A stretch of DNA of 64,000 nt from Butyribacter intestini. GTDB taxonomy: Bacteria; Bacillota; Clostridia; Lachnospirales; Lachnospiraceae. The DNA is taken from NCBI GenBank assembly GCA_001414325.1, contig LLKB01000005.1, forward strand, positions 419,060-483,059. Reading direction: 5' to 3'. The notes under the pieces were generated by a model. The model ran no database searches, was not told the DNA's origin, and was given only the letters and a program-made list of their open reading frames with translations. How positions within the stretch are numbered: position 1 is the first letter of the stretch; the number at the start of each line of letters is the position of its first letter. The position numbers and the translations under genes were made by a program. Below are positions 1-64,000 of the stretch, piece by piece.

Positions 1-307
1 CACACTGGCTTACATGTTTTGCGACTGTGCAGCACAAAAGGTTAAGCTCATCAGAATCCGTGACTGCAATGAGCATATCAGCCGCTTCAATTCCTGCCTC
101 CATCTGTACACTGTAACTTGCTCCATTTCCCGCAAGTCCCATAATATCGTACTGATTTGCTATCTCCATGACCTTTTCACGGCTTCTGTCTATAATGGTA
201 ATATCATGTCCCTCTTTGCTAAGTTGTCTTACAAGTGCATTTCCAACCTTTCCACATCCTACGATTATGATGCTGAGTCCTGATTTTACCGGTTTCTTAA
301 ATTTCAT
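1..307 (-). CDS. trkA: Trk potassium uptake protein TrkA, N-terminal part (runs off the window)
   Basis: Only the first ~102 codons are present; the gene continues past the left edge. The protein begins MKFKKPVKSGLSIIIVGCGK and shows a Rossmann NAD-binding motif GCGKVG (residues 17-22), followed by an acidic-strand motif IIDRS and then AVTDSDELN, typical of the first RCK domain of TrkA. TrkA is the cytosolic nucleotide-binding subunit that gates the TrkH/KtrB K+ channel. The start ATG at 307 is preceded by AAGGAG. The membrane partner is not in the window and may lie to the left. Family call is firm; TrkA versus a single-RCK KtrA cannot be decided from this fragment. Confidence 0.85.
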   Translation of the reverse strand, partial: MKFKKPVKSGLSIIIVGCGKVGNALVRQLSKEGHDITIIDRSREKVMEIANQYDIMGLAGNGASYSVQMEAGIEAADMLIAVTDSDELNLLCCTVAKHVSQC

Positions 308-428
308 TATCTTCTTAACTCCTTTTTTAAGATAAACTTTTCAGTCGAATATCCGCAATCCGTTCTGCAATTTGCTCATAACATATGATAGACTTATCCT
401 AGTACATAATATGCGTTTTGTCAAAGCC

Positions 429-473
429 AAAAATAAGTTTTATGAATATTTCTGTCAATATCCATAAAACTTA
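429..473 (-). terminator. Rho-independent terminator of the RND/TetR operon
   Basis: An 11-bp-plus inverted repeat (TAAGTTTTATG / CATAAAACTTA, extended by ATATT/AATAT with a bulge) directly follows the tetR stop and is followed on the minus strand by a T-rich stretch (TTATTTTTGG). Position and shape fit an intrinsic terminator. Confidence 0.7.
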
Positions 474-479
474 CCCTTT

Positions 480-1109
480 TTAATGCTTTTTATATTTCTT
501 TTCTAATGTATCTATCTCTCCATATACTGTTTCCCTTACCTTTTCACTATCACACTCGATTCCGTTTTTTCCCATAATGAAAATCTTGAAAAAAAGTCCG
601 AGACTTATCGATGCAAATATGTTTATAAGTGAGAGTATCTCATCATCACTTTCCACATTCAGACTGTTTTTATCTATATACTTAAACATTATTCCTTTGG
701 GCGTTTTTGCTTCTTCTAACTTTCCTTTCATCCTTTCACTCACTATCATGTCAAACACCCACGGCTGTGAAAACATTCTTTTCATGCCATTCATTTTTTC
801 GCTAAATCCTGCCGAGATTATACAGTCCATTGCCATTCTCATAAATGCAAATATATCACCGTTGCAGTCTTTTATGAAATTTTCAACAAAATCAAATGCT
901 TCATTTTTATGCGTATCAACAATATATAGAAATATATCTTTTTTATCCTCAAAATACTGATAAAAACTTCCTCTTGGTATCGCCGCCTCTTTTATTATTC
1001 GGTTTATGGATGCCGCCTCGAATGAATTTTCAAGAAACTCACGCTCGGCAGCAGCCATTATCCTTTCTCTTTTTTCATCAGGCAGCCTGTAAAATGTTTC
1101 CTTTGGCAT
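480..1109 (-). CDS. TetR/AcrR family regulator of the adjacent RND pump
   Basis: 209 residues. An N-terminal TetR helix-turn-helix (about residues 10-57) includes KERIMAAAEREF and the recognition region IPRGSFYQYFEDKKDIF; the C-terminal part is helical and ligand-binding in this family. It is the last gene of a two-gene operon: its ATG lies 2 bp after the stop of the RND pump, implying translational coupling. Two identical palindromes at the operon promoter (5202-5220, 5238-5256) are the obvious operators, so it probably represses its own operon until an efflux substrate binds. The ligand is unknown. Confidence 0.9.
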   Translation of the reverse strand: MPKETFYRLPDEKRERIMAAAEREFLENSFEAASINRIIKEAAIPRGSFYQYFEDKKDIFLYIVDTHKNEAFDFVENFIKDCNGDIFAFMRMAMDCIISAGFSEKMNGMKRMFSQPWVFDMIVSERMKGKLEEAKTPKGIMFKYIDKNSLNVESDDEILSLINIFASISLGLFFKIFIMGKNGIECDSEKVRETVYGEIDTLEKKYKKH

Positions 1110-1111
1110 CT

Positions 1112-4100
1112 TTACTCTCCATCTGTCAGATAATCCTGTGCTTCATCAGGTATATCATCCATATCATCACTTCCTGTATCTATATCCTTTGGCTGTTTAC
1201 GATATAGAATATCATACATTATAGGCACTATGTAAAGTGTCATAAATGTTGAATAGATAAGACCAAAGCATACGACTATCGCCATACCCTGCTGCATTGC
1301 ATTTCCTGCATCCTGTGAGAATACCATAACACTCATTGACAGAATTGTCGTAAGTGCCGTCATAAGAATAGGACGCATACGAGTCTTACCTGTTCCTACA
1401 AGTGCCGCACGCTTCTCAACACCGCCAATCCTGAGTTTGTTTGCATAATCAACAAACACGATACCATTGTTTACGACTGTTCCCATAAGTATCATAAATC
1501 CCATCATAGACATTGCCGAGATTGACTGTCCGAATGCGAGAAGTCCTAACATACCACCCGTAAATGCAAGCGGTATCGTAAAGATAATGATAAATGGCGA
1601 GAGTAAACTCTGAAACTGTGCCACCATTACAAGGTATATGAGCAGAAGTCCGAGTGCAAGTGCCTGAACAAGCTGTGCCATCATATCATTTACCTGTGTT
1701 GACGAACCGCCTATCTCAGCAGTATATCCATCCGGCATCTTATACTTATCTATCTTTTTCTGAAGTTCTCTTGAGAGAAGTGCCGCATTCTCATTTTCGT
1801 CTACATCAGCCGAAACAGTTATCATCTGGGACTGATTTTCTCTTGAAAGAGTCTGTGCGGCCTTTCCCTCATCTTTCTTTGCAAATTTTGTAAGTTTGTA
1901 AGTTTTTTTCTTGTCATTACCGTTTGAGTCCTTTGTTGTCGCCGTAACTTCGGCTTTCATAAGATTTTCGTATGTAAGTTCATCTGTCTTATTTACAAGT
2001 TTTACATCTACATCCGTATCATCAACATTTAATGTTATTGAGGTTTTGTCTGTATTGATGCGTGCCGCAAGCTGCTGGTATATTCCTGCAACCGTAAGTC
2101 CTGCGTTTGCAACCTTGTTTTTGTCAAGTGTAAGATGTATCTCTTTGTCTGAGTCCTCAAGACCATTTTTTGCATTACTGCATCCGTCAATGCTGTTTAA
2201 CATCTTCTTATAGTCATTGCTCAACTCGACAAGTTTATCCATATCGTCACCGTAGATATTGACTTCAAGCCCCTGACTCATCATACTTCCCATACCTCCG
2301 AGTGCTGATGATGAAACCGTAAGTTCCTTACACTTTATGTCTTTTGTGTTTTTCTCAATAGTCTTTCTTATCTTCTTAAACTGCTTTGTAGTCTTAATAT
2401 CACTCTTTGTTATTACATTGAAAGTAAAACTTGTGTAATTGTCTGATGCCGCACCAAGCGAACCGGACATAGCACTTGCATTTCCGTCCGTAACACCGAC
2501 TTTGTCAATTCCATCAACTTTCATTATAGCTGCCATAACCTTATCGGCAGTCTTATATGCACTCTTCTTGCTGGTTTTCTTGTCAACTTCAAGACTTACG
2601 GAAATCTGGTTACTCTCCATGCTGTCCATCATTACAAGTCCCATTCCTGAAAGTTTCCACACACATACCACTAGAAGCCCTATTGCAATGATAAGCGGTA
2701 TTGCTTTATGTTTAAGGAAAAATTCAAGCGACTTTCCGTAGGCATCTTTTATTTTATCAAAAAGTTTGTGCTTAGGATTCTTTACTTTCTTAAGCATTAT
2801 AGAGCCCATAGTAGGTACTACCGTTATCGCAACAAGAAGTGAAGCGATAAGTGAATATGATATTGTGAATGAGAACGGTATGAGCATCTGGCTTACAGTT
2901 CCTGATGTATATACCATAGGCAGAAATACACATATAGTTGTTATGGTCGATGCTATGATAGGTCCAAGCACCTGTTTTGTTCCCTGTACTGCTGCCCTCG
3001 GTGATGATAGACCTTTGCTTCTAAGTCGATAGATATTCTCCATAACTACAACCGAGTTGTCAACAAGCATACCTATTCCGAGACAAAGACCTGCAAGCGA
3101 CATTACATTTATGTTTATTCCGGTGAAATACATTATAACAAGTGCAAAGAGTACACTGAACGGAATACTAAATGCCACGACTATAGTTGGTCTTACATCC
3201 TTAAGGAACAACGCAAGCACGATAATCGCAAGCACCGCACCCATAACGATACTGCTTAAAACACTTGAAATTATATTTTTTATAAAGTCACCCTGATTAC
3301 TTAACGGTGTTATTGAAAGTCCTTTATATTTTCCCTCAAGTTCCTTAAATGAGTCTGTAAGTGCATTTGTTACATCACTTGTACTCGCCGTACTTGATTT
3401 GTATATAGCAAGCATAACTGAATCCTTACCGTTAATCTTTGCATACTGGTCACCCACATTGTCAACTGTAACAACATTTGCAACATCAGATATTCTTATT
3501 GAACCAACACCTTTTACTTTTGTAAGCACCATGTTTTTAATCTGTTTTGCATTCTCATAGTTTTCACCTATCTGTATAAGCCACTGGTCATCATTTTTGT
3601 CATCAATATATCCGGCAGGCATTGAAAAGTTCTGTGCCGTGATAAGCTGTGACAATGTATCAAGTGTAAGAAGCGAATCAAGATTTGCATTTTCAAGTGC
3701 TGCATCTTTTGATTCGTCAAGCTGCTTCTGTGCATCTTTAAGTTCCTTCTTTGCATTTGCTATCTCTTTTTTAGCCGCCTGCATCTGAGCCTGTGCTGAA
3801 CCAAAGCCTGCTGATGCCTGATATCCTCCGGCAACTGCCTGCTCCTGTTTTTTATCCATGCCTTTCATCTTCTCATTAATCTTGTCAACCATTGCCTGTG
3901 CAACTTTAATCTCAGTCTTTAAGTTGGCAAGTTCCGTGTTTATCTGAGGCATCCTTACTTCAGCAATATCATAAACCTTTTTCATTGATGCAATAGTGAG
4001 TTTCTTTACAGAATCTCCCTGACCCATCTTTGTGAGCCAGCTCTTAAATTTGTTAAACTCATCCGGATGGTTTATAGCATCTTTGACATTTGCAGGAATC

Positions 4101-5041
4101 GTTATATTGCTCATCTTAGCTGCATCACCTAGTTTTTCGTTAAATGTCTTAAACATTCCATTTAACGATTTATATGTAGCAGGGATTTTTGCATCATTAT
4201 AAGCTTTTTTCTCAGCCATAAGAGCCGTTTTATTTGCCTTAAGACTTGTGAGTGATGACTCATAAGATGCCTTCATTGCCTGAGCCTGATTCATTGCAAC
4301 AGAAGCTTTTGCGAGTTTGCTCGTCGTGTTCTCCTGCTTGCTGCTTAAATTTCCCTCCTGCTCTTTTAACTTGACATTTCCCTCATCCAATTTCTTTTTA
4401 GCTTTGTCTATCTTCTTCTGTGCATCCCTCAATTTTTTATTTGTATGCATCAGAATATCCTCATTGACTTTATCAATCTTTTTCTGGTTTAAGCGTACCT
4501 CAATGGTATCATTTATATTTCCTGTCTCCGTGATACTTGCCACACCGTTCTGTCTCTTTAGATACGGAATGACAACTTTGTCGGTAAACGCTGTAACATC
4601 TTTAATATCCTTGCCGTCATAACCAACACTTACCGCCATCGTAGCCATCATATCGGCACTTATCTCCATAAGATTCGGCGTGCCGCAATCATCCGGAAGG
4701 TCAAGCGAATTAAGTGCCTTAGATACCCTTACAAGAGCGGCATCCATATCGGTATCATCCGAAAACTCAAGCATTGTCATGCCGTAGTTACTGCTTGATG
4801 TACTAGACACCTTATTAACACCACTTATCGTTCCAAGTGCATCCTCGACAGGCTTTGTCACATTGTCCTGCACCTTCTGAGGTGAAGCACCCATCTCCGT
4901 AGTAATAACTGCAAGATACGGCATCTCCATATCCGGCATAAGATTTGTCTGCATCTTACTGAGGCTGACACCACCAAATGTCAGAACTATAACAATAGCC
5001 ACCAGCGTAAGATACGGCTTCTTAACAAACATTTTTGTCAT
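1112..5041 (-). CDS. RND-family efflux permease with a large coiled-coil insert
   Basis: 1309 residues, longer than AcrB-type pumps (about 1030-1050). Visible order: TM1 (about 10-30), porter subdomains starting TNLMPDMEMPYLAVITTEMG, a lysine- and alanine-rich coiled coil (about 198-452), a first block of TM helices, a second porter half, and a final TM block ending near YIVPIMYDILYRK. The coiled coil sits where AcrB carries its docking (funnel) subdomain. No membrane-fusion or outer-membrane partner gene is adjacent, as expected in a Gram-positive. It presumably exports hydrophobic or toxic compounds using the proton gradient. The start ATG at 5041 is followed by a typical MTKMFVKKPYLTLVAI leader. 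Operon with the downstream tetR; regulated promoter at 5233-5261. Confidence 0.9.
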   Translation of the reverse strand: MTKMFVKKPYLTLVAIVIVLTFGGVSLSKMQTNLMPDMEMPYLAVITTEMGASPQKVQDNVTKPVEDALGTISGVNKVSSTSSSNYGMTMLEFSDDTDMDAALVRVSKALNSLDLPDDCGTPNLMEISADMMATMAVSVGYDGKDIKDVTAFTDKVVIPYLKRQNGVASITETGNINDTIEVRLNQKKIDKVNEDILMHTNKKLRDAQKKIDKAKKKLDEGNVKLKEQEGNLSSKQENTTSKLAKASVAMNQAQAMKASYESSLTSLKANKTALMAEKKAYNDAKIPATYKSLNGMFKTFNEKLGDAAKMSNITIPANVKDAINHPDEFNKFKSWLTKMGQGDSVKKLTIASMKKVYDIAEVRMPQINTELANLKTEIKVAQAMVDKINEKMKGMDKKQEQAVAGGYQASAGFGSAQAQMQAAKKEIANAKKELKDAQKQLDESKDAALENANLDSLLTLDTLSQLITAQNFSMPAGYIDDKNDDQWLIQIGENYENAKQIKNMVLTKVKGVGSIRISDVANVVTVDNVGDQYAKINGKDSVMLAIYKSSTASTSDVTNALTDSFKELEGKYKGLSITPLSNQGDFIKNIISSVLSSIVMGAVLAIIVLALFLKDVRPTIVVAFSIPFSVLFALVIMYFTGININVMSLAGLCLGIGMLVDNSVVVMENIYRLRSKGLSSPRAAVQGTKQVLGPIIASTITTICVFLPMVYTSGTVSQMLIPFSFTISYSLIASLLVAITVVPTMGSIMLKKVKNPKHKLFDKIKDAYGKSLEFFLKHKAIPLIIAIGLLVVCVWKLSGMGLVMMDSMESNQISVSLEVDKKTSKKSAYKTADKVMAAIMKVDGIDKVGVTDGNASAMSGSLGAASDNYTSFTFNVITKSDIKTTKQFKKIRKTIEKNTKDIKCKELTVSSSALGGMGSMMSQGLEVNIYGDDMDKLVELSNDYKKMLNSIDGCSNAKNGLEDSDKEIHLTLDKNKVANAGLTVAGIYQQLAARINTDKTSITLNVDDTDVDVKLVNKTDELTYENLMKAEVTATTKDSNGNDKKKTYKLTKFAKKDEGKAAQTLSRENQSQMITVSADVDENENAALLSRELQKKIDKYKMPDGYTAEIGGSSTQVNDMMAQLVQALALGLLLIYLVMVAQFQSLLSPFIIIFTIPLAFTGGMLGLLAFGQSISAMSMMGFMILMGTVVNNGIVFVDYANKLRIGGVEKRAALVGTGKTRMRPILMTALTTILSMSVMVFSQDAGNAMQQGMAIVVCFGLIYSTFMTLYIVPIMYDILYRKQPKDIDTGSDDMDDIPDEAQDYLTDGE

Positions 5042-5075
5042 GGTCTTTAACTTTCCTTTCTTAATAGGCTACAAA

Positions 5076-5143
5076 GCGAAACTGTTGTAAGCTGTGTTGA
5101 TTGAGCAGATATAACATATAATAAAGTAAAATGACAGTTTCGC
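5076..5143. repeat. Short hairpin repeat with GCGAAACTGT ends (family A, short form)
   Basis: Terminal inverted repeat GCGAAACTGT / ACAGTTTCGC encloses GCAGATATAACATATA, a core also found at 16335-16408, 20797-20995, 53790-53857 and 59325-59664. It lies in the 5' untranslated region of the RND operon. Confidence 0.7.
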
Positions 5144-5201
5144 ATATACTTTATAGCATATAAATTAAACACACTATATAGTCTACTTATTTAATCTGCC
5201 A

Positions 5202-5220
5202 ATATGACAAGGTGTCATAT
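5202..5220. promoter_or_regulatory. TetR-type operator O1
   Basis: Perfect palindrome ATATGACA-N3-TGTCATAT just downstream of the predicted transcription start of the RND/tetR operon. The same half-sites recur at 5238-5256 (centre-to-centre 36 bp). Confidence 0.8.
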
Positions 5221-5232
5221 TCAACAAACGCA

Positions 5233-5261
5233 ATTATATATGACACCCTGTCATATGTCAA
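5233..5261 (-). promoter_or_regulatory. Consensus sigma-A promoter of the RND/tetR operon
   Basis: Read on the minus strand: TTGACA (5261-5256), 17-bp spacer, TATAAT (5238-5233). Both boxes match consensus exactly, so the promoter should be strong when not repressed. Operator O2 fills the spacer. Confidence 0.85.
5238..5256. promoter_or_regulatory. TetR-type operator O2
   Basis: Second perfect copy of ATATGACA-N3-TGTCATAT, lying between the -35 and -10 boxes of the operon promoter, where a bound repressor would exclude RNA polymerase. Confidence 0.8.
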
Positions 5262-5262
5262 T

Positions 5263-5306
5263 AAAAAAAGTGCTAGTTTATCCTAATTTAATAAACTACC
5301 ACTTTT
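5263..5306 (-). terminator. Terminator after the TetM-like/NYN gene
   Basis: 16-bp stem with one mismatch (AAAAGTGGTAGTTTAT against its complement) and a short loop, followed on the minus strand by seven Ts. It abuts the -35 box of the RND promoter, insulating that operon from its upstream neighbour. The plus-strand side is also T-rich, so it may act in both directions. Confidence 0.8.
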
Positions 5307-5327
5307 ATTGATATTTTTTTATAATAG

Positions 5328-5412
5328 GTACTTAAGGTGCGTTTTTTTCACATTTATGTACCGCTACGCAGTTCTCCGAGGCGAGAGCCGTCTATTTGTC
5401 GTATAATATCCA
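5328..5412. repeat. Divergent copy of the family A hairpin core
   Basis: Contains GTACTTAAGG, then TTATGTACCGCTACG and a GCGAGAGC-like segment, in the same order as in the cores at 36936-37081 and 59325-59664. Ends are poorly defined, so the boundaries are approximate. Confidence 0.4.
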
Positions 5413-5436
5413 CCTCCCAGGCGTCCGTCCGCCAAT

Positions 5437-8079
5437 CTAATCAATCATCTCCCCTATCTCCCTCTCCGTCTTTTTTATCTCCTGCTCAAATTCCCTCGCC
5501 GACATCCTGTATGCCCCCGAACCTATTACTATCATCTGCTCCAGTCCATCCGATGTTGCAACTGTTACATTGTGTTTTTTCCCTATCTCATGCGTTACTT
5601 TTTCTATATACATATCTGCCGTCTCCGCCTCTTTTGTATAGACCACATTTATATTGTGGTATTTTGATACTTCTCCGGGATTTCCCTTTACTTTGTAAGC
5701 ATCAAATACAAGTATAAGTTCGCACCCCTTAAACCCCTGATAATTGCATAATATATCCATGAGTTTTGTTCTTGCCGCTTCAAGATTTTCTTTTGACAGG
5801 TCATTTAATTCTTTCCACGAGAAGATGATATTATAACCGTCTACGAGAAGATACTGTTTTCCTGATTTTTGGCTTTTTTCATGTCTTTTTAAATACTCCA
5901 CACCTCCAGCATCATAAACTGACTCTTTCGGCTTTTTAGACCATTTTTTTCTCTCATAGCCAAATCTGCCCTCAGTGTCACTTCCACCACCTTTTCCAGA
6001 TGCACTTTTTCCAAATGTTCTCTCGAATATGGCCTCTAGCTCCTTATCCTCCTCTATAGAACCTCCGGTACTCCCTTTAAATGCACCGCTGCGTATTTTT
6101 GCTGCCTTATATATCTCCTGATCAGATATAACACTGTCATTCTCATCCTCTCCCATATCTACGGCAGCTTCAAGATGCATATAATCTTTTACTTCATACC
6201 ACGGCACATAAAATCCCGAACCGTGTGCACAGAACACCGAACCAGTCGGATTGTTTATATCAGCATCAGGATCATACATTTTTTCCGCCACTATCGCATC
6301 CTGGTCTTTGCACGGTCTGTAGCCTTTAAGCGTACAAGTGAGTCTGCCTTTTCCCGCCGTATATGAATTTACCTGCATCATATAACCGCTCATCTGTGCA
6401 ACTGGAGCTATTCCCGTAAACTCAGAGTTTTCACCCTTTTGGAACGGTCCCTCAAATTTAGCACCCATTCTGTCAAGATCAGTCATTGCTCTGCCTACGC
6501 TGTCTGCCGGAACTTCAAGCCTGAATGAATAATAAGGCTCTAAAAGTACATTTTCCGCCTGCATAAGACCTTGTCTTATCGCCCTGTAGGTTGCCTGTCT
6601 GAAGTCACCGCCCTCCGTGTGCTTTTCATGTGCTCTCCCAGACATAAGCGTTATCTTAATATCAGTTATAGAAGAACCCGTAAGAACTCCCGGATGTTCC
6701 CTCTCGTCTATATGCGTCATTATAAGTCTCTGCCAGTTCTTATCAAGCTTATCCTCGCTCGCCTGCGTTTCAATCATTATGCCGCTGTCAGGCTCTCCGG
6801 GTTCAAGTTTCAAGTGAACTTCCGCATAATGTCTCAACGGTTCAAAGTGGCCTACGCCCTCAACCGTGCTTGCTATCGTTTCCTTATAGACTATGCTTCC
6901 CTCACCAAACTCAACTCTTGTATGAAATCTGTCCCATATGAGATTTTTGAGTACATCTATCTGAACCTCACCCATTATTCCCGTGTGGATTTCCTGAAGT
7001 TCTTCATTCCACACGACATGAAGTCCCGGTTCTTCCTGTTCAAGAGTTTTCATATCATCATAAAGTTTATGTATATCGTCATTTTCCTGCGGTGTGACCT
7101 TGTATGTCATAACGGGCTCTAATACAGGCATATCTGAGTTTGTTTCTATTCCGATGCCCATACCCGGATATGTCTTTTCAAATCCAGTCACCGCACATAT
7201 CCGACCGGCTCTAACTTCATCAACAGACATGAATTTATTTCCTGAATATATCCTTAACTGATCTGCTTTTTCATCAAGCTGTTCAATATACATTTTTGAC
7301 TTGAGCACACCACCCGTCACTTTCAGATAAGTTAGCCTTTTATTTTTGTCATCCCTCGAAACTTTATATACTTTTGCTCCAAATTCTTTGGGATATTCTT
7401 TTTTTAATGTGTATCTTTCTAGTCCGTCAAGAATTTCCCCGACACCATCAAGTTTCAGAGCTGAACCAAAATAACATGGAAAAAGTTTTCTCTCGGAAAT
7501 AAGTTTTTTTATATCATCATCATCTATATTTCCGCCATCCATATATTTTTCAAGCACTTCCTCGTCACAGACCGCTATATTCTCAAAAAATGTGTCATTT
7601 TTTTCAGCCGAAAAATCCACACATTCACTTCCAAATCTCTCCGTGATACCTGACATTATATCTTCTTTATTGCAATCTCCAATATCCATCTTATTAACAA
7701 AGATAAAAACCGGGACATCATATCTTTGTAATAGTCTCCACACAGTCTCCGTATGACTCTGTACTCCGGCAGGTCCGCTTACAACAAGCACCGCATAATC
7801 AAGCACTTGCAAAGTTCTCTCCATCTCTGCCGAAAAATCCACATGTCCCGGTGTGTCAAGCAAGGCTATGTCAAGGTCTTTCCACCCAAACATAGCCTGC
7901 TTAGAAAATATTGTTATTCCTCTGTCCTTTTCCATAGAATATGTATCAAGAAAAGCATCCTTATGGTCAACCCTGCCGAGCTTTCTTATACTTCCGGAAA
8001 GATATAACATAGCCTCCGAAAGAGTTGTCTTGCCCGAATCAACATGGGCAAGCATCGCCAAAACAATATTATTTTCCAA
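5437..8079 (-). CDS. TetM-like ribosome-binding GTPase fused to an NYN (YacP/Rae1-like) nuclease domain
   Basis: 880 residues; classical TetM/TetO proteins have about 640. The N-terminal ~650 residues form an EF-G-like translational GTPase: P-loop AHVDSGKTT (11-19), DTPGHVDF (about 75-82), NKMD (about 129-132), then domains II-V as in ribosomal protection proteins. After a charged, glycine-rich linker (about 680-740) comes an NYN/PIN-like domain (about 742-880) starting QYLLVDGYNIIFSW, with acidic residues near 747 (VDGYN), 793 (FDAYK), 822 (ADMYIE) and 843 (TSDG) that fit a metal-dependent RNase centre. The same domain alone is YacP/Rae1, an A-site mRNA endonuclease in Bacillus. The gene has its own terminator. 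Tetracycline resistance is not implied; a ribosome-rescue or quality-control role is my inference. Confidence 0.88.
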   Translation of the reverse strand: MENNIVLAMLAHVDSGKTTLSEAMLYLSGSIRKLGRVDHKDAFLDTYSMEKDRGITIFSKQAMFGWKDLDIALLDTPGHVDFSAEMERTLQVLDYAVLVVSGPAGVQSHTETVWRLLQRYDVPVFIFVNKMDIGDCNKEDIMSGITERFGSECVDFSAEKNDTFFENIAVCDEEVLEKYMDGGNIDDDDIKKLISERKLFPCYFGSALKLDGVGEILDGLERYTLKKEYPKEFGAKVYKVSRDDKNKRLTYLKVTGGVLKSKMYIEQLDEKADQLRIYSGNKFMSVDEVRAGRICAVTGFEKTYPGMGIGIETNSDMPVLEPVMTYKVTPQENDDIHKLYDDMKTLEQEEPGLHVVWNEELQEIHTGIMGEVQIDVLKNLIWDRFHTRVEFGEGSIVYKETIASTVEGVGHFEPLRHYAEVHLKLEPGEPDSGIMIETQASEDKLDKNWQRLIMTHIDEREHPGVLTGSSITDIKITLMSGRAHEKHTEGGDFRQATYRAIRQGLMQAENVLLEPYYSFRLEVPADSVGRAMTDLDRMGAKFEGPFQKGENSEFTGIAPVAQMSGYMMQVNSYTAGKGRLTCTLKGYRPCKDQDAIVAEKMYDPDADINNPTGSVFCAHGSGFYVPWYEVKDYMHLEAAVDMGEDENDSVISDQEIYKAAKIRSGAFKGSTGGSIEEDKELEAIFERTFGKSASGKGGGSDTEGRFGYERKKWSKKPKESVYDAGGVEYLKRHEKSQKSGKQYLLVDGYNIIFSWKELNDLSKENLEAARTKLMDILCNYQGFKGCELILVFDAYKVKGNPGEVSKYHNINVVYTKEAETADMYIEKVTHEIGKKHNVTVATSDGLEQMIVIGSGAYRMSAREFEQEIKKTEREIGEMID

Positions 8080-8110
8080 AATATTCCTCCAATTTATCTC
8101 AATGTCCTTT

Positions 8111-8701
8111 TTAATTCAAACCTAACGCTTCTTTTGCAAGCATATCTGCCATATCATTATATTTATCATTTGAATGACCTTTTACTTTTATAAAACGGAC
8201 ATGGAGTTTATCTTTTATGCCGTCATAAAATGCTTTATAAGCCTTTGTCCCCTCTTTATTTGTCTTCCAATCACCGAGACACCATCTTGCAATCCCCTCA
8301 TAGTCATGATAAATAGCTATATTGTCAAAACCATTTTCAATGGCATAACGCATAGCCGCCTCAGCACCCTTTATCTCCCCTGCAACATTTCTCATCGCTG
8401 CAAGCTCTTTATCATTCATTTTTTCGTTAAATGTGATTTCTTTTCCTTCATTTAAAATAACCACACCATACGAAAATTCTTTCGTAACAGAATTATAACT
8501 TCCGTCTACATATGCCACAAGTGCTTCAGATGTATCTTCACCTGCAATGCCATCATTCAAATATGCCGTCGCATCCTGCATACTTGTAAAACTTTTATAC
8601 TTTGCTCCAGAATATCCGTCAACCTGTTTTTTACACTCAGCCCAGCTTGCAAATACTCCGGTACTTCTACCCTCTTTTACTGCATAAAACTTTCCAGCCA
8701 T
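8111..8701 (-). CDS. Ribonuclease H with N-terminal viroplasmin domain
   Basis: 196 residues. Residues ~3-47 (KFYAVKEGRSTGVFASWAEC) are the caulimovirus-viroplasmin/HBD-type fold that binds RNA-DNA hybrids; residues ~60-194 are an RNase HI domain with catalytic acids at D66 (VDGS), E109, D133 and D186 (MADMLAK). It cleaves RNA in RNA-DNA hybrids (R-loops, primer remnants) in the cytosol. This two-domain layout is the common clostridial and eukaryotic RNase H1 type. It ends 31 bp before the TetM-like gene starts and probably shares its transcript. Confidence 0.92.
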   Translation of the reverse strand: MAGKFYAVKEGRSTGVFASWAECKKQVDGYSGAKYKSFTSMQDATAYLNDGIAGEDTSEALVAYVDGSYNSVTKEFSYGVVILNEGKEITFNEKMNDKELAAMRNVAGEIKGAEAAMRYAIENGFDNIAIYHDYEGIARWCLGDWKTNKEGTKAYKAFYDGIKDKLHVRFIKVKGHSNDKYNDMADMLAKEALGLN

Positions 8702-8750
8702 ACACTACCTTTCTCTTTCTTTCCTTATGTAATATAAAATCTAAAACATT

Positions 8751-9224
8751 TTACCTGAAATTATCACTCATATGTTCAAGTTCTGCAACAAGCTCCATAG
8801 TATCTATAGTCTGCTCATCAAGAAGCCGCCTAAGATTTTTCTGTGTATCATACAAATCGATAACATTTTTCACCCTTTTTTGTACTATCTGCGGATAAAA
8901 AGGTTTTGTAATAAAATCACTCACACCATACTCAAATGCTTTCATTTCATTTTCATAATTTGCTTCTACTGTTACAATAATAACCGGTATTTCAGATATA
9001 AAGCCATAATCTGACATAAACTCAAGTACATCAAATCCGGATTTTTCAGGCATTATAAGATCTAACAATATCAGGGATATATTTAACTGCTGCTCATCGA
9101 TTATATCAATAGCTCTCTGTCCGTTTTCAGCCTCAATTATATTGTAATCGTCTTCAAGATACCGTTTAAGTAATACTCTGTTGGTCAATGCATCATCGAC
9201 TATTAAAATGGTCTTTGTTTCCAT
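8751..9224 (-). CDS. Stand-alone response regulator (REC domain)
   Basis: About 157 residues from the chosen start METKTILIVDDALTNR; AGGAG sits just upstream of this ATG, so the longer frame upstream is unlikely to be used. A single receiver domain with acidic pair DD, phospho-acceptor in LILLDLIMP and conserved Lys in ITKPF, followed by a ~40-residue helical tail (LYDTQKNLRRLLDEQTIDTM). No output domain. The HPt protein immediately upstream (9270-9617) is the natural phosphodonor or acceptor, making a small phosphorelay pair. No sensor kinase is adjacent, so the pathway is unknown. Confidence 0.88.
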   Translation of the reverse strand: METKTILIVDDALTNRVLLKRYLEDDYNIIEAENGQRAIDIIDEQQLNISLILLDLIMPEKSGFDVLEFMSDYGFISEIPVIIVTVEANYENEMKAFEYGVSDFITKPFYPQIVQKRVKNVIDLYDTQKNLRRLLDEQTIDTMELVAELEHMSDNFR

Positions 9225-9269
9225 AATTTCTCCTATTTTCTCTGACACCGGATGATTTAGCTTTAATTT

Positions 9270-9617
9270 CTATCCATTTACTATATTATCATAAGTCTTT
9301 TTTTCAGCAATAAGTCTTTCGTAAGTCGGACTAAGTCCATCAATCATACCATTTCTCAAGGGCTCAACAAGTTCAACAACTATGTCAAGCATTGAATCAA
9401 GTCCCATGTTTGCAGCGAGTCCCTTCAAAGTATGTGCACTTTCAAAAGCAGCTTTTACATTTTTCTGCTCAAGAGCTTCGCCCAGTTCCCTAAAACTTGA
9501 ATCACCTAACATCTCTATGAGGCACTTTTCATAAAAATCTTCATCACCTAAAAACCTCTCCAAAGTCGTATTCATATCACAACCGTATTTTGAAAGTTCA
9601 TCCGTAATCCGGCTCAT
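9270..9617 (-). CDS. HPt (histidine phosphotransfer) domain protein
   Basis: 115 residues, all-helical, with the HPt signature AHTLKGLAANMG; the phospho-accepting His is H62. It carries phosphoryl groups between receiver domains and has no kinase activity of its own. It sits upstream of a stand-alone receiver protein in the same direction, about 45 bp apart. Together they look like the middle of a multistep phosphorelay whose hybrid kinase lies elsewhere. Confidence 0.88.
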   Translation of the reverse strand: MSRITDELSKYGCDMNTTLERFLGDEDFYEKCLIEMLGDSSFRELGEALEQKNVKAAFESAHTLKGLAANMGLDSMLDIVVELVEPLRNGMIDGLSPTYERLIAEKKTYDNIVNG

Positions 9618-9648
9618 AACATCACCTTCCTTTATCTTTTTGTTCTAA

Positions 9649-9680
9649 GATACCCGGATATATAAATTATTCCGGGTATC
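9649..9680. terminator. Strong hairpin between gltX and the HPt gene
   Basis: Perfect 10-bp stem GATACCCGGA / TCCGGGTATC with a 12-nt AT loop. On the minus strand it follows the gltX stop but lacks a good T tract, so it may be an attenuator, a transcript-end stabiliser or a weak terminator. Confidence 0.5.
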
Positions 9681-9703
9681 CTTTCTTATGGTATATATAA
9701 CTT

Positions 9704-11362
9704 TTACTGTGCGATAACTGCGTTTATTCTCTCGTTCATCTGCTCCTCGCCCATAATGTGTACAATAGACCAAAGGTCAGGTGTATTCGCACGGCCTGTA
9801 ATAGCGATTCGCACTATCTCCGCTATGTCTGAGACATTTCCTTTATATTTTTCAGGATCAGCCTTGTATGCTTTCATATCAGATGCATAACCAAGCTTAT
9901 CTGCTATCTCTTTAAGTTTGTTAAACCATTGCGAATTGTCATCATCGTGGCTGTAACTTGCCTGATACTCCCTAAGCACTTCATCAACCGTAGCCTTATC
10001 TGCCTTAAACTCATCTTTCTCCTGTTGCTGCTCAAGATCAAAGAAATAAGCTATCATCTCAAATACCTGTCTTGCATAAACAAGGTCTTTTCTTCTTCGT
10101 TTCATGCCAACACCCATGTAAAGTCTCAATATTGCAAGCATTTTTTCCTTGTCTGCAAACCATACCTTACACTTTTCAGGCTCATTTTCGCAAGCCCAGT
10201 CATATAAGAAATCATAAACTTCATCTTCTGAGAGCTTTGAAAGTTCATTCTTACAAATGTTGTGAAGCTTGTCCTTATCAAACAAAGCACCTGATTTACT
10301 CATATTGTCAACTGAGAACGGGAACTCATTTATATCCTTGTCAGGGAATTTGTCATGCCACTCCTCAAAGTTTGAATTGAGAAGAGTGAGAAGATAAACT
10401 TTCATACAATATGGATGATAACCGTCTTTTCTGTAGTAATCAAGTGAGAGTTCAGGGTCTTTTCTCTTTGAAAGCTTTCTCTTTCCACCTGTCTCCTCAT
10501 CAAATTTCATAAGATGTGCCGTATGTCCGTACTTTGGCATCTTAAATCCGAGAAGATTGAAAAGCTCATAGTGTGTAGGCACTGATGCGAGCCACTCACC
10601 ACCTCTGATTACCATGGTAGTTCTCATAAGATGGTCATCAACTGCGTGTGCAAAGTGATAAGTCGGAACTCCGTCCTGCTTTAATATGACAATGTCGTGT
10701 ATATTCTCAGGAAGTTTTATCTCTCCTTTTATGCTGTCGACAAATGTAATCTCTTTGTCAGGCTGTCCCTGTGAGCGGAGTCTTACGACATAAGGCTTGC
10801 CATCTTTAATATTCTTTTCAATCTCTTCATATGAGAGATTGCGGCAGGTTGCATATTTTCCGTAATATCCTGTAAGCACCTTGTCTTTTTCCTGCTGCTC
10901 TCTTACTTTTGAAAGCTCGTCCTCTGTGCAGAAACAAGGATAAGCAAGCCCTTTTTTTACAAGTTCCTTGACATAAGTGTGATATATCTCAACTCTCTGT
11001 CTCTGGAAATAAGGTCCGTAAGCATTGCCCTCGGCTGAATCCTCAAAACCTGCTCCCTCATCAAATTCAATATCAAAATAGCGGAGTACATTTATGATAG
11101 TCTCGACTGCTCCCTCTACTTTTCTCTTTGCGTCAGTATCTTCTATACGAAGATAAAACACTCCTTTTTTTCTGTGTGCGATACGCTCATCGGCAAGTGC
11201 ACTGTAAAGGTTGCCAAGATGAATAAATCCTGTAGGACTTGGTGCCATTCTCGTTACTTCTGCACCCTTTGGCAGTTTTCTATATGGAAATTTTTCCTCG
11301 TAATATTCCGGTGTCTTTAACTCCTCCGGAAATAATAAATCTGCTAATTTCTGATTGTCCAT
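9704..11362 (-). CDS. gltX: Glutamyl-tRNA synthetase
   Basis: 552 residues, class I aminoacyl-tRNA synthetase. The HIGH-type signature is FIHLGN (46-51) within MAPSPTGFIHLGNLYSALAD; the KMSKS-type loop is KRKLSKRKDPE (about 295). It charges tRNA-Glu, and in many Firmicutes also tRNA-Gln for later amidation by GatCAB; the sequence alone does not settle discrimination. The C-terminal anticodon-binding part is helical. A good promoter lies 84 bp upstream (11446-11474). No T-box is visible in the leader. Confidence 0.95.
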   Translation of the reverse strand: MDNQKLADLLFPEELKTPEYYEEKFPYRKLPKGAEVTRMAPSPTGFIHLGNLYSALADERIAHRKKGVFYLRIEDTDAKRKVEGAVETIINVLRYFDIEFDEGAGFEDSAEGNAYGPYFQRQRVEIYHTYVKELVKKGLAYPCFCTEDELSKVREQQEKDKVLTGYYGKYATCRNLSYEEIEKNIKDGKPYVVRLRSQGQPDKEITFVDSIKGEIKLPENIHDIVILKQDGVPTYHFAHAVDDHLMRTTMVIRGGEWLASVPTHYELFNLLGFKMPKYGHTAHLMKFDEETGGKRKLSKRKDPELSLDYYRKDGYHPYCMKVYLLTLLNSNFEEWHDKFPDKDINEFPFSVDNMSKSGALFDKDKLHNICKNELSKLSEDEVYDFLYDWACENEPEKCKVWFADKEKMLAILRLYMGVGMKRRRKDLVYARQVFEMIAYFFDLEQQQEKDEFKADKATVDEVLREYQASYSHDDDNSQWFNKLKEIADKLGYASDMKAYKADPEKYKGNVSDIAEIVRIAITGRANTPDLWSIVHIMGEEQMNERINAVIAQ

Positions 11363-11445
11363 TTTATCTCTCCATTTCTAACTGTTTTAAAATATGCATT
11401 ATATCTTTTCTCAGATATTTAACTTATATAATTTATATATAATCT

Positions 11446-11474
11446 ATTTTACACATACGCAGGCGGTTTGTAAA
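11446..11474 (-). promoter_or_regulatory. Promoter of gltX
   Basis: Minus strand: TTTACA (11474-11469), 17-bp spacer, TAAAAT (11451-11446), about 84 bp before the gltX start. Confidence 0.65.
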
Positions 11475-11575
11475 GAACGACAGCAAAATCAATGTCCTTT
11501 TCTATTTTAGTTTATCCTAATAAAATTTTACGCAGCTTGCAAAATCATAAAGGCAGTGTTGTTTATGTTTCTCAT

Positions 11576-12451
11576 CTATATTGACTTACGATATTTTTGT
11601 GGGGTCATACTCATTTTCTCTTTAAACACCCTGTAAAAATAACTCATATTTCTAAAACCACAGTCGTAAGCTATGTCCGTCACACTTTCCTCTGTCTCCC
11701 TCAGCCTTGAACACGCATATTCTATTCTTATCGCATTTATATACTCCGTCGGTGTCATATGATATGTTTCTTTAAAAATCCTCAAAAAATGTCTCTGCGA
11801 ATAACCTGCTTTTTTTGAAAGTTCCTCCACCGATAAACCCTGTCTGAAATTTTTTTCAATCCATGTTATGACCTCGCCGAGCTGTAACGGCAGTATCTTT
11901 TTTTCATTTTCATCACTGCTTAACCTGTAAATCCTAGAAAGCGTCACCAGAATCTCCATAAATTTTGAAATCAGCAATGTTTTATATCCCTCTTTTTTTA
12001 ATTTATACTCATTGTTCATAACAGCAATCTCTGCCTTTATTTTCTCAAATTCTTCTTTTTCAAGTGACATTCTTCCGGTGAAATGATGATTTTTCACAAG
12101 CCCCGGTTCAATATAAAACAACGCCTGAAACCCACTCATCCTGCTTATGTCGTATTTTCTCAGATTAAAATATTCCTCCCTGAACATTATATTGCATATC
12201 CTGAAATTATGCGTATCAAGATAACCGTGCTTCGTATCGCCGTGCACGATAAAAACCTCGCCCTTTTTAACGGTCATCTTCTCATCCTCAACGATATGGC
12301 AGGCTTCACCCGAAAGAACTATCGTAAGCTCCGAAAAATCCCTATGGCTGTGAACAGACAGACTGTCCTCGTGCCTGCCATACTGGATAAAAAACGGAAA
12401 ATCACTGTCACTTGTAAACTCACTTAATTCATAAACCTTAAAATTCTCCAC
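11576..12451 (-). CDS. AraC-family transcriptional regulator with cupin sensor
   Basis: 291 residues. N-terminal cupin-like sensor (about 10-150; HSHRDFSELTIVLSG, GDTKHGYLD) for a small ligand, usually a sugar in this family; C-terminal double helix-turn-helix (about 190-290) with AGYSQRHFLRIFKETYHMTP and CGFRNMSYFYRVFKEKM. It is divergent from the GH43 glycosidase gene at 12941, and the shared 490-bp intergenic region is the likely control region. I infer that it activates the glycosidase in response to a plant-polysaccharide sugar. The region between them is now split by a MITE. Confidence 0.9.
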   Translation of the reverse strand: MENFKVYELSEFTSDSDFPFFIQYGRHEDSLSVHSHRDFSELTIVLSGEACHIVEDEKMTVKKGEVFIVHGDTKHGYLDTHNFRICNIMFREEYFNLRKYDISRMSGFQALFYIEPGLVKNHHFTGRMSLEKEEFEKIKAEIAVMNNEYKLKKEGYKTLLISKFMEILVTLSRIYRLSSDENEKKILPLQLGEVITWIEKNFRQGLSVEELSKKAGYSQRHFLRIFKETYHMTPTEYINAIRIEYACSRLRETEESVTDIAYDCGFRNMSYFYRVFKEKMSMTPQKYRKSI

Positions 12452-12629
12452 TCTAACTCCTCCTTGTGAGATTATCTTAATCTGTTATTAACTTGCACAA
12501 ACTACAATAAGTTTCGCAGCTTTAAAATTTCATGTCCGATTTGTATATTTTTGTGTCATAATAATTGATGAAAACCTATATTTTAACTGCTATCTTATTT
12601 GTATAGTAAGTTTATCTTAAAAATAAAAT

Positions 12630-12935
12630 TTTTACAAGATTTTTCACAAGCGTAACAGTTAAGCCATAAAAAGATAATCAATAATACAATGAGCTTGTTC
12701 ATTGTATTATCGATTATCTTTTTATGGAAGAATAGCCTTTCATTTATTATATGAAATAAACAAAAGCTGCAAAGCAGCGACTGACAGCTTGCTGGCAGGT
12801 TTATGAATGTAATAAATAAAAGGCTGAACTGTTACTCACAAGCAAGATTTGTGTCTGTGCACACTTGACACAAATCTTATATGTGAAATATGACATATTT
12901 CACATTATGCACAAAAAATGTGTGCAGAAATGAGG
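12630..12935 (+). promoter_or_regulatory. Structured leader element, copy 1 (split by a MITE), before the GH43 gene
   Basis: Left part 12630-12651, right part 12844-12935; the MITE at 12652-12835 and its duplicated target lie between. The right part holds a 12-bp stem AAGATTTGTGTC / GACACAAATCTT, a 9-bp stem GTGAAATAT / ATATTTCAC, and a short stem TGCACA / TGTGCA, ending in CAGAAATGAGG, which supplies the ribosome binding site for the ATG at 12941. Copies 2 and 3 are at 47627-47716 and 60564-60680. Confidence 0.75.
12652..12835. mobile_element. MITE family B, complete copy with 8-bp target duplication
   Basis: 184 bp with terminal inverted repeats GTAACAGTTAAGCC / GGCTGAACTGTTAC (one mismatch), flanked on both sides by TCACAAGC (12644-12651 and 12836-12843). 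It contains a long internal hairpin around CAATAATACAATGAGC and no coding capacity. It interrupts leader element copy 1. A second, 3'-truncated relative is at 30972-31106. Confidence 0.88.
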
Positions 12936-12940
12936 TTTTT

Positions 12941-14440
12941 ATGAAATACTTAAATCCAGTAGTAAGAGGTTTTTATCCTGATCCAAGTATCTGTGCCGCA
13001 AACGGAAAATACTACATGGTTTGCAGTTCAATGCACATTTTCCCCGGTGTTCCACTTTTTGAAAGCACTGACATGGTAAACTGGAAACAGATAGGTCACT
13101 GTCTCACAAGAGCTTCACAGATAGACCTTTACAGTGTCCGCAGTTCAGGCGGTGTCTTTGCCCCGACAATTAGATACAATAACGGCAGATTTTACATGGT
13201 TACGACTAATGACAGCTATCACCAGAATTTTTATGTATATACCGATGATATTTACGGAGAGTGGTCTGAACCTGTTATCGTAGACCAGGACGGCATCGAC
13301 CCATCACTTTATTTTGAGGATGACACATGTTATTTTATAAGCAACGGAAATGACACAGACGGCAGAGGTTGTATCCAGATGTGCCAGATTGACATTGAGA
13401 CGGGAAAGAAACTTTCAGAAAGCAAATTCCTCTGGCATGGAACAGGCGGCAGATTTCTTGAAGCACCACATATATATAAATTCGGTGAATATTACTATCT
13501 GCTTGAAGCCGAGGGCGGTACAGAGTACGGTCACATGGTAAATTATTCACGCAGTAAAAATATATGGGGTCCTTACACGCCATATCCAAATAACCCTGTT
13601 CTCACAAACAGAAACTTAGGCGGTTATCAGATACAGGCAGCAGGTCACGGTGATATACTTGAGGATAATGATGGAAACTGGTGGTTTGCACATCTTGCTT
13701 TCAGGCAGATACATATGTGGCAGACATACCACCATCTCGGCAGGGAGGTCTGCCTTGTTCCCGTAAAGTGGAGAGATGACGGCTGGTTTGAGATTGGTAT
13801 AAACGGTACGACACCTATCGAAGTTGAACTTCCCGACAATATCAGCTTTGAACCTCAGAACTTTTCTTATAACAAAACTTTTGAAAATCTCGATGAAAAA
13901 CTTGACTGGTGTTATATAAGAATACCACATATGGAAAATTATAAATTTGATAAAAACGGTCTTGAACTTAAAGGAACTGATATAACTATTGATGATGTTG
14001 CATCTCCGACTTTTGCAGGTATCAGACAGACTGAATTTGACCTCGATATTAACTGCGATGTAATACCGGGTGCTGAAAAATCAGGCATATCATTTTATAT
14101 GGATGAAAAACATCATTATGAAGTAATTGTCGAAAAAAATGACTCAGGTATATTTGTGTATAGCAGACAGACTATCGGCTGTATATGGCAGGAAAGCAAA
14201 CATCATAAGATAAATGCGGATAAAGTCACTCTGCATATAAAATCAGAAGCAATGCAATATCATTTCTTCTTTAAAGATGAAAATGGAAATGATGTTTTCA
14301 TCAGTGATGCGGAAACACGCTATCTCTCATCAGAAGTTGCCGGAGGATTTACAGGAACTATTATCGGACTCTTTGCGGTCAATGAAAAAGGTGACGGAGT
14401 CAGCAGATTTGAGAAATTGTCAGTGAAACATGAGGCTTAA
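12941..14440 (+). CDS. Glycoside hydrolase family 43 (beta-xylosidase / alpha-L-arabinofuranosidase type)
   Basis: 499 residues. Five-bladed propeller with catalytic acids D14 (YPDPSI), D120 (DGIDPSLYF) and E174 (LEAPHIYK), the usual GH43 base, pKa-modulator and acid. A C-terminal beta-sandwich (about 310-499) matches the concanavalin-like domain of GH43 xylosidases. There is no signal peptide, so it should act in the cytosol on imported xylo- or arabino-oligosaccharides. I start it at 12941 (GAGG 7 nt upstream) rather than at the in-frame ATG at 12890, which falls inside the repeated leader element. Divergent from an AraC regulator. The exact glycosidic linkage cannot be read from sequence. 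Confidence 0.9.
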   Translation: MKYLNPVVRGFYPDPSICAANGKYYMVCSSMHIFPGVPLFESTDMVNWKQIGHCLTRASQIDLYSVRSSGGVFAPTIRYNNGRFYMVTTNDSYHQNFYVYTDDIYGEWSEPVIVDQDGIDPSLYFEDDTCYFISNGNDTDGRGCIQMCQIDIETGKKLSESKFLWHGTGGRFLEAPHIYKFGEYYYLLEAEGGTEYGHMVNYSRSKNIWGPYTPYPNNPVLTNRNLGGYQIQAAGHGDILEDNDGNWWFAHLAFRQIHMWQTYHHLGREVCLVPVKWRDDGWFEIGINGTTPIEVELPDNISFEPQNFSYNKTFENLDEKLDWCYIRIPHMENYKFDKNGLELKGTDITIDDVASPTFAGIRQTEFDLDINCDVIPGAEKSGISFYMDEKHHYEVIVEKNDSGIFVYSRQTIGCIWQESKHHKINADKVTLHIKSEAMQYHFFFKDENGNDVFISDAETRYLSSEVAGGFTGTIIGLFAVNEKGDGVSRFEKLSVKHEA

Positions 14441-14489
14441 GATTTCCTTGATTTAAGTGTGACTAACGGACGGTTATTGGCTAACGGAC

Positions 14490-14633
14490 GCAGAAAAGAC
14501 AGTAAGTTTTTTTCTTCGGGGACACTTTCGTTTGAAGAACATCGTAGCAGTACATAAGCGGGTAAAATACACCCGCTAAGTGCTGACGATGTTCTAACAC
14601 CCCTCAGATAATAAATCTTACTGTCTTTTCTGC
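14490..14633. mobile_element. MITE-like palindrome with GCAGAAAAGACAGTAAG ends
   Basis: Perfect 17-bp terminal inverted repeats (14490-14506 and 14617-14633). The centre is a second long hairpin (GAACATCGTAGCAGTACATA against AGTGCTGACGATGTTC) that shares CGTAGCAGTACATAA and GTGCTGACGA with the family A cores at 20797, 36936 and 59325. It lies 50 bp after the GH43 stop and could also end that transcript. A small open frame here (14437-14646, minus) is an artefact of the palindrome. 14441-14722 holds no other feature. Confidence 0.75.
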
Positions 14634-14722
14634 TGTTTGTTGGCAATATGATATTTAGTTTTAATCATGACTAAAATATTATAGCTATTACTTGCTTTTC
14701 TATTGTTTATTAAATTCATATC

Positions 14723-15373
14723 TCAATTACTGAAGTTATCAAATACCGGTTTAGTTGTTAAAACTGCTGACAATGTTTTGAGGTCACTGCCATAGTTTTC
14801 TGATGGCAGCGGTGCTGTTTTTTTGTCATTATCTTTTTCTTTGTCTTCGTCTATTTTTATTTTCTTTCCTTTTGTTCTTTTTTCCTCCGCTTTTCTATTT
14901 GTGTCCGGCAATGCTGCATACTGTGGTGTTTTTCTTATATTCTGTGCTTCATAAGATATTGCCGCCTGTATATATTCTTTCATCGGGTCTTTATCAGACA
15001 CACTCATGTTATTGCTTACAAGTGTCTGAAATTCTTCTTTTGACTTACAATGTTTTGCCTGTTCTGTAAATCTTTTTCGACACATCTCCACGCGGAGTGC
15101 TACCTTATACATCTCAGGGTCATGTATCTGAAGATAATTTTTCTCTGCCGTTGTCAGCCTGCGTCCCTGTTTTAACTTTCTGAGTATTTTGTTGTGATAT
15201 TCTTTTTCGTCTTCTTCTGACATTTTGCTTGTCGGGTCTAAGATGTCATTTAATGCTTTTTTCCATATCTCAGCCGTGATATTTTGACCGTTTTCTGATT
15301 TTTCCGTTGTGTTTTTCTCATTTAACAAGTCATTCTTTAATTTTGCGACATTCTGAATATTTAAAGTTTGCAT
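14723..15373 (-). CDS. Hypothetical charged helical protein
   Basis: 216 residues, no family recognised. The sequence is mostly helical and highly charged (SEEDEKEYHNKILRKLKQG, then RLTTAEKNYLQIHDPEMYK), with a central segment AKHCKSKEEFQTLVSN and a lysine-rich low-complexity tail (about 165-195). There is no signal peptide or membrane helix, so it is probably cytosolic. It stands alone, with a MITE downstream and the ZIP gene upstream. The pattern resembles small orphan proteins seen in Lachnospiraceae, but I cannot assign a function. Confidence 0.7.
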   Translation of the reverse strand: MQTLNIQNVAKLKNDLLNEKNTTEKSENGQNITAEIWKKALNDILDPTSKMSEEDEKEYHNKILRKLKQGRRLTTAEKNYLQIHDPEMYKVALRVEMCRKRFTEQAKHCKSKEEFQTLVSNNMSVSDKDPMKEYIQAAISYEAQNIRKTPQYAALPDTNRKAEEKRTKGKKIKIDEDKEKDNDKKTAPLPSENYGSDLKTLSAVLTTKPVFDNFSN

Positions 15374-15522
15374 TTTTATCCTCCCTGCTTATACTAAAAA
15401 TCTTCTTTAAATATATATCGTATCTGTTTTAAATTTTATGAGCCTGCTTCTGAGTTTGTTTCTCTGCCATACTTATTCTACTCTGCCTTAATCCGCTCTA
15501 TCAGTATGTCATACTTTTTTCC

Positions 15523-16299
15523 CTATCCTAGTGCCACATCCAGCACCATCATAAGTGCAAAACCTACTGCCGTCCCTATCGTTCCTATATTACTATGTTC
15601 CCCGTTTTGTGCCTCCGGTATCAGTTCTTCTACTACCACATATAGCATTGCTCCTGCCGCAAATGAAAGAAAATATGGAAGTATCGGTGATATTTTTCCT
15701 GCAATAAGTATTGTTATAAAACCGCCTATCGGTTCTACAACTCCTGACATGACACCATAGAAAAACGCTTTCTTTTTTCCTATGCCCTCACCGCATAATG
15801 GCATTGATATTATCGCTCCCTCCGGAAAGTTCTGTATCGCAATGCCTACCGCAAGTGCAAGTGCCGCCGCCTTTGTGATACCGCTGCCCTCCATTGCCGC
15901 TCCCGCAAATGCTACACCGACTGACATTCCTTCCGGAATATTGTGAAGCGTGACAGCAAGAAGCATCATTGTCATTTTTGACGCCCCAAGTGACAATCCC
16001 TCTGGCTTATCACTCTCAAGATGAAGATGTGGTATAAGTGTATCAAGCAAAAGTAAAAAAACTATTCCAGCCATAAATCCTACAAGTGCCGGAACCCATT
16101 CTATGATATGTTGTTTTTCTGCCATTTCTATTGACGGTATCAGAAGCGACCAAACGGATGCCGCTATCATCACACCTGCCGCAAATCCCAGCAACAACTT
16201 TTCAAATTTTGGTGCTATCTGTTTTTTTAAGAAAAATACCATTGCCGCTCCAATCGAAGTTCCCAAAAAAGGAATCGCTAATATTATAAACTCATTCAT
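15523..16299 (-). CDS. ZIP-family divalent metal transporter
   Basis: 258 residues with about eight hydrophobic helices. Family signatures HNIPEGMSVGVAFAG and NFPEGAIISMPLCG carry the His/Glu/Asn/Pro metal-binding residues of TM4 and TM5, and VVEELIPEAQ follows. ZIP (ZupT-like) proteins import Zn2+, Fe2+ or Mn2+ across the cytoplasmic membrane. Monocistronic by position. Substrate cannot be told from sequence. Confidence 0.92.
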   Translation of the reverse strand: MNEFIILAIPFLGTSIGAAMVFFLKKQIAPKFEKLLLGFAAGVMIAASVWSLLIPSIEMAEKQHIIEWVPALVGFMAGIVFLLLLDTLIPHLHLESDKPEGLSLGASKMTMMLLAVTLHNIPEGMSVGVAFAGAAMEGSGITKAAALALAVGIAIQNFPEGAIISMPLCGEGIGKKKAFFYGVMSGVVEPIGGFITILIAGKISPILPYFLSFAAGAMLYVVVEELIPEAQNGEHSNIGTIGTAVGFALMMVLDVALG

Positions 16300-16334
16300 T
16301 ATCCTATATGCCCCTTTCCATTTCTAACTTAACT

Positions 16335-16408
16335 AGGTATTTGCGAAACTATCATAAATCTTGATTAAATTATGCAGATATAACATATAGTTAGTTTCAC
16401 AAACACCT
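16335..16408. repeat. Family A short hairpin repeat
   Basis: AGGTATTTGCGAAACTA ... TTAGTTTCACAAACACCT forms an imperfect terminal inverted repeat around CTTGATTAAATTATGCAGAT, nearly the same as the outer arms at 59325-59664. It lies just upstream of the ZIP gene. Confidence 0.75.
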
Positions 16409-16423
16409 ATCTGACTGAACAAC

Positions 16424-16456
16424 AAAAAAGCATATATACTAAAATATATGCTTTTT
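16424..16456. terminator. A/T-flanked hairpin
   Basis: AAAAAGCATATAT / ATATATGCTTTTT stem with a short loop. The symmetry of A and T runs lets it work as a terminator on either strand. It lies between pckA and the ZIP gene. Confidence 0.6.
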
Positions 16457-16593
16457 ATAATATCGTGTTACAGCAACAGTATAACATTATCTTTTATGTA
16501 AACAAGTGAAACTTGCATTGTTGAATAATTTTTTCATAAAAAAAAGCGTTTTGCTCCTGGTGCCACACTACTTTATGAACATTTTTCTATAAC

Positions 16594-16640
16594 ATAAAAT
16601 AAAACTCCATGGCTATATCTGATAAAATATAACCATGGAG
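16594..16640 (-). terminator. Terminator of pckA
   Basis: Stem CTCCATGG / CCATGGAG extended by weak pairs, followed on the minus strand by GTTTTATTTTATGTT. It lies about 90 bp after the pckA stop. Confidence 0.65.
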
Positions 16641-16726
16641 CATCATTTGCATAATATTAACACATATGTGTAAATATTAACATATTTTAATACCCACTTT
16701 AAAATTTAAATTTTGAGCATTATTGA

Positions 16727-18331
16727 TTATTTCTGAGGACCTGCTGAAACTAATGCTTTTCCTGCATCATTTCCTTCGTATTTAGCGAAGTTCTTGATAA
16801 ATCTTTCTGCAAGATCATCAGCTTTCTTTTCCCACTCAGAAGCATCTGCGTATGTGTCACGAGGATCAAGGATACCTGTGTCTACACCATTAAGCTCTGT
16901 AGGTACTTCAAAGTTGAATACAGGAATAGTCTTTGTTGGAGCATTGTTGATGTCTCCGTTAAGGATAGCATCAATGATTCCACGAGTATCTTTGATAGAG
17001 ATACGCTTTCCTGTTCCGTTCCATCCTGTGTTTACGAGATAAGCCTTAGCTCCGCTCTTCTCCATCTTCTTAACAAGCTCTTCAGCATATTTTGTTGGAT
17101 GAAGTTCAAGGAATGCCTGTCCGAAACAAGCTGAGAATGTAGGTGTTGGCTCTGTAATTCCACGCTCTGTACCTGCAAGCTTAGCTGTAAATCCTGAGAG
17201 GAAGTAATACTGTGTCTGCTCAGGTGAAAGAATAGATACCGGTGGGAGAACTCCAAATGCATCTGCTGAAAGGAAGATAACATTCTTTGCTGCTGGTGCA
17301 GAAGATATAGGACGAACAATGTTCTTGATATGATCGATAGGATAAGAAACACGAGTGTTCTCTGTTACGCTCTTATCATCGAAATCAATCTTACCATCTT
17401 TGTCAAGTGTAACATTCTCAAGAAGAGCATCTCTCTTGATAGCATTGTAGATGTCAGGCTCTGACTCTTTGTCAAGGTTGATAACCTTAGCGTAGCATCC
17501 ACCTTCAAAGTTGAATACACCCTTGTCATCCCAGCCGTGCTCATCATCACCGATAAGAAGTCTCTTAGGGTCTGTAGAAAGTGTTGTCTTACCTGTTCCT
17601 GAAAGACCGAAGAAGATTGCTGTATTCTCACCGTTTAAGTCAGTATTTGCTGAGCAGTGCATAGAAGCCATTCCTTTAAGTGGAAGGAAGTAGTTCATCA
17701 TAGAGAACATACCTTTCTTCATCTCTCCGCCGTACCATGTATTGATGATAACCTGCTCTTTGCTTGTGATGTTGAATGCTACACAAGTCTCTGAGTTAAG
17801 ACCTAACTCTTTGTAATTCTCAACTTTAGCTTTTGAAGCATTGTAAACTACAAAATCAGGCTCGAAGTTCTCAAGTTCTTCTGCTGAAGGCTTGATGAAC
17901 ATATTTGTAACGAAATGTGCCTGCCATGCAACTTCAACGATGAAACGGATAGCCATACGAGTATCTTTGTTTGCTCCGCAGAAAGCATCTACTACGAAAA
18001 GTTTCTTGTTGCAAAGCTCTTTCTTAGCAATATCCTTAACAACTGCCCATGTATCTTCTGTCATTGGATGGTTGTCATTCTTGTACTCATCTGTTGTCCA
18101 CCATACAGTGTCTTTTGAGTTCTCATCAACAACGATGTATTTGTCTTTAGGTGAACGACCTGTATAGATACCTGTCATTACGTTTACTGCACCGAGTTCA
18201 CTTTCCTGACCAACTTCATATCCTTCAAGATCTGCTTTTGTCTCTTCCTTATATAATGTCTCATAAGAAGGGTTGTGTACGATCTCTGTAGTTCCTGTAA
18301 TGCCATACTTACTTAAATCAATGTTTGCCAT
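16727..18331 (-). CDS. pckA: Phosphoenolpyruvate carboxykinase (ATP)
   Basis: 534 residues, the normal length for ATP-type PEPCK. The P-loop (kinase-1a) is [14 protein letters not shown] (about 242-255), followed by the metal-binding IGDDEHGW, and earlier the substrate-binding [11 protein letters not shown]. It interconverts oxaloacetate + ATP and PEP + CO2 + ADP; in fermenting gut anaerobes it often runs towards oxaloacetate and saves ATP. Strong, regular codon use suggests high expression. It has its own promoter region (18436-18494) and terminator. Citrate synthase is encoded 8 kb away. Confidence 0.97.
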
Positions 18332-18435
18332 CTTTTTAACCTCTTTTCTTAAATTTTGCTTTAATCCATATAATGATATGGAGTTCAGACATATAAGCCT
18401 TATATCACAATATGGACTTTTCGCCTACATAAATA

Positions 18436-18494
18436 ATTATATACAAATAGTCGAAAAAAGCAATATAATAGAGACTGTTTTTTTTATTGTACAA
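18436..18494 (-). promoter_or_regulatory. Two overlapping candidate promoters of pckA
   Basis: Minus strand candidates: TTGTAC (18494-18489) with TATTAT (18470-18465), spacer 18; and TTGCTT (18463-18458) with TATAAT (18441-18436), spacer 16. Both lie in the 206-bp gap before pckA; I cannot choose between them. Confidence 0.5.
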
Positions 18495-18537
18495 TAAAAA
18501 TTCATACTTTGTTTATTTATTTTACATCTTTTTACAT

Positions 18538-19896
18538 TTAAATAAGTCCCCATCCCTGTCTTTTTCCAGGAAGCTCCTCTCCATTTACCCCATCAGCGTA
18601 CTTAGTTATATATGCAATCAGCTTCTCCCCGTACATATTTTCATCATTTCTATTTACGATTCCCCACTCCATGATACACGCTGCATATCCCGAAACAAGC
18701 GGTGCCGCAAATGAAGTTCCCGTTTTTCTCACATACCCTCCTCCGTACCCTGCTGCCAAAACATCAACACCAGCCGCCACGACAAGAGGTACAAGTCTTC
18801 CGTCAGCAGTAAATCCTCGTCCCGAAAAAGCTGCCACACTTTCCGTTGTTTGATTATATGCCCCTACTGACAAAACTTTAAATGCCGTCGCCGGAATGGT
18901 TGCCGTTGTGTCTGATGACGGTCTTAAAAAGCCTGTTGACAGACCTATTGCTTCTATTGTGGGAAGCCACATATCCACAACTCCACATTTTATTTTACCC
19001 GATACCTCAAATTCAATACCCCATATACCGGGCAGCACATAATTTAAGTTTTTTCCTGCTCTAAACTGCACCTCTATAAGCTGTTTTCCATTGTATGGTG
19101 TCGGCATCACCATGACGCTGTCTATATTTTCACGCTCCGAATTTATACTCACGCTCTCCAAAATATTTATTCTCTTTCCTGATGGAGTATTTAAAAATAT
19201 TTCAAATTCATCCTGAAAATATTTCCAGATAAAAAGCCGCATATCTCTTTCATTTTCGCCTATTGCAAACTCCGTCCTGCTATTTTCCGCACTTTTCACT
19301 ATAGTCCTTACATGATGTCTTGACTCCCCCTCATTTCCTGCCGCAATAACTATCATATTTTTCCAGATACCGTTTATGTCAGCTATATAATTTTCAAACA
19401 ATGTATTTCCGTCATGTGCTCCCTCGTTCGTGCCGTAGCTTAAGTTTATGACTATTGGTTTTTGCAATTCTATCGCTTTTCTGAGTGTATAATCTATCCC
19501 CTCCATTATATCTATAGTTCTTGTATATCCTGTATTTCCATCACCCACTCTTTTTAATTCCACAACGATAAGTTCAGCCCTATAAGCACTTCCTCTTATA
19601 ATATTTCCCCTGCTGTCCGTTCCATCACCTGCCGCTATCGATGCTACCGCCGTCCCATGTCCACCCATACCATCGCTTGCGGGAACTATCTTCTGTGCAA
19701 ATTGCCTGTTTTTTGTCTCTATCGCATTGTTTATGTCCGTGCTGTCATATTCCGCACCAAAACCATAACCTGACGGGCTTCTCCCCTCGGCTGCCTCACC
19801 CTCTATATTCTGATTCCATAGGTAACTTATCCTCGTCTTTCCATCACTGTCCCTAAATGCCGGATGAAAATAATCAATCCCACCTCGTGTTATATT
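18538..19896 (-). pseudogene. 3' portion of an interrupted subtilase (S8 peptidase) gene
   Basis: Open in frame from 19896 to 18538, with no start codon before 19668. Translation opens NITRGGIDYFHPAFRDS, i.e. right after the point where a subtilase would read VDSG, and then carries catalytic His (GGHGTAVASIAAG), oxyanion Asn (IAAGNEGESRHH) and catalytic Ser (GTSFAAPLVSG). The missing prodomain and catalytic Asp are at 22072-22384. The intact protein would be a cytosolic Csp-like subtilase with an inserted jelly-roll region, a type common in spore-forming Clostridia. A protein started at 19668 would lack Asp and be inactive. Not decayed: no stops or frameshifts, so I regard it as a separated exon-like half rather than an old pseudogene. 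Confidence 0.88.
19866..19896 (-). other. Putative attR of the subtilase-interrupting element
   Basis: On the minus strand AATATAACACGAGGTGGGAT is followed by TGATTATTTTC. The segment GGGATTG is shared with attL. Element side carries AACAC, the inverted partner of GTGTT at attL; gene side encodes IDYF of the subtilase. Confidence 0.65.
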
Positions 19897-19995
19897 TTAA
19901 ATTCACAACTTTCCTGCCGCCACTGTTTTGCTCTTTGGTGCAACTGATAAATCATATATTATATTTTTTCAATAAAGACTGCATTGTCTGCAAAT

Positions 19996-20775
19996 TTATA
20001 TCTTGTGCTTTTTAATAATATTCCTTATTGTACTCTCATTCCATCTCTTTAGTTCAGCATCCTTTCCACCTTCTGTCATTATTTCACCGCTTTTCATAAC
20101 TTCTCTACTTTTCAGATATTCACCAGGAGGATTTATCCTTTCCATATAAAGCATATCTGCTATCTCTTTTATGCTTCTTCCATCATCATACATTTTTAGT
20201 ATCTGCCTGACTATTCGGTATGTCATTTCCTCTCTCCTTAAAACCCTTATATCATTTTCATATACTATCTTATAACCATATGGTGCTCTGCTGCCAAGAT
20301 AATTACCCTCTCTTTTCTTAAGTTCTTTTGCATATTTTACTTTCACCCCTATATCGTATGCGTATAGTTCATTAACGAGATTTTTAAGATTTACAGCAAA
20401 CTCCTTCTTTCCAAACATATCCGAAATCGAATCATAACCATCCGACACGGCTATAAAACGCACACCGAGCAGTGGAAATATTTTTTGCAAAAACTCACCC
20501 GTATCAATATGATTCCTGCCAAATCTTGACAGATCCTTAACTATCACACAGTCAATTTTCTTTGCAAGAATATCCTCATACATCCGCTTAAAACCCGGTC
20601 TGTCATAATTCATGCCACTCTTGCCAAAATCACTATAACACCCAATAATCTCAATATCATCCGTGACCTTTGCAAACTCTCTGCATATAAGGAACTGATT
20701 CTCAATCGACTCAGCCTTTCTCTCACTCCCCCTGACAGAAAGCCTTGCATAAATACCTGCTCTATAAATCTTCAT
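19996..20775 (-). CDS. Serine recombinase (resolvase/invertase family), short form
   Basis: 259 residues. Resolvase domain with catalytic Ser in AGIYARLSVRG and the conserved VIVKDLSRFGRNHI motif, then the start of a recombinase domain (LGSRAPYGYKIVYEND, IADMLYMERINPPGEY). It stops before the zinc-ribbon and coiled-coil region of large serine recombinases. GGGGGC before the ATG is a good ribosome site. It is the last gene inside the element splitting the subtilase and probably acts with one or both neighbouring recombinases. Whether it is active alone is uncertain. Confidence 0.88.
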   Translation of the reverse strand: MKIYRAGIYARLSVRGSERKAESIENQFLICREFAKVTDDIEIIGCYSDFGKSGMNYDRPGFKRMYEDILAKKIDCVIVKDLSRFGRNHIDTGEFLQKIFPLLGVRFIAVSDGYDSISDMFGKKEFAVNLKNLVNELYAYDIGVKVKYAKELKKREGNYLGSRAPYGYKIVYENDIRVLRREEMTYRIVRQILKMYDDGRSIKEIADMLYMERINPPGEYLKSREVMKSGEIMTEGGKDAELKRWNESTIRNIIKKHKI

Positions 20776-20796
20776 TGCGCCCCCTATTTTATATAT

Positions 20797-20995
20797 TTGT
20801 AAAACTTTCGTATATATGTAATTAAATTGTGCAACTATAACAAATAATGTAAGCAGTGCACTTCTGTCACCGTCAGCACTCAGTCAGCGTTTTTTGCTGA
20901 CTTAGTACTGCTACGAGTGACAGGTAGCGAGAGCGTGCCTGCGGTATTATTTGTTATAGCTGCACAATTAACACAACCTAGATTTAGTTTTGCAA
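20797..20995. repeat. Family A full-length hairpin repeat (about 199 bp)
   Basis: Ends TTGTAAAACT / AGTTTTGCAA; outer arms AATTGTGCAACTATAACAAA and TTTGTTATAGCTGCACAATT pair almost fully; the centre repeats CAGTCAGCGTTTTTTGCTGAC. Its right end provides the last codons and stop of the recombinase frame ending at 20984. Confidence 0.8.
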
Positions 20996-22384
20996 ACAAT
21001 TCACCTTTTCAAACAACTCCCTATCCACTATCGCAAGTTCACTCTTTTCACACCTTATCCTATCTCTCTCCTCCGTCTTAATCATTTTTTTTATCTTATA
21101 ATTCAGCTTTTTACTTTTTGACTGCACAAGCACACCTGCATATATCTCATTTGTAAGTATTCTTTTTATCATCTGCGGATACCATTTCTTTTTAACACTT
21201 TCAGTTTTTTGGAGAGCAAATGGTGTTTTATAAGCACATTCCTTGCTTTTTCTATACTCAAACGGTGTCATTATATTCATTTCATTTAATCTGTCCGCTA
21301 TCGCCTGCAATGACTTTTTATCTGCCCTTAGCATAAATATCATTTTTATTATGTCTGTTACTTTATCATCAGGTACAAGTTTCTTTTTGTCCTCAGAACT
21401 TTTCAGATAACCGTAAGGTGCAAATGCCCCAACATATTCCCCATTCCTCATGCACACCTCAAGACCGGTTCTTACTTTTAACGATATATCCCTTGAATAC
21501 TCATCATTTACTATGCTTTTCATATACATATAAAACGGCGAATATAGTTCGTTGTCACAATGCTGTGAGTCATAGCCGTCAGCAACCGATATAAAACATA
21601 CATTTTTTTTATTGAAATAAAACTTTATCATTCTTCCAACTTCTATATAATCTCTGCCAATTCTCGATAAATCTTTTACAATTATACAGTTTATAATTCC
21701 GTTTTCAATATCGCACAACAATCTTTTATACTGTGGTCTTTTGGCATCAAGTCCACTATAACCGTCATCTATATAGAAATCCTTTAAAATTATGTCTTTT
21801 CTCTTTTTAACATACTCTTCAATTATTTTCTTCTGATTGTATATGCTGTCACTGTAATATCTGTTTTCTTTTCTGTCAGCCTTGCTAAGTCTTATATACC
21901 CTGCAGCTTTATATACAATGTATTCATCAGGCACAACATTTTCATTATATATGGCAGTTTTATTATTCAATACATTTTTATCATACTCGGCATTTTTATT
22001 ACACAAAGAATTTTTACTGTATTCACCTGTTTTATTATTACTAATATATTTTTTAACACAATCCCCCGAATCCACAATCCCCACAAGTACACCTTTGCCG
22101 CTAAGCCTGTTTTCCTGTATATTCCCCTGCATTATACCAGGTTCGTTTTGCGTATCTGACGCACTATTTTTTTCCGTGGCAGATATCTTTGTTATTTCTC
22201 CCGTTGGATAAACTCTCCTCGGTTCTTCAATATATATCACCTCAGGCACATTTCTTAACTCATCAAGATATGCGGCATCTATATCCACAACTGCATATTG
22301 TGCGAGCAGTTCAGACACCTTTACATCATCTGCTATCGCCCGCACACCATCAAGACTTCCATAATATTTGACTATTACTTTCAC
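20984..22384 (-). CDS. Chimera: subtilase prodomain and catalytic-Asp motif read in frame into a serine recombinase
   Basis: Start GTG at 22384, 5 nt after GGAGG, giving MKVIVKYYGSLDG, the usual opening of a Csp-like subtilase prodomain. The subtilase part runs to KGVLVGIVDSG (catalytic Asp codon 22072-22070). The frame then crosses the insertion point into an AT-rich linker (NNKTGEYSKN...) and a serine recombinase with catalytic Ser in AAGYIRLSKADR, IIVKDLSRIGRDYI and a recombinase domain (VGAFAPYGYL, NEIYAGVLVQ), but no zinc ribbon. No ATG lies between the junction and the recombinase; a GTG at 21934 is the only plausible internal start and has no clear ribosome site. So the recombinase may be translated only as a fusion to the host gene. 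The stop comes from a repeat. Confidence 0.85.
   Translation of the reverse strand: MKVIVKYYGSLDGVRAIADDVKVSELLAQYAVVDIDAAYLDELRNVPEVIYIEEPRRVYPTGEITKISATEKNSASDTQNEPGIMQGNIQENRLSGKGVLVGIVDSGDCVKKYISNNKTGEYSKNSLCNKNAEYDKNVLNNKTAIYNENVVPDEYIVYKAAGYIRLSKADRKENRYYSDSIYNQKKIIEEYVKKRKDIILKDFYIDDGYSGLDAKRPQYKRLLCDIENGIINCIIVKDLSRIGRDYIEVGRMIKFYFNKKNVCFISVADGYDSQHCDNELYSPFYMYMKSIVNDEYSRDISLKVRTGLEVCMRNGEYVGAFAPYGYLKSSEDKKKLVPDDKVTDIIKMIFMLRADKKSLQAIADRLNEMNIMTPFEYRKSKECAYKTPFALQKTESVKKKWYPQMIKRILTNEIYAGVLVQSKSKKLNYKIKKMIKTEERDRIRCEKSELAIVDRELFEKVNCLQN
22053..22078 (-). other. Putative attL of the subtilase-interrupting element
   Basis: On the minus strand ATTGTGGATTCGGGGGATTG is followed by TGTTAA. 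Gene side encodes IVDSG; element side begins GTGTTAAAA, the inverted partner of AACAC at attR. Five Gs here versus three at attR; a product with four would read VDSGIDYFHP. Confidence 0.65.
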
Positions 22385-22402
22385 ATCTGCCTCCAAAATA
22401 TC

Positions 22403-23617
22403 TTACTTTTTTATACGCCAGTATATGATAACTTTTTCAGGCTCACTGACATATATCCTCTTTACAAATATATTCAGCAACATCTCTCTGTCTACATCTG
22501 TTTTTATATTTTGGCAAAGTTTTTCAAAAAGCTCAATCTCTCTGTTTCCTATCTGCCCTGCGGTCTTTTTTTCTCTGTCACCACAACATATCTCACCATA
22601 AAATACCACCTTAAGCCTGTCAAAAAAAAGCTGATACAACCTCCCGGTCATTATCAGCTTTTTTTCTTTTCCATTACATTTTCTGCAGCATAGCCAGCCT
22701 TTCTTTGCCCTGTCTGAACAAAGAGCATTTCCACATATCCCACATTTTGTAATACCGTGAAAAATATGTCTTGCATTGTTTTTTCTGTGACTTTTTCCAT
22801 AATATCTCACTATATCATCGGACAGCATCGACTCATCAATGACTGCTATGTCGTTTTTATCATCTGACACCATTTTCCACTGCTCAGGCATTTGTTTTAC
22901 CCGCCTTTTTAATGGAAGAGACTCGATTTCATATCTGTGCCACACATGAAATCCAAGATATGCTGGCTCATGCAATATCCTCCACACCTGTGATACTGTC
23001 ATATCATATAATTTCGAGATTTCTTCGTATGTACTTCCCTCCTTACGCCTTTTATAGATATTTCTGATAAGTTCAGCCTTGTCTTTACGACACACTACTT
23101 TTGAATCTTTTATCTCATACCCAAACGGCAGTTTCGCTACGGCATACTCTCCCGAACTTTTCTTTGCTTCAAGTGAACACCTGACCTTCCTTGAAATATC
23201 ACTGCAATAAAATTCATTAAACAGCGTCTTAAACGGATATATTATACCGGTGTTTTCATCACTCAGACTGTCATAGCCGTCAAGCACTGCAATAAACCTT
23301 ATCTGCTTTAAAGGAAAATATTTTTCCCTCAGTTCAGATATAAGAAGATGATCCCTGCTAAGCCTTGAAAAATCTTTTACTATTACAGTATCTATTTTCT
23401 CAAGTTCCACCCATGCAAGCATCTTCATAAATGAAGGTCTTTTCCTGTCTGTTCCACTGTAACCGTCATCCGTAAACTCATGTATATCTTCCTGTTCGCC
23501 ACAAATGGCATTATCAGAAACATAACTTCTTAAAAGAAACAACTGATTTTCAATAGTATTGCTTACCTTTTGCACTCTCTTATCCTTTTTTGATATACGG
23601 GCATATAAGGCTATCAC
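22403..23617 (-). CDS. Large serine recombinase with zinc ribbon
   Basis: 404 residues from GTG at 23617, chosen because GGAGG lies 5 nt upstream (a TTG 15 nt earlier is less likely). Resolvase domain with catalytic Ser in IALYARISKKDK and VIVKDFSRLSRDHL; recombinase domain (AKLPFGYEI, EPAYLGFHVW); zinc beta-ribbon CGICGNALC...CCRKC near residue 310; helical C-terminus. It ends 18 bp before the subtilase start, so all three recombinases and both subtilase halves are in one direction and could share a transcript. It lies outside the 2.2 kb insertion. It is the only one of the three with the full DNA-binding region, making it the best candidate for the active integrase/excisionase. Confidence 0.88.
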   Translation of the reverse strand: MIALYARISKKDKRVQKVSNTIENQLFLLRSYVSDNAICGEQEDIHEFTDDGYSGTDRKRPSFMKMLAWVELEKIDTVIVKDFSRLSRDHLLISELREKYFPLKQIRFIAVLDGYDSLSDENTGIIYPFKTLFNEFYCSDISRKVRCSLEAKKSSGEYAVAKLPFGYEIKDSKVVCRKDKAELIRNIYKRRKEGSTYEEISKLYDMTVSQVWRILHEPAYLGFHVWHRYEIESLPLKRRVKQMPEQWKMVSDDKNDIAVIDESMLSDDIVRYYGKSHRKNNARHIFHGITKCGICGNALCSDRAKKGWLCCRKCNGKEKKLIMTGRLYQLFFDRLKVVFYGEICCGDREKKTAGQIGNREIELFEKLCQNIKTDVDREMLLNIFVKRIYVSEPEKVIIYWRIKK

Positions 23618-23660
23618 TGTTTTCCTCCGCAATATGTTTCCTTATTATATATTATGTTTT

Positions 23661-24419
23661 TTAATTATTACTATTACTGTTATCAGATGAATTCTGAGCG
23701 TTTCCCAAATTATTGTTATCATCAGGCTTTCCCATCTTTCTATTATCCTCTCTGATAAGTACCTTAGTAACATTATCCCCATCAAATGCGAATCCGATTA
23801 TACTTCCCTTTTTAATATCCGATACTGTTGCATCTGTTTTCGTCTGATCCATGCCTGACTTCTGAACAGTCACACTACTGCTTATTGTTACTGTTGATTT
23901 TTTACCTGTGCTCTTAAACCCCGGTATTCCACCACCTTTTTTCATATCAGGAGCACCACTCCCCTGTGGTTTTTCACCGTTCTTTGCGTCAGGTGCTCCG
24001 CTCCCCTGTGGTTTCTGTGGTTTTTCACCATTCTTTGCATCAGGTGCTCCGCTTCCCTGTGGTTTCTGCGGTTTCTCACCGTTCTTTGCATCAGGTGCAC
24101 CACTTCCCTGTGGCATCTGCGGCTGACTACTGTCTTTTTCTAAGACCTCATAAGTTACTTTGCCGTTGCTTACTTTAGTAACCTTTCCATACACCGTATA
24201 TTCACTTTCATCTGAATTTGCATTTGTATTATTGTTTGTACTATTGTCTGAATTTGATGAACTATCTGAACCTGTATTTGATGAGGCATCCTCATTTGAT
24301 GATTCCTCTACTGAAGCAGAAGACTGGCTGCTCTCTGAATCTTTTGAATTTCCACATCCTGTTATCATTGACACAGTAAGCACAAAGCTCATCACTATTG
24401 TTAAAAATCTTTTTCTCAT
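23661..24419 (-). CDS. Repeat-containing lipoprotein
   Basis: 252 residues. Lipoprotein signal with lipobox SMITGC (Cys about 22), then a Ser/Asn/Asp-rich spacer (about 25-70), a short beta segment (YTVYGKVTKVSNGKVTYEVL), four tandem repeats of the type PQGSGAPDAKNGEK (about 100-160), and a second beta segment (STVTISSSVTVQKSG ... SIIGFAFDGDNVTKVLI) reminding of a DUF5666-like barrel. Expected to be anchored on the outer face of the membrane, with the repeats spanning the wall. Function unknown. It lies between citrate synthase and the recombinase group. Confidence 0.8.
   Translation of the reverse strand: MRKRFLTIVMSFVLTVSMITGCGNSKDSESSQSSASVEESSNEDASSNTGSDSSSNSDNSTNNNTNANSDESEYTVYGKVTKVSNGKVTYEVLEKDSSQPQMPQGSGAPDAKNGEKPQKPQGSGAPDAKNGEKPQKPQGSGAPDAKNGEKPQGSGAPDMKKGGGIPGFKSTGKKSTVTISSSVTVQKSGMDQTKTDATVSDIKKGSIIGFAFDGDNVTKVLIREDNRKMGKPDDNNNLGNAQNSSDNSNSNN
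23945..24120 (-). repeat. Coding tandem repeat, ~51-bp unit
   Basis: Three 51-bp units (plus strand, each containing CACCATTCTTTGCATCAGGT or a near copy) and one shortened unit encode PQGSGAPDAKNGEKPQK-type repeats. Near-identical DNA implies recent slippage or selection for length variation. Confidence 0.85.
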
Positions 24420-24607
24420 ATATTTTTTCCACCTTTCTTGTTTTATGATGCAAAGAATCGCTATGCAAACATCTATTGCATATATGCAATGCCACCTGCT
24501 TTTGACTTTTACATCATTTTATAAGATGATTTTATATGAACATTTTTAACAAAAAGTGATGAATGTGTGTTTTTTCTGTGTTTTTGAAAGACTATTCTAT
24601 CAATCTT

Positions 24608-25984
24608 TTATTTTCTTTCCTCTAATTCAACATATTCTTTATGGTGACCGACATATTTGTATGCAGGTCTTATAATCTTTTCTTTATTTACAAGCTCCTC
24701 AAGCCTGTGAGCACTCCAGCCTGAGATTCTTGAAAGTGCAAACAACGGAGTAAACAACTCCTCAGGTATTCCAAGCATTGTATAGATAAGTCCACTATAA
24801 AAATCAACATTGGCACATACCGGTTTTATAACATGTCTTCTCGCCATGATAAGTTCAGCCGCTATCCTCTCAACTGTATCGTGAAGTAAAAACTCATCCT
24901 GCATTCCCTTTTCATTTGCAAGTTTCTCTGCGAATCCTTTAAGTATCAGCTCTCTTGGATCTGAAATCGTATATACGGCATGTCCCATACCATAGATAAG
25001 TCCTGAACCGTCAAATGCTTCTCCCTTAAGAACTTTCTTTAAATATCCCTCAATCTGTGAATCATCTTTAATATCACTTACATTTTTCTTGAGGTCTGCA
25101 AACATCTGCTGAACTTTTAAGTTCGCACCACCGTGACGAGGTCCTTTTAGTGAAGCTATAGATGCCGCAACTGCCGAATATGTATCTGTTCCTGATGATG
25201 TAACAACATGGTTTGTAAATGTAGAGTTATTTCCACCACCATGCTCCGCATGAAGAACGAGTGCTGCATCAAGAACTCTAGCCTCAAGCTCTGTATATTT
25301 TCCGTCAGGCCTTAACATCTGAAGTATATTCTCTGCTGTTGAAAGCCCCTTTACAGGCGGTTTTATTACAAGACTATCTAAAAAGTTAAAGTGTCTGTAT
25401 GCATGATAATTATATACTGCTATCAATGGAAGTTTTGCAATAAGCTGAAGCGACTGTCTGAGTACATTCGGAATCGAAATATCATCAGGGTTACTGTCAT
25501 ATGAATATAATGTAAGTACACTTTTCTGGAGTCCGTTCATAAGATTTGCACTAGGTGCTTTCATTATAACATCTCTTACAAACTGTCCTGACAACTCCTG
25601 AAGGCTTGCAACCACCTCTATAAAGACCTCTAACTGTTCTGCTGTAGGAAGTTTTCCAAAAAGAAGAAGATATGTTGTCTCCTCAAATGCAAACTTCTTT
25701 TTTATCCCCTCACCGACGAGTTTCTTGACATCGTACCCCTGATAAAAGAGTTTTCCGTCAGCAGGCTCTTTTACACCATTTACAATATCATAACCTGTAA
25801 CATCCGAAATTTCAGTAAGACCTGTCAATACACCTTTACCAGAGCTGTCTCTAAGTCCTCTTTTAACATCATACTCCTGATATAAATTCAGATCTATCGC
25901 ACCTGAAACCAAACAGTTTTCAACAAGACTGTCAAACTCAACTTCAAGCTGTTTACTTAAAGCCATCATAGATTCATTATCCAT
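24608..25984 (-). CDS. Citrate synthase
   Basis: 458 residues from the ATG at 25984, chosen because GGAGG lies 8 nt upstream (an ATG 18 nt earlier would include that site). Catalytic pattern of the citrate synthase family is visible: LVLHAEHGGGNNSTF (first His), GLIYGMGHAVYT (second His) and VCANVDFYSGLIY (Asp). It condenses oxaloacetate and acetyl-CoA to citrate, supplying 2-oxoglutarate for glutamate synthesis; no aconitase or IDH gene is in the window. Longer N-terminus than gltA, as usual in Clostridia. Promoter at 26014-26043. Confidence 0.95.
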   Translation of the reverse strand: MDNESMMALSKQLEVEFDSLVENCLVSGAIDLNLYQEYDVKRGLRDSSGKGVLTGLTEISDVTGYDIVNGVKEPADGKLFYQGYDVKKLVGEGIKKKFAFEETTYLLLFGKLPTAEQLEVFIEVVASLQELSGQFVRDVIMKAPSANLMNGLQKSVLTLYSYDSNPDDISIPNVLRQSLQLIAKLPLIAVYNYHAYRHFNFLDSLVIKPPVKGLSTAENILQMLRPDGKYTELEARVLDAALVLHAEHGGGNNSTFTNHVVTSSGTDTYSAVAASIASLKGPRHGGANLKVQQMFADLKKNVSDIKDDSQIEGYLKKVLKGEAFDGSGLIYGMGHAVYTISDPRELILKGFAEKLANEKGMQDEFLLHDTVERIAAELIMARRHVIKPVCANVDFYSGLIYTMLGIPEELFTPLFALSRISGWSAHRLEELVNKEKIIRPAYKYVGHHKEYVELEERK

Positions 25985-26013
25985 TATGGCACCTCCATTC
26001 ACTTTTTCTCATC

Positions 26014-26043
26014 ATTTTACCTCAAAATGATAGTAATCGTCAA
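26014..26043 (-). promoter_or_regulatory. Promoter of citrate synthase
   Basis: Minus strand: TTGACG (26043-26038), 18-bp spacer, TAAAAT (26019-26014), about 30 bp before the start codon, giving a short leader. Confidence 0.7.
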
Positions 26044-26116
26044 GTTTTTCGTCTTGTAAATATTCATATATGATGTATATTTATACATCTAACTCAAATT
26101 TTATACATATTTACCA

Positions 26117-26950
26117 TTATGAGGCATTTCGTGTTCGATATTCCAGACGAAGTTTGTCCGTAAGTAAGGCTATAAACTCTGAGTTTGTCGGTTTTGTTTT
26201 CTTGGAACATATCGTATTACTGAAAATCTCTTCAAGCACCTGTCTGTTTCCCCTCCTAAAGGCAACTTCTATTGCGTGCCTTATCGTCCTTTCCACGCTG
26301 CTGGATGTCGTCTTATACTTCTTTGCAATAGTCGGATAAAGACATTTTGTTATGTAATGAAGCATATTTTTGTCATAAAAAGAAAGCATTATGCCCTCTC
26401 TTATATACTGGTAGCCCTTTATATGTGCCGGTATTCCGATTTCCAGAAGCAGATTTGTCACATCAATCTCAAGATTTCCTGAACAAACATTGTTTATTGC
26501 CCTTGCCGGCTCATATTCTCTTGCATTTTTTCTAAATATATTTCCTAAACTGCCTTCACTCTCTCTTGTATATCGCTTACTTACGAGCTGCATTACCCTA
26601 TTTATAAGCATCTGGTTTGATACCGGTTTCATCATATAATAATCAGCTCCAAATTTTATTGCCTGCTCTACCAGGTTTTCCATTCTCAAAGCTGTCTGGA
26701 TAATGATTATCGGTTTCTTTTCGCAGATATTACGGCTTTCCTCTAAAATTCCTATTCCGTCTACCCCTGACAGAACCATATCCATAACCACGATATCCGC
26801 TTTTCCATCATTAATTACTTTAAGCACTTTATTTCCATCTCCTGTCGACAGAATAACTTTCATCCCCCTTGCTTCCATAGAGAGCTGTTTGCTCTCTCTT
26901 TCCTGTAGATTGCTGTCTGCTATTACTACTTTTAACTGCGTATTTCTCAT
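26117..26950 (-). CDS. spo0A: Sporulation master regulator Spo0A
   Basis: 277 residues. Receiver domain with acidic D12 and phospho-acceptor D57 (IVVMDMVLSGVDG), Lys in MMKPVSNQ, and the Spo0A-specific C-terminal DNA-binding domain (about 165-270) with SSVERTIRHAIEVAFRRGN and CSKKTKPTNSEFIALLTDKL. Phosphorylated Spo0A binds 0A boxes and starts sporulation. AAGGAG precedes the ATG. The usual upstream neighbour spoIVB is absent. Its presence indicates a spore-forming lineage but does not prove this strain sporulates. Confidence 0.95.
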   Translation of the reverse strand: MRNTQLKVVIADSNLQERESKQLSMEARGMKVILSTGDGNKVLKVINDGKADIVVMDMVLSGVDGIGILEESRNICEKKPIIIIQTALRMENLVEQAIKFGADYYMMKPVSNQMLINRVMQLVSKRYTRESEGSLGNIFRKNAREYEPARAINNVCSGNLEIDVTNLLLEIGIPAHIKGYQYIREGIMLSFYDKNMLHYITKCLYPTIAKKYKTTSSSVERTIRHAIEVAFRRGNRQVLEEIFSNTICSKKTKPTNSEFIALLTDKLRLEYRTRNAS

Positions 26951-27123
26951 TTTCCACTCCTTTTCGATATACTTTTCCTCTACCCACTTTTGTTCTCCCC
27001 ACCTCTATCAAACAAAATATATGACTGTTTTACAAAAATAAACTTTTTATTCAGTCCTACTATATTATTATACTCACTAAAGTGGAACACTTATGTATTT
27101 AAAAAGGAATTGAAATGGAATTT

Positions 27124-27912
27124 TTAAATATATTTTGACAAAAGTGCCATTCTTTCTTCAGCCCAGCTATACTCTAACATATATTCTCCGAAAAACTTTT
27201 CTGCTGCCTTTTCATCACCATCTACAAGATCATAAAAATCGCATCGGAATTCTGAAGTATTTACCCTCTTTATTCCTCTTGCTGATACAAGTATATGCTC
27301 TATATTATTTTCTTTTAATTCTTTTTCAAGTGTTTTTCCTATCTTACTGCATAAATTCTGTGTGTATTGGTCATTCGGTCTTTCCTCCCATAAAGTCCCT
27401 ATTATCTGATCTGTTGTAACTGTCCCACCACGCCTGTCGACAAGCAGTGCCAAAAGTTCTTTTGCTTTATGGCTTTTAAACATGATAGGCTCGTCATCCA
27501 CAAAAACATCAAAATGTCCAAATGTTCTCACAAAAATTTTTTTCTTTCCTCTTTTTGAAAGAAGTCTCGCTGTTTCAACAGCATACTCAAGCTGTGCACT
27601 CGAAAAGGGTTTAACAAGATATGCCGCCGCATGAAGTTTTATTGCTTCATATGCATACTTTTCATAACCTGTTATGTATATTAACATTATTTTGGGATTT
27701 AGTCTTCTAAATATGTTTCCGAGATTTATCCCGTCTATCCCATGCATCTCTATGTCAAGTATGGCTATGTCTATTTTATTTTCTTTAACATACTCTACTG
27801 CCTCCTCTGCATTTTCAAACAGTCCCTCGACTTCAAGTTCAGGTATGTTCTTTGCCTCCTCCATAAAGGTCATTAATGCAATCTTCTCGTCATCTACTAC
27901 AATAGTCTTCAT
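27124..27912 (-). CDS. Response regulator with winged-helix (SARP/OmpR-like) output
   Basis: 262 residues from the ATG at 27912, which overlaps the upstream kinase stop as ATGA and has GGAGG 7 nt before it. Receiver domain (MKTIVVDDEKIAL; phospho-acceptor in IAILDIEMHGIDG; Lys in LVKPFSS) followed by a winged-helix domain (about 125-225; VRTFGHFDVFVDDEPIMFKS, DQIIGTLWEERPNDQYTQNL) of the transcriptional-activator type and a short helical tail (YSWAEERMALLSKY). It resembles the regulators paired with LytS-like soluble kinases in Lachnospiraceae. It is the likely partner of the kinase it overlaps. Target unknown. Confidence 0.88.
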   Translation of the reverse strand: MKTIVVDDEKIALMTFMEEAKNIPELEVEGLFENAEEAVEYVKENKIDIAILDIEMHGIDGINLGNIFRRLNPKIMLIYITGYEKYAYEAIKLHAAAYLVKPFSSAQLEYAVETARLLSKRGKKKIFVRTFGHFDVFVDDEPIMFKSHKAKELLALLVDRRGGTVTTDQIIGTLWEERPNDQYTQNLCSKIGKTLEKELKENNIEHILVSARGIKRVNTSEFRCDFYDLVDGDEKAAEKFFGEYMLEYSWAEERMALLSKYI

Positions 27913-29009
27913 ATGCATTCCTCCATATCTTCAAGCAATATCCTGACTCTTGTTCCCATGCCTTTTTTACTCTCAATCACAAATTCAGAATGACACAGTT
28001 TCATTAGTCTGTATTTAGTATATGATAACCCTCCAAATTCTTCTAAAAATTTTGTATTTTGTTTTTCAAAACCTATACCATTATCTTCAATGTAAATCTC
28101 TGCACCATAATCCACAGCCTCTGCCGTTACTTTTACTTCAGCTTTTTTCCCCATATCATTTTTTAGTGGACGAACTCCGTGTTTTATTGAATTCTCCACA
28201 ATAAACATAAGTGACATTGCCGGTATTTGATAATCTTTAATCTTTTCCGGCACTTCCTTTATATCTATATCAATGTATGAAAATCTTGCCATTTCAAGCC
28301 TTGTATATGCTTTTAGATGTCTTATCTCTTCCATAAGACTTACAGTACGGTTGTCATCACGAAGCGTATTCAAACGGTATTGCATATAATCTGACAGATC
28401 ATTTATCATTGAACAGGTGTTTTCTGAACCCGTAATAACCGCACCTTTTATTGTATTTAAAGCATTAAAAACAAAATGTTGTCCAAGATTATCTAAAATA
28501 TAATTTTTATTTTTTTCGTCATAATCAGTTTTTTCATTTATAACATTTTTTCCAATCGTATCTTCATCAAAAATCTCATCCTGCTCTTTTATCGTCTCAC
28601 TTATAAGAGAAAACAATTCTTTATAATTTATGGGTTTTGTAACATAACCATTCATTCCTGAGTCTTTAGCTTTGTTTCTATCCTTTGCAAAGATATTGGC
28701 TGACAATGCATATATTGGAACTTTTTCTGCATCATTTCTGCTAAGAACCCTTATTTTTTTTGATACCTCATAACCATTCATGTCGTACATATTTATATCT
28801 AAAAATACAATTCTATACTCATTTTCCCCTGAATGTTTAAATCTCGCAATTCCTTCACTTCCGCTTAATGCAGTGTCAACTATAAGTCCTCTGTCCTCTA
28901 ATATAGTTTTGACAACAAACAGATTTGTATCATTGTCATCAACTATAAGTATCTTTTCATTATTAAAATGTCCATACCCCTCAATTTCATCCTGCAATAC
29001 ATATTTCAC
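27909..29009 (-). CDS. Soluble receiver-histidine kinase (REC plus LytS-type kinase)
   Basis: 366 residues from GTG at 29009, chosen for the AGGGGG 6 nt upstream; the frame is open 25 codons further without a good site. Receiver domain first (ILIVDDNDTNLFVV, phospho-acceptor in IVFLDINMYDMNGY, ALSANIF, VTKPINY), then a His_kinase-type phosphoacceptor helix (LGQHFVFNALNTIKG) and a HATPase (FIVENSIKHG, IYIEDNGIGFE, KGMGTRVRI). No membrane segment, so it senses its signal through phosphotransfer to the receiver or through partners. This reversed order (receiver ahead of kinase) suggests an intermediate step. Co-translated with the downstream regulator. Confidence 0.87.
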   Translation of the reverse strand: MKYVLQDEIEGYGHFNNEKILIVDDNDTNLFVVKTILEDRGLIVDTALSGSEGIARFKHSGENEYRIVFLDINMYDMNGYEVSKKIRVLSRNDAEKVPIYALSANIFAKDRNKAKDSGMNGYVTKPINYKELFSLISETIKEQDEIFDEDTIGKNVINEKTDYDEKNKNYILDNLGQHFVFNALNTIKGAVITGSENTCSMINDLSDYMQYRLNTLRDDNRTVSLMEEIRHLKAYTRLEMARFSYIDIDIKEVPEKIKDYQIPAMSLMFIVENSIKHGVRPLKNDMGKKAEVKVTAEAVDYGAEIYIEDNGIGFEKQNTKFLEEFGGLSYTKYRLMKLCHSEFVIESKKGMGTRVRILLEDMEECI

Positions 29010-29128
29010 ATTATTCCCCCTTTTCATATAAATGTACTCTCTGTATCTTCTCAAAACGAAGAATTCCGAGAATACATATAACACTATTTTAATAAAAAAG
29101 CATCATAATGGTCAACAATTTTTTTATG

Positions 29129-29797
29129 CTATATAATTATCCGTATGCCATCTTTCGACAAAATAAAGCCCTTTCCATAAATATTCTGTATGCATCCTCC
29201 CTTGCCAGCAAGCTTTCGCCTCAACTCATAAATGGCATTATACAAATTAGATTTTGTCTTTTCGTCATATACTCCCCACATTTCTAAACAGATTTCCTCT
29301 GTAGATACTATCTCATCCCTGTTATATAATATTGATATAATATCTGCTTCACGCTTCTTTAAATTTATCTTCTCCTTATCGTATATAATCATAAGTTCTT
29401 TTGTATCTATTATCATTTCCCCTGCTTTTTCTATTTTATTTAATAATGCTCTTATTCTCTCAACTATAATAAAAATATTTCTCTTTCTCCATTGAAAATC
29501 CACACATCCCTGCCGGATATAATAAATCTCTTCATTATCATCGTTGCTGTCCGATATTACAAACACACTGACCTTTTCAAAAAATATTTTCTCATCGACT
29601 GTATTATTTTTTAAATATTCCCTCAGTTCTATTAATGAGCATACAAGCATTATGCTACTTCCGTCTTCCGTTAGTTTATCTTCAATTTCTGCTATACTTT
29701 CAACAACCACCGTCTGTATATTCCTATTTATTGCTTCATCTGTAAACTTTTCAGCCCATTTAGAATTGTGGTCGCATAAGACGATGTATCCTCCCAT
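29129..29797 (-). CDS. Winged-helix regulator with degenerate receiver domain
   Basis: 222 residues from the ATG at 29797, preceded by GGAGGAGG; the frame overlaps the 3' end of hydE by 38 bp. The N-terminal ~115 residues have a receiver-like pattern (YIVLCDHNSKWAEKF) but no phospho-acceptor Asp at the expected strand (SIMLVCSLIEL), so phosphorylation is unlikely. The C-terminus is an OmpR-type winged helix (LKKREADIISILYNRDEIV, SNLYNAIYELRRKLAG). Probably a phosphorylation-independent or ligand-gated regulator. Overlap with hydE suggests translational coupling. Confidence 0.82.
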   Translation of the reverse strand: MGGYIVLCDHNSKWAEKFTDEAINRNIQTVVVESIAEIEDKLTEDGSSIMLVCSLIELREYLKNNTVDEKIFFEKVSVFVISDSNDDNEEIYYIRQGCVDFQWRKRNIFIIVERIRALLNKIEKAGEMIIDTKELMIIYDKEKINLKKREADIISILYNRDEIVSTEEICLEMWGVYDEKTKSNLYNAIYELRRKLAGKGGCIQNIYGKGFILSKDGIRIII

Positions 29798-30866
29798 ACA
29801 ATAATTCCTCCTCCGGCACCGGTATATAATCGCCTTTGTCCTGTCCGATTTCAAAACCGCTGTCCACTACTTTTTTCTTTATCCTCTCAACATCATCTCC
29901 GGTGAAGTTTTTGAGATGAATTTTTTTATTGTAAACATTGTAATATTCTTTTATATCATCAGTGCAAAGTTCTACATTTATCTCTCCCGCACCTGCTTCT
30001 AAAGACTTTTTTCTGCCATCCTGCATTACATCATCAAGTATTGTATCTGCCGTTATCATTGCTCTTGGAAGCATAAGTCTCGCTATAGCCATAAGATATA
30101 ATGTCATATCACCGTTGCCGCTTCTTTCATGTTCAAATCTTGTATGGATTGTCGGCATAAACGGAACTATATGAACTATCTGTGGGTCAAGCTGTTTTAA
30201 AAACAAAAGATCTTCAACAACATCCGCTACCATCTGATATGGAGACCCCACCATAAATCCTGTGCCGACCTGATACCCTATGCTCTTTAATTCCCATAGT
30301 GACTGTTTTCTTGTAAGCAGTGACATTTCAGGTGGATGCAGTTTTTTAAAATGATTTTCAGCCGCCGTCTCATGACTTAGTTCATATCTCACCGCACCCG
30401 CTTCAAACCATTTCCTGTATGTTTTTTCACTCCTTTGACCTAATGACAACCCTATCTGGCAATCACTAAATTTATCTTTAAGCATGGTTATAAAATCTGC
30501 CACTTTTGCTTCAGTGAAATTATAATCATCGCCCCCAACAAGCATAAAAGACCGGACGCCCCTGTCGTATCCTGCCTCACAGAATCCCAACAAATCTTTC
30601 TCGTCCAGTCTGTATCTTGGTATAAATATATTATCCCTTCTAAGACCACAATAATAACAGTTATTTTTACAATAATTTGTAAGTTCAACAATGCCTCTCA
30701 GATAAATACTCTTTCCATAAAATTTTTCTTTCACAAGTAATGCTTTCTCAAAAAGGTACTCTGTTGTTTCATTGTTTCTAAACTTGAGCAGTTCACTAAA
30801 CTCATCTTTAGACAAGCTGTTATTTGCAGATAATTTATTCACTAAATCTGTCATGCAATTTCCCAT
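29760..30866 (-). CDS. hydE: [FeFe]-hydrogenase maturation radical SAM protein HydE
   Basis: 368 residues. Radical-SAM cluster motif C66-x3-C70-x2-C73 (NYCKNNCYYCGLR), then FMLVGGDDYN, GLSLGQRSEKTYRKW, ELSHETAAENHF and HIVPFMPTIHTRFEHERSG, matching HydE rather than BioB. HydE helps build the dithiomethylamine bridge of the hydrogenase H-cluster together with HydF and HydG, which are not in this window. A start at 30854 (MTDL, with GGGAAA before it) is also possible. The homologous PylB is less likely because no pyl genes are near. Confidence 0.88.
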   Translation of the reverse strand: MGNCMTDLVNKLSANNSLSKDEFSELLKFRNNETTEYLFEKALLVKEKFYGKSIYLRGIVELTNYCKNNCYYCGLRRDNIFIPRYRLDEKDLLGFCEAGYDRGVRSFMLVGGDDYNFTEAKVADFITMLKDKFSDCQIGLSLGQRSEKTYRKWFEAGAVRYELSHETAAENHFKKLHPPEMSLLTRKQSLWELKSIGYQVGTGFMVGSPYQMVADVVEDLLFLKQLDPQIVHIVPFMPTIHTRFEHERSGNGDMTLYLMAIARLMLPRAMITADTILDDVMQDGRKKSLEAGAGEINVELCTDDIKEYYNVYNKKIHLKNFTGDDVERIKKKVVDSGFEIGQDKGDYIPVPEEELLYGRIHRLMRPQF

Positions 30867-30971
30867 TTAATATCATACTCCATAACATTTTTATTCTAAT
30901 TTTATTTATAATATCAGATTATCACCTGATTTGTTAAAAGTAAAGAACTTTTATCAAATTTTATAACAATT

Positions 30972-31106
30972 GTAACAGTTCAGCCATAAAAAGATAAGTC
31001 AATAATACATGAGCTTGCTCAATGTATTATTGACTTGTTTTTTGGGGCAGAATAGCCTTTCATTTATGAAATGAAGTAAACTCAAGCTGCATAGCAGCGA
31101 CTGACA
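30972..31106. mobile_element. MITE family B, right end missing
   Basis: Begins GTAACAGTTCAGCCATAAAA and follows the copy at 12652-12835 through the central hairpin, AATAGCCTTTCATTTAT and AAGCTGC-AAGCAGCGACTGACA, then stops; the expected right terminal repeat is absent and the 3' end of a tetR gene begins within 16 bp. Confidence 0.75.
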
Positions 31107-31121
31107 TAAGCATTATCATGC

Positions 31122-31718
31122 TTATATACATTCAAACTGTTTTACAATCCCTTTTATACATTCATTCAAATCAGGTTTTAACTGTTCAAGTGATACCGGC
31201 GATGAATATAATATCGCATTGTAACAGGTTGAATTTACAAGCTCAACTATCATAAACATCATCATATCTTCATTTCTGAACTGCCTTCCCGACTTTTCTA
31301 TAAGTTCATGAAATATATCCATGCAGCTCTGGTTTTCATGCTGTCCTATGCGGATATTTGAAAACATCGCCCAGCTTAAGTTTTTTGAGATAAACCTCAT
31401 CAAAGCCTGATTGTTGCTAAGCTGTTCAACAATATTATCAGCTATAAACAAAATACAGTCTTCAAGGTTTTTACAATCACTTTTTTCAAGCTCGACATTC
31501 GCATTCTCAAAAAGTTTGTCTGCCTTATGCGTGATAAGTCTGTCTCTTATGTCATACTTATCCTTAAAGTAAAGGTAAAATGTTCCCTTTGCCATTTTTG
31601 CATTTTTTACTATCTCTGAAATCGATGTATTGTTGATTCCTTTTTCCGTAAATAATTTGAATGCCGATGCAAGTAACGCATCCTGCTTATTTTTCTTTTT
31701 TTCTTCTATTTTACTCAT
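31122..31718 (-). CDS. TetR family regulator of the MMPL export operon
   Basis: 198 residues from ATG 31718 (AGGTG 6 nt upstream; an ATG six bases earlier is possible). HTH region AFKLFTEKGINNTSISEIVK and MAKGTFYLYFKDKYDIRDRL; the C-terminal part is a helical ligand pocket. It is the last gene of an operon with a heptad-repeat membrane protein and an MMPL transporter. Palindromes TGACC-N3-GGTCA and two near copies at the operon promoter are the probable operators, so it likely represses its own operon. Confidence 0.9.
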   Translation of the reverse strand: MSKIEEKKKNKQDALLASAFKLFTEKGINNTSISEIVKNAKMAKGTFYLYFKDKYDIRDRLITHKADKLFENANVELEKSDCKNLEDCILFIADNIVEQLSNNQALMRFISKNLSWAMFSNIRIGQHENQSCMDIFHELIEKSGRQFRNEDMMMFMIVELVNSTCYNAILYSSPVSLEQLKPDLNECIKGIVKQFECI

Positions 31719-31741
31719 CTGCATCACCTGCTTCTGCCGGT

Positions 31742-34342
31742 CTATTTATCATCATCTTTCTCTATTGATGCTGTTGACATTACGAACTTAACGCTTCCTT
31801 CCATTCCGTCTGAAATCTTTGAGAAACTCTTATAGTTATTTGATGCCTTTACTATCTTGTCAAGTCTGTCTCTGAAATCATCACCTGAATCAATAACCTC
31901 ATTTACTGTTCCTGTAAGTTTTTCGATTCCATCCTCATTAAACTCTACGACGCCATCCTTAAGATCACCTGCTCCATCTGCAAGCTTGCCAATGGCATCT
32001 GATACATCACCTGTTTTTGATACAAGTGTTGAAACTCCGTCAAAGAGTTTAACTGCACCTGAAGCAAGTGATTTAGCACCGGTTCTTAATTTATTGCTGC
32101 TTGATGTAACTTTCTTTGAGTTCTTTGTGATTGTCTTTTCATTCTTGATAAGCTTATCTGCTGCCTTGTCAAGCTTTTTATTGTTTGATGTAAGCTTTGT
32201 TCCTGCTTTATACATCTTCTTTACACTCTCATCAAGTTTCTCAACACTAGGATTAAGCTGCTTGCTGTATGCTGTTGAAAGTGCACTTCCCGCATCTTTA
32301 AGCTGTGTGAGTTTATCACTTATTCCGTTAAGCTCTGAATCCTCTGATTTGGTATTTGTGCTTGATTCCATCTGCGTAAGTCCTGCATTTACCTTATCAA
32401 GTCCACCGTCTACTCCGTTAAGTCCTGTATCTACTGATGTAAGTCCTGCTGAGACAGTGTCAAGTCCTGTGCTTAGACTATCCATTCCTGCTGAGAGACT
32501 GTCAAGTCCTGCTGATGTCTTATCAAGTGTCGAATCCATCGTGTCAAGTCCTTTTACAAGAGCTGATGAGTCGGATGTTGAATCTTCTATTGTTTTTCCT
32601 ACTGTCTGTGAAGCTTTTACATACTTCTCTATTGCTTCAATCTTTGCCTTGTCTGCGTCTGATGCTGTTGCCTTAAGTGTCTCTAACTCTGCGAGCATAG
32701 TATTTACGGTATCATCACTTACCGCGATGTTTTTAGCACCATCATTTATTGCTTTAACTCCTGATTTTACAGAAGATACACCGCCCTTTACGCCTGTTAC
32801 AGCTTTCTTTAATGTGCTATCTGAGTCGCCTGAAATGCTGTCTTTAGCCCTTTTGACTCCGGCTTTAAGTCCGTTGTCTCCTGTTACACCTGTCTGTAAT
32901 GCTGAAACTCCGGCTTTAATCTTTTTAACTCCTGCCTTAAGTCCTTCTTCGCCTGTCACACCGTTCTGAAGTGAGACAACTCCACTGTGAAGTGTATCTA
33001 TTCCCTGCGCAAGTGTGTCAACGCTGTTAAGAGATGTGTTTACCGTAGTAACATATGTGTTAAGGTTCGTATCAAATGTCTTAGAACCCTCTGAAAGCTT
33101 TGAAGTTCCTGTCTTTTGGAGTGTTCCCACTGCATCTACTATCTTTTTCGTATTAGAAGAATAAGTTTTTACACTCTTTGAAAATGTCTTTGTTCCTGCA
33201 ACATATGTGATAACTCCGTCAAGAAGTTTGTCAGTTCCTTTTGTGTAGGTCACGATACCGTTTTTAAGTGTGTTGCTTCCGCTCTTTGCTGAACTTACGC
33301 CACTCTTGAGTGTATCCATACCATCTGAGTAATCACCGAACTTATCATTCAATGTATCAAGATTTGTGCTGAGCTTATCTGAACCGTCGATAAGTTTCTG
33401 TGTTGCATCTGTAAGGTCATCAAGTTTGTCAGAAAGGTCATCCATATTTCCTATATCATCAAGATCCATGTCTGAGAAGAACTCAGATGTTGCAACTGTG
33501 TATGTTGATTTCATCTCAAAGTCAGTAACATCCGCCTTTATAGTAACCGTATCAGTCACTTTATCATTTATCTTGCTAAGGTCTATATCAACATCATCAC
33601 CGAGGTCAAGATTGTCAAGGTCAAGGCTTTCTGAAAGTCCCGGCATACCATATGCCATTACTATATTGTTCTCACCCTCTGATACTACACTTCCGTTATC
33701 TATCGTCAAATTTTTGAAATTGTCAACAGGAAGTATCATACCTGTAACCATAACGAACGGTGTGTAGATATCTACATCTTTTTCACCAATCTTTTCTGTC
33801 TTTTTTGAAGTATTAGTATATTTAATCTTCATCTCAAGCTTTCCGCTTTTTCCAGCGAGATCCTTTGCTGCAATTTCCTTGCCGTCAAGTTTGTAGGTTA
33901 TTGACATTCCGACAGGCATTTCTTTATCAGTTTTTCCCTGATAATAAATATCATCACTTTCGGTATTCCAGTTTACTGTATCTCCGTCCTGTGTGAATTT
34001 TTCATCACCCTTTGTATTTGTTATATCTTTAAGGTCTGAAGAATCTTTTACTTCACCCTTATTTGCTGCATTTTTAAGCCAGTCAGAAACTATAACATCT
34101 GTTTTCTTTCCATTTGCATCGAGTGTTGCATAAACAGTCTCCTGCTTTGAAACATCTTCTGAATCAAGTCCTGACTTTGAAGAAGTCTTAACATCTTCTT
34201 TTACTTTATCTACCTGTTTTGCAACTACTTTGTTTGTAAGAACAAACATATGAGATGCATACTCTACACTACCAACGAGCAGTCCTGCTGCTAAAAGTCC
34301 TGTAACACCGATTTTGGCAACTTTTTTAATATTTTTTCTCAT
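31742..34342 (-). CDS. Secreted/anchored heptad-repeat protein, partner of MMPL transporter
   Basis: 866 residues. N-terminal signal anchor (VAKIGVTGLLAAGLLVGS, about 8-28), a beta-rich region (about 30-290; DIYTPFVMVTGMILPVDNF) and a very long region (about 300-800) of heptads of the type GLDSLSAGMDSLSTGL, typical of YhgE/Pip-like 'heptad repeat' proteins. It should project a long coiled coil or fibre outside the membrane. In YhgE-type proteins the repeats connect membrane segments; here I see no clear C-terminal membrane helix (tail is charged, MSTASIEKDDDK). Encoded between MMPL and TetR, it is presumably an extracytoplasmic accessory of the transporter. Confidence 0.82.
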   Translation of the reverse strand: MRKNIKKVAKIGVTGLLAAGLLVGSVEYASHMFVLTNKVVAKQVDKVKEDVKTSSKSGLDSEDVSKQETVYATLDANGKKTDVIVSDWLKNAANKGEVKDSSDLKDITNTKGDEKFTQDGDTVNWNTESDDIYYQGKTDKEMPVGMSITYKLDGKEIAAKDLAGKSGKLEMKIKYTNTSKKTEKIGEKDVDIYTPFVMVTGMILPVDNFKNLTIDNGSVVSEGENNIVMAYGMPGLSESLDLDNLDLGDDVDIDLSKINDKVTDTVTIKADVTDFEMKSTYTVATSEFFSDMDLDDIGNMDDLSDKLDDLTDATQKLIDGSDKLSTNLDTLNDKFGDYSDGMDTLKSGVSSAKSGSNTLKNGIVTYTKGTDKLLDGVITYVAGTKTFSKSVKTYSSNTKKIVDAVGTLQKTGTSKLSEGSKTFDTNLNTYVTTVNTSLNSVDTLAQGIDTLHSGVVSLQNGVTGEEGLKAGVKKIKAGVSALQTGVTGDNGLKAGVKRAKDSISGDSDSTLKKAVTGVKGGVSSVKSGVKAINDGAKNIAVSDDTVNTMLAELETLKATASDADKAKIEAIEKYVKASQTVGKTIEDSTSDSSALVKGLDTMDSTLDKTSAGLDSLSAGMDSLSTGLDTVSAGLTSVDTGLNGVDGGLDKVNAGLTQMESSTNTKSEDSELNGISDKLTQLKDAGSALSTAYSKQLNPSVEKLDESVKKMYKAGTKLTSNNKKLDKAADKLIKNEKTITKNSKKVTSSSNKLRTGAKSLASGAVKLFDGVSTLVSKTGDVSDAIGKLADGAGDLKDGVVEFNEDGIEKLTGTVNEVIDSGDDFRDRLDKIVKASNNYKSFSKISDGMEGSVKFVMSTASIEKDDDK

Positions 34343-34444
34343 GATACTGCCTCCTATATATTCTAATGCGTGTCATATTAATAAACGATTTTATATATTT
34401 ATGCCGGGGACCTATATGTCTGCCCCATGCATCATTACTCTGTT

Positions 34445-36550
34445 CTATTTTGCCTCAAGTTTCTTTTGCGCATCATTCTTTGCAACTCCTGCTTTTATCA
34501 TATCCCATGAACTTCTTATAATGATAGGATCAAATATCCAGAGCATTGCAGGAAGTATGCATATAACAACTATCATACTTATAATCGCACCTCTTGAAAG
34601 AAGATTACATATAGCACTTATCATATCAATAGCTGAATATGCCGTTACACCAAATGTTGCGGCGAAGAAACAGAAACCACTTGTAAGTATTGATTTAATT
34701 GAAGTTTCATGTGCTATCCTTATCGCATCTTTCTTACTGCATCCGTTTACCGTTCGTTCCTTATGGTATCTGTTTGTCATAAGTATCGCATAATCGACTG
34801 TCGCACCAAGCTGGATAGTACCGATAACGATACTTGCAACGAATGCCAGTGACGTATTTGTATAGTATGGAACCGCCATGTTGCAGGCAATCGCAAACTC
34901 AATAACCGATACAAGGATGATAGGTATTGAGATTGATTTGAATGTTACAAGTATGATTATAAATATAGCAGCTATAGATATATAATTAACAGTCTTTAAA
35001 TCTATATCTGTAGTGTCCTGAAGATCCTTCATAAGAGGAGCTTCACCGATAACCATCGCATCTTTCTGATAGCCTTTTACAATTTTCTGCATCTCATCAA
35101 GCTGTGCATTTACTTTGTCGGTTGCCGAACTGTAATCTGAGCATACAAACTGTAATTCATATTTATCAGTTTTTAACATACTCTTTACATCTTCAGGTAT
35201 CATCGTTTCAGGGAAGTTTGGTCCTACAAGTGAATTAAGACCGATAACCCATTTAACACCGTCAACCTTTTCAATCTTCTTAATCATCTGGTTCTTGTCT
35301 TTTGCACTAAGACCGTCTTTTAGGAGAACCATATGAACATTACTCATATTAAAGTGTTCTTTAAGTTTGTCATTTGCTTCTGCACTAGGAATATTCTTTG
35401 GAAGTCCCTGGTCAATGTTGTAGTAAATCTTGTAATTGCTGTTTCCGTATATCGCAGGTCCGAGCAGTACAAGAAATACAACGATAGCAATTTTATAATG
35501 CTTTACAATAAAGTCAGAAACCTTTGTAAGTGGCGGAATAAGAGCCTTGTGTGTAGTCTTTTCTATTGCATTATCAAATGTAAGAATCATTGCCGGAAGA
35601 ACTGTTACACAAGTTATAACACCGATTACAACACCTTTAGACATTACGATACCGATATTTGCACCGAGTTTAAATGTCATAAAGCACAGAGCCACGAAAC
35701 CGGCTATTGTCGTAACAGAACTGCTTGATACTGACTTAAATGTGTTTGATATTGCATGAGCCATTGCTCTCTTTCTGTCATCTGGAAATCTCTTTTTATT
35801 CGCTTCATAACTCTCAAGAAGGAATATCGAGTAGTCCATCGTGACCGCAAGCTGAAGTACCGCCGCAAGTGCCTGTGTGATATATGATATTTCACCTAGA
35901 AAAATATTACTTCCAAGGTTGAACACTATTGCCATTCCTATATTTGCAAGGAATATAAACGGTGTAAGGAATGAATCCATCGTGATAAGAAGAACCACAA
36001 GTGATAAAACTGCTGCGATAACCACATATATCGGCATCTCCTGTAAAGCAAGGTTCTTTATATCAGTAACGATGCCTGACATTCCGCTTGCATAAACATC
36101 TTTTCCAACCGTCTTACGGATATTTGTGATGGCATCCATCGTATCGTCCGCTGATGTTGTATCATCAAACAAGGCTATCATCATAGTTGCATTTCCGTTG
36201 AAAAACGCTTCTTCAAGATTTTTAGGAAGCATCTCCGTCGGTACGCTTATATCAAGCATATCATCATACCAAAGTACATCTTTAACATGGTCGATACCCT
36301 CAATCTTTTTCTCAAGTGCTGCCGCCTGTTTATTCGACATATCCTCAACAACTATCATAGAAAAAGCACCCATTCCAAATTCATCAACAAGTGTATCCTG
36401 ACCCGATACTGTTTCAAGAGTATTCGGAAGATAAGATAATACATCGTAGTTTACTCGTGTGCTTACATATCCAATCACAGATGGAACAAGCAAAACACAC
36501 GCAATAAGCAGGATGATGTTCTTATGCCTTGTAATCCATTTTCCTAACAT
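34445..36550 (-). CDS. MMPL/RND-family transporter
   Basis: 701 residues; about 12 TM helices in two repeats, each with one N-terminal helix, an extracytoplasmic domain and five helices. MMPL motifs include LQLAVTMDYSIFLLESYEAN (first half) and IQLGATVDYAILMTNRYHKE (second half), which carry proton-relay residues and the conserved Tyr. Related proteins export lipids, siderophores or drugs. First gene of the operon with the heptad-repeat protein and TetR. Cargo unknown; the wall-spanning partner favours export of a lipid or large amphiphile. Confidence 0.92.
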   Translation of the reverse strand: MLGKWITRHKNIILLIACVLLVPSVIGYVSTRVNYDVLSYLPNTLETVSGQDTLVDEFGMGAFSMIVVEDMSNKQAAALEKKIEGIDHVKDVLWYDDMLDISVPTEMLPKNLEEAFFNGNATMMIALFDDTTSADDTMDAITNIRKTVGKDVYASGMSGIVTDIKNLALQEMPIYVVIAAVLSLVVLLITMDSFLTPFIFLANIGMAIVFNLGSNIFLGEISYITQALAAVLQLAVTMDYSIFLLESYEANKKRFPDDRKRAMAHAISNTFKSVSSSSVTTIAGFVALCFMTFKLGANIGIVMSKGVVIGVITCVTVLPAMILTFDNAIEKTTHKALIPPLTKVSDFIVKHYKIAIVVFLVLLGPAIYGNSNYKIYYNIDQGLPKNIPSAEANDKLKEHFNMSNVHMVLLKDGLSAKDKNQMIKKIEKVDGVKWVIGLNSLVGPNFPETMIPEDVKSMLKTDKYELQFVCSDYSSATDKVNAQLDEMQKIVKGYQKDAMVIGEAPLMKDLQDTTDIDLKTVNYISIAAIFIIILVTFKSISIPIILVSVIEFAIACNMAVPYYTNTSLAFVASIVIGTIQLGATVDYAILMTNRYHKERTVNGCSKKDAIRIAHETSIKSILTSGFCFFAATFGVTAYSAIDMISAICNLLSRGAIISMIVVICILPAMLWIFDPIIIRSSWDMIKAGVAKNDAQKKLEAK

Positions 36551-36640
36551 TTTTTCTCGTCCTTTCTTTATCCTGTCCGACTAACAGTAAACAAAGCAGC
36601 ATACCGAATCGAACCTTAATTGACCGATTTTATCATTTAG

Positions 36641-36653
36641 TGACCATCGGTCA
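36641..36653. promoter_or_regulatory. TetR-type operator (MMPL operon), site 1
   Basis: TGACC-ATC-GGTCA, a perfect inverted repeat just downstream of the predicted transcription start. Confidence 0.7.
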
Positions 36654-36667
36654 TTTCTATAGTCCAT

Positions 36668-36696
36668 ATACTACAACAAAAATGACCAACAGTCAA
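36668..36696 (-). promoter_or_regulatory. Promoter of the MMPL operon
   Basis: Minus strand: TTGACT (36696-36691), 17-bp spacer, TAGTAT (36673-36668). The operator at 36683-36695 overlaps the -35 box and spacer. Confidence 0.7.
36683..36695. promoter_or_regulatory. TetR-type operator (MMPL operon), site 2
   Basis: TGACC-AAC-AGTCA; together with site 3 it forms a large near-perfect palindrome (36680-36720), suggesting paired repressor dimers on the promoter. Confidence 0.65.
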
Positions 36697-36705
36697 CATC
36701 AAATT

Positions 36706-36718
36706 TGACTATTGGTCA
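36706..36718. promoter_or_regulatory. TetR-type operator (MMPL operon), site 3
   Basis: TGACT-ATT-GGTCA, the mirror image of site 2, lying just upstream of the -35 box. The next ~215 bp (36721-36935) show no gene or clear signal. Confidence 0.6.
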
Positions 36719-36935
36719 TTTTTATCAAAAACACACAAAATTCACATATTTTATGGAATTATTATATCCATAACTCACAAAACAATCATATTTTGTAACA
36801 ACAATACAAATATCAGACAATCATAATCTTCCATCAAGCTGCTAAAATACAGTTATCAAACAAAACAAACTTATTAACAACTTATCTAAATCTTTTTATC
36901 ATCAATCTTTTTATCATCGCCAATAAAAGTAAATT

Positions 36936-37081
36936 GGAGTTTGACACCATAATAAATAATATTAATCGGTATTATGTCGTCGTCAGTACTTAAGGGTGGT
37001 ATTCTCACCCTTTATGTACTGTTACGAACGACAGCATAACGAAAGCGTACCGATGTTATTATTTATTATGAGGCAAACTCC
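36936..37081. repeat. Family A hairpin repeat with variant ends
   Basis: GGAGTTTGACACCATAATAA ... TTATTATGAGGCAAACTCC form the outer stem; the centre contains CGTCGTCAGTACTTA and TTATGTACTGTTACGAACGA as in 59325-59664. It lies 12 bp after the htpG stop and could also terminate that transcript. Confidence 0.75.
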
Positions 37082-37093
37082 TCATAATGTGGT

Positions 37094-39172
37094 TTATTTA
37101 GCAAGCAAAAGCATAATCTCATTACTTCTGTTTACAAACTCCGTCATCTCCTCTGCCTTAAGCGGATGGTTCGCAAGTACGGCAAGGTCATAGAGCTGTT
37201 TGCAGAACATATCAACATTTTCTGCATCCTTATTATTAAGAATATACTGCACAAGTTTGTTTGATGAGTTGAGTACAAGTGTTGCAGAGTCTCCAAACAT
37301 ATCCATGTCCATTCCTGCTCCGCCTGCACTATACATCTTCATCATATCCTGCATACGGCGTGTCTCCTCTGAGAGTGTGAGCATTGATGAAACATTCTCA
37401 TTTTTAAGTTTCTCTACTTTTACTTCAAGATTTTCCTTTCCGAGTGCTTTCTTAAAGATTTCGCTAAGTTCCTCGGTCTCTTTCTTGATAGTCTCCTCGT
37501 CCGCATCGTCCTTCATCGTATCATTAAGACCTGCATCTATACGCTTGAAGCTTACTTTTAAATCACCCTGCTCAAGCTGTGAAATAAATGCCTGGTCAAT
37601 ATTATGACTCAATATAACTGCATTTATATTCTGCTCCTTGAACATATTTACATACTGGCTCTGCTGCTGCATATCAGTTACATAGTAAACTGTCGTTGGT
37701 TCTTCCTCGTTTTCACCGTCTTTATTTTCTGATGCATCTGTGTTTTCCGTATTTTCAGCAGTATTTTCCTTTGTATCTCCGTCTTTTTCTTTGACTGCAT
37801 CGACATATTCAGGAAGCGTGATATATTTATCATTTAAGTCCTTAAAGATGATATAATCTGACATCTTTTCTCTGAACTTACTGTCTTTTAAGCATCCGTA
37901 TTTGATGAATGGGCTTATATCTTCCCAGTATTTCTCATAATTTTCTTTGTCTACTTTATACATTCCTGAAAGCTTGTCGGCAACTTTCTTTGTAATATAA
38001 TCAGAAATCTTCTTTACAAAACCGTCATTTTGCAATGCACTTCTTGAAACATTGAGCGGAAGGTCAGGACAGTCGATAACACCCTTAAGAAGCATCAGGA
38101 ACTCTGGAATAACTTCCTTGATATTATCAGCGATAAATACCTGATTATTGTAAAGTTTAATAACACCCTCAAGATTGTCATACTCCGTATTTACCTTAGG
38201 GAAGTATAAGATACCTTTAAGGTTGAACGGATAATCCATATTCAAATGAATCCAGAAAAGAGGCTCCTTGTAGTCATTAAAGACTGATCTATAAAATTCC
38301 TTGTATTCATCATCTGTGCAATCATTAGGATGTTTCATCCAAAGCGGAGTTGTCGTGCTGATAGAAACAGGTCTTTTATTTATCTTTACTTTTTCTTTGC
38401 GTGGTGATACCTCGACAACTTCTTTTTCTCCGTTCTCATTTTCTCTTTCCTCTGTCTTTGCTTCCTCGACAATGTTTTCAACTACAACATCATCTTCACG
38501 GAGTTCTTCCTTATCTATAGTCTCATACTCCTGCTCGGCTCCCTCTTTTGAAAGGAATATCTCTACAGGCATAAATGAACAGTATTTTGTAAGAACCTCT
38601 CTTACACGGTACTCATTTGCAAATTCTAAGCTGTCCTCTGAGAGGTAAAGTGTGATAGTCGTACCTATCTCTTTTTTGTCTCCCTCTGACATTTCAAAGT
38701 TGATTCCACCCTCTGACTCCCAGCGTACAGGTGTTGCTCCCTCTTTCCATGACAATGTGTCGATAGTAACTCTGTCGGCTACCATAAATGCTGAATAAAA
38801 ACCAAGTCCAAAGTGTCCTATTATCTGCTCCTCATTTGCCTTGTCCTTATATTTTTCAAGGAAGTCAGTAGCACCTGAAAATGCGACCTGATTTATGTAC
38901 TCGTCAACCTCATCCTCAGTCATACCAAGACCGGTATCAGTGAATGAAAGACTCTTTCCTTCAGTATCAACAACAACCTGAATACTTGGCTTGTAATCAT
39001 CAGGAAGTGTGTATTCTCCCATAATATCAAGCTTTTTAAGCTTTGTAATCGCATCACATCCGTTTGATACAAGCTCACGGATAAATATATCATGGTCTGA
39101 ATAAAGCCATTTCTTTATAATAGGAAACATATTTTCTGATTCAATTGATAAACTGCCTTTTCTGCTCTGCAT
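37094..39172 (-). CDS. htpG: Molecular chaperone HtpG (Hsp90)
   Basis: 692 residues. N-terminal GHKL ATPase with SNGCDAITKLKKL, the nucleotide-binding DTGLGMTEDE and HFGLGFYSAFMVADRV; middle domain NLKGILYFP and PLNVSRSALQNDG (catalytic Arg loop); C-terminal dimerisation region. Two acidic low-complexity inserts (about 225-265 and 465-500, the latter DTKENTAENTENTDASENK) make it longer than E. coli HtpG (624). It folds or remodels client proteins in the cytosol. A perfect CIRCE element 160 bp upstream points to HrcA control. Confidence 0.96.
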   Translation of the reverse strand: MQSRKGSLSIESENMFPIIKKWLYSDHDIFIRELVSNGCDAITKLKKLDIMGEYTLPDDYKPSIQVVVDTEGKSLSFTDTGLGMTEDEVDEYINQVAFSGATDFLEKYKDKANEEQIIGHFGLGFYSAFMVADRVTIDTLSWKEGATPVRWESEGGINFEMSEGDKKEIGTTITLYLSEDSLEFANEYRVREVLTKYCSFMPVEIFLSKEGAEQEYETIDKEELREDDVVVENIVEEAKTEERENENGEKEVVEVSPRKEKVKINKRPVSISTTTPLWMKHPNDCTDDEYKEFYRSVFNDYKEPLFWIHLNMDYPFNLKGILYFPKVNTEYDNLEGVIKLYNNQVFIADNIKEVIPEFLMLLKGVIDCPDLPLNVSRSALQNDGFVKKISDYITKKVADKLSGMYKVDKENYEKYWEDISPFIKYGCLKDSKFREKMSDYIIFKDLNDKYITLPEYVDAVKEKDGDTKENTAENTENTDASENKDGENEEEPTTVYYVTDMQQQSQYVNMFKEQNINAVILSHNIDQAFISQLEQGDLKVSFKRIDAGLNDTMKDDADEETIKKETEELSEIFKKALGKENLEVKVEKLKNENVSSMLTLSEETRRMQDMMKMYSAGGAGMDMDMFGDSATLVLNSSNKLVQYILNNKDAENVDMFCKQLYDLAVLANHPLKAEEMTEFVNRSNEIMLLLAK

Positions 39173-39293
39173 AATAAAATCTCTCCTTTACTTTTATATT
39201 CACTATAATCAGCCCTTTTCCACAGGACTTTTATCTACGATTTATTTCGTCAGCAATCATTGTCATCGACTGCTAACAGCTTTCACAAAGAGT

Positions 39294-39322
39294 ATAATAA
39301 TACGATATTAAAAAAATGTCAA
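39294..39322 (-). promoter_or_regulatory. Promoter of htpG
   Basis: Minus strand: TTGACA (39322-39317), 17-bp spacer, TATTAT (39299-39294). Leader of about 115 nt to the ATG. Confidence 0.75.
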
Positions 39323-39329
39323 GAAAAAA

Positions 39330-39356
39330 TTAGCACTCTTTTGAAAAGAGTGCTAA
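39330..39356. promoter_or_regulatory. CIRCE element (HrcA operator)
   Basis: TTAGCACTC-N9-GAGTGCTAA, a full match to the CIRCE consensus. It lies directly upstream of the -35 box of the htpG promoter, not downstream of the start point where CIRCE often sits. Confidence 0.93.
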
Positions 39357-39440
39357 TTTATGTTTTTCTGATTAAAGACGGCTTGTTCCCCGCCTGATTA
39401 TTATCCTATGCAATATAAACATAAAATTTTCCTAATTGTC

Positions 39441-41468
39441 TTAAAATAGCGTTGTAACTTCTCCTACAACTTTTTCTCCACAATTCCCCTTAGAATCATA
39501 TGCAGTAACCGCATACTCGTAAGTAGTACCTGAATTTGCAAAAATATCGTTGTAAGACTGTGCCGTATTTGTGTTGAGCATTGCTATATAAGTCCATGTC
39601 TTAGTGCCTTTAACTCGTCTATAAACATTACAGTAAGATGTATATGAATTTGCCATCCAGCTTATCTTTACACCATTCATTGTTGCCTGAAGTCCAGTTA
39701 TCGCTGCCATTGAATTTTTAGAATATACTGTAAGTTTCTTTTTCCGGCTTCCTACCGTAAATTGAAGCTTTGCGTTAAACACCTGATTTTCCTTAAATTT
39801 AACAAGCCATTTATCATATGATATGGCACCGCTCTTGGCATTCACCTTAAGTTTCTTTGTTTTCCATGTTGGAAATATCTTTGCAACAACATTCATATTT
39901 TTTACTGCAGTTCGGTTTATCTTGCTTATATCTGTATATCCGTCCTGGCTTACAAGTTTTATTTTAACTTTGGTTGACGGTTTCTTTACATATCCGAGTA
40001 CATAACATATATTGTTTGCCGCATCTCTTCCAAGTTCATTATACGCAAGCTGTGTATAATGTATTGTACTGTGTATTTGATTTAATGATGTAGGCAGTTT
40101 CAATGATTTACTTCTTGTCTTATTATATGAAGTATATTTCGCATTGGTTTTATACTTATTTTTGAAATAACTTTTTACTGTATTATCCGTAAGCCACACT
40201 TCTGACAACTGGCTTGCGAGAAAAATGTCCTTATATGCCGCTTTACCTGAATTACACATATAATACTGTGCTTTTCTAGGACCTGTCAGCTCAAGGTCAG
40301 CAAGTGATGTCGGTTTTCTGTGCGATCTTACCATAAGTATTCCGCCAAACTCAAGTTTCTTATTTACATACTTATAATCTTTCGCACTGCTTCCCTTAAG
40401 CTGTTTCTTTAATGCTCTGTGCATTTTCATATAATATGTGAGATATTTTCCGGCTTTCATCTTAAAATCCTGTTCTCCCTGAAGCCAGAAATATCCTTTA
40501 TGGCTGAGCTTATAATGTCCGGCTTTTATCTCATTATTAAGGGTACGCTCACAGGCTTTATAAAGTGCTACAGCCTGCCAGAAATTATTATCTTTTCCCG
40601 CTTTCGGCTGCCATGTAGTAATAGAACTTCCGCCATGTGCCGCATTTACAACCCATACTTTTTCCTTTAATTTATTTGTCCACTGGTTTGCCAATGCACT
40701 GTCAATACCTGATTTTGCCTTTGCCCCGCTTGCAGAAGTAAGATTATTTGTCCTGCACCACTCATAATCCGAACTGTTATCGGTAAGAGATTTTGGAACA
40801 AACTTCGATGCATTTGCGACTGAAAGTGCCGGTGATGTTTTACTCCAATTTGCAACTCTTTTATAATGAGAACGACATGACGGACCATATGTATTATAAA
40901 CTTTTCCTGCACTGTTTAATATGGCATTATTTGTATATTCTGCATTCGTTTTATCATCACTATGGCTTCCCTCCATATTACTCTGACCTATAAGTAACAA
41001 AAGACTTATCTTTGCCGGCCTGACTAATACTCCATAAGTTGTTCCATCCTTAAGCTCAACTACAGCTTTTCCACAACCTACCGCAAATATCTTTTTATGG
41101 TTGCTGTTTGCCACACTAACAATTTTTCTGTCTTTTTGTCCTGTTGTAGCATTAGTCGATACAACATTTTCTGTAGCTATTCTTCTTATCTCTTTATTAA
41201 AGGTATGCCTGTCATCATATTTTAATGTAATTTTCTTTTTTGTCTTGGCATAACTCACTAATGGAGGAAGTGTTGTGTTCTCCGGTTCTGCCGTCGGTTC
41301 CGGACTCGCTGTATTCTCCGGATTTTCAGTTTCCGAAGGTTTCTTCGTCTGTACCACTATATCATTATCGGTATCTGCTGATGCCTTTTGGTTATTCAAG
41401 ATATATCCTGCCACTCCGAATAACATACATATTGCTGCTATTAAAATAATCTGTTTTTTTAATTTCAT
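39441..41468 (-). CDS. Secreted SGNH-type (sialate O-acetylesterase-like) esterase with Fn3-like domain
   Basis: 675 residues. N-terminal signal or anchor (IILIAAICMLFGVAGYIL), a Pro/Glu/Thr-rich linker (about 40-75), a small beta domain (to about 150), then an SGNH hydrolase: nucleophile S163 in LIGQSNMEGS, oxyanion Gly in AAHGGSSITTW, Asn/Gln block FWLQGEQDF, and late IHSTIHYTQLAYNELG for the His. C-terminal beta domains end in a fibronectin-III-like fold (ITGLQATMNGVKISW...YEYAVTAYDSKGN). Such enzymes remove acetyl groups from glycans at the cell surface. It stands alone. Substrate unknown. Confidence 0.82.
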   Translation of the reverse strand: MKLKKQIILIAAICMLFGVAGYILNNQKASADTDNDIVVQTKKPSETENPENTASPEPTAEPENTTLPPLVSYAKTKKKITLKYDDRHTFNKEIRRIATENVVSTNATTGQKDRKIVSVANSNHKKIFAVGCGKAVVELKDGTTYGVLVRPAKISLLLLIGQSNMEGSHSDDKTNAEYTNNAILNSAGKVYNTYGPSCRSHYKRVANWSKTSPALSVANASKFVPKSLTDNSSDYEWCRTNNLTSASGAKAKSGIDSALANQWTNKLKEKVWVVNAAHGGSSITTWQPKAGKDNNFWQAVALYKACERTLNNEIKAGHYKLSHKGYFWLQGEQDFKMKAGKYLTYYMKMHRALKKQLKGSSAKDYKYVNKKLEFGGILMVRSHRKPTSLADLELTGPRKAQYYMCNSGKAAYKDIFLASQLSEVWLTDNTVKSYFKNKYKTNAKYTSYNKTRSKSLKLPTSLNQIHSTIHYTQLAYNELGRDAANNICYVLGYVKKPSTKVKIKLVSQDGYTDISKINRTAVKNMNVVAKIFPTWKTKKLKVNAKSGAISYDKWLVKFKENQVFNAKLQFTVGSRKKKLTVYSKNSMAAITGLQATMNGVKISWMANSYTSYCNVYRRVKGTKTWTYIAMLNTNTAQSYNDIFANSGTTYEYAVTAYDSKGNCGEKVVGEVTTLF

Positions 41469-41597
41469 AATAATATTTAATCCCTATCCCTTTATTTCTT
41501 AATTATCATAAATACTGAGGCTGAAATGATATTATCAGCCTCAGCTTGAGTTTAATCTTAGTATATATTTATGTCATTTTTTTGCAAATCATATGAC

Positions 41598-41772
41598 TTT
41601 ATTTTGCCACTATGTTTTAGTGTTTGCCCCGTGCGGTACAAACACTAAAGATTACAGCCTGTTTTAAATGCATCTTCGATGCATGAGGCTGTAATCTGAC
41701 AAAAATTTAATTCTTTGGCGTATAGCCTGACAGCAAGTGTCAGGCTTACGGATTTATTTTGCCACTATGTTT
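41598..41772. repeat. 20-bp duplication of the leuS 3' end bounding a hairpin-rich segment
   Basis: TTTATTTTGCCACTATGTTT occurs at 41753-41772 (leuS stop and last codons) and again at 41598-41617. The 135 bp between hold three inverted repeats: AGTGTTTG/CAAACACT, ATTACAGCCT/AGGCTGTAAT, and GCCTGACA/TGTCAGGC (41725-41745). The last lies 9 bp after the leuS stop and may be its terminator, though the T tract is poor. Confidence 0.75.
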
Positions 41773-44177
41773 ACAATTCTTCCCGGTACATAAATTTCTT
41801 TGATGATGTTCTTTCCGTCAAGTCTGTCGCCAAGTGCTTCTTTTGCTCTCGCAAGTACATCGTCTTTGGCATCGTCTTTTCCGATTGAAAGTGTTACTTT
41901 TGTCTTTCCGTTTATCTGAACGGCTATCTCTACGGTTGACTCTACAGTCTTTGCTTCTTCATACTCAGGCCATGACTGCTCGTAAAGTCTGCCCTCACCT
42001 CCTATTATCTCCCAGATTTCTTCTGTTATATGAGGTGCTACAGGATTGAGAAGTGTGATGAGCGTCTTGTACTCGCCAAGTGTAATACTGTTCTTCTTAT
42101 AAAAGTCATTTATAAGTGCCATCATTGCGGCTATAGCAGTATTGTACTTGAGGTTTTCAAAGTCACTGCTTACTTTCTTTATTGTCTGATGCATCTTTGT
42201 CTCAAGGTCTTTTGAATAACCGTCATTGTCTTTATCAAGCATTGTCTGAAGTTTCCATACTCTGTCGAGGAAACGGCGGCATCCTTTTACACCATCATCT
42301 GACCAAGATGCACTGAGGTCAAATGCTCCGATGAACATCTCGTAAGTACGAAGTGTATCTGCTCCGTATTCTTTTACAATATCGTCAGGATTGATTACAT
42401 TTCCGCGTGATTTACTCATCTTCTCGCCGTTTTCACCAAGGATCATACCATGAGATGTTCTCTTCTGGTATGGTTCAGGAGTAGGCACAACACCCTCATC
42501 ATAGAGGAATTTATGCCAGAAACGGGAGTAGAGAAGATGGAGTGTAGTATGCTCCATACCACCGTTGTACCAGTCAACAGGAAGCCAGTATTTAAGTGCT
42601 TCAGGGCTTGCAAGTGCCTCTGTATTTGTCGGGTCAGTATATCTCAAGAAATACCATGATGAACCCGCCCACTGTGGCATTGTATCTGTTTCTCTCTTTG
42701 CAGGACCTCCACAGCAAGGGCAAGTTGTATTCACCCAGTCTGTCATTGCCGCAAGCGGTGACTCTCCATTGTCAGTAGGCATATAGCTGTCTACCTCAGG
42801 AAGTAAAAGAGGAAGTTCACTCTCATCAAGAGGTACATAACCGCATTTATCACAATGTACGATTGGAATAGGCTCGCCCCAGTATCTCTGTCTTGAGAAT
42901 ACCCAGTCACGGAGTTTATAATTTACCTTGCGGTTACCAATCTTTTTCTCTGTAAGGAAATCTTTTACTTTCTCCTTAGCTTCTTCTACTGTAAGTCCTG
43001 TAAGGAAACCTGAATTTATCATCTTTCCTGTTGCCACATCAGTAAATGCAGCCGCATCTATATCCACAGGTCCCTCACTTCCCTCAACAACCTGAATCAT
43101 AGGAAGTGAGAATTTCTTTGCAAATTCCCAGTCACGGTCATCGTGTGCAGGAACTGCCATGATAGCACCTGTTCCGTATGTCATAAGTACATAATCAGAA
43201 ATCCAGATAGGAATTTCCGTATCATTTATAGGATTTATAGCTGTAAGTCCATCAAGAACAACACCGGTCTTGTCTTTTGCAAGTTCTGTACGCTCAAAGT
43301 CAGACTTTCTTGATGCCATCTCTCTGTATTCCACAATGGCATCCCAGTTTTTAATCTTATCCTTATACTTGTCAATGATAGGATGCTCAGGTGAAACGAC
43401 CATGTAAGTCGCACCAAAAAGTGTGTCAGGTCTTGTAGTATAAACACGAAGTTTATCCTCTTTATCTTTAATTCTGAAATCAACCTCCGCACCCTCTGAA
43501 CGGCCAATCCAGTTTCTCTGTGAAGTCTTTACTCGCTCGATATAATCTACATCGTTAAGTCCCTCTAAGAGTTTGTCAGCATAATTTGTAATCTTAAGCA
43601 TCCACTCACTCTTAACCTTGCGGACTACCGGAGAACCACATCTCTCGCATACACCGTTTACAACTTCCTCATTTGCAAGTCCTACCTTACATGATGTACA
43701 CCAGTTGATAGGCATTTCTTTTTTATATGCAAGTCCTGCATTAAAGAGTTTGAGAAAAATCCACTGTGTCCATTTGTAATAATCAGGGTCAGTCGTGTTT
43801 ATCTCTCTGTCCCAGTCAAAAGAATAACCGAGTGAATGAAGCTGCTCTTTAAATCTTGCAACATTCTTCTTAGTAACCTCTTTTGGATGAACTTTATTCT
43901 TGATAGCATAGTTTTCAGTAGGAAGACCAAATGCATCCCATCCCATAGGATATAATACATTGTATCCCTGCATTCTGCGTTTTCTTGCTACTATATCAAG
44001 AGCCGTATATGGACGAGGATGTCCTACATGAAGTCCCTGTCCTGACGGATAAGGGAACTCAACAAGTGCATAAAACTTTGGCTTTGTATAATCATTTTCT
44101 GTCTTAAAAGCCTTTTCGTCGTCCCATATCTTCTGCCATTTTTTCTCCACCGTATGGTGGTTATACATATCTGCCAT
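41754..44177 (-). CDS. leuS: Leucyl-tRNA synthetase
   Basis: 807 residues from ATG 44177, with GGAGG 5 nt upstream; the frame is open a further 50 codons into the PAP2 gene but has no family similarity there. HIGH signature HVGHPRP near residue 48, zinc-binding cysteines, an editing (CP1) domain with [15 protein letters not shown] and [18 protein letters not shown], and [10 protein letters not shown]. Bacterial-type LeuRS. It begins 40 bp after the PAP2 stop, so the two may be co-transcribed. No T-box leader is visible. Confidence 0.96.
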
Positions 44178-44217
44178 TTTATCCTCCATTTCTATTTCAT
44201 GTACTCCCGGAATCATA

Positions 44218-44745
44218 CTACAAAAGTAAAAATATAAACATAGCCATACTGCACACACAACCAATGACTGCACCTGCGATAACATCTTTAGGAAAATGTA
44301 CTCCCATGATAACCCTGATAATTGCAAGAAACAGTCCCATTATAAGAATTATTGTTCCTAATATCTTATTTATAACCCATATCGAACCGCCTATGACAAA
44401 TATCGAGAATACATGGCGGCTCGGAAAAGAAAGACCATTTGTATCTTTCTTTATAAGAGGTTTAAAGCCGTACAGTTCATATGGTCTTTTAGCATTTATC
44501 TTTTCCCTTAACTTGCTCAGCAAAACAAAGAACAGTGCCGGAACTATGATAAGTCCTGCGACAAGTTTATATTCCCTGCTCACAACAAGCCAGCCTATCT
44601 CGACAAAATATAAAAATGCAGTAAGAACCGTAAGTATCTTTCCAAATATATCTATAACTATCGGGACTGCTTTTTTTCTGCCAAGCAGTCCTATTATCTT
44701 TTCATATGTCTCTTTTTTCAAAACATCCTCCGGACTCATACTCAT
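44218..44745 (-). CDS. PAP2-superfamily membrane phosphatase
   Basis: 175 residues, five or six TM helices. The three phosphatase motifs are visible: [13 protein letters not shown] (motif 1), LSFPSRH (motif 2) and [15 protein letters not shown] (motif 3; Arg, His nucleophile, Asp). Members dephosphorylate undecaprenyl diphosphate or phosphatidic acid at the membrane. BacA-independent undecaprenyl-PP recycling is a reasonable guess. It is upstream of and close to leuS. Confidence 0.9.
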
Positions 44746-44768
44746 ATAACAATCTTAATCATTATTGC

Positions 44769-44837
44769 TGCTCACACACTGCGATGTGACGTTAGCCATA
44801 TAACATTTAACTGCCATTACTGTTCACACACTGCGAT
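44769..44837. repeat. Two direct repeats of TGYTCACACACTGCGAT
   Basis: Copies at 44769-44785 and 44821-44837, 52 bp apart, between aspS and the PAP2 gene. They could be regulator sites or a small duplication; no other copy was noticed in the window. Confidence 0.4.
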
Positions 44838-44889
44838 ACGACTATCATCATTATAACAACTGCAAATTGTTACCAGAGTAATATCATGC

Positions 44890-46686
44890 TTACTGTTCCT
44901 GCTCCGATTTTGCAATTTCAAGACTGAGTTCCTCAAGCTGCTTGTCATCGACAACATTAGGGGCATCTGTCATAAGACATGACGCATCCTTAATCTTAGG
45001 GAATGCAATAACATCTCTGATGCTGTCCTCGTGTGCCATTATCATGACAAGTCTGTCAAGACCATAGGCCAGTCCTGCGTGTGGCGGTACTCCATACTTA
45101 AACGCATCGAGAAGGAAACCGAACTGCTCGTGTGCTTTCTCATCAGTAAATCCAAGTGCACGAAGCATCTTCTCCTGAACATCATCCTGATGGATACGAA
45201 TAGAACCTCCACCAATCTCTGTTCCGTTAAGAACAATGTCATATGCTCTCGCACGAACTTTTTCAGGATTTGACTCAAGGTACTGAATATCATCCTCGAA
45301 CGGCATAGTGAACGGATGGTGCATTGCAAGGTATCTTCCCTGTTCTTCTGAATACTCAAACTCAGGGAACTCTGTAACCCAGAGGAATTTGTAAACATTC
45401 TTGTCAAGAAGGTCAAGATTTTTTGCAATCTCAAGTCTTAAGTTTCCAAGTACATCCCATACTATCTTATTCTTGTCGGCTGCAAATAAGAGAAGGTCAC
45501 CTGGTTCACCCTCCATCGCATCAACAAGAGCCTTAAGCTCATCATCAGTCATAAATTTAGCAAATGATGACTTGTATGTTCCATCCTCATTTATTGCAAG
45601 GTATGCAAGACCTTTTGCACCGAAGTCCTTTGCAAACTTAACAAGTGCGTCAATCTTCTTACGAGGCATACCGCCCTGTCCCTTTGCATTGATACCACGG
45701 ACTGAACCTCCGTTTTCAAGTGCTCCGGTAAATACGCCAAAACCACATCCCTTAACTACTTCTGAGACATCCTTTAACTCCATTCCGAAGCGGAGGTCAG
45801 GCTTGTCTGAACCAAATCTGTCCATTGCCTCCTGCCATGTCATTCTCTGAATAGGAAGCTCTATATCAACATCAAGAATTTCCTTGAAAAGTTTCTGTAA
45901 AAGTCTTTCATTTACATCCATAACATCATCTTCATCTACAAATGAAAGCTCCATGTCAACCTGTGTAAACTCAGGCTGTCTGTCTGCTCTAAGGTCCTCA
46001 TCCCTGAAACATCTTGCAAGCTGGAAATATCTGTCATAGCCAGAACACATAAGAAGCTGCTTAAAAAGCTGTGGTGACTGTGGCAGTGCATAAAATGTTC
46101 CCGGATGCACACGGCTTGGCACAAGATAATCTCTTGCACCCTCAGGTGTAGACTTTGTGAGCATAGGTGTCTCTATCTCTAAAAATCCCTCATCGGCAAG
46201 AAACTGACGAATCAATGTTGCAACCTTACTTCTCATAATGAGATTTCTCTGAAGATCAGGTCTTCTAAGGTCGAGATAACGGTATTTTAATCTGAGTTCC
46301 TCTTTTGTCTTGCTGTCCGCTTCGATAGGGAACGGTGGTGTATCTGACTCAGAAAGAACACGCAGTTCTTCTGCACGAAGCTCGATGGCACCTGTGGCAA
46401 GATTTTCATTAACCGCACCTGAACGTGCCGTAACCTTACCTTTAACAGCTATGACAAACTCACTTCTAAGCTTCTCTGCCTTTGCGAAATCAGCTTCATT
46501 TATCTCTCCATCTTCAAAGATAACCTGTAATATTCCTGAACGGTCACGCATATCAACAAAGATGATACCACCTTTATTTCTCTGCTTCTGAACCCATCCC
46601 ATCATAGTGACTTCTTCACCAATATTTTTTTCACTTAACTCGGCACATCTGCAAGTACGCTTCATGCCTCTCATTGATTCAGCCAT
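44890..46686 (-). CDS. aspS: Aspartyl-tRNA synthetase
   Basis: 598 residues, the bacterial class II type. N-terminal OB fold (MGWVQKQRNKGGIIFVDMRD), catalytic core with motif 2 YFQLARCFRDEDLRADRQPE, a GAD insertion domain, and motif 3 GLAYGLDRLVMIM. Charges tRNA-Asp. GGAGG precedes the start. Promoter at 46747-46775. In related genomes aspS often follows relA, an MBL hydrolase, hemZ and hisS; here hisS is absent and an HD-GYP gene stands in that place. Confidence 0.96.
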   Translation of the reverse strand: MAESMRGMKRTCRCAELSEKNIGEEVTMMGWVQKQRNKGGIIFVDMRDRSGILQVIFEDGEINEADFAKAEKLRSEFVIAVKGKVTARSGAVNENLATGAIELRAEELRVLSESDTPPFPIEADSKTKEELRLKYRYLDLRRPDLQRNLIMRSKVATLIRQFLADEGFLEIETPMLTKSTPEGARDYLVPSRVHPGTFYALPQSPQLFKQLLMCSGYDRYFQLARCFRDEDLRADRQPEFTQVDMELSFVDEDDVMDVNERLLQKLFKEILDVDIELPIQRMTWQEAMDRFGSDKPDLRFGMELKDVSEVVKGCGFGVFTGALENGGSVRGINAKGQGGMPRKKIDALVKFAKDFGAKGLAYLAINEDGTYKSSFAKFMTDDELKALVDAMEGEPGDLLLFAADKNKIVWDVLGNLRLEIAKNLDLLDKNVYKFLWVTEFPEFEYSEEQGRYLAMHHPFTMPFEDDIQYLESNPEKVRARAYDIVLNGTEIGGGSIRIHQDDVQEKMLRALGFTDEKAHEQFGFLLDAFKYGVPPHAGLAYGLDRLVMIMAHEDSIRDVIAFPKIKDASCLMTDAPNVVDDKQLEELSLEIAKSEQEQ

Positions 46687-46746
46687 TTTGTCTTGTCCTC
46701 CAATATCTGTAACTCTTAATTGTCTAATAAAACTCTCTAATCTAGC

Positions 46747-46775
46747 AGTATAACAGATTTTTTACTGTTTGTGAA
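46747..46775 (-). promoter_or_regulatory. Promoter of aspS
   Basis: Minus strand: TTCACA (46775-46770), 17-bp spacer, TATACT (46752-46747), about 60 bp before the start. The remaining gap up to 46953 holds no gene I can support. Confidence 0.65.
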
Positions 46776-46953
46776 GTGGCGAGAAATGGATTTTTTAATA
46801 CAAAAGACTTCTCGTAAATCCTACAAGTTCCTCCCTATATCCGTTTACATAAGCTTCCCACATTGGTGTATCGTACTAATCAACGAACTACTTCACGAGC
46901 ATTTTTCTATACATTCAAAAAGCCCATTCGATTTACAAATGAGCAAAAACTTT

Positions 46954-47628
46954 TTAAAATAATAACACTTCTTTCTCAAACATACCCAGTGTTTCCATTT
47001 GCAATCCATCTGACATCTCCTGAAGTCTTTTTGTCTCCGGAAAATCATCGGCATGGAATACACGCTGAAACGCAAGAAATACTTCCATATCATAGTCCTC
47101 TACTTCATCTATCATTATCGCCATTGCCGTTTTAGGATCAAATGCCTTTCTATAACTTCTGTCTGTTATAAGAGCCGAAAATACATCACAGGTTCTAAGT
47201 ATCCTAGACATTTCAGGGATATTTTTTCCCTTAAGACCATCTGGATACCCGGAGCCATCATAATTCTCATGGTGATGATATACTGCTTCTATTATATTTT
47301 CAGGGTAATCTTCACCTTTTAATATATCTCTGCTGTATGTCGAGTGCATCCTCACATACTTCATTTTCTCAATAACAAGTGTATCATCCTTTTCATCAGA
47401 ATACACATATCTGTTTACCCTTAACTTCCCTATATCATGCAAGACTCCTGCAACTGCAATATCATCACGGAATTGTTTGTCTTTTCCCAGTTCTTTTGAA
47501 ATAAGAACAGCCATATTGCTCACCTCAAGTGCATGGTGCATTTCTGAGCAGACTGTTTCTTTTATCTGTTTAGGAATTTTTTTATTCTCCAAAATCCTAT
47601 CAAAATAGTTTTCCATAGTAATCTTCAT
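46954..47628 (-). CDS. HD-GYP-type phosphohydrolase domain protein
   Basis: 224 residues from ATG 47628; an ATG 12 bp upstream lies in the repeated leader element and a later one is at 47616. HD domain with VLHDIGKL, HHHENYDGSGYPDGLKG (GYP motif) and RILRTCDVFSALITDRSYR, the metal-binding pattern of HD-GYP c-di-GMP phosphodiesterases. No sensor or receiver domain is attached. It probably degrades a cyclic dinucleotide or a related signal. Preceded by leader element copy 2, whose end supplies the weak ribosome site. Confidence 0.85.
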   Translation of the reverse strand: MKITMENYFDRILENKKIPKQIKETVCSEMHHALEVSNMAVLISKELGKDKQFRDDIAVAGVLHDIGKLRVNRYVYSDEKDDTLVIEKMKYVRMHSTYSRDILKGEDYPENIIEAVYHHHENYDGSGYPDGLKGKNIPEMSRILRTCDVFSALITDRSYRKAFDPKTAMAIMIDEVEDYDMEVFLAFQRVFHADDFPETKRLQEMSDGLQMETLGMFEKEVLLF

Positions 47629-47716
47629 TTCTGCACACATTTTTTGTGCATATCAAGTTTGTGTCAAGTGTGCACAGACACAAATCTTGTGTGTAAAAAA
47701 TTAGATTTTTCACACT
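47627..47716 (-). promoter_or_regulatory. Structured leader element, copy 2, before the HD-GYP gene
   Basis: Minus strand: an A/T stem GTGTGAAAAAT / ATTTTTTACAC, then AAGATTTGTGTC with loop TGTGCACACT and GACACAAA (a shortened partner arm), then TGCACA / TGTGCA and CAGAAATGAAG at the start codon. The central 9-bp stem of copies 1 and 3 is deleted. Confidence 0.7.
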
Positions 47717-47767
47717 AAAACTCCATTTAGTTTCTTGTCATTATGATATTTATTATCTAAACCTCAA

Positions 47768-49366
47768 TTACTCCTCTGAAAATAACTGCCTTTTTCTTTC
47801 TATCATCTCATCAACCCTCGATATATAAGATGTAATATCCTTAACATTCTCGCAACGCTTTACTTTCTCATCGGCAAGCATTTTCTTAGTGCTCGCTCCT
47901 GCTCCCGCTGCAAGTATTCCCTGCTTTTCCTCCATTATAAGAATATTGTATATACACTCTTTTCCTTTTCTCGCATATCCAATATTTTCCTGACCGCTGC
48001 TGCCAAAGTGTCCTGCCGAGTTTTTCTGGCGGTACATATAGTAAGGTTCATATCCCTCACTCTTTGCAAATTTCTGGCCTATATCGAGCATCTTTTCCAT
48101 AACAGCCGCCTTGTCATTTTCAGATAATATTCCATCTGCCTTGCCGCTGTTTTTCTTTTCTTCTTCATCAAGTACACTGCGAAGCCTTGAAGCCCTTTTT
48201 ACAACAAGTGAATGTATAGTCAGACTGTCAGGATTTAATTCTTTTATCCGGTGCAGGGTATCTCTGAAATCATCTTCATTCTCCCCCGGAAGCCCGATTA
48301 TGAGATCCATGTTTATGTTGTCAAATCCAACCTGTCTGGCAAGCCTAAAAGCTTCTATTGTCTGCTCCACCGTATGTTTTCTTCCAATAAGGTCTAATGT
48401 CTTTTGCTGCATCGTCTGTGGATTTACTGATATTCTTCTGACACCATGATTATACATTACTTCAAGTTTTTCTCTTGTAATGCTGTCAGGTCTGCCTGCC
48501 TCTATCGTAAATTCATATCCAAGTTCCATAGGAAAGTTTTCTTTTATGCAGCTTATAAGTCTGTCTAGCTGCATTGCCGTGAGCGTGGTCGGTGTTCCGC
48601 CGCCAACATATATACTTGTCACATTTCTATCTTTATAAATGTTCGCAAGATACTTTATCTCTCTTTCTAACGCATCAAGATATTTTTCCGCAAGATGACC
48701 GAATTTTTCATATGGATATGATGTAAATGAACAGTAAAGACAAGTAGTAGGACAGAACGGGATACCTATATAGAGACTGTAACCGGTTTTGTAATCACAT
48801 TTTTCAAGAATTTCTGCTTCCTTTTTTGCAATTTCAAGACCAAGCTCAATTTTTTCCTCACTACAGCAGTAAGTATCTCTAAGTTCTTTTCTTACTTCAT
48901 CCTCTATTTTTCCAGACAATAGCTCATTCATGGCTATCTTTGCAGGTCTTACCCCTGTCATTGTCCCCCATAAAGGTATTACTCTCTTTAATAAGTGACC
49001 GTCTGATATATCATTGAGTTTTTCAGCCGGTATATCTCTAAGCTGCTCAAAAATGAGCTTTTTCAGTACATTTTTATAATATGTTCTGTACGGATGTGTC
49101 GTCTTATCTTTATTTTTATGCCAGTCTTTTTCACCTGTTACCTCTTCCGTTTTCTTTAAGTCGTAATCTCCACAGATAACTTCTACAGCTATCTGTTTCA
49201 TTGAAAGACTGATATTTACCGTGAGTAAAATATCATCCGCAAACTCATACTCACTTCTTTCCTCACCGCAGATAACCACAGCACTTCTCTGTCCCGGAAA
49301 AAAACTGTTTATAAGAGCCTGTATCTCATAGTCAAAATCACGCTCTGACAAATTTATCTCTATCAT
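47768..49366 (-). CDS. hemZ: Coproporphyrinogen dehydrogenase-like radical SAM protein HemZ
   Basis: 532 residues. After an N-terminal ~165-residue region, a radical-SAM core with IGIPFCPTTCLYCSFTSYP (Cx3Cx2C), IYVGGGTPT, IEAGRPDSI and DLIIGLPGE, and a HemW/HemN-like C-terminus (YYMYRQKNSAGHFGS). Matches the HemZ family found in the relA region of many Clostridia. No other heme genes are near, so true coproporphyrinogen oxidation is uncertain; HemN-like heme chaperone or another radical reaction is possible. It starts 9 bp after the MBL hydrolase gene. Confidence 0.9.
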   Translation of the reverse strand: MIEINLSERDFDYEIQALINSFFPGQRSAVVICGEERSEYEFADDILLTVNISLSMKQIAVEVICGDYDLKKTEEVTGEKDWHKNKDKTTHPYRTYYKNVLKKLIFEQLRDIPAEKLNDISDGHLLKRVIPLWGTMTGVRPAKIAMNELLSGKIEDEVRKELRDTYCCSEEKIELGLEIAKKEAEILEKCDYKTGYSLYIGIPFCPTTCLYCSFTSYPYEKFGHLAEKYLDALEREIKYLANIYKDRNVTSIYVGGGTPTTLTAMQLDRLISCIKENFPMELGYEFTIEAGRPDSITREKLEVMYNHGVRRISVNPQTMQQKTLDLIGRKHTVEQTIEAFRLARQVGFDNINMDLIIGLPGENEDDFRDTLHRIKELNPDSLTIHSLVVKRASRLRSVLDEEEKKNSGKADGILSENDKAAVMEKMLDIGQKFAKSEGYEPYYMYRQKNSAGHFGSSGQENIGYARKGKECIYNILIMEEKQGILAAGAGASTKKMLADEKVKRCENVKDITSYISRVDEMIERKRQLFSEE

Positions 49367-49375
49367 AATAACACC

Positions 49376-50011
49376 CTATTCCACGGCAAAAGGATTGAGC
49401 ATCTTCTCATCCTTAATATTTGTCATCATTCCATGTCCCGTATAAACTCTTACATAATCAGGAAGTACAAAAAGTTTCTCTCTTATAGAACGCACTATCT
49501 CACCCATGCTTCCTCCCGGAAAATCTGTTCTTCCGACCGACTGCTGAAAAAGTGTATCTCCTGAGAACAATATTCCACTACCTGTAAAGTAGTAACACAT
49601 TCCGCCTTTTGTATGACCCGGTGTCAGCAGACATCTTACTTTCTCTCCAAGTAATTCTATCTCCTGACCGTCATTTAAAAACTCATCAGCTTTTACTGTA
49701 TATCCGCTGCCAAACTGTGATGAGAGGTTTATATCAGGATTTTCGAGTGTTTCTTTTTCCGCTGCTGCGGCATAAACCTTTATGCCATATCTGTTTCTTA
49801 TCTCATCGACTGCACCGATATGGTCAAAATGACCATGTGTAAGAAGTATCGCAACCGGTTTTAACTCTTTCTTTTCTATAAAGTCTGCTATATTCCCTGC
49901 TTCTTCGCCAGGGTCAACTATAACACATTCTCTTGTATCTGTATTACTCAAAAAATAACAGTTTGTCTGAACCGGTCCTACAACCTTAAAATCACATTTT
50001 AACTGACTCAT
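49376..50011 (-). CDS. MBL-fold hydrolase (glyoxalase II-like)
   Basis: 211 residues from ATG 50011, with GGAG 6 nt upstream. Metallo-beta-lactamase motif THGHFDHIG, with further ligands in LTPGHTKGG, FSGDTLF and YTGHGMMT: the binuclear metal set of glyoxalase II-like hydrolases. In this conserved neighbourhood (relA, MBL, hemZ) its substrate is not established. Cytosolic. Confidence 0.9.
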   Translation of the reverse strand: MSQLKCDFKVVGPVQTNCYFLSNTDTRECVIVDPGEEAGNIADFIEKKELKPVAILLTHGHFDHIGAVDEIRNRYGIKVYAAAAEKETLENPDINLSSQFGSGYTVKADEFLNDGQEIELLGEKVRCLLTPGHTKGGMCYYFTGSGILFSGDTLFQQSVGRTDFPGGSMGEIVRSIREKLFVLPDYVRVYTGHGMMTNIKDEKMLNPFAVE

Positions 50012-50110
50012 CATTATCTCCATTCCACTTATAAAATATATTTCCAAAGCTGCGGCCGTCTACCACACCCTGAAATAAACAGTACATATCAAAAAACTTG
50101 ATACAATCCG

Positions 50111-52429
50111 CTACGCCTGTGTTCTCTGTATATCTTTTATTCCTTCTATCTGTCTTATCTTCTTTGTAACTTCATGTAACGCTTCAACTCCACAGATTGC
50201 AAAACCTACATTTATCGTTGCTATTCCCTGTTTGCTCGTTCTTATGTTCATCGACTTTACATCTATCTTCAACTCTGTAAATACTTTTGTTATCTCCAGT
50301 AAAAGTCCCATTCTGTCATTTGCATAGATGATTATCTCAGCATCATAAAGCTCATTGTCCTTGCCCTCAGGACTTACCTGCCATTCTGCTTCTATTATAC
50401 GATGCCTGTCCGCCTCTGAAAGATTCATCATATTTATACAGTCAGTTCTGTGTATCGAAACACCTCGTCCTCTTGTGACAAATCCGATTATCTCATCACC
50501 CGGAACCGGATTGCAGCACTTAGAGAATCTTACTGATACATCATCTATTCCCGCAACAACTATACCATTTTTAGAACGAACCGATGCCGCTTTATTTTGC
50601 TGTGCTCCAGCAGTTGCCGTACTTCCATTTACAGCTTCCAGTATATCCTTATCAGTAGGTGATGTAGGATTTTTCTTTCTGTAATCACTCTGAAGCTTGT
50701 TTATAACCTGACCTTCCTTTAAACCACCATGTCCTACCGCTGCAAGAACTGAATCCCAATCCTTAAATCCATATTTCTTCTTGCAGGTATCTGTATATTC
50801 AGGTTTTATAAGCTCATACAGGTTTATTCCCTGTGCTTTACAGTAATTTGCAAGCAGCTCTTTCCCTTTTATTATATTTTCTTCTTTGTACTGCGAGCGG
50901 AACCACTGGTTTATCTTATTTTTAGCCTGTGTACTCTTTACAATAGAGAGCCAGTCACGACTTGGTCCTCTTGAGTTTTGCGAAGTGATTATCTCCACTC
51001 TGTCACCATTTTGTAATTTATACTCAATAGGCACAAGATTTCCATTTACCCTTGCACCAACCATCTTGTTTCCTACAGCACTGTGAACCGCATACGCAAA
51101 ATCAATAGGTGTAGAATCTGCCGGAAGATTTTTAACATCACCATCTTTGGTAAAACAGTAAACATGGTCTGAGAAAAGATCCAGGTCACTCTTTAAAAGA
51201 CTTAAAAATTCCTTATTGTCAGACATATCTCTCTGCCACTCAAGAATTCTTCTGAGCCATGCGAGTTTTTCCTCCTCGCTGTCGGCAGTATTGTGTCCGT
51301 ACTGGTTTTCCTTATATTTCCAATGTGCAGCAATACCGTACTCAGCAGTTCTATGCATCTCATAGGTTCTTATCTGTATCTCAAAAGGCTGACCCTGCGG
51401 TCCGATAAGAGTTGTATGAAGTGACTGATAATTATTTGGTTTCGGCATAGCTATATAATCTTTAAAATGCCCTGGAATAGGCTTATATATCTCATGTATG
51501 ACACCAAGAGCCGTATAACATTCTCTCTCAGTATCTACGATTATCCTCACGGCAAAAAGGTCATATATCTGTTCAAGTTTTTTGTTCTGCGTTATCATCT
51601 TTTTGTAGATGCTGAAATAATGCTTTGCCCTGCCATCGATAGTTGCTTCTATACCGGCCTCTTTGATATGTTTATCTACCTCGGAAACTATCTGCTTGAT
51701 AAATTCCTCTCTCCTGCCCCTGCCCTTATCTATCCTCTCAACAAGGTCATTATATACATCCGGCTCAAGATATTTGAAAGCAAGATCATCAAGTTCAACT
51801 TTAACTTTAGAAATACCAAGTCTGTCTGCGATAGGTGCATAGATATCGAGTGTCTCCCTTGATTTTTCCTTCTGCTTTTCAGGCGTCTGATATTGCATTG
51901 TTCTCTGATTGTGAAGTCTGTCTGCAAGTTTTATAAGGATAACTCTTATATCCTTTGCCATTGCAAGAAACATCTTTCTTAAGTTCTCTGCCTGAACTTC
52001 TACCTTGTCGGCAACATAGTTTAACTGTGTAAGCTTTGTAACTCCATCGACAAGAAGTGCAACCTCGTCACCAAACTCAGCCGCTATCTCCTCACTTGTC
52101 ATAACCGTATCTTCAACAACATCGTGAAGCATACCTGCAACTATAGTCTCCTTATCAAGCTCCAGTTCGGCAAGTATGATACAGACACACACCGGATGGA
52201 TGATATATGGCTCACCCGATTTTCTAAGCTGTCCGTCATGTGCTTTATATGCTATCTTATATGCTTTTTCAATCTGTGATATATCTCCTGACGGATGATA
52301 TCTCTTTATCATGGCTATCAATTTGTCATAAAGAATCTGCGGATCCGTAAAATCTTCCGGTATCATACTGGTTTTTAATTCCCCATTATCTATCTTCAGC
52401 TCCATACTCTTTTTATCAGTCTTATCCAT
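50111..52429 (-). CDS. Bifunctional (p)ppGpp synthetase/hydrolase (RelA/SpoT homologue)
   Basis: 772 residues from ATG 52429 (GGAGG 6 nt upstream; the frame extends 12 codons further). HD hydrolase domain with AGMLHDVVEDT, synthetase domain with DGRAKHYFSIYKKM and ALGVIHEIYKPIPGHFKDYI, TGS domain (VYCFTKDGDVKNLPADSTP), a zinc/RIS-like region CCNPVPGDEIIGF and a C-terminal ACT domain. Makes and breaks the stringent-response alarmone. First gene of the relA, MBL, hemZ group. Confidence 0.95.
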   Translation of the reverse strand: MDKTDKKSMELKIDNGELKTSMIPEDFTDPQILYDKLIAMIKRYHPSGDISQIEKAYKIAYKAHDGQLRKSGEPYIIHPVCVCIILAELELDKETIVAGMLHDVVEDTVMTSEEIAAEFGDEVALLVDGVTKLTQLNYVADKVEVQAENLRKMFLAMAKDIRVILIKLADRLHNQRTMQYQTPEKQKEKSRETLDIYAPIADRLGISKVKVELDDLAFKYLEPDVYNDLVERIDKGRGRREEFIKQIVSEVDKHIKEAGIEATIDGRAKHYFSIYKKMITQNKKLEQIYDLFAVRIIVDTERECYTALGVIHEIYKPIPGHFKDYIAMPKPNNYQSLHTTLIGPQGQPFEIQIRTYEMHRTAEYGIAAHWKYKENQYGHNTADSEEEKLAWLRRILEWQRDMSDNKEFLSLLKSDLDLFSDHVYCFTKDGDVKNLPADSTPIDFAYAVHSAVGNKMVGARVNGNLVPIEYKLQNGDRVEIITSQNSRGPSRDWLSIVKSTQAKNKINQWFRSQYKEENIIKGKELLANYCKAQGINLYELIKPEYTDTCKKKYGFKDWDSVLAAVGHGGLKEGQVINKLQSDYRKKNPTSPTDKDILEAVNGSTATAGAQQNKAASVRSKNGIVVAGIDDVSVRFSKCCNPVPGDEIIGFVTRGRGVSIHRTDCINMMNLSEADRHRIIEAEWQVSPEGKDNELYDAEIIIYANDRMGLLLEITKVFTELKIDVKSMNIRTSKQGIATINVGFAICGVEALHEVTKKIRQIEGIKDIQRTQA

Positions 52430-52483
52430 ATGCTGCCTCCATCCTGTGTAATATAATTTAAACATTCACAAAGCATTTGATTT

Positions 52484-53500
52484 CTATTCCTGTGAATAAC
52501 TCCATGCTGCCTTAATCTGCTTTATAATCCTTCCGATACTCCACCGCTTCTTTGAATTGGCGATACTATTCGGATCATTTATAAGAAGCTTTCCTTTAGA
52601 ATCAATTCCTTTTATTACTATAAAATGTCCCTGGGTCGTAAAATCCCCCGGTGACATACTGCATATCATAGGTCTTTTCTGTTTAAGTTCTGCTTTTATT
52701 GAAGCAGCATTTAACGAAACTTTCTTTACTGAAAGTTCAAAGTCCTTTGCCCCCTCCGTCATAAGTGTCCATGATGTTCCTGTATCATCATTATAATAAT
52801 TATTATTTGAACAATATTCCGCTATATCCGCCGGTGTCATTGCCGTATCTTTTGTTATCCCTGCATAGACCATTGCAAGGCAGGTAGGACCACAGCCATT
52901 AACTGCAATCATCGAGTTCCCGTATTTTACATATCCCCATCTGGTATCCCACTGCTGTAATAAAGGTATCCCTTTTTTTAACTCATTTGCACTTATCCTT
53001 CCATTTGCTTCAATGTCCTTATCATGCTTAGGGTAGCCTGCCACAAACTCTATAGTTTCGTGATTTTTTATCGCAAGATTTAATAGTTCCTTAGGATATT
53101 TTGATATGTTCATAAGTATATCTTCAACACCGTCATATCTGCCCTTTAACCTCACAAGGCTGTTATATAGTTTTTCATACCCCTTTGGCACATTTGCAGG
53201 TACATCTGCTTCATCATCTGCCGGCTTTGCAGTCGCTTTCTTCTTTTTCACCTCAGGTGTCTGTTTATTTTCTGCTTTTGGTTCATAAGTCTGCTCCGCC
53301 ATTTTCGGAGTTTCCTTACTGCTCTTTTTTGAACTGCCATGTCCGCCTGTAAGTCCTCTTACTAAAGAAAAAACGCCAAACAAGGCAAAAAGCATAACTA
53401 TAAGAAGCACAGCTCTTGCTATCATAACCTGCCTTCTTCTTTTTCTTCTTCGTATTCTTCTCTCTAGGTATCTTCTGTACTCTATCTCCTCACGCGTCAC
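52484..53500 (-). CDS. Membrane-anchored C39-like cysteine peptidase
   Basis: 338 residues from GTG 53500. A very basic N-terminus (RRYLERRIRRRKRRRQ), one TM helix (about 25-48; ARAVLLIVMLFALFGVFSLV), a Lys/Pro-rich linker, and an extracytoplasmic papain-like domain (about 175-335): Cys in VNGCGPTCLAMVYAG, His in TQGHFIVIKG and Asn/Asp in LLINDPNS. This is the Peptidase_C39_2 pattern of wall-associated cysteine peptidases or amidases. Substrate unknown. It precedes the relA homologue by about 50 bp and may share its transcript. Confidence 0.85.
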   Translation of the reverse strand: MTREEIEYRRYLERRIRRRKRRRQVMIARAVLLIVMLFALFGVFSLVRGLTGGHGSSKKSSKETPKMAEQTYEPKAENKQTPEVKKKKATAKPADDEADVPANVPKGYEKLYNSLVRLKGRYDGVEDILMNISKYPKELLNLAIKNHETIEFVAGYPKHDKDIEANGRISANELKKGIPLLQQWDTRWGYVKYGNSMIAVNGCGPTCLAMVYAGITKDTAMTPADIAEYCSNNNYYNDDTGTSWTLMTEGAKDFELSVKKVSLNAASIKAELKQKRPMICSMSPGDFTTQGHFIVIKGIDSKGKLLINDPNSIANSKKRWSIGRIIKQIKAAWSYSQE

Positions 53501-53568
53501 TCTATCAAAGCCCCTCTCTGGTTGTCTGTCACACCACGGATGTGAACATTAACCCTCACTTACTTACC

Positions 53569-53757
53569 CTACATATCAAATTCCATAAGCTTTGCCATAA
53601 GCTCATCAAATTCATCTGAAGTGATATTCTCATTCTCAAACTCATCTGTTATAAGTTCCTCTATCTCATCCCATTCATAGCAGCTCTTATTGTCAGCCAA
53701 TTTATCAATCTCTTTATTCCACTTTCTATAAAAACTGCTCTTATCTTCCTTACCCAT
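53569..53757 (-). CDS. Small acidic hypothetical protein
   Basis: 62 residues, very acidic (TDEFENENITSDEFDELMAK), no membrane helix. GGAGG 6 nt before the ATG and lack of overlap with another gene support it as real. Family not recognised. It lies just upstream of the C39-like gene, in the same direction. Confidence 0.65.
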   Translation of the reverse strand: MGKEDKSSFYRKWNKEIDKLADNKSCYEWDEIEELITDEFENENITSDEFDELMAKLMEFDM

Positions 53758-53789
53758 ATATTTCCTCCGTATCCGTTTCGCTAATCAGA

Positions 53790-53857
53790 CCTTTGTGAAA
53801 CTGTCTTTATCCTTGATAAATTGCACAAATATAACAAATAATGTTTCACAATAACCT
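53790..53857. repeat. Family A short hairpin repeat
   Basis: TTTGTGAAACTG ... TGTTTCACAATAACC ends enclose CTTGATAAATTGCACAAATA and TAACAAATAATG, as in the outer arms at 20797 and 59325. It lies upstream of the small acidic gene. Confidence 0.7.
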
Positions 53858-53901
53858 GTGTTTAGATAATAATACATTATACACCCATGTCCGTCAAATT
53901 T

Positions 53902-55167
53902 TCAAACCATTTCATTAAGATAAAACTTATTTTTTTGTAACATATGCTCCCCAAACTGCGAAATCGTCATTTTTTTGTACTTATCATTTCTATTTTCATC
54001 ACAAAAATCACTTTGTGTATCATTTTTCTCACTGTACTCTGTCACCATACTTTTTCTTCCAAGGTGTATATTCCACTTTCCATTATTTTCTTCTATAAAA
54101 TCATCTTCTATTTCAACATACATATTCTCTTCACACTCAGTTGTGAACATTTTAACAAAACTTTTTATATTGATTACCCTCGCCATAAGAAGCTCAAATG
54201 TCTGTCTTTTTAATATTTTTTGACCCCCTTTAACATTTCTTTCATCATTAAGGATTTTATCGACAAAATATGACTCATCAAATTTAAGCTTTGATATACC
54301 TTTTTTCTGCATATCACCTTTGCGGTATGAATATTCAAAAAGTGCATCAATATATTTTTCTGTACCGTCTCTCTCATCAAATATCACTGTCTCAACAGTC
54401 TCCGGATTATCTTCACATATATACATCACATACCCCGTGATTTTACCGGCTTTCACAAAAACAGCCAGCTCACCGCCACAGGCTTTCATCTCTCTGTTTT
54501 TCTGTTCAAAATAAAACTCATCTCTCTTTACATAACAGTCAAATATTTCTGACATTATCTTTTCAGACCTGATTATAAATTCCGACTTCTGTTTTTCTGA
54601 CAATTCAGCATACCCGATAACCTCAATTTCATTTGATGACATTTCAGCATAAACAGCAGCTTTTATTTCATTTTGTGCTATTTTGTCATACCCTGCCGCC
54701 AACAATTTATTGTCAATATTTTTTCTTTCACCATTCCTCGAAACAATCTCAAATGAATTTACCGTATAAACATTTGTAAAATCATATGGGAGATAGATTT
54801 TTTCATCAGCCGGCATAAGATAAACAAACGGTGCATCCTTTTCATAAAGATATCTGAAACTCTCTCTTAAGAGTGCATCCATATATCCCCTGTGCCTGTA
54901 TGCCTTGTCGGTACAAACTCCCACAATATAATATATTGTTTTTTCACTGCCGAAAAGCTGCATACGGTACGGATTCAGATGCAGCATACTCTCTTCACCG
55001 TAAATAATCGTCGTGCTCTCTTTCCATCTGTCTGAAAAATAAAACGATATATATTCTGTGCTGTCATCAAAATTATTTTTCCACAACCTCCTGCATACTT
55101 CCTCCAGTTTTTTTGTACGCTCACAAGGCTTTATAATTTTCACCTTGGCTTTATCATATCTACTCAT
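53902..55167 (-). CDS. GNAT-type acetyltransferase (Eis-like) with C-terminal SCP2-like part
   Basis: 421 residues from ATG 55167, overlapping the previous stop by 8 bp. GNAT core with IVGVCTDKAYRHRGYMDALLRESF (acetyl-CoA pyrophosphate loop in RHRGYMDAL) near residues 85-110, a second GNAT-like half, and a C-terminal sterol-carrier-like segment (ELLMARVINIKSFVKMF ... WNIHLGRKSM), the three-part layout of Eis-type enzymes. Acetylates an amine substrate, possibly an aminoglycoside, peptide or surface sugar. Coupled to wall-polymer genes, so a surface-modification role is plausible but unproven. Confidence 0.82.
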   Translation of the reverse strand: MSRYDKAKVKIIKPCERTKKLEEVCRRLWKNNFDDSTEYISFYFSDRWKESTTIIYGEESMLHLNPYRMQLFGSEKTIYYIVGVCTDKAYRHRGYMDALLRESFRYLYEKDAPFVYLMPADEKIYLPYDFTNVYTVNSFEIVSRNGERKNIDNKLLAAGYDKIAQNEIKAAVYAEMSSNEIEVIGYAELSEKQKSEFIIRSEKIMSEIFDCYVKRDEFYFEQKNREMKACGGELAVFVKAGKITGYVMYICEDNPETVETVIFDERDGTEKYIDALFEYSYRKGDMQKKGISKLKFDESYFVDKILNDERNVKGGQKILKRQTFELLMARVINIKSFVKMFTTECEENMYVEIEDDFIEENNGKWNIHLGRKSMVTEYSEKNDTQSDFCDENRNDKYKKMTISQFGEHMLQKNKFYLNEMV

Positions 55168-56341
55168 GCTTTTTTCCAATCTCCCTGTTTACCATCATAT
55201 CTAAAAGAATATTTCCAACCGGTCCCTGTCCTGCCTTACAATAGAACATATTTTTCACTCGTTCCCTGTCTTTTCTTCCGTAATCTCCACCGTTTTCAAT
55301 GACTCCTTTTATCTGTTCAAAAAGTTCGTCAAAATTCTCCGCTTTCTCTCCCGGCGTTACATCCTCATATTCAAAATACATTTCCCTGTCTTTTTCAAGA
55401 TAATGCTTATAATCATAGCAATAAAACAGTATAGGTCTGTCAAGCAGCAGATAATCAATATAAATACTTGAATAGTCTGTTATCAGTGCTTTTGATTCGA
55501 TTGTAAGTATCTGTGTGTCTATATCCTCTCTTGTAATATCAATAATATGAGGATATTTTTCAAGATTTTCAATTTCCTCCCTGTGATAAAAATGTTTCTT
55601 TATAACAAGATAATAATCTTTCCCTGCAAGGTATTTTTCAAGTTTATCCAGTTCAAAAATCTTTTCAATATGAATAGGTTCTTTTCCTTCATTTCTATGT
55701 GTCGGGCAATAAAGTATTATATTTTTACCCGGAAAATAAGGCTTCGGTTTTTTCTCATCAAAAAAAATATCACTTCGTGGCTGCCCCAGACATATTATCT
55801 GGTCTTTTCTTCTTCTAAACGCACTCTGATAAATAGGCACAAACATCTCACTTGTCGCAACAAAGTACATTTTTCCAAGCGGTATATAAATAAGACTGTC
55901 TCTTAACTTCTGTTTCGGACTGTCCCAGTTTTTTTCATATTTGTTGTCATAAACTACCTTTTTAAGCGGTACACCATGCCAAAGGTCGATTATTATCGCA
56001 TTTCCGAGGAATGTATGTTCAAGGTCACTTATACCATTCGAGATAACTGCATATCCTGCACGAAGCTGAACTTTTCTTGCTTCTTTTGTTCCCCACAGGC
56101 AAGCCTCATATCCCATTTTTCTTATTTCATCAACAATAGTTTTGTCTTTTGTTATCCATACTGCCCTTATATCATCCCTGTCTGATGCCTCTATAAACAA
56201 CTGTTTTGAGTTGTCTGCAAACCTCTCCCCAAGCCATGCTCCAAATACACACAGCTTGTAATCTCTGGGCATGAGCATTGTAAGAAACATAACAATATAC
56301 TTAAATACCACTTTAACTGCTTTTAATACTTTTATCATCAC
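55160..56341 (-). CDS. CDP-glycerol glycerophosphotransferase family protein
   Basis: 393 residues. Short N-terminal amphipathic/hydrophobic segment (VVFKYIVMFLTMLM), then the TagB/TagF fold: IIIDLWHGVPLKK (catalytic His), LGQPRSDIFF, ILYCPTHRNEG and LITDYSSIYIDYLLLDRPILFY (nucleotide binding). Transfers glycerol-phosphate from CDP-glycerol to a teichoic-acid primer or chain at the membrane's inner face. Its start overlaps the stop of the glycosyltransferase by one base, so the two are translated together. Confidence 0.9.
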   Translation of the reverse strand: MMIKVLKAVKVVFKYIVMFLTMLMPRDYKLCVFGAWLGERFADNSKQLFIEASDRDDIRAVWITKDKTIVDEIRKMGYEACLWGTKEARKVQLRAGYAVISNGISDLEHTFLGNAIIIDLWHGVPLKKVVYDNKYEKNWDSPKQKLRDSLIYIPLGKMYFVATSEMFVPIYQSAFRRRKDQIICLGQPRSDIFFDEKKPKPYFPGKNIILYCPTHRNEGKEPIHIEKIFELDKLEKYLAGKDYYLVIKKHFYHREEIENLEKYPHIIDITREDIDTQILTIESKALITDYSSIYIDYLLLDRPILFYCYDYKHYLEKDREMYFEYEDVTPGEKAENFDELFEQIKGVIENGGDYGRKDRERVKNMFYCKAGQGPVGNILLDMMVNREIGKKHE

Positions 56342-57288
56342 TACCCCCAGATAACCTGCATTATTTTTCTTATAGTTCCATTTTTCCAGATGTGATTTTT
56401 CTTATAGAACATAATACGATACAATTTCGCTCTGCTGCCAAGAGAAGCATATCCGCTCATAAGCTCATATTCTTCACAATACTTTTCTGCAGCTAATTCT
56501 TTTCTGTATATCTCCACAAAAAATTTCACCTGATTTCTTGATGTTTCCATAGCTTCTTTATAACTTTTTCTGCCATTTGCAAGCCTTTTTAAAAGATATA
56601 CCGGATTATTATTATTTTTAGCACCGACACTGTTGCCTGAATGCTGCCTGTAACTAAGCAGCGGCTTCTTTATAACTTCTATCTTTCCAAAAACCGATGC
56701 ATATAATGCTGCAAGATAGTCGTGCATGATTATATATTCAGAAGACGCATATTCTGATATTCCGGCTATAAGTTTTTTGTTACACATCATCGTACATCCT
56801 GTCACATGATTTTGTATAAGTATCTGTGGCAGTTTTGAATCTGCATTTATATGTGACATTTCAAACATTGAATCTGCATTTATATTTCCGTTTTCATCAA
56901 TAACTTCCACATCACCATGAACAAGCAGAGGAAAGTCTCTGCCATATCTTTCCTCTGCCTGTTTCATCTTATTAAATGTAATTTCTATCTTGTCCTTTTT
57001 CCAAATATCATCCTGGTCGCAGAACATAACATAATCAGACTCTTTCGCATCATTTATCAAAAGAGCGAAATTATTTTTTGCGGAGCCGCTCGGTTTTTCA
57101 TTTACTTTAAATATTACTTCCTGCTCAACTTCATCTGAAAACTTTTTAACTATCTCCGCCGTTTTGTCACTACTGCGGTCATCCCTTATGACAAGTCTCC
57201 ATTCTGTATATGTCTGGTCTTTCAGCGACTCAAGCTGTTCTCTTATATATTCCTGTCCATTATAGACAGCCATTATAATAGTAATCAC
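56341..57288 (-). CDS. Family 2 glycosyltransferase
   Basis: 315 residues. GT2 (GT-A) motifs: ITIIMAVYNGQEYIREQLES at the nucleotide site, LVIRDDRSSDKT, and the DxD-type FCDQDDIWKKDK. MHDYLAALYASVFGKIEVIK and LLSYRQHSGN are usual for rhamnosyltransferase-like members. Adds a sugar to a surface polysaccharide or teichoic acid; the sugar is unknown. First gene of the three-gene surface cluster. Confidence 0.9.
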   Translation of the reverse strand: MITIIMAVYNGQEYIREQLESLKDQTYTEWRLVIRDDRSSDKTAEIVKKFSDEVEQEVIFKVNEKPSGSAKNNFALLINDAKESDYVMFCDQDDIWKKDKIEITFNKMKQAEERYGRDFPLLVHGDVEVIDENGNINADSMFEMSHINADSKLPQILIQNHVTGCTMMCNKKLIAGISEYASSEYIIMHDYLAALYASVFGKIEVIKKPLLSYRQHSGNSVGAKNNNNPVYLLKRLANGRKSYKEAMETSRNQVKFFVEIYRKELAAEKYCEEYELMSGYASLGSRAKLYRIMFYKKNHIWKNGTIRKIMQVIWG

Positions 57289-57363
57289 AATAAATCAATT
57301 CTCCATTTCCACATATGTCCTTTATCATATGACTTCCACACCATGTGTGCAGCGGGCAGCCAC

Positions 57364-58764
57364 TTATGGTCTTTCCACGATAGAACCATATGCATCATAA
57401 CCTGTTGTACGGTTTGCCCATTCCGTACTTAAAACCGGTTTGCCCTTAGATGTAAATCCTGTAACCCTGTAACCCGTAAACATTTCAACATGATATACAC
57501 CTTTATATCTTCCGTTTTTTGCACCCGGCTTAAAAATAAGATCACCTGCTCTAAATTTCATCTTCTGTATCTGTCCCTCAGTCATTTTTCCACTTACTTT
57601 TTTGTGATGTATCATACACCACCTGCATATGTCAGCGGCAACAGGTGCATATGATCTGGCTCCAAAATAAGTTCCATACCTTGAGTAAGCACGCCATACA
57701 AGTGAACTGCAGTCATAATAACCTCTCTGCATTCTTTTTGGCTGACTATATGTTCCCTTTGCTATTGATTTTGCCTTTCTTATAACTCTATATGTCTTAG
57801 GAGTTACAACGGACACTGCACAGCCTACTTTTGCTCCTCCTATATTTGCAACTATGACTGATGTTCCAACTTTTCTCGCTTTTATCTTTCCTTTGCCATT
57901 TACCTTCACAACAGAAGATTTTAAAGATTTCCACTTAATTCCTTTTGATATTCCCTTTATTGATAACTTTGAGCTTTTTCCTTTTATCAATACAAGATAT
58001 GTCCTGTTTATTTTTACCTTAATAACATTAATATAAACATTAAAAGTTGCACCATATATTGTAAATGTAACTGTTGTTTTTCCAGGTTTATATGCCCATA
58101 TAGAAACAACATTATTTTTTAACTTTGCTGAAACTGACATTGAGGAATTTGATGACTTATAATCAAAGTCGATATTTTGATTTTCTCCGTCTAAAGCAAT
58201 GTCACTTTTCAACTTAAAATCAAATTTTGTATTGTAATCATATGAAGACATATATTTAGTCTGGCTTGAAGACACAAGCTCGACATTTGACATATCAGGA
58301 TATACAAAAACACTAAATGTAAGTCTGTCATAATATGTAGACTCATCATATGTATTATCCTCACCGTCGTCTGTATCTTCAGCACTGTCAGATATTATTC
58401 CTGTTCCCTTGATTGTAATATCCGCATACACATCAACTTTTCCTGAAGAAAGTGCCTCATACTGTGCACCAAGATTTTCTATATCAGTGACTTTCATAAT
58501 ATTTTCATCACTGACACTCCACTTGACCGATTCGACATCACCTTTTTCACTTGTATAATTGACAAGTGTAAATACACCTGAGTCATGTATCGAAACATTA
58601 TAATCCTTAATATTCTCAACATCAAACTCAATATTTTTTTCTTCCGCTGCCGCTTTCCTGTAACTTCCCGCAAATGAAAGCAGACTTACGCACATTACAA
58701 ACGCCAAAAATATGCAAAGTCCTTTTTTGCTCTTATTATAAACTTCATCCACTTTGTTCTTCAA
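57364..58764 (-). CDS. Secreted NlpC/P60-like peptidase with Ig-like repeats
   Basis: 466 residues. Signal peptide (KGLCIFLAFVMCVSLLSFAGS, about 14-34), beta-rich Ig-like (BIG2-type) segments (about 50-325; the last is KSSKLSIKGISKGIKWKSLK), then a C-terminal NlpC/P60-like domain with Cys in RGYYDCSSLVWRAYSRYG and His in GVYHVEMFTGYRV. Expected to cleave peptide bonds in peptidoglycan outside the cell. It lies 75 bp upstream of the GT2 gene start, in the same direction. Confidence 0.85.
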   Translation of the reverse strand: MKNKVDEVYNKSKKGLCIFLAFVMCVSLLSFAGSYRKAAAEEKNIEFDVENIKDYNVSIHDSGVFTLVNYTSEKGDVESVKWSVSDENIMKVTDIENLGAQYEALSSGKVDVYADITIKGTGIISDSAEDTDDGEDNTYDESTYYDRLTFSVFVYPDMSNVELVSSSQTKYMSSYDYNTKFDFKLKSDIALDGENQNIDFDYKSSNSSMSVSAKLKNNVVSIWAYKPGKTTVTFTIYGATFNVYINVIKVKINRTYLVLIKGKSSKLSIKGISKGIKWKSLKSSVVKVNGKGKIKARKVGTSVIVANIGGAKVGCAVSVVTPKTYRVIRKAKSIAKGTYSQPKRMQRGYYDCSSLVWRAYSRYGTYFGARSYAPVAADICRWCMIHHKKVSGKMTEGQIQKMKFRAGDLIFKPGAKNGRYKGVYHVEMFTGYRVTGFTSKGKPVLSTEWANRTTGYDAYGSIVERP

Positions 58765-58776
58765 TGATCTTTCCTC

Positions 58777-59289
58777 CTATAAACTGTCTATTATCTTATC
58801 TGCTACCTGCGAAGGAGTACATCCGTCAGTCTCTATCACTATATCCGCAGCCGCATTATATTTTGGTGCCCGCTCCTCCATAAGTTTTTTTATGTATGGT
58901 ATATTCATATTGCCATTTAAAAGTGGTCTGTTGGTACTGTCTTTCACATGAGAATATATTGTCTCCGGTGTTGCCGTAAGAAGTACCACTTTACCTATTT
59001 TTTTCATCTTCTCCACATTTACCTCTCTCATCGCCATACCTCCACCGCATGAAACGATACACGGTTCAAGTTCGGCCAACTTATCTATAATGCCTGTTTC
59101 TGTTTTTCTGAAATATTCTTCTCCCTCGTCAGCAAAAATCTCTGCAATACTTTTTTTCTCCTGTTTTACAATCATTGCATCCGTATCGTTTTCCTTAACC
59201 CCAAGTTTTTTACTTAGAATCCTTGAAGTGCTCGTCTTACCGACCCCCATAAAACCGATCATAAAAATATGTTCCTTCAATCTGTTCAT
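58777..59289 (-). CDS. aroK: Shikimate kinase
   Basis: 170 residues from ATG 59289 (GGGAG 5-6 nt upstream); the frame is open a further 28 codons, but these lie partly in a repeat element. P-loop MIGFMGVGKTSTSR, shikimate-binding DTDAMI, IFADEGEEYFRKTE, CIVSCGGGMAMRE and LID STNRPLLNG. Fifth step of the shikimate pathway. It is separated from aroD by a family A repeat that carries a second repeat. Confidence 0.93.
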   Translation of the reverse strand: MNRLKEHIFMIGFMGVGKTSTSRILSKKLGVKENDTDAMIVKQEKKSIAEIFADEGEEYFRKTETGIIDKLAELEPCIVSCGGGMAMREVNVEKMKKIGKVVLLTATPETIYSHVKDSTNRPLLNGNMNIPYIKKLMEERAPKYNAAADIVIETDGCTPSQVADKIIDSL

Positions 59290-59324
59290 CTGTTCTCTCC
59301 CTTTGTCTTTATATTGTAGCCATG

Positions 59325-59664
59325 CGTTTGCGAAACTATCATAAATCTTGATTAAATTGTGCAGATATAACAAATAGTGTTAGTCGGCATTTTTGTCGTC
59401 GTCAGCACTTTGTACTCTAAATGAATGCAATTTTCAAACTAAAAATAATGTATGCTTGCATACAATTATTTTTAATGAAAATTATATGAGTGAAACGAAC
59501 AGCGAGAAAATTTTATTTTCGAGCTGTAGCATTCATTTATATGGCAGCGTTTTTTGCTGATTTATGTACTGCTACGAACGACAACATAGCGAGAGCGTGC
59601 CGACGATATTATTTGTTATATCTGTGCAATTGACACAACATATAGTTAGTTTCGCAATTACCTA
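59325..59664. repeat. Family A full-length repeat with a nested repeat
   Basis: Outer ends TTTGCGAAACTATC / TAGTTTCGCAA; arms TTGTGCAGATATAACAAATA and TTTGTTATATCTGTGCAA pair well; the centre has CGTCGTCAGCACTT and TTATGTACTGCTACGAACGA. A further 122-bp unit (59418-59539) with 11-bp inverted ends TAAATGAATGC / GCATTCATTTA is inserted in the centre. Confidence 0.82.
59418..59539. mobile_element. MITE-like unit nested in a family A repeat
   Basis: Perfect TAAATGAATGC / GCATTCATTTA ends and an internal hairpin AATTGTATGC/GCATACAATT-type. No clear target duplication. The other family A cores lack it, so it is a later insertion. Confidence 0.65.
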
Positions 59665-59669
59665 TTGTA

Positions 59670-60416
59670 TCATAGGATATTTAAAATTGCCCTCAAATCA
59701 TCAACATTTATCTGCCCCGGTGCACTTGCCTTTCCAAGACAGCCAAATGTCATGGCAGAACCAAAACTTTTCCCTGCCACTCTGCTGACTTTGCCATAGT
59801 CTCCCATAGACATTGTTATGACCGGCAATCCGACATTTTTACTTACAAAATCCTGCGTCGCTTCCATCAATGTAAATACATCATGCCTGTTTTGCGGCAT
59901 ACAGGCTAGTTTTGGTATCGAAACACCCTGGGATTTCATAAAACATAATCTTTTGATTATCTCATCATAAGACGGTGTCTTGTCAAAATCATGATACGAA
60001 CCCACAACAACAACATTTTTTTTAAGAGACTTTACAATGTCCTTCGTGTTTTTTTCGTCCATAAAATATACTTCTATATCGACCATATCAATATCACCGC
60101 TCTCTGAAATAGCTATAAGCATATCTTTATATGCAGACTCTTCTATCTCTTTGTTTCCGCCCTCGTTCTTTGTACGGAATGTTGCAAGCAGCGGTTTCTT
60201 TCCAACGACGGTTCTCAGCAGACTCGCTGTCTGAAGAATTTTTGAAATATCAGAACTTTCATCATAAAAATCTATTCTCCACTCTATAAGGTCAACACCC
60301 TTACTTAATGCAAGTTTTTCTCCCTCCTCAAGTATATCCTCCTGTGTCACTTCCACCACAGGTGCACATATCTTTGGACTCCCCTCTCCTATCGTTATAT
60401 CTCTAACTCTTATCAT
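59670..60416 (-). CDS. aroD: 3-dehydroquinate dehydratase, type I
   Basis: 248 residues, usual length for type I enzymes. GVDLIEWRIDFY and PLLATFRTKNEGG at substrate-binding strands, catalytic His in VVVGSYHDFDKTP and Schiff-base Lys in GVSIPKLACMPQ; VITMSMGDYGKVSR follows. Third step of the shikimate pathway. Starts 25 bp after a 37-residue membrane peptide gene and probably shares its transcript and leader element. Confidence 0.95.
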   Translation of the reverse strand: MIRVRDITIGEGSPKICAPVVEVTQEDILEEGEKLALSKGVDLIEWRIDFYDESSDISKILQTASLLRTVVGKKPLLATFRTKNEGGNKEIEESAYKDMLIAISESGDIDMVDIEVYFMDEKNTKDIVKSLKKNVVVVGSYHDFDKTPSYDEIIKRLCFMKSQGVSIPKLACMPQNRHDVFTLMEATQDFVSKNVGLPVITMSMGDYGKVSRVAGKSFGSAMTFGCLGKASAPGQINVDDLRAILNIL

Positions 60417-60441
60417 CGGTCATTTCCTTTCCTGCCGGATT

Positions 60442-60555
60442 TTATTCATCATCTTTAAGTGTATCTTTAACTCCTGCCGTAACAGCCACTACTGCTGCCA
60501 CTACTACCACTACTGCTATAACAACGATTCCTATTACTCCTGCTATAAGTACCAT
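60442..60555 (-). CDS. 37-residue single-pass membrane peptide
   Basis: ATG at 60555 with GAGGAG 6 nt upstream; reads MVLIAGVIGIVVIAVVVVVA, then AVVAVTAGVKDTLKDDE. Residues 2-27 form one very hydrophobic helix of Val/Ile/Ala; the tail is acidic and would face the cytosol or outside. A proper ribosome site, promoter (60756-60784) and transcription towards aroD support expression. Resembles small regulatory membrane peptides or type I toxin peptides, but has no Lys/Arg tail typical of the latter. Family not recognised. Confidence 0.75.
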   Translation of the reverse strand: MVLIAGVIGIVVIAVVVVVAAVVAVTAGVKDTLKDDE

Positions 60556-60563
60556 ATTACTCC

Positions 60564-60680
60564 TCATTTCTGCACACTTTTTTGTGCATAGTGCGAAAGT
60601 TTTTGACTTTCGCACATAAGATTTGTGTCAAGTGTGCGCAGACACAAATCTTGTGTGTGAAAAATCGGATTTTCCACACT
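60564..60680 (-). promoter_or_regulatory. Structured leader element, copy 3, before the membrane peptide
   Basis: Minus strand order: GTGTGGAAAATC / GATTTTTCACAC; AAGATTTGTGTC / GACACAAATCTT with loop TGCGCACACTT; GTGCGAAAG / CTTTCGCAC; TGCACA / TGTGCA; then CAGAAATGAGGAG, the ribosome site. A partial repeat of the first stem lies at 60681-60710. The promoter at 60756-60784 places the whole element in the 5' untranslated RNA. Confidence 0.78.
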
Positions 60681-60755
60681 AAAATCCTGCATATATGGAT
60701 TTTTCACACTATCATCCTAAAGTAAAACGGATATTCACAACCTGCTCATAACGCT

Positions 60756-60784
60756 ATTATAAAATAATATTAACTCCTTGTAAA
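60756..60784 (-). promoter_or_regulatory. Promoter of the membrane peptide/aroD transcript
   Basis: Minus strand: TTTACA (60784-60779), 17-bp spacer, TATAAT (60761-60756). Predicted leader about 190 nt. Confidence 0.72.
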
Positions 60785-60803
60785 GTTTACATACCCATAT
60801 TGT

Positions 60804-60844
60804 CAAAAAAGGAGCACACCGGCATAAAGCGATGTACTCCTTTT
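60804..60844 (-). terminator. Terminator of ilvC
   Basis: AAAAGGAGTACATCG pairs with CGGTGTGCTCCTTTT (some G-U-like pairs), followed on the minus strand by TTTTTTG. About 65 bp after the ilvC stop. Confidence 0.75.
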
Positions 60845-60909
60845 ATTTATAATCATGTCATATGTACTAATTTATATTATAAGATGCACGCATCATTATA
60901 TTTCAAAAA

Positions 60910-61956
<1,047 letters not shown>

Positions 61957-62014
61957 TTAATTAATATATGTGAAGTACAGACTATCGCCTGCGCTATCGA
62001 CAATTTTAATCTGC

Positions 62015-62518
62015 TTAATCGAAATCATCAAGCATTACCTCAGCACCTCTGCTTAGTCCTGCAATACCTGTTCTCACAAGTTCCTTGATCTCATAACCGT
62101 CAAGAAGTTTGATAAATGCATTAAGCTTTGTCTGATTTCCGGTAAGTTCTATCATCATAGTGTCAACTCCGACATCTACTATCTTACCTCTGAATGTATC
62201 AGCTATAGCTATTATCTCAGGTCTGTTTGATGCCTCTACACCAACTGTAATCAAAACCAGCTCCCTGCATACTGAATGTCCGCTCTTAAGTTCCTTGACA
62301 CATCTTACATCCTCAAGCTTTGCAAGCTGTTTTTCAATCTGGTCAAGGATGTGGTCATCTCCCCTGACTACGACAGTCATGCGTGAATACTCAGCATTTT
62401 CTGTTTCACCAACCGTGAGACTGTCTATATTGTAACCACGTCTGCTGAACAATCCCGATATACGGCTAAGTACACCTGACGTGTTATCAACCAATATTGA
62501 TAATACTTTCTTTTTCAT
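62015..62518 (-). CDS. ilvN: Acetolactate synthase small (regulatory) subunit
   Basis: 167 residues from ATG 62518, GGAGG 6 nt upstream (an in-frame upstream ATG at 62563 has no site). ACT domain LSILVDNTSGVLSRISGLFS and RGYNIDSLTVG; C-terminal regulatory half VDVGVDTMMIELTGNQTKL. Binds valine and controls the catalytic subunit, which must be encoded elsewhere. First gene of ilvN-ilvC. Confidence 0.95.
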   Translation of the reverse strand: MKKKVLSILVDNTSGVLSRISGLFSRRGYNIDSLTVGETENAEYSRMTVVVRGDDHILDQIEKQLAKLEDVRCVKELKSGHSVCRELVLITVGVEASNRPEIIAIADTFRGKIVDVGVDTMMIELTGNQTKLNAFIKLLDGYEIKELVRTGIAGLSRGAEVMLDDFD

Positions 62519-62622
62519 AAGTTTCCTCCAAAACAGGATTTTAAATCGATAACAGTCCGTCAATATTTAATATTTATAATCGTGTAAATATTAAATGAAC
62601 TTTATCTTAACTACCATGTTTC

Positions 62623-62651
62623 ATTTTAGCAATATGACAATGGTTTGTCAA
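62623..62651 (-). promoter_or_regulatory. Promoter of ilvN-ilvC
   Basis: Minus strand: TTGACA (62651-62646), 17-bp spacer, TAAAAT (62628-62623). The ~100-nt leader contains an AT-rich hairpin (62564-62595) but no visible T-box. Confidence 0.75.
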
Positions 62652-62676
62652 TAAACTAAAAAATAAAAAAACATAT

Positions 62677-63927
62677 TTATGTCATTCCACTTTTCTTTAC
62701 TTTGAGCAAACCGCTTTTTACTTTACTTTTTTTAGTATTTTTCACTACATACTTAATTTTACCTGATGAATACTTTAATTGTGTTATATAGTATGAATTT
62801 CCGTATTTTTTAACGGGACTCCATATAAGTTTTGCATTTTTTTCTTTGTAGTTAAAAATATAAAGCCTGTTATAAGCCGTATAATAATACTTATTGCTGT
62901 TAAACTTTATAAAACAACTGCCTTTTACTTTTAACAGACATTTTGCTTTTCCGGAACTGATATGTGCCCTTTTATATATTCCTGAATTATTCATAAACAC
63001 CCAGTAACTTCCCCTGTAATCAAATGCACTCGTCACTTTCTTAAAATAAGCCGTATCATAAATTTTGCTGTTCACACCAGATGAATCAAACCCTGAATAT
63101 CCATGATTTCTCATATATTTATCACTCGCAAGAAAATACTTGTGATACACCACTCCATCCTGATTTTTGCCGTTGTCACTGTCAACAGAATCATCCCATG
63201 TAACATCAACATTATACCAGTTTGAACCTATCTTAATCTGATTCCACACATGATCCATATACTCCGAATCAACGAAATGCACTGAGAATCCCAGTTTTTC
63301 CATAACCGCAGCATATGCAAGTGAATAACCCTGGCAGTTTCCTTTATGTTTTACCAGGACACCATACTCGGTAAGTCTTGAATTATTTGAACCCTTATCC
63401 TCATATGAAGTATCCTTTGCTATCTGGTCATGAACAAAAAGAGCCTTGTCAACACTGTTCATCCCAGGCTTTATCTTAGAAGTTATCTTGTTTATCTCTT
63501 TATTTAGCTTTGCTGCAGCTTTTTTTATAGCAGCCTCTTTTACTGAACCGTTTGTTTTTTTATATTCTGATGCATAACCAAGTTCTATCTTTGTTATTTT
63601 TCCGGTTGTCCCTGTATATTCCAGAGAATAGCTGTGATTGTTATAAAATATCATTGTTGTCTTATTTACAACCTCAGTCATAATCTCTTTTATAGTGCTT
63701 TTATCACTGTCAACATAAAGTTCAAAAGAACTTACATCCACTTCTGTTTTATAATTTTTGTATGCCTGTATGACTTTTGTTTTCAACCTTTCATAATCCG
63801 TCTTTTCCATTGCCGATACTCTTTGCCCAAGAGCATCTGAAAAACACATGAGCATACATATAAGCATACAGCAGATGTATATACATCTGCTGTGTCTAAA
63901 ACATATGTCTTTCTTCAACATAAACAT
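62677..63927 (-). CDS. Secreted transglutaminase-like protein
   Basis: 416 residues. Signal peptide (CIYICCMLICMLMCFSDALG, about 15-36), a helical region, then a transglutaminase/papain-like core (about 165-270) with Cys in HKGNCQGYSLAYAAVMEKLG, His in MDHVWNQIKIGSNWYNVD and Asp in VTWDDSVD. The C-terminal ~130 residues are beta-rich repeats (YYTAYNRLYIFNYKEK) resembling wall-associated propeller-like repeats. Probably a surface peptidase or cross-linking enzyme. Weak ribosome site before the chosen ATG; a second ATG is two codons later. The end of the window (63928-64000) shows no gene. Confidence 0.82.
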   Translation of the reverse strand: MFMLKKDICFRHSRCIYICCMLICMLMCFSDALGQRVSAMEKTDYERLKTKVIQAYKNYKTEVDVSSFELYVDSDKSTIKEIMTEVVNKTTMIFYNNHSYSLEYTGTTGKITKIELGYASEYKKTNGSVKEAAIKKAAAKLNKEINKITSKIKPGMNSVDKALFVHDQIAKDTSYEDKGSNNSRLTEYGVLVKHKGNCQGYSLAYAAVMEKLGFSVHFVDSEYMDHVWNQIKIGSNWYNVDVTWDDSVDSDNGKNQDGVVYHKYFLASDKYMRNHGYSGFDSSGVNSKIYDTAYFKKVTSAFDYRGSYWVFMNNSGIYKRAHISSGKAKCLLKVKGSCFIKFNSNKYYYTAYNRLYIFNYKEKNAKLIWSPVKKYGNSYYITQLKYSSGKIKYVVKNTKKSKVKSGLLKVKKSGMT

Positions 63928-64000
63928 ATCTGTGATATATTTTTCTCTTTTCTCATTTAATATCTCTTTAGTTCTTATAGCAATACACCTGCCTAACCAT

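Follow-up and report, generated by a model that had tools for sequence, protein, structure and literature searches.

A 64,000-nucleotide stretch of Butyribacter intestini DNA (the window) contains a protease gene whose two halves are separated by a recombinase-bearing element, which raises the question of whether the gene is dead or is inherited in pieces and rejoined. The gene (csp1, minus strand, 22384-18538) was identified as a CspB-type germination protease gene, interrupted by an element of ~2.2 kb that carries two serine recombinase genes.

csp1 is split at its catalytic-Asp motif

Direct reading of the sequence confirmed the original prediction that csp1 is cut at the catalytic-Asp motif (the break lies directly 3' of it) with both halves open; neither contains stops or frameshifts. 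The 5' half (start at ~22384; ribosome-binding site GGAGG) matches the CspB prodomain (PF18425; E = 9.9e-14). The 3' half opens with GIDYFHPAFRDS, ~2.2 kb beyond the end of the 5' half, and includes the invariant GHGT and GTS motifs. All the hallmarks of Csp proteases, i.e. a CspB prodomain and an S8 domain with Asp, His and Ser, are present across the two halves. Matches in PDB include a germination protease (9sj6; E = 2e-76) and CspB (4i0w; E = 5e-61); the NCBIfam CspBA/CspC models were also matched, but below the model cut-offs. Since the first ATG, GTG or TTG codon of the 3' half occurs only at position 19668, ~70 codons inside, initiation at such a codon cannot yield the complete half as a protein of its own.

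Table 1. Features of the csp1 locus (window coordinates).
Feature	Position	Strand	Description
rec1	22403..23632	-	third serine recombinase, 409 aa; likely GTG start at ~23617
csp1 5' half	22064..22384	-	CspB prodomain and start of S8 catalytic domain, through VDSG; ends ...KGVLVGIVDSG
Predicted attL	22055..22076	-	core GG 22066-22065; reads GATTCGGGGGATTGTGTT, five G
Continuous 470-aa ORF	20984..22396	-	in-frame, stop-free continuation of the csp1 5' half into rec2
rec2	20984..21934	-	serine recombinase, Resolvase and Recombinase domains, ~316 aa; candidate GTG start at 21934, within the element
rec3	19996..20775	-	short serine recombinase, 259 aa, class B
Predicted attR	19870..19891	-	core GG 19881-19880; reads AACACGAGGTGGGATTGATT, three G
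csp1 3' half	18538..19879	-	remaining S8 protease, including catalytic His and Ser; PF00082

The features previously described at the element ends, namely GGGATTG common to attL and attR, AACAC/GTGTT on the element side and the unequal runs of G (Table 1), were all found on direct reading. Rejoining at the GG core is predicted to yield the in-frame junction GAT-TCG-GGG-ATT-GAT, which bears out the proposal that a crossover at this core would give back the csp1 frame. With the same core, the element's own predicted site is AACACGAGGT-GG-GGATTGTGTT, in which GG is central and the outer five pairs are complementary. This arm symmetry was matched by 23 of 100000 same-letter shuffles and by 7 of 4396 GG-centred 22-mers in the window (both tests were devised after the arms had been seen).

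Recombinases in and beside the element

The order on one strand is rec1, csp1 5' half, rec2 and rec3. The first of these lies outside the element, directly upstream of csp1, and ends just before the csp1 ribosome-binding site. PF00239 and PF07508 domains were identified in all three recombinases. Phylogenetic analysis placed rec3 in class B (100/99) and left the positions of rec1 and rec2 unresolved; a firm assignment of rec2 to class A was abandoned for want of resolution at its fork. Large serine recombinases have a long C-terminal part with a zinc ribbon and a coiled coil. Both rec2 and rec3 are too short to include the usual part of this kind and have no such Pfam domain, and rec1 contains a cysteine-rich stretch, but no zinc-ribbon match. 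The 208-bp gap between rec2 and rec3 holds a 145-bp hairpin, which might end transcription.

rec2 and rec3 account for all long minus-strand ORFs of the 2.2 kb, with no phage structural or replication genes among them (opposite-strand and short ORFs were outside this search), and transfer genes are absent. No directionality factor was identified for the system. A block upstream of rec1 (CATAATATA), common to the sister-species assembly G013, is too frequent in AT-rich DNA to be claimed as a promoter. The genome of the window has 13 Resolvase matches, four of which are rec1-3 and a recombinase in sleC (see below). Five other recombinase places in this genome, inspected by eye and not exhaustively, have phage-like, transposon-like or unclear contexts, and none resembled a split spore gene.

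The interruption is shared with a sister species and both halves are conserved

A search of relatives for the same insertion identified it in the sister species G013 (contig letter-identical to Eubacterium sp. MSJ-13 NZ_JAHLQE010000109.1), with the layout rec1 / csp1N-in-frame-rec2 / rec3 / csp1C; the counterpart of the continuous ORF is 461 aa long. Between the two species, dN/dS was 0.13 for csp1N, 0.10 for csp1C, 0.18 for rec1 and 0.16 for rec2, while for rec3, whose dS is saturated, pN/pS was 0.29. Intact csp1 genes of other species gave dN/dS of 0.09-0.21 in the eight closest pairs, three of which allowed no measurement of the N part. By these ratios, both csp1 halves, rec1 and rec2 are under purifying selection, and the halves look like intact orthologues. 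The independent decay that would have refuted a functional split was not seen. As inferred from the comparison, the interruption is old and predates the divergence of the two species, and a recent insertion is ruled out by selection on both halves. The original reading of the locus as "programmed or recently reversible" thus loses its recency; its skin-like logic is supported by the intact relatives described below, the sister with the same insertion, the non-decaying halves and the identification of a germination protease.

Three germination genes are split within the genus

In a set of 28 genomes of the genus, csp1 was found in 25 and sleC, encoding a cortex-lytic enzyme, in 24. The uninterrupted relatives that had been sought for csp1 were found in 18 of the 25 genomes, and seven carry a split at the same codon; a single odd insertion is ruled out by the occurrence of the same break in many genus genomes. 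Among the matches listed, csp1 is uninterrupted in 74 of 80 named loci. The csp1 gene of G021 holds an element of ~26 kb, and a frameshift-like break is present in a csp1 relative in Coprococcus comes (L142). G002:C154 was discarded as a split csp1, being a likely contaminant (99.9% match to G018:C142 over 3034 bp); G002 holds its own intact copy.

A second gene, csp2, is split in 14 of 25 genomes, again at the same codon. Its 5' half is open wherever it was found (12 of the 14 split cases) and its 3' half has no stop downstream of the junction; the stop counted in four of these cases lies in the element arm, just before the junction. Large csp2 elements with three recombinases occur in G004 (18.5 kb) and G006 (20.7 kb). 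The third gene, sleC, is broken in 15 of the 24 genomes, ten of which share one site, and family-wide it is interrupted at four distinct codons; its intact relative matches a spore cortex-lytic pre-pro enzyme (9h68; E = 5e-127). Two recombinases are present at eight of the ten site-1 loci, and only one in the sleC element of G000; no serine recombinase was found at the five genus sleC breaks at other sites, in the stretches fetched. Stops occur in the sleC N part of G017. The sleC core resembles that of csp1 ([T/A]-C-G-GGGAT), though away from any active site; since a similar core is used there, the catalytic-Asp codon of csp1 may have been targeted for its DNA letters.

All three genes are split in the window's own assembly, in which no intact copy of any of them was found. 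SpoIVA scored above the cut-off in 26 of 28 genus genomes, including that of the window; no match was obtained in G013, an assembly that is only 63% complete. A spore context for the csp1 element is supported by a CspB-type germination protease in a genome with SpoIVA.

Conserved att arms suggest action in trans

Serine recombinases are absent from nine of the 14 csp2 elements, eight of which retain att arms like those of recombinase-bearing sleC elements; recombinase action in trans on the csp2 elements is therefore likely, as far as can be judged from such similarity. Between species, the csp2 and sleC arms have a mean identity of 0.69-0.84 within 12 nt of the core, compared to 0.32-0.38 over the next 18 nt. 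Within genomes, csp2 and sleC left arms match at 8-11 of 12 positions (six genomes) and right arms at 6-11 (five genomes), against 2-6 of 12 in a control further inside the elements; the right arms of G000 (6 of 12) hardly exceed their control (5 of 12). In G001, G014 and G021, whose sleC elements were the three read, a similar ORF of ~80 aa lies ahead of the recombinases; the one copy searched had no Pfam match.

Empty sites

Among the csp1, csp2 and sleC sites, an empty form was seen only for sleC in G011, where empty and occupied sites are both present; two contigs share 58 identical bp of the 3' half, and this match stops precisely at the GGGG core. As the assembly is metagenomic, the two forms could come from two strains. 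No empty csp1 site was detected in the window's own assembly with three mismatches allowed, as is expected of vegetative DNA but also of an inert element, and no excised-circle site was found in viral_contigs. G156, whose contigs overlap by exactly 141 bp, was used neither as a second case of both forms nor in the family count: the sequence occurs at just two places, and a contig with the element was not found.

Proposed mechanism and alternative explanations

Several features of a gene-intervening element are present at the sequence level: insertion inside a gene with a spore role (in a genome with SpoIVA), predicted in-frame rejoining at a short core, and encoded recombinases. The csp1 element is thus probably a domesticated, sporulation-linked element of the skin/gin type in a CspB-type gene, its excision and timing being inferred; the best reading is that it is part of a set spread over the germination pathway. 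Transcription of rec1-csp1 during sporulation would yield the recombinases from the same transcript. These would cut at the two GG cores and release a ~2.2-kb circle with rec2 and rec3, so that rec1 followed by intact csp1 would remain in a cell that does not pass on its genome, probably the mother cell; the split copy would stay in the forespore. Lacking an internal serine recombinase, the csp2 element of this genome would probably also be freed by the recombinase in sleC. A mobile element that encoded several serine recombinases and had a target resembling [T/A]-C-G-GGGAT is the probable ancestor. Whether Csp genes and sleC are, in many species, inherited in pieces as a DNA-level lock and rejoined (partly in trans) only in spore-building cells is evenly balanced. 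The csp1 lock may trigger itself, since the reading frame of the interrupted gene leads into a recombinase that would restore it.

It is also conceivable, though unlikely, that csp and sleC genes are merely a hot spot, entered repeatedly by mobile elements at att-like sequences, left occasionally for transfer and tolerated by the host without developmental control. The large elements in csp2 (G004, G006) and csp1 (G021) and the four sleC codons interrupted across the family are compatible with this, as are the triplet serine-integrase modules of streptococcal ICEs, according to the available part of the source (PMC4701971). However, the csp1 element, only 2.2 kb long and without transfer genes, has persisted in two species, and those of its parts that could be measured are under purifying selection; eight csp2 elements keep att arms without a serine recombinase, and three germination genes are interrupted in one genome. 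We consider it distinctly less probable that the insertion killed csp1 and that nothing restores it. The missing empty csp1 site and the decay-like states in a few relatives (C. comes L142, sleC of G017) agree with such a loss, but the dN/dS of the csp1 halves resembles that of intact genes, that of split csp2 and sleC halves is 0.02-0.31 (closest measurable pairs), the csp2 halves remain open, and csp1, csp2 and sleC would all have to be dead in a genome retaining SpoIVA.

There is slightly less still to recommend phase variation, with the element leaving and re-entering in vegetative cells and the spores of some lineages germinating differently. Recombinases are indeed encoded beside csp1 and one metagenome assembly has both sleC forms, but excised circles without replication genes, such as one of 2.2 kb, would be expected to disappear, and serine integrases require an additional factor for reversal. 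That the conserved halves work as two separate polypeptides, or become joined only as proteins, is scarcely credible given the lack of a start codon in the first ~70 codons of the 3' half, the att-like sites at the DNA junction and the predominance of one-piece genes in relatives, among the matches listed. If the preferred explanation, sporulation-linked excision, is correct, annotation may label gut spore formers as germination-deficient although their genes are merely in pieces, and mobile elements have been turned into a developmental switch over a pathway. A further pointer from the finding is to the existence of compact recombinase sets that use short att sites.

Comparison with known systems

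The published systems are compared here on the basis of the available parts of the sources. No split csp or sleC gene was found by title or start of abstract (the search was mostly without subscription papers and without preprints). Skin in sigK and SPbeta in spsM are removed during sporulation with rebuilding of the split gene, as is inferred for the csp1 element (PMC5025042, PMC4191935), each by one site-specific recombinase (PMC5595907). They are prophages or prophage-like and have other targets, whereas the csp1 element has no phage genes among its long minus-strand ORFs and, being located in a csp gene, is not the skin of sigK. Excision of phi3T during sporulation rebuilds kamA, but this is an SP-beta-like phage in another gene; the case shows that elements can swap recombination units (PMC6957869). 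Yin, in yabG of Clostridium botulinum V73, also splits a spore protease gene, and its integrated and excised forms coexist in culture; YabG processes CspBA and pre-pro-SleC in C. difficile. Yin is, however, prophage-like, reported as unique to one strain, and interrupts a different gene of the wider pathway (PMC10747680).

Streptococcal ICEs carry three tandem serine recombinases that cluster by module position (PMC4701971), and the recombinases of the large elements described here likewise group by position, into classes A, B and C. Those ICEs are conjugative and reside in mutT, traG and hsdM, with no developmental role described in the part of the source available; homology to the present sets is not established. 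Gin, in gerE of Bacillus cereus ATCC10987, shares with the csp1 case a non-phage element in a sporulation gene, three serine recombinases and a short common core. It is excised during sporulation, restoring gerE, for which GirC and GirX are responsible (PMC5595907). Gin has a single target and is far larger (28.6 kb, 31 genes, compared to 2.2 kb); unlike in gin, the frame of the split gene continues into rec2, rec1 lies outside the element, and two further genes are split. The published gene-intervening elements found each represent one insert in one sporulation gene, whereas here the genes of a Csp protease, another Csp protein and a cortex-lytic enzyme all seem to be split in one genome. Small elements under selection, and a recombinase likely common to two loci, depart from the published cases.

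The csp1 element

The best matches of the 3′ half of csp1, the split protease gene, are solved germination proteases (9sj6, E 2e-76; CspB 4i0w, E 5e-61). The gene is broken directly past its catalytic-Asp motif VDSG, and the halves are separated by ~2.2 kb holding two serine recombinases, rec2 and rec3; the upstream gene rec1, a third such recombinase, stops shortly before the ribosome-binding site of csp1. Re-reading of the sequence bore out the G counts, shared bases and arms that the original prediction had described at the element ends. The predicted site is AACACGAGGT-GG-GGATTGTGTT, with outer arms complementary about the central GG, a complementarity matched by 23 of 100000 shuffles. In the window's own assembly (G000) the site was seen in occupied form only.

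Interrupted genes and associated features
Feature	Location	Strand or position	Description
csp1	22384-18538	minus	CspB-type germination protease; CspB prodomain in 5′ half, S8 domain in 3′ half
Hairpin, 145 bp	20825-20969	between rec2 and rec3	24-nt arms, one mismatch
Short stretch	23633-23660	preceding rec1	contains CATAATATA
csp2 of the window's genome (L071)	G000:C5:1280500-1299000		split at the codon of csp1 by a 5 kb block
sleC of the window's genome (L168)	G000:C1:1498000-1517000		split; element with one serine recombinase

The csp1 5′ half (csp1N) continues in frame into rec2, as a 470-aa ORF in the window and a 461-aa ORF in the sister-species assembly G013, and the 3′ half (csp1C) has no ATG, GTG or TTG before position 19668. 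Because of this arrangement, DNA rejoining, rather than the production of two separate proteins, would be the natural route to a working protease, as far as sequence alone can indicate. In both species rec1, csp1N-rec2 and rec3 are carried on a single strand, and one transcript spanning them is inferred. The rec2 and rec3 genes overlap in G013 and are separated by 208 bp, including the hairpin, in the window. Since similar arms also occur at 53823 and 59359 (3 mismatches), this hairpin is perhaps a small dispersed repeat. The sequence CATAATATA ahead of rec1, also present in G013, resembles mother-cell sigma -10 sequences.

The gene order rec1, csp1N-rec2, rec3, csp1C is identical in the window and in G013, whose contig matches Eubacterium sp. 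MSJ-13 NZ_JAHLQE010000109.1 letter for letter. Between the two, dN/dS was 0.13 for csp1N, 0.10 for csp1C, 0.18 for rec1 and 0.16 for rec2; for rec3, dS was saturated and pN/pS was 0.29. For intact csp1, compared among nine further members of the genus with the eight closest pairs shown, the C part gave 0.09-0.15 and the N part 0.11-0.21, the latter from five pairs, with dS saturated in the other three. The halves of split csp2 (the second csp gene) and sleC gave 0.02-0.31 in the closest measurable pairs.

Recurrence of the csp breaks

The original prediction had proposed looking in relatives for an intact gene and for the same insertion, and a search of 28 genus genomes supplied both. Of the 25 that have csp1 (not found in G017, G019 or G022), 18 carry it uninterrupted, including G009 and G011, where it runs into contig ends. 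The other seven (G000, G001, G007, G008, G013, G018 and G021) are broken at the window's codon, G013 with the same layout. The csp2 gene, likewise present in 25 genomes (not found in G005, G022 or G024), is intact in 11 and broken at the codon of csp1 in 14, its 5′ half being also located in 12 of these (exceptions G019 and G025). Among the best 80 of the matches to named csp loci, 74 were full length, five split and one seemingly frameshifted; four of the five split loci belong to genus members, and in the fifth (L119) a serine recombinase adjoins the 3′ half. The seemingly frameshifted locus is the csp gene of Coprococcus comes (L142), which looks shifted soon past the Asp motif and not split by an element.

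In eight species (G000, G001, G002, G007, G013, G014, G018 and G021) the csp2 element is a ~5 kb block encoding a MoxR-type ATPase, a DUF58-type protein and a transglutaminase-like protein, followed in five of the eight by a class II aldolase; the window's own genome has all four genes. No serine recombinase match was obtained in any of these eight elements, that of the window's genome included, or in the 1.6 kb csp2 element of G008; such matches occur in the remaining five of the 14. The csp2 elements of G008 and G023 (L074 and L077) carry a putative bacteriohemerythrin-like gene, and that of G023 also carries a class B recombinase (see below).

sleC, a third broken gene

Csp proteases activate SleC, a cortex-lytic enzyme, in Clostridium. 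The sleC gene was reached via short recombinases of the same genomes; an intact copy matched the spore cortex-lytic pre-pro enzyme 9h68 (E 5e-127). Within the genus, sleC is broken past VVIP (site 1) in 10 genomes (G000, G001, G002, G003, G011, G014, G015, G018, G021 and G025) and elsewhere in five (G006, G008, G019, G023 and G027). It lies in one frame in nine, among them G017 with stops in the N part, and is absent or only weakly matched in four. Two short recombinases were present at eight of the ten site-1 loci and one each in G000 and G002 (stretch fetched), and no serine recombinase was matched in the stretches fetched for the five breaks away from site 1 (L186, L206, L208-L212). In G023 the two halves are 2.3 kb apart.

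In a family sample of 200 genomes, 132 with a sleC match, at least 17 further genomes have the gene broken, at two further codons. A serine recombinase lies between or beside the pieces in all seven cases fetched (weakly in G186). At L180-L183 and L192-L194, which represent these codons in other genera, the adjoining recombinases are more distant.

Also encoded by the sleC element of the window's genome are an alpha/beta hydrolase, a DUF6320 protein and a protein of ~430 aa; the G014 relative of the last gives a weak match to a WS/DGAT model. Mutually similar ~80-aa ORFs lie upstream of the sleC recombinases at L019, L024 and L029; they are candidates for a directionality factor or regulator, and the G001 copy had no Pfam match.

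The metagenome assembly G011 contains two forms of sleC. On contig C6 the 5′ and 3′ halves are joined; on C78 the 3′ half adjoins the element. The two contigs have 58 identical bases in common, ending exactly at the GGGG core. The 5′ end of the C6 junction does not occur elsewhere in the assembly. Excision and a mixture of strains both fit these two forms. In G025 (L184, contig C17) sleC is apparently split twice: the first site has a pair of recombinases, and a further one directly follows the middle piece. Because two additional sleC 5′ pieces are present, this assembly may be mixed.

Common att arms and origin of the recombinases

The csp2 and sleC elements (sleC read on the opposite strand) tend to have ACACCAGC-GG and TGGTGT arms. 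Mean between-species identity over the 12 nt nearest the core was 0.84 (left) and 0.69 (right) for csp2 (8 species) and 0.78 and 0.79 for sleC (9 each), versus 0.32-0.38 over the next 18 nt. Within the same genome, csp2 and sleC arms agree at 8-11 of 12 positions on the left (6 genomes) and 6-11 on the right (5 genomes), versus 2-6 in the next 12 nt; the poorest agreement, 6 versus 5, is that of the right arm in G000. The target cores are also alike: GATTCGGGGATTGAT in csp1 and GATACGGGGATAGAC in csp2 (both predicted), and ATATTCGGGGATTAC in sleC (seen empty in G011). From the shared arms and agreeing cores we infer that csp2 and sleC are served by a single recombinase set; we also infer that it was for its DNA letters that the active-site codon was struck.

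In a tree of 48 recombinases, for which the tree tool gave a long-branch warning, class B was firm (100/99), comprising rec3, the second sleC-element recombinase and one recombinase of the large elements. Class A, comprising the first sleC-element recombinase and another large-element one, was weak (87/64). The position of rec2 was an open fork between these classes, and rec1 and its G013 copy formed a long branch; a BLAST comparison gave rec2 as the best match for the large-element recombinases of class A. Three-recombinase elements sit in csp genes of G001, G004, G006 and G025 and look like the mobile kin. A study of streptococcal ICEs (PMC4701971) describes recombinase triplets that likewise cluster by position.

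Comparison with skin, gin and yin

The csp1 element meets the sequence-level features of skin, gin and yin; that it works as they do, with the sporulation-timed excision that defines their behaviour, is inferred. It differs from them in size and target, in having a recombinase in frame with the split gene and another outside the element, and in the multi-gene layout of the system.
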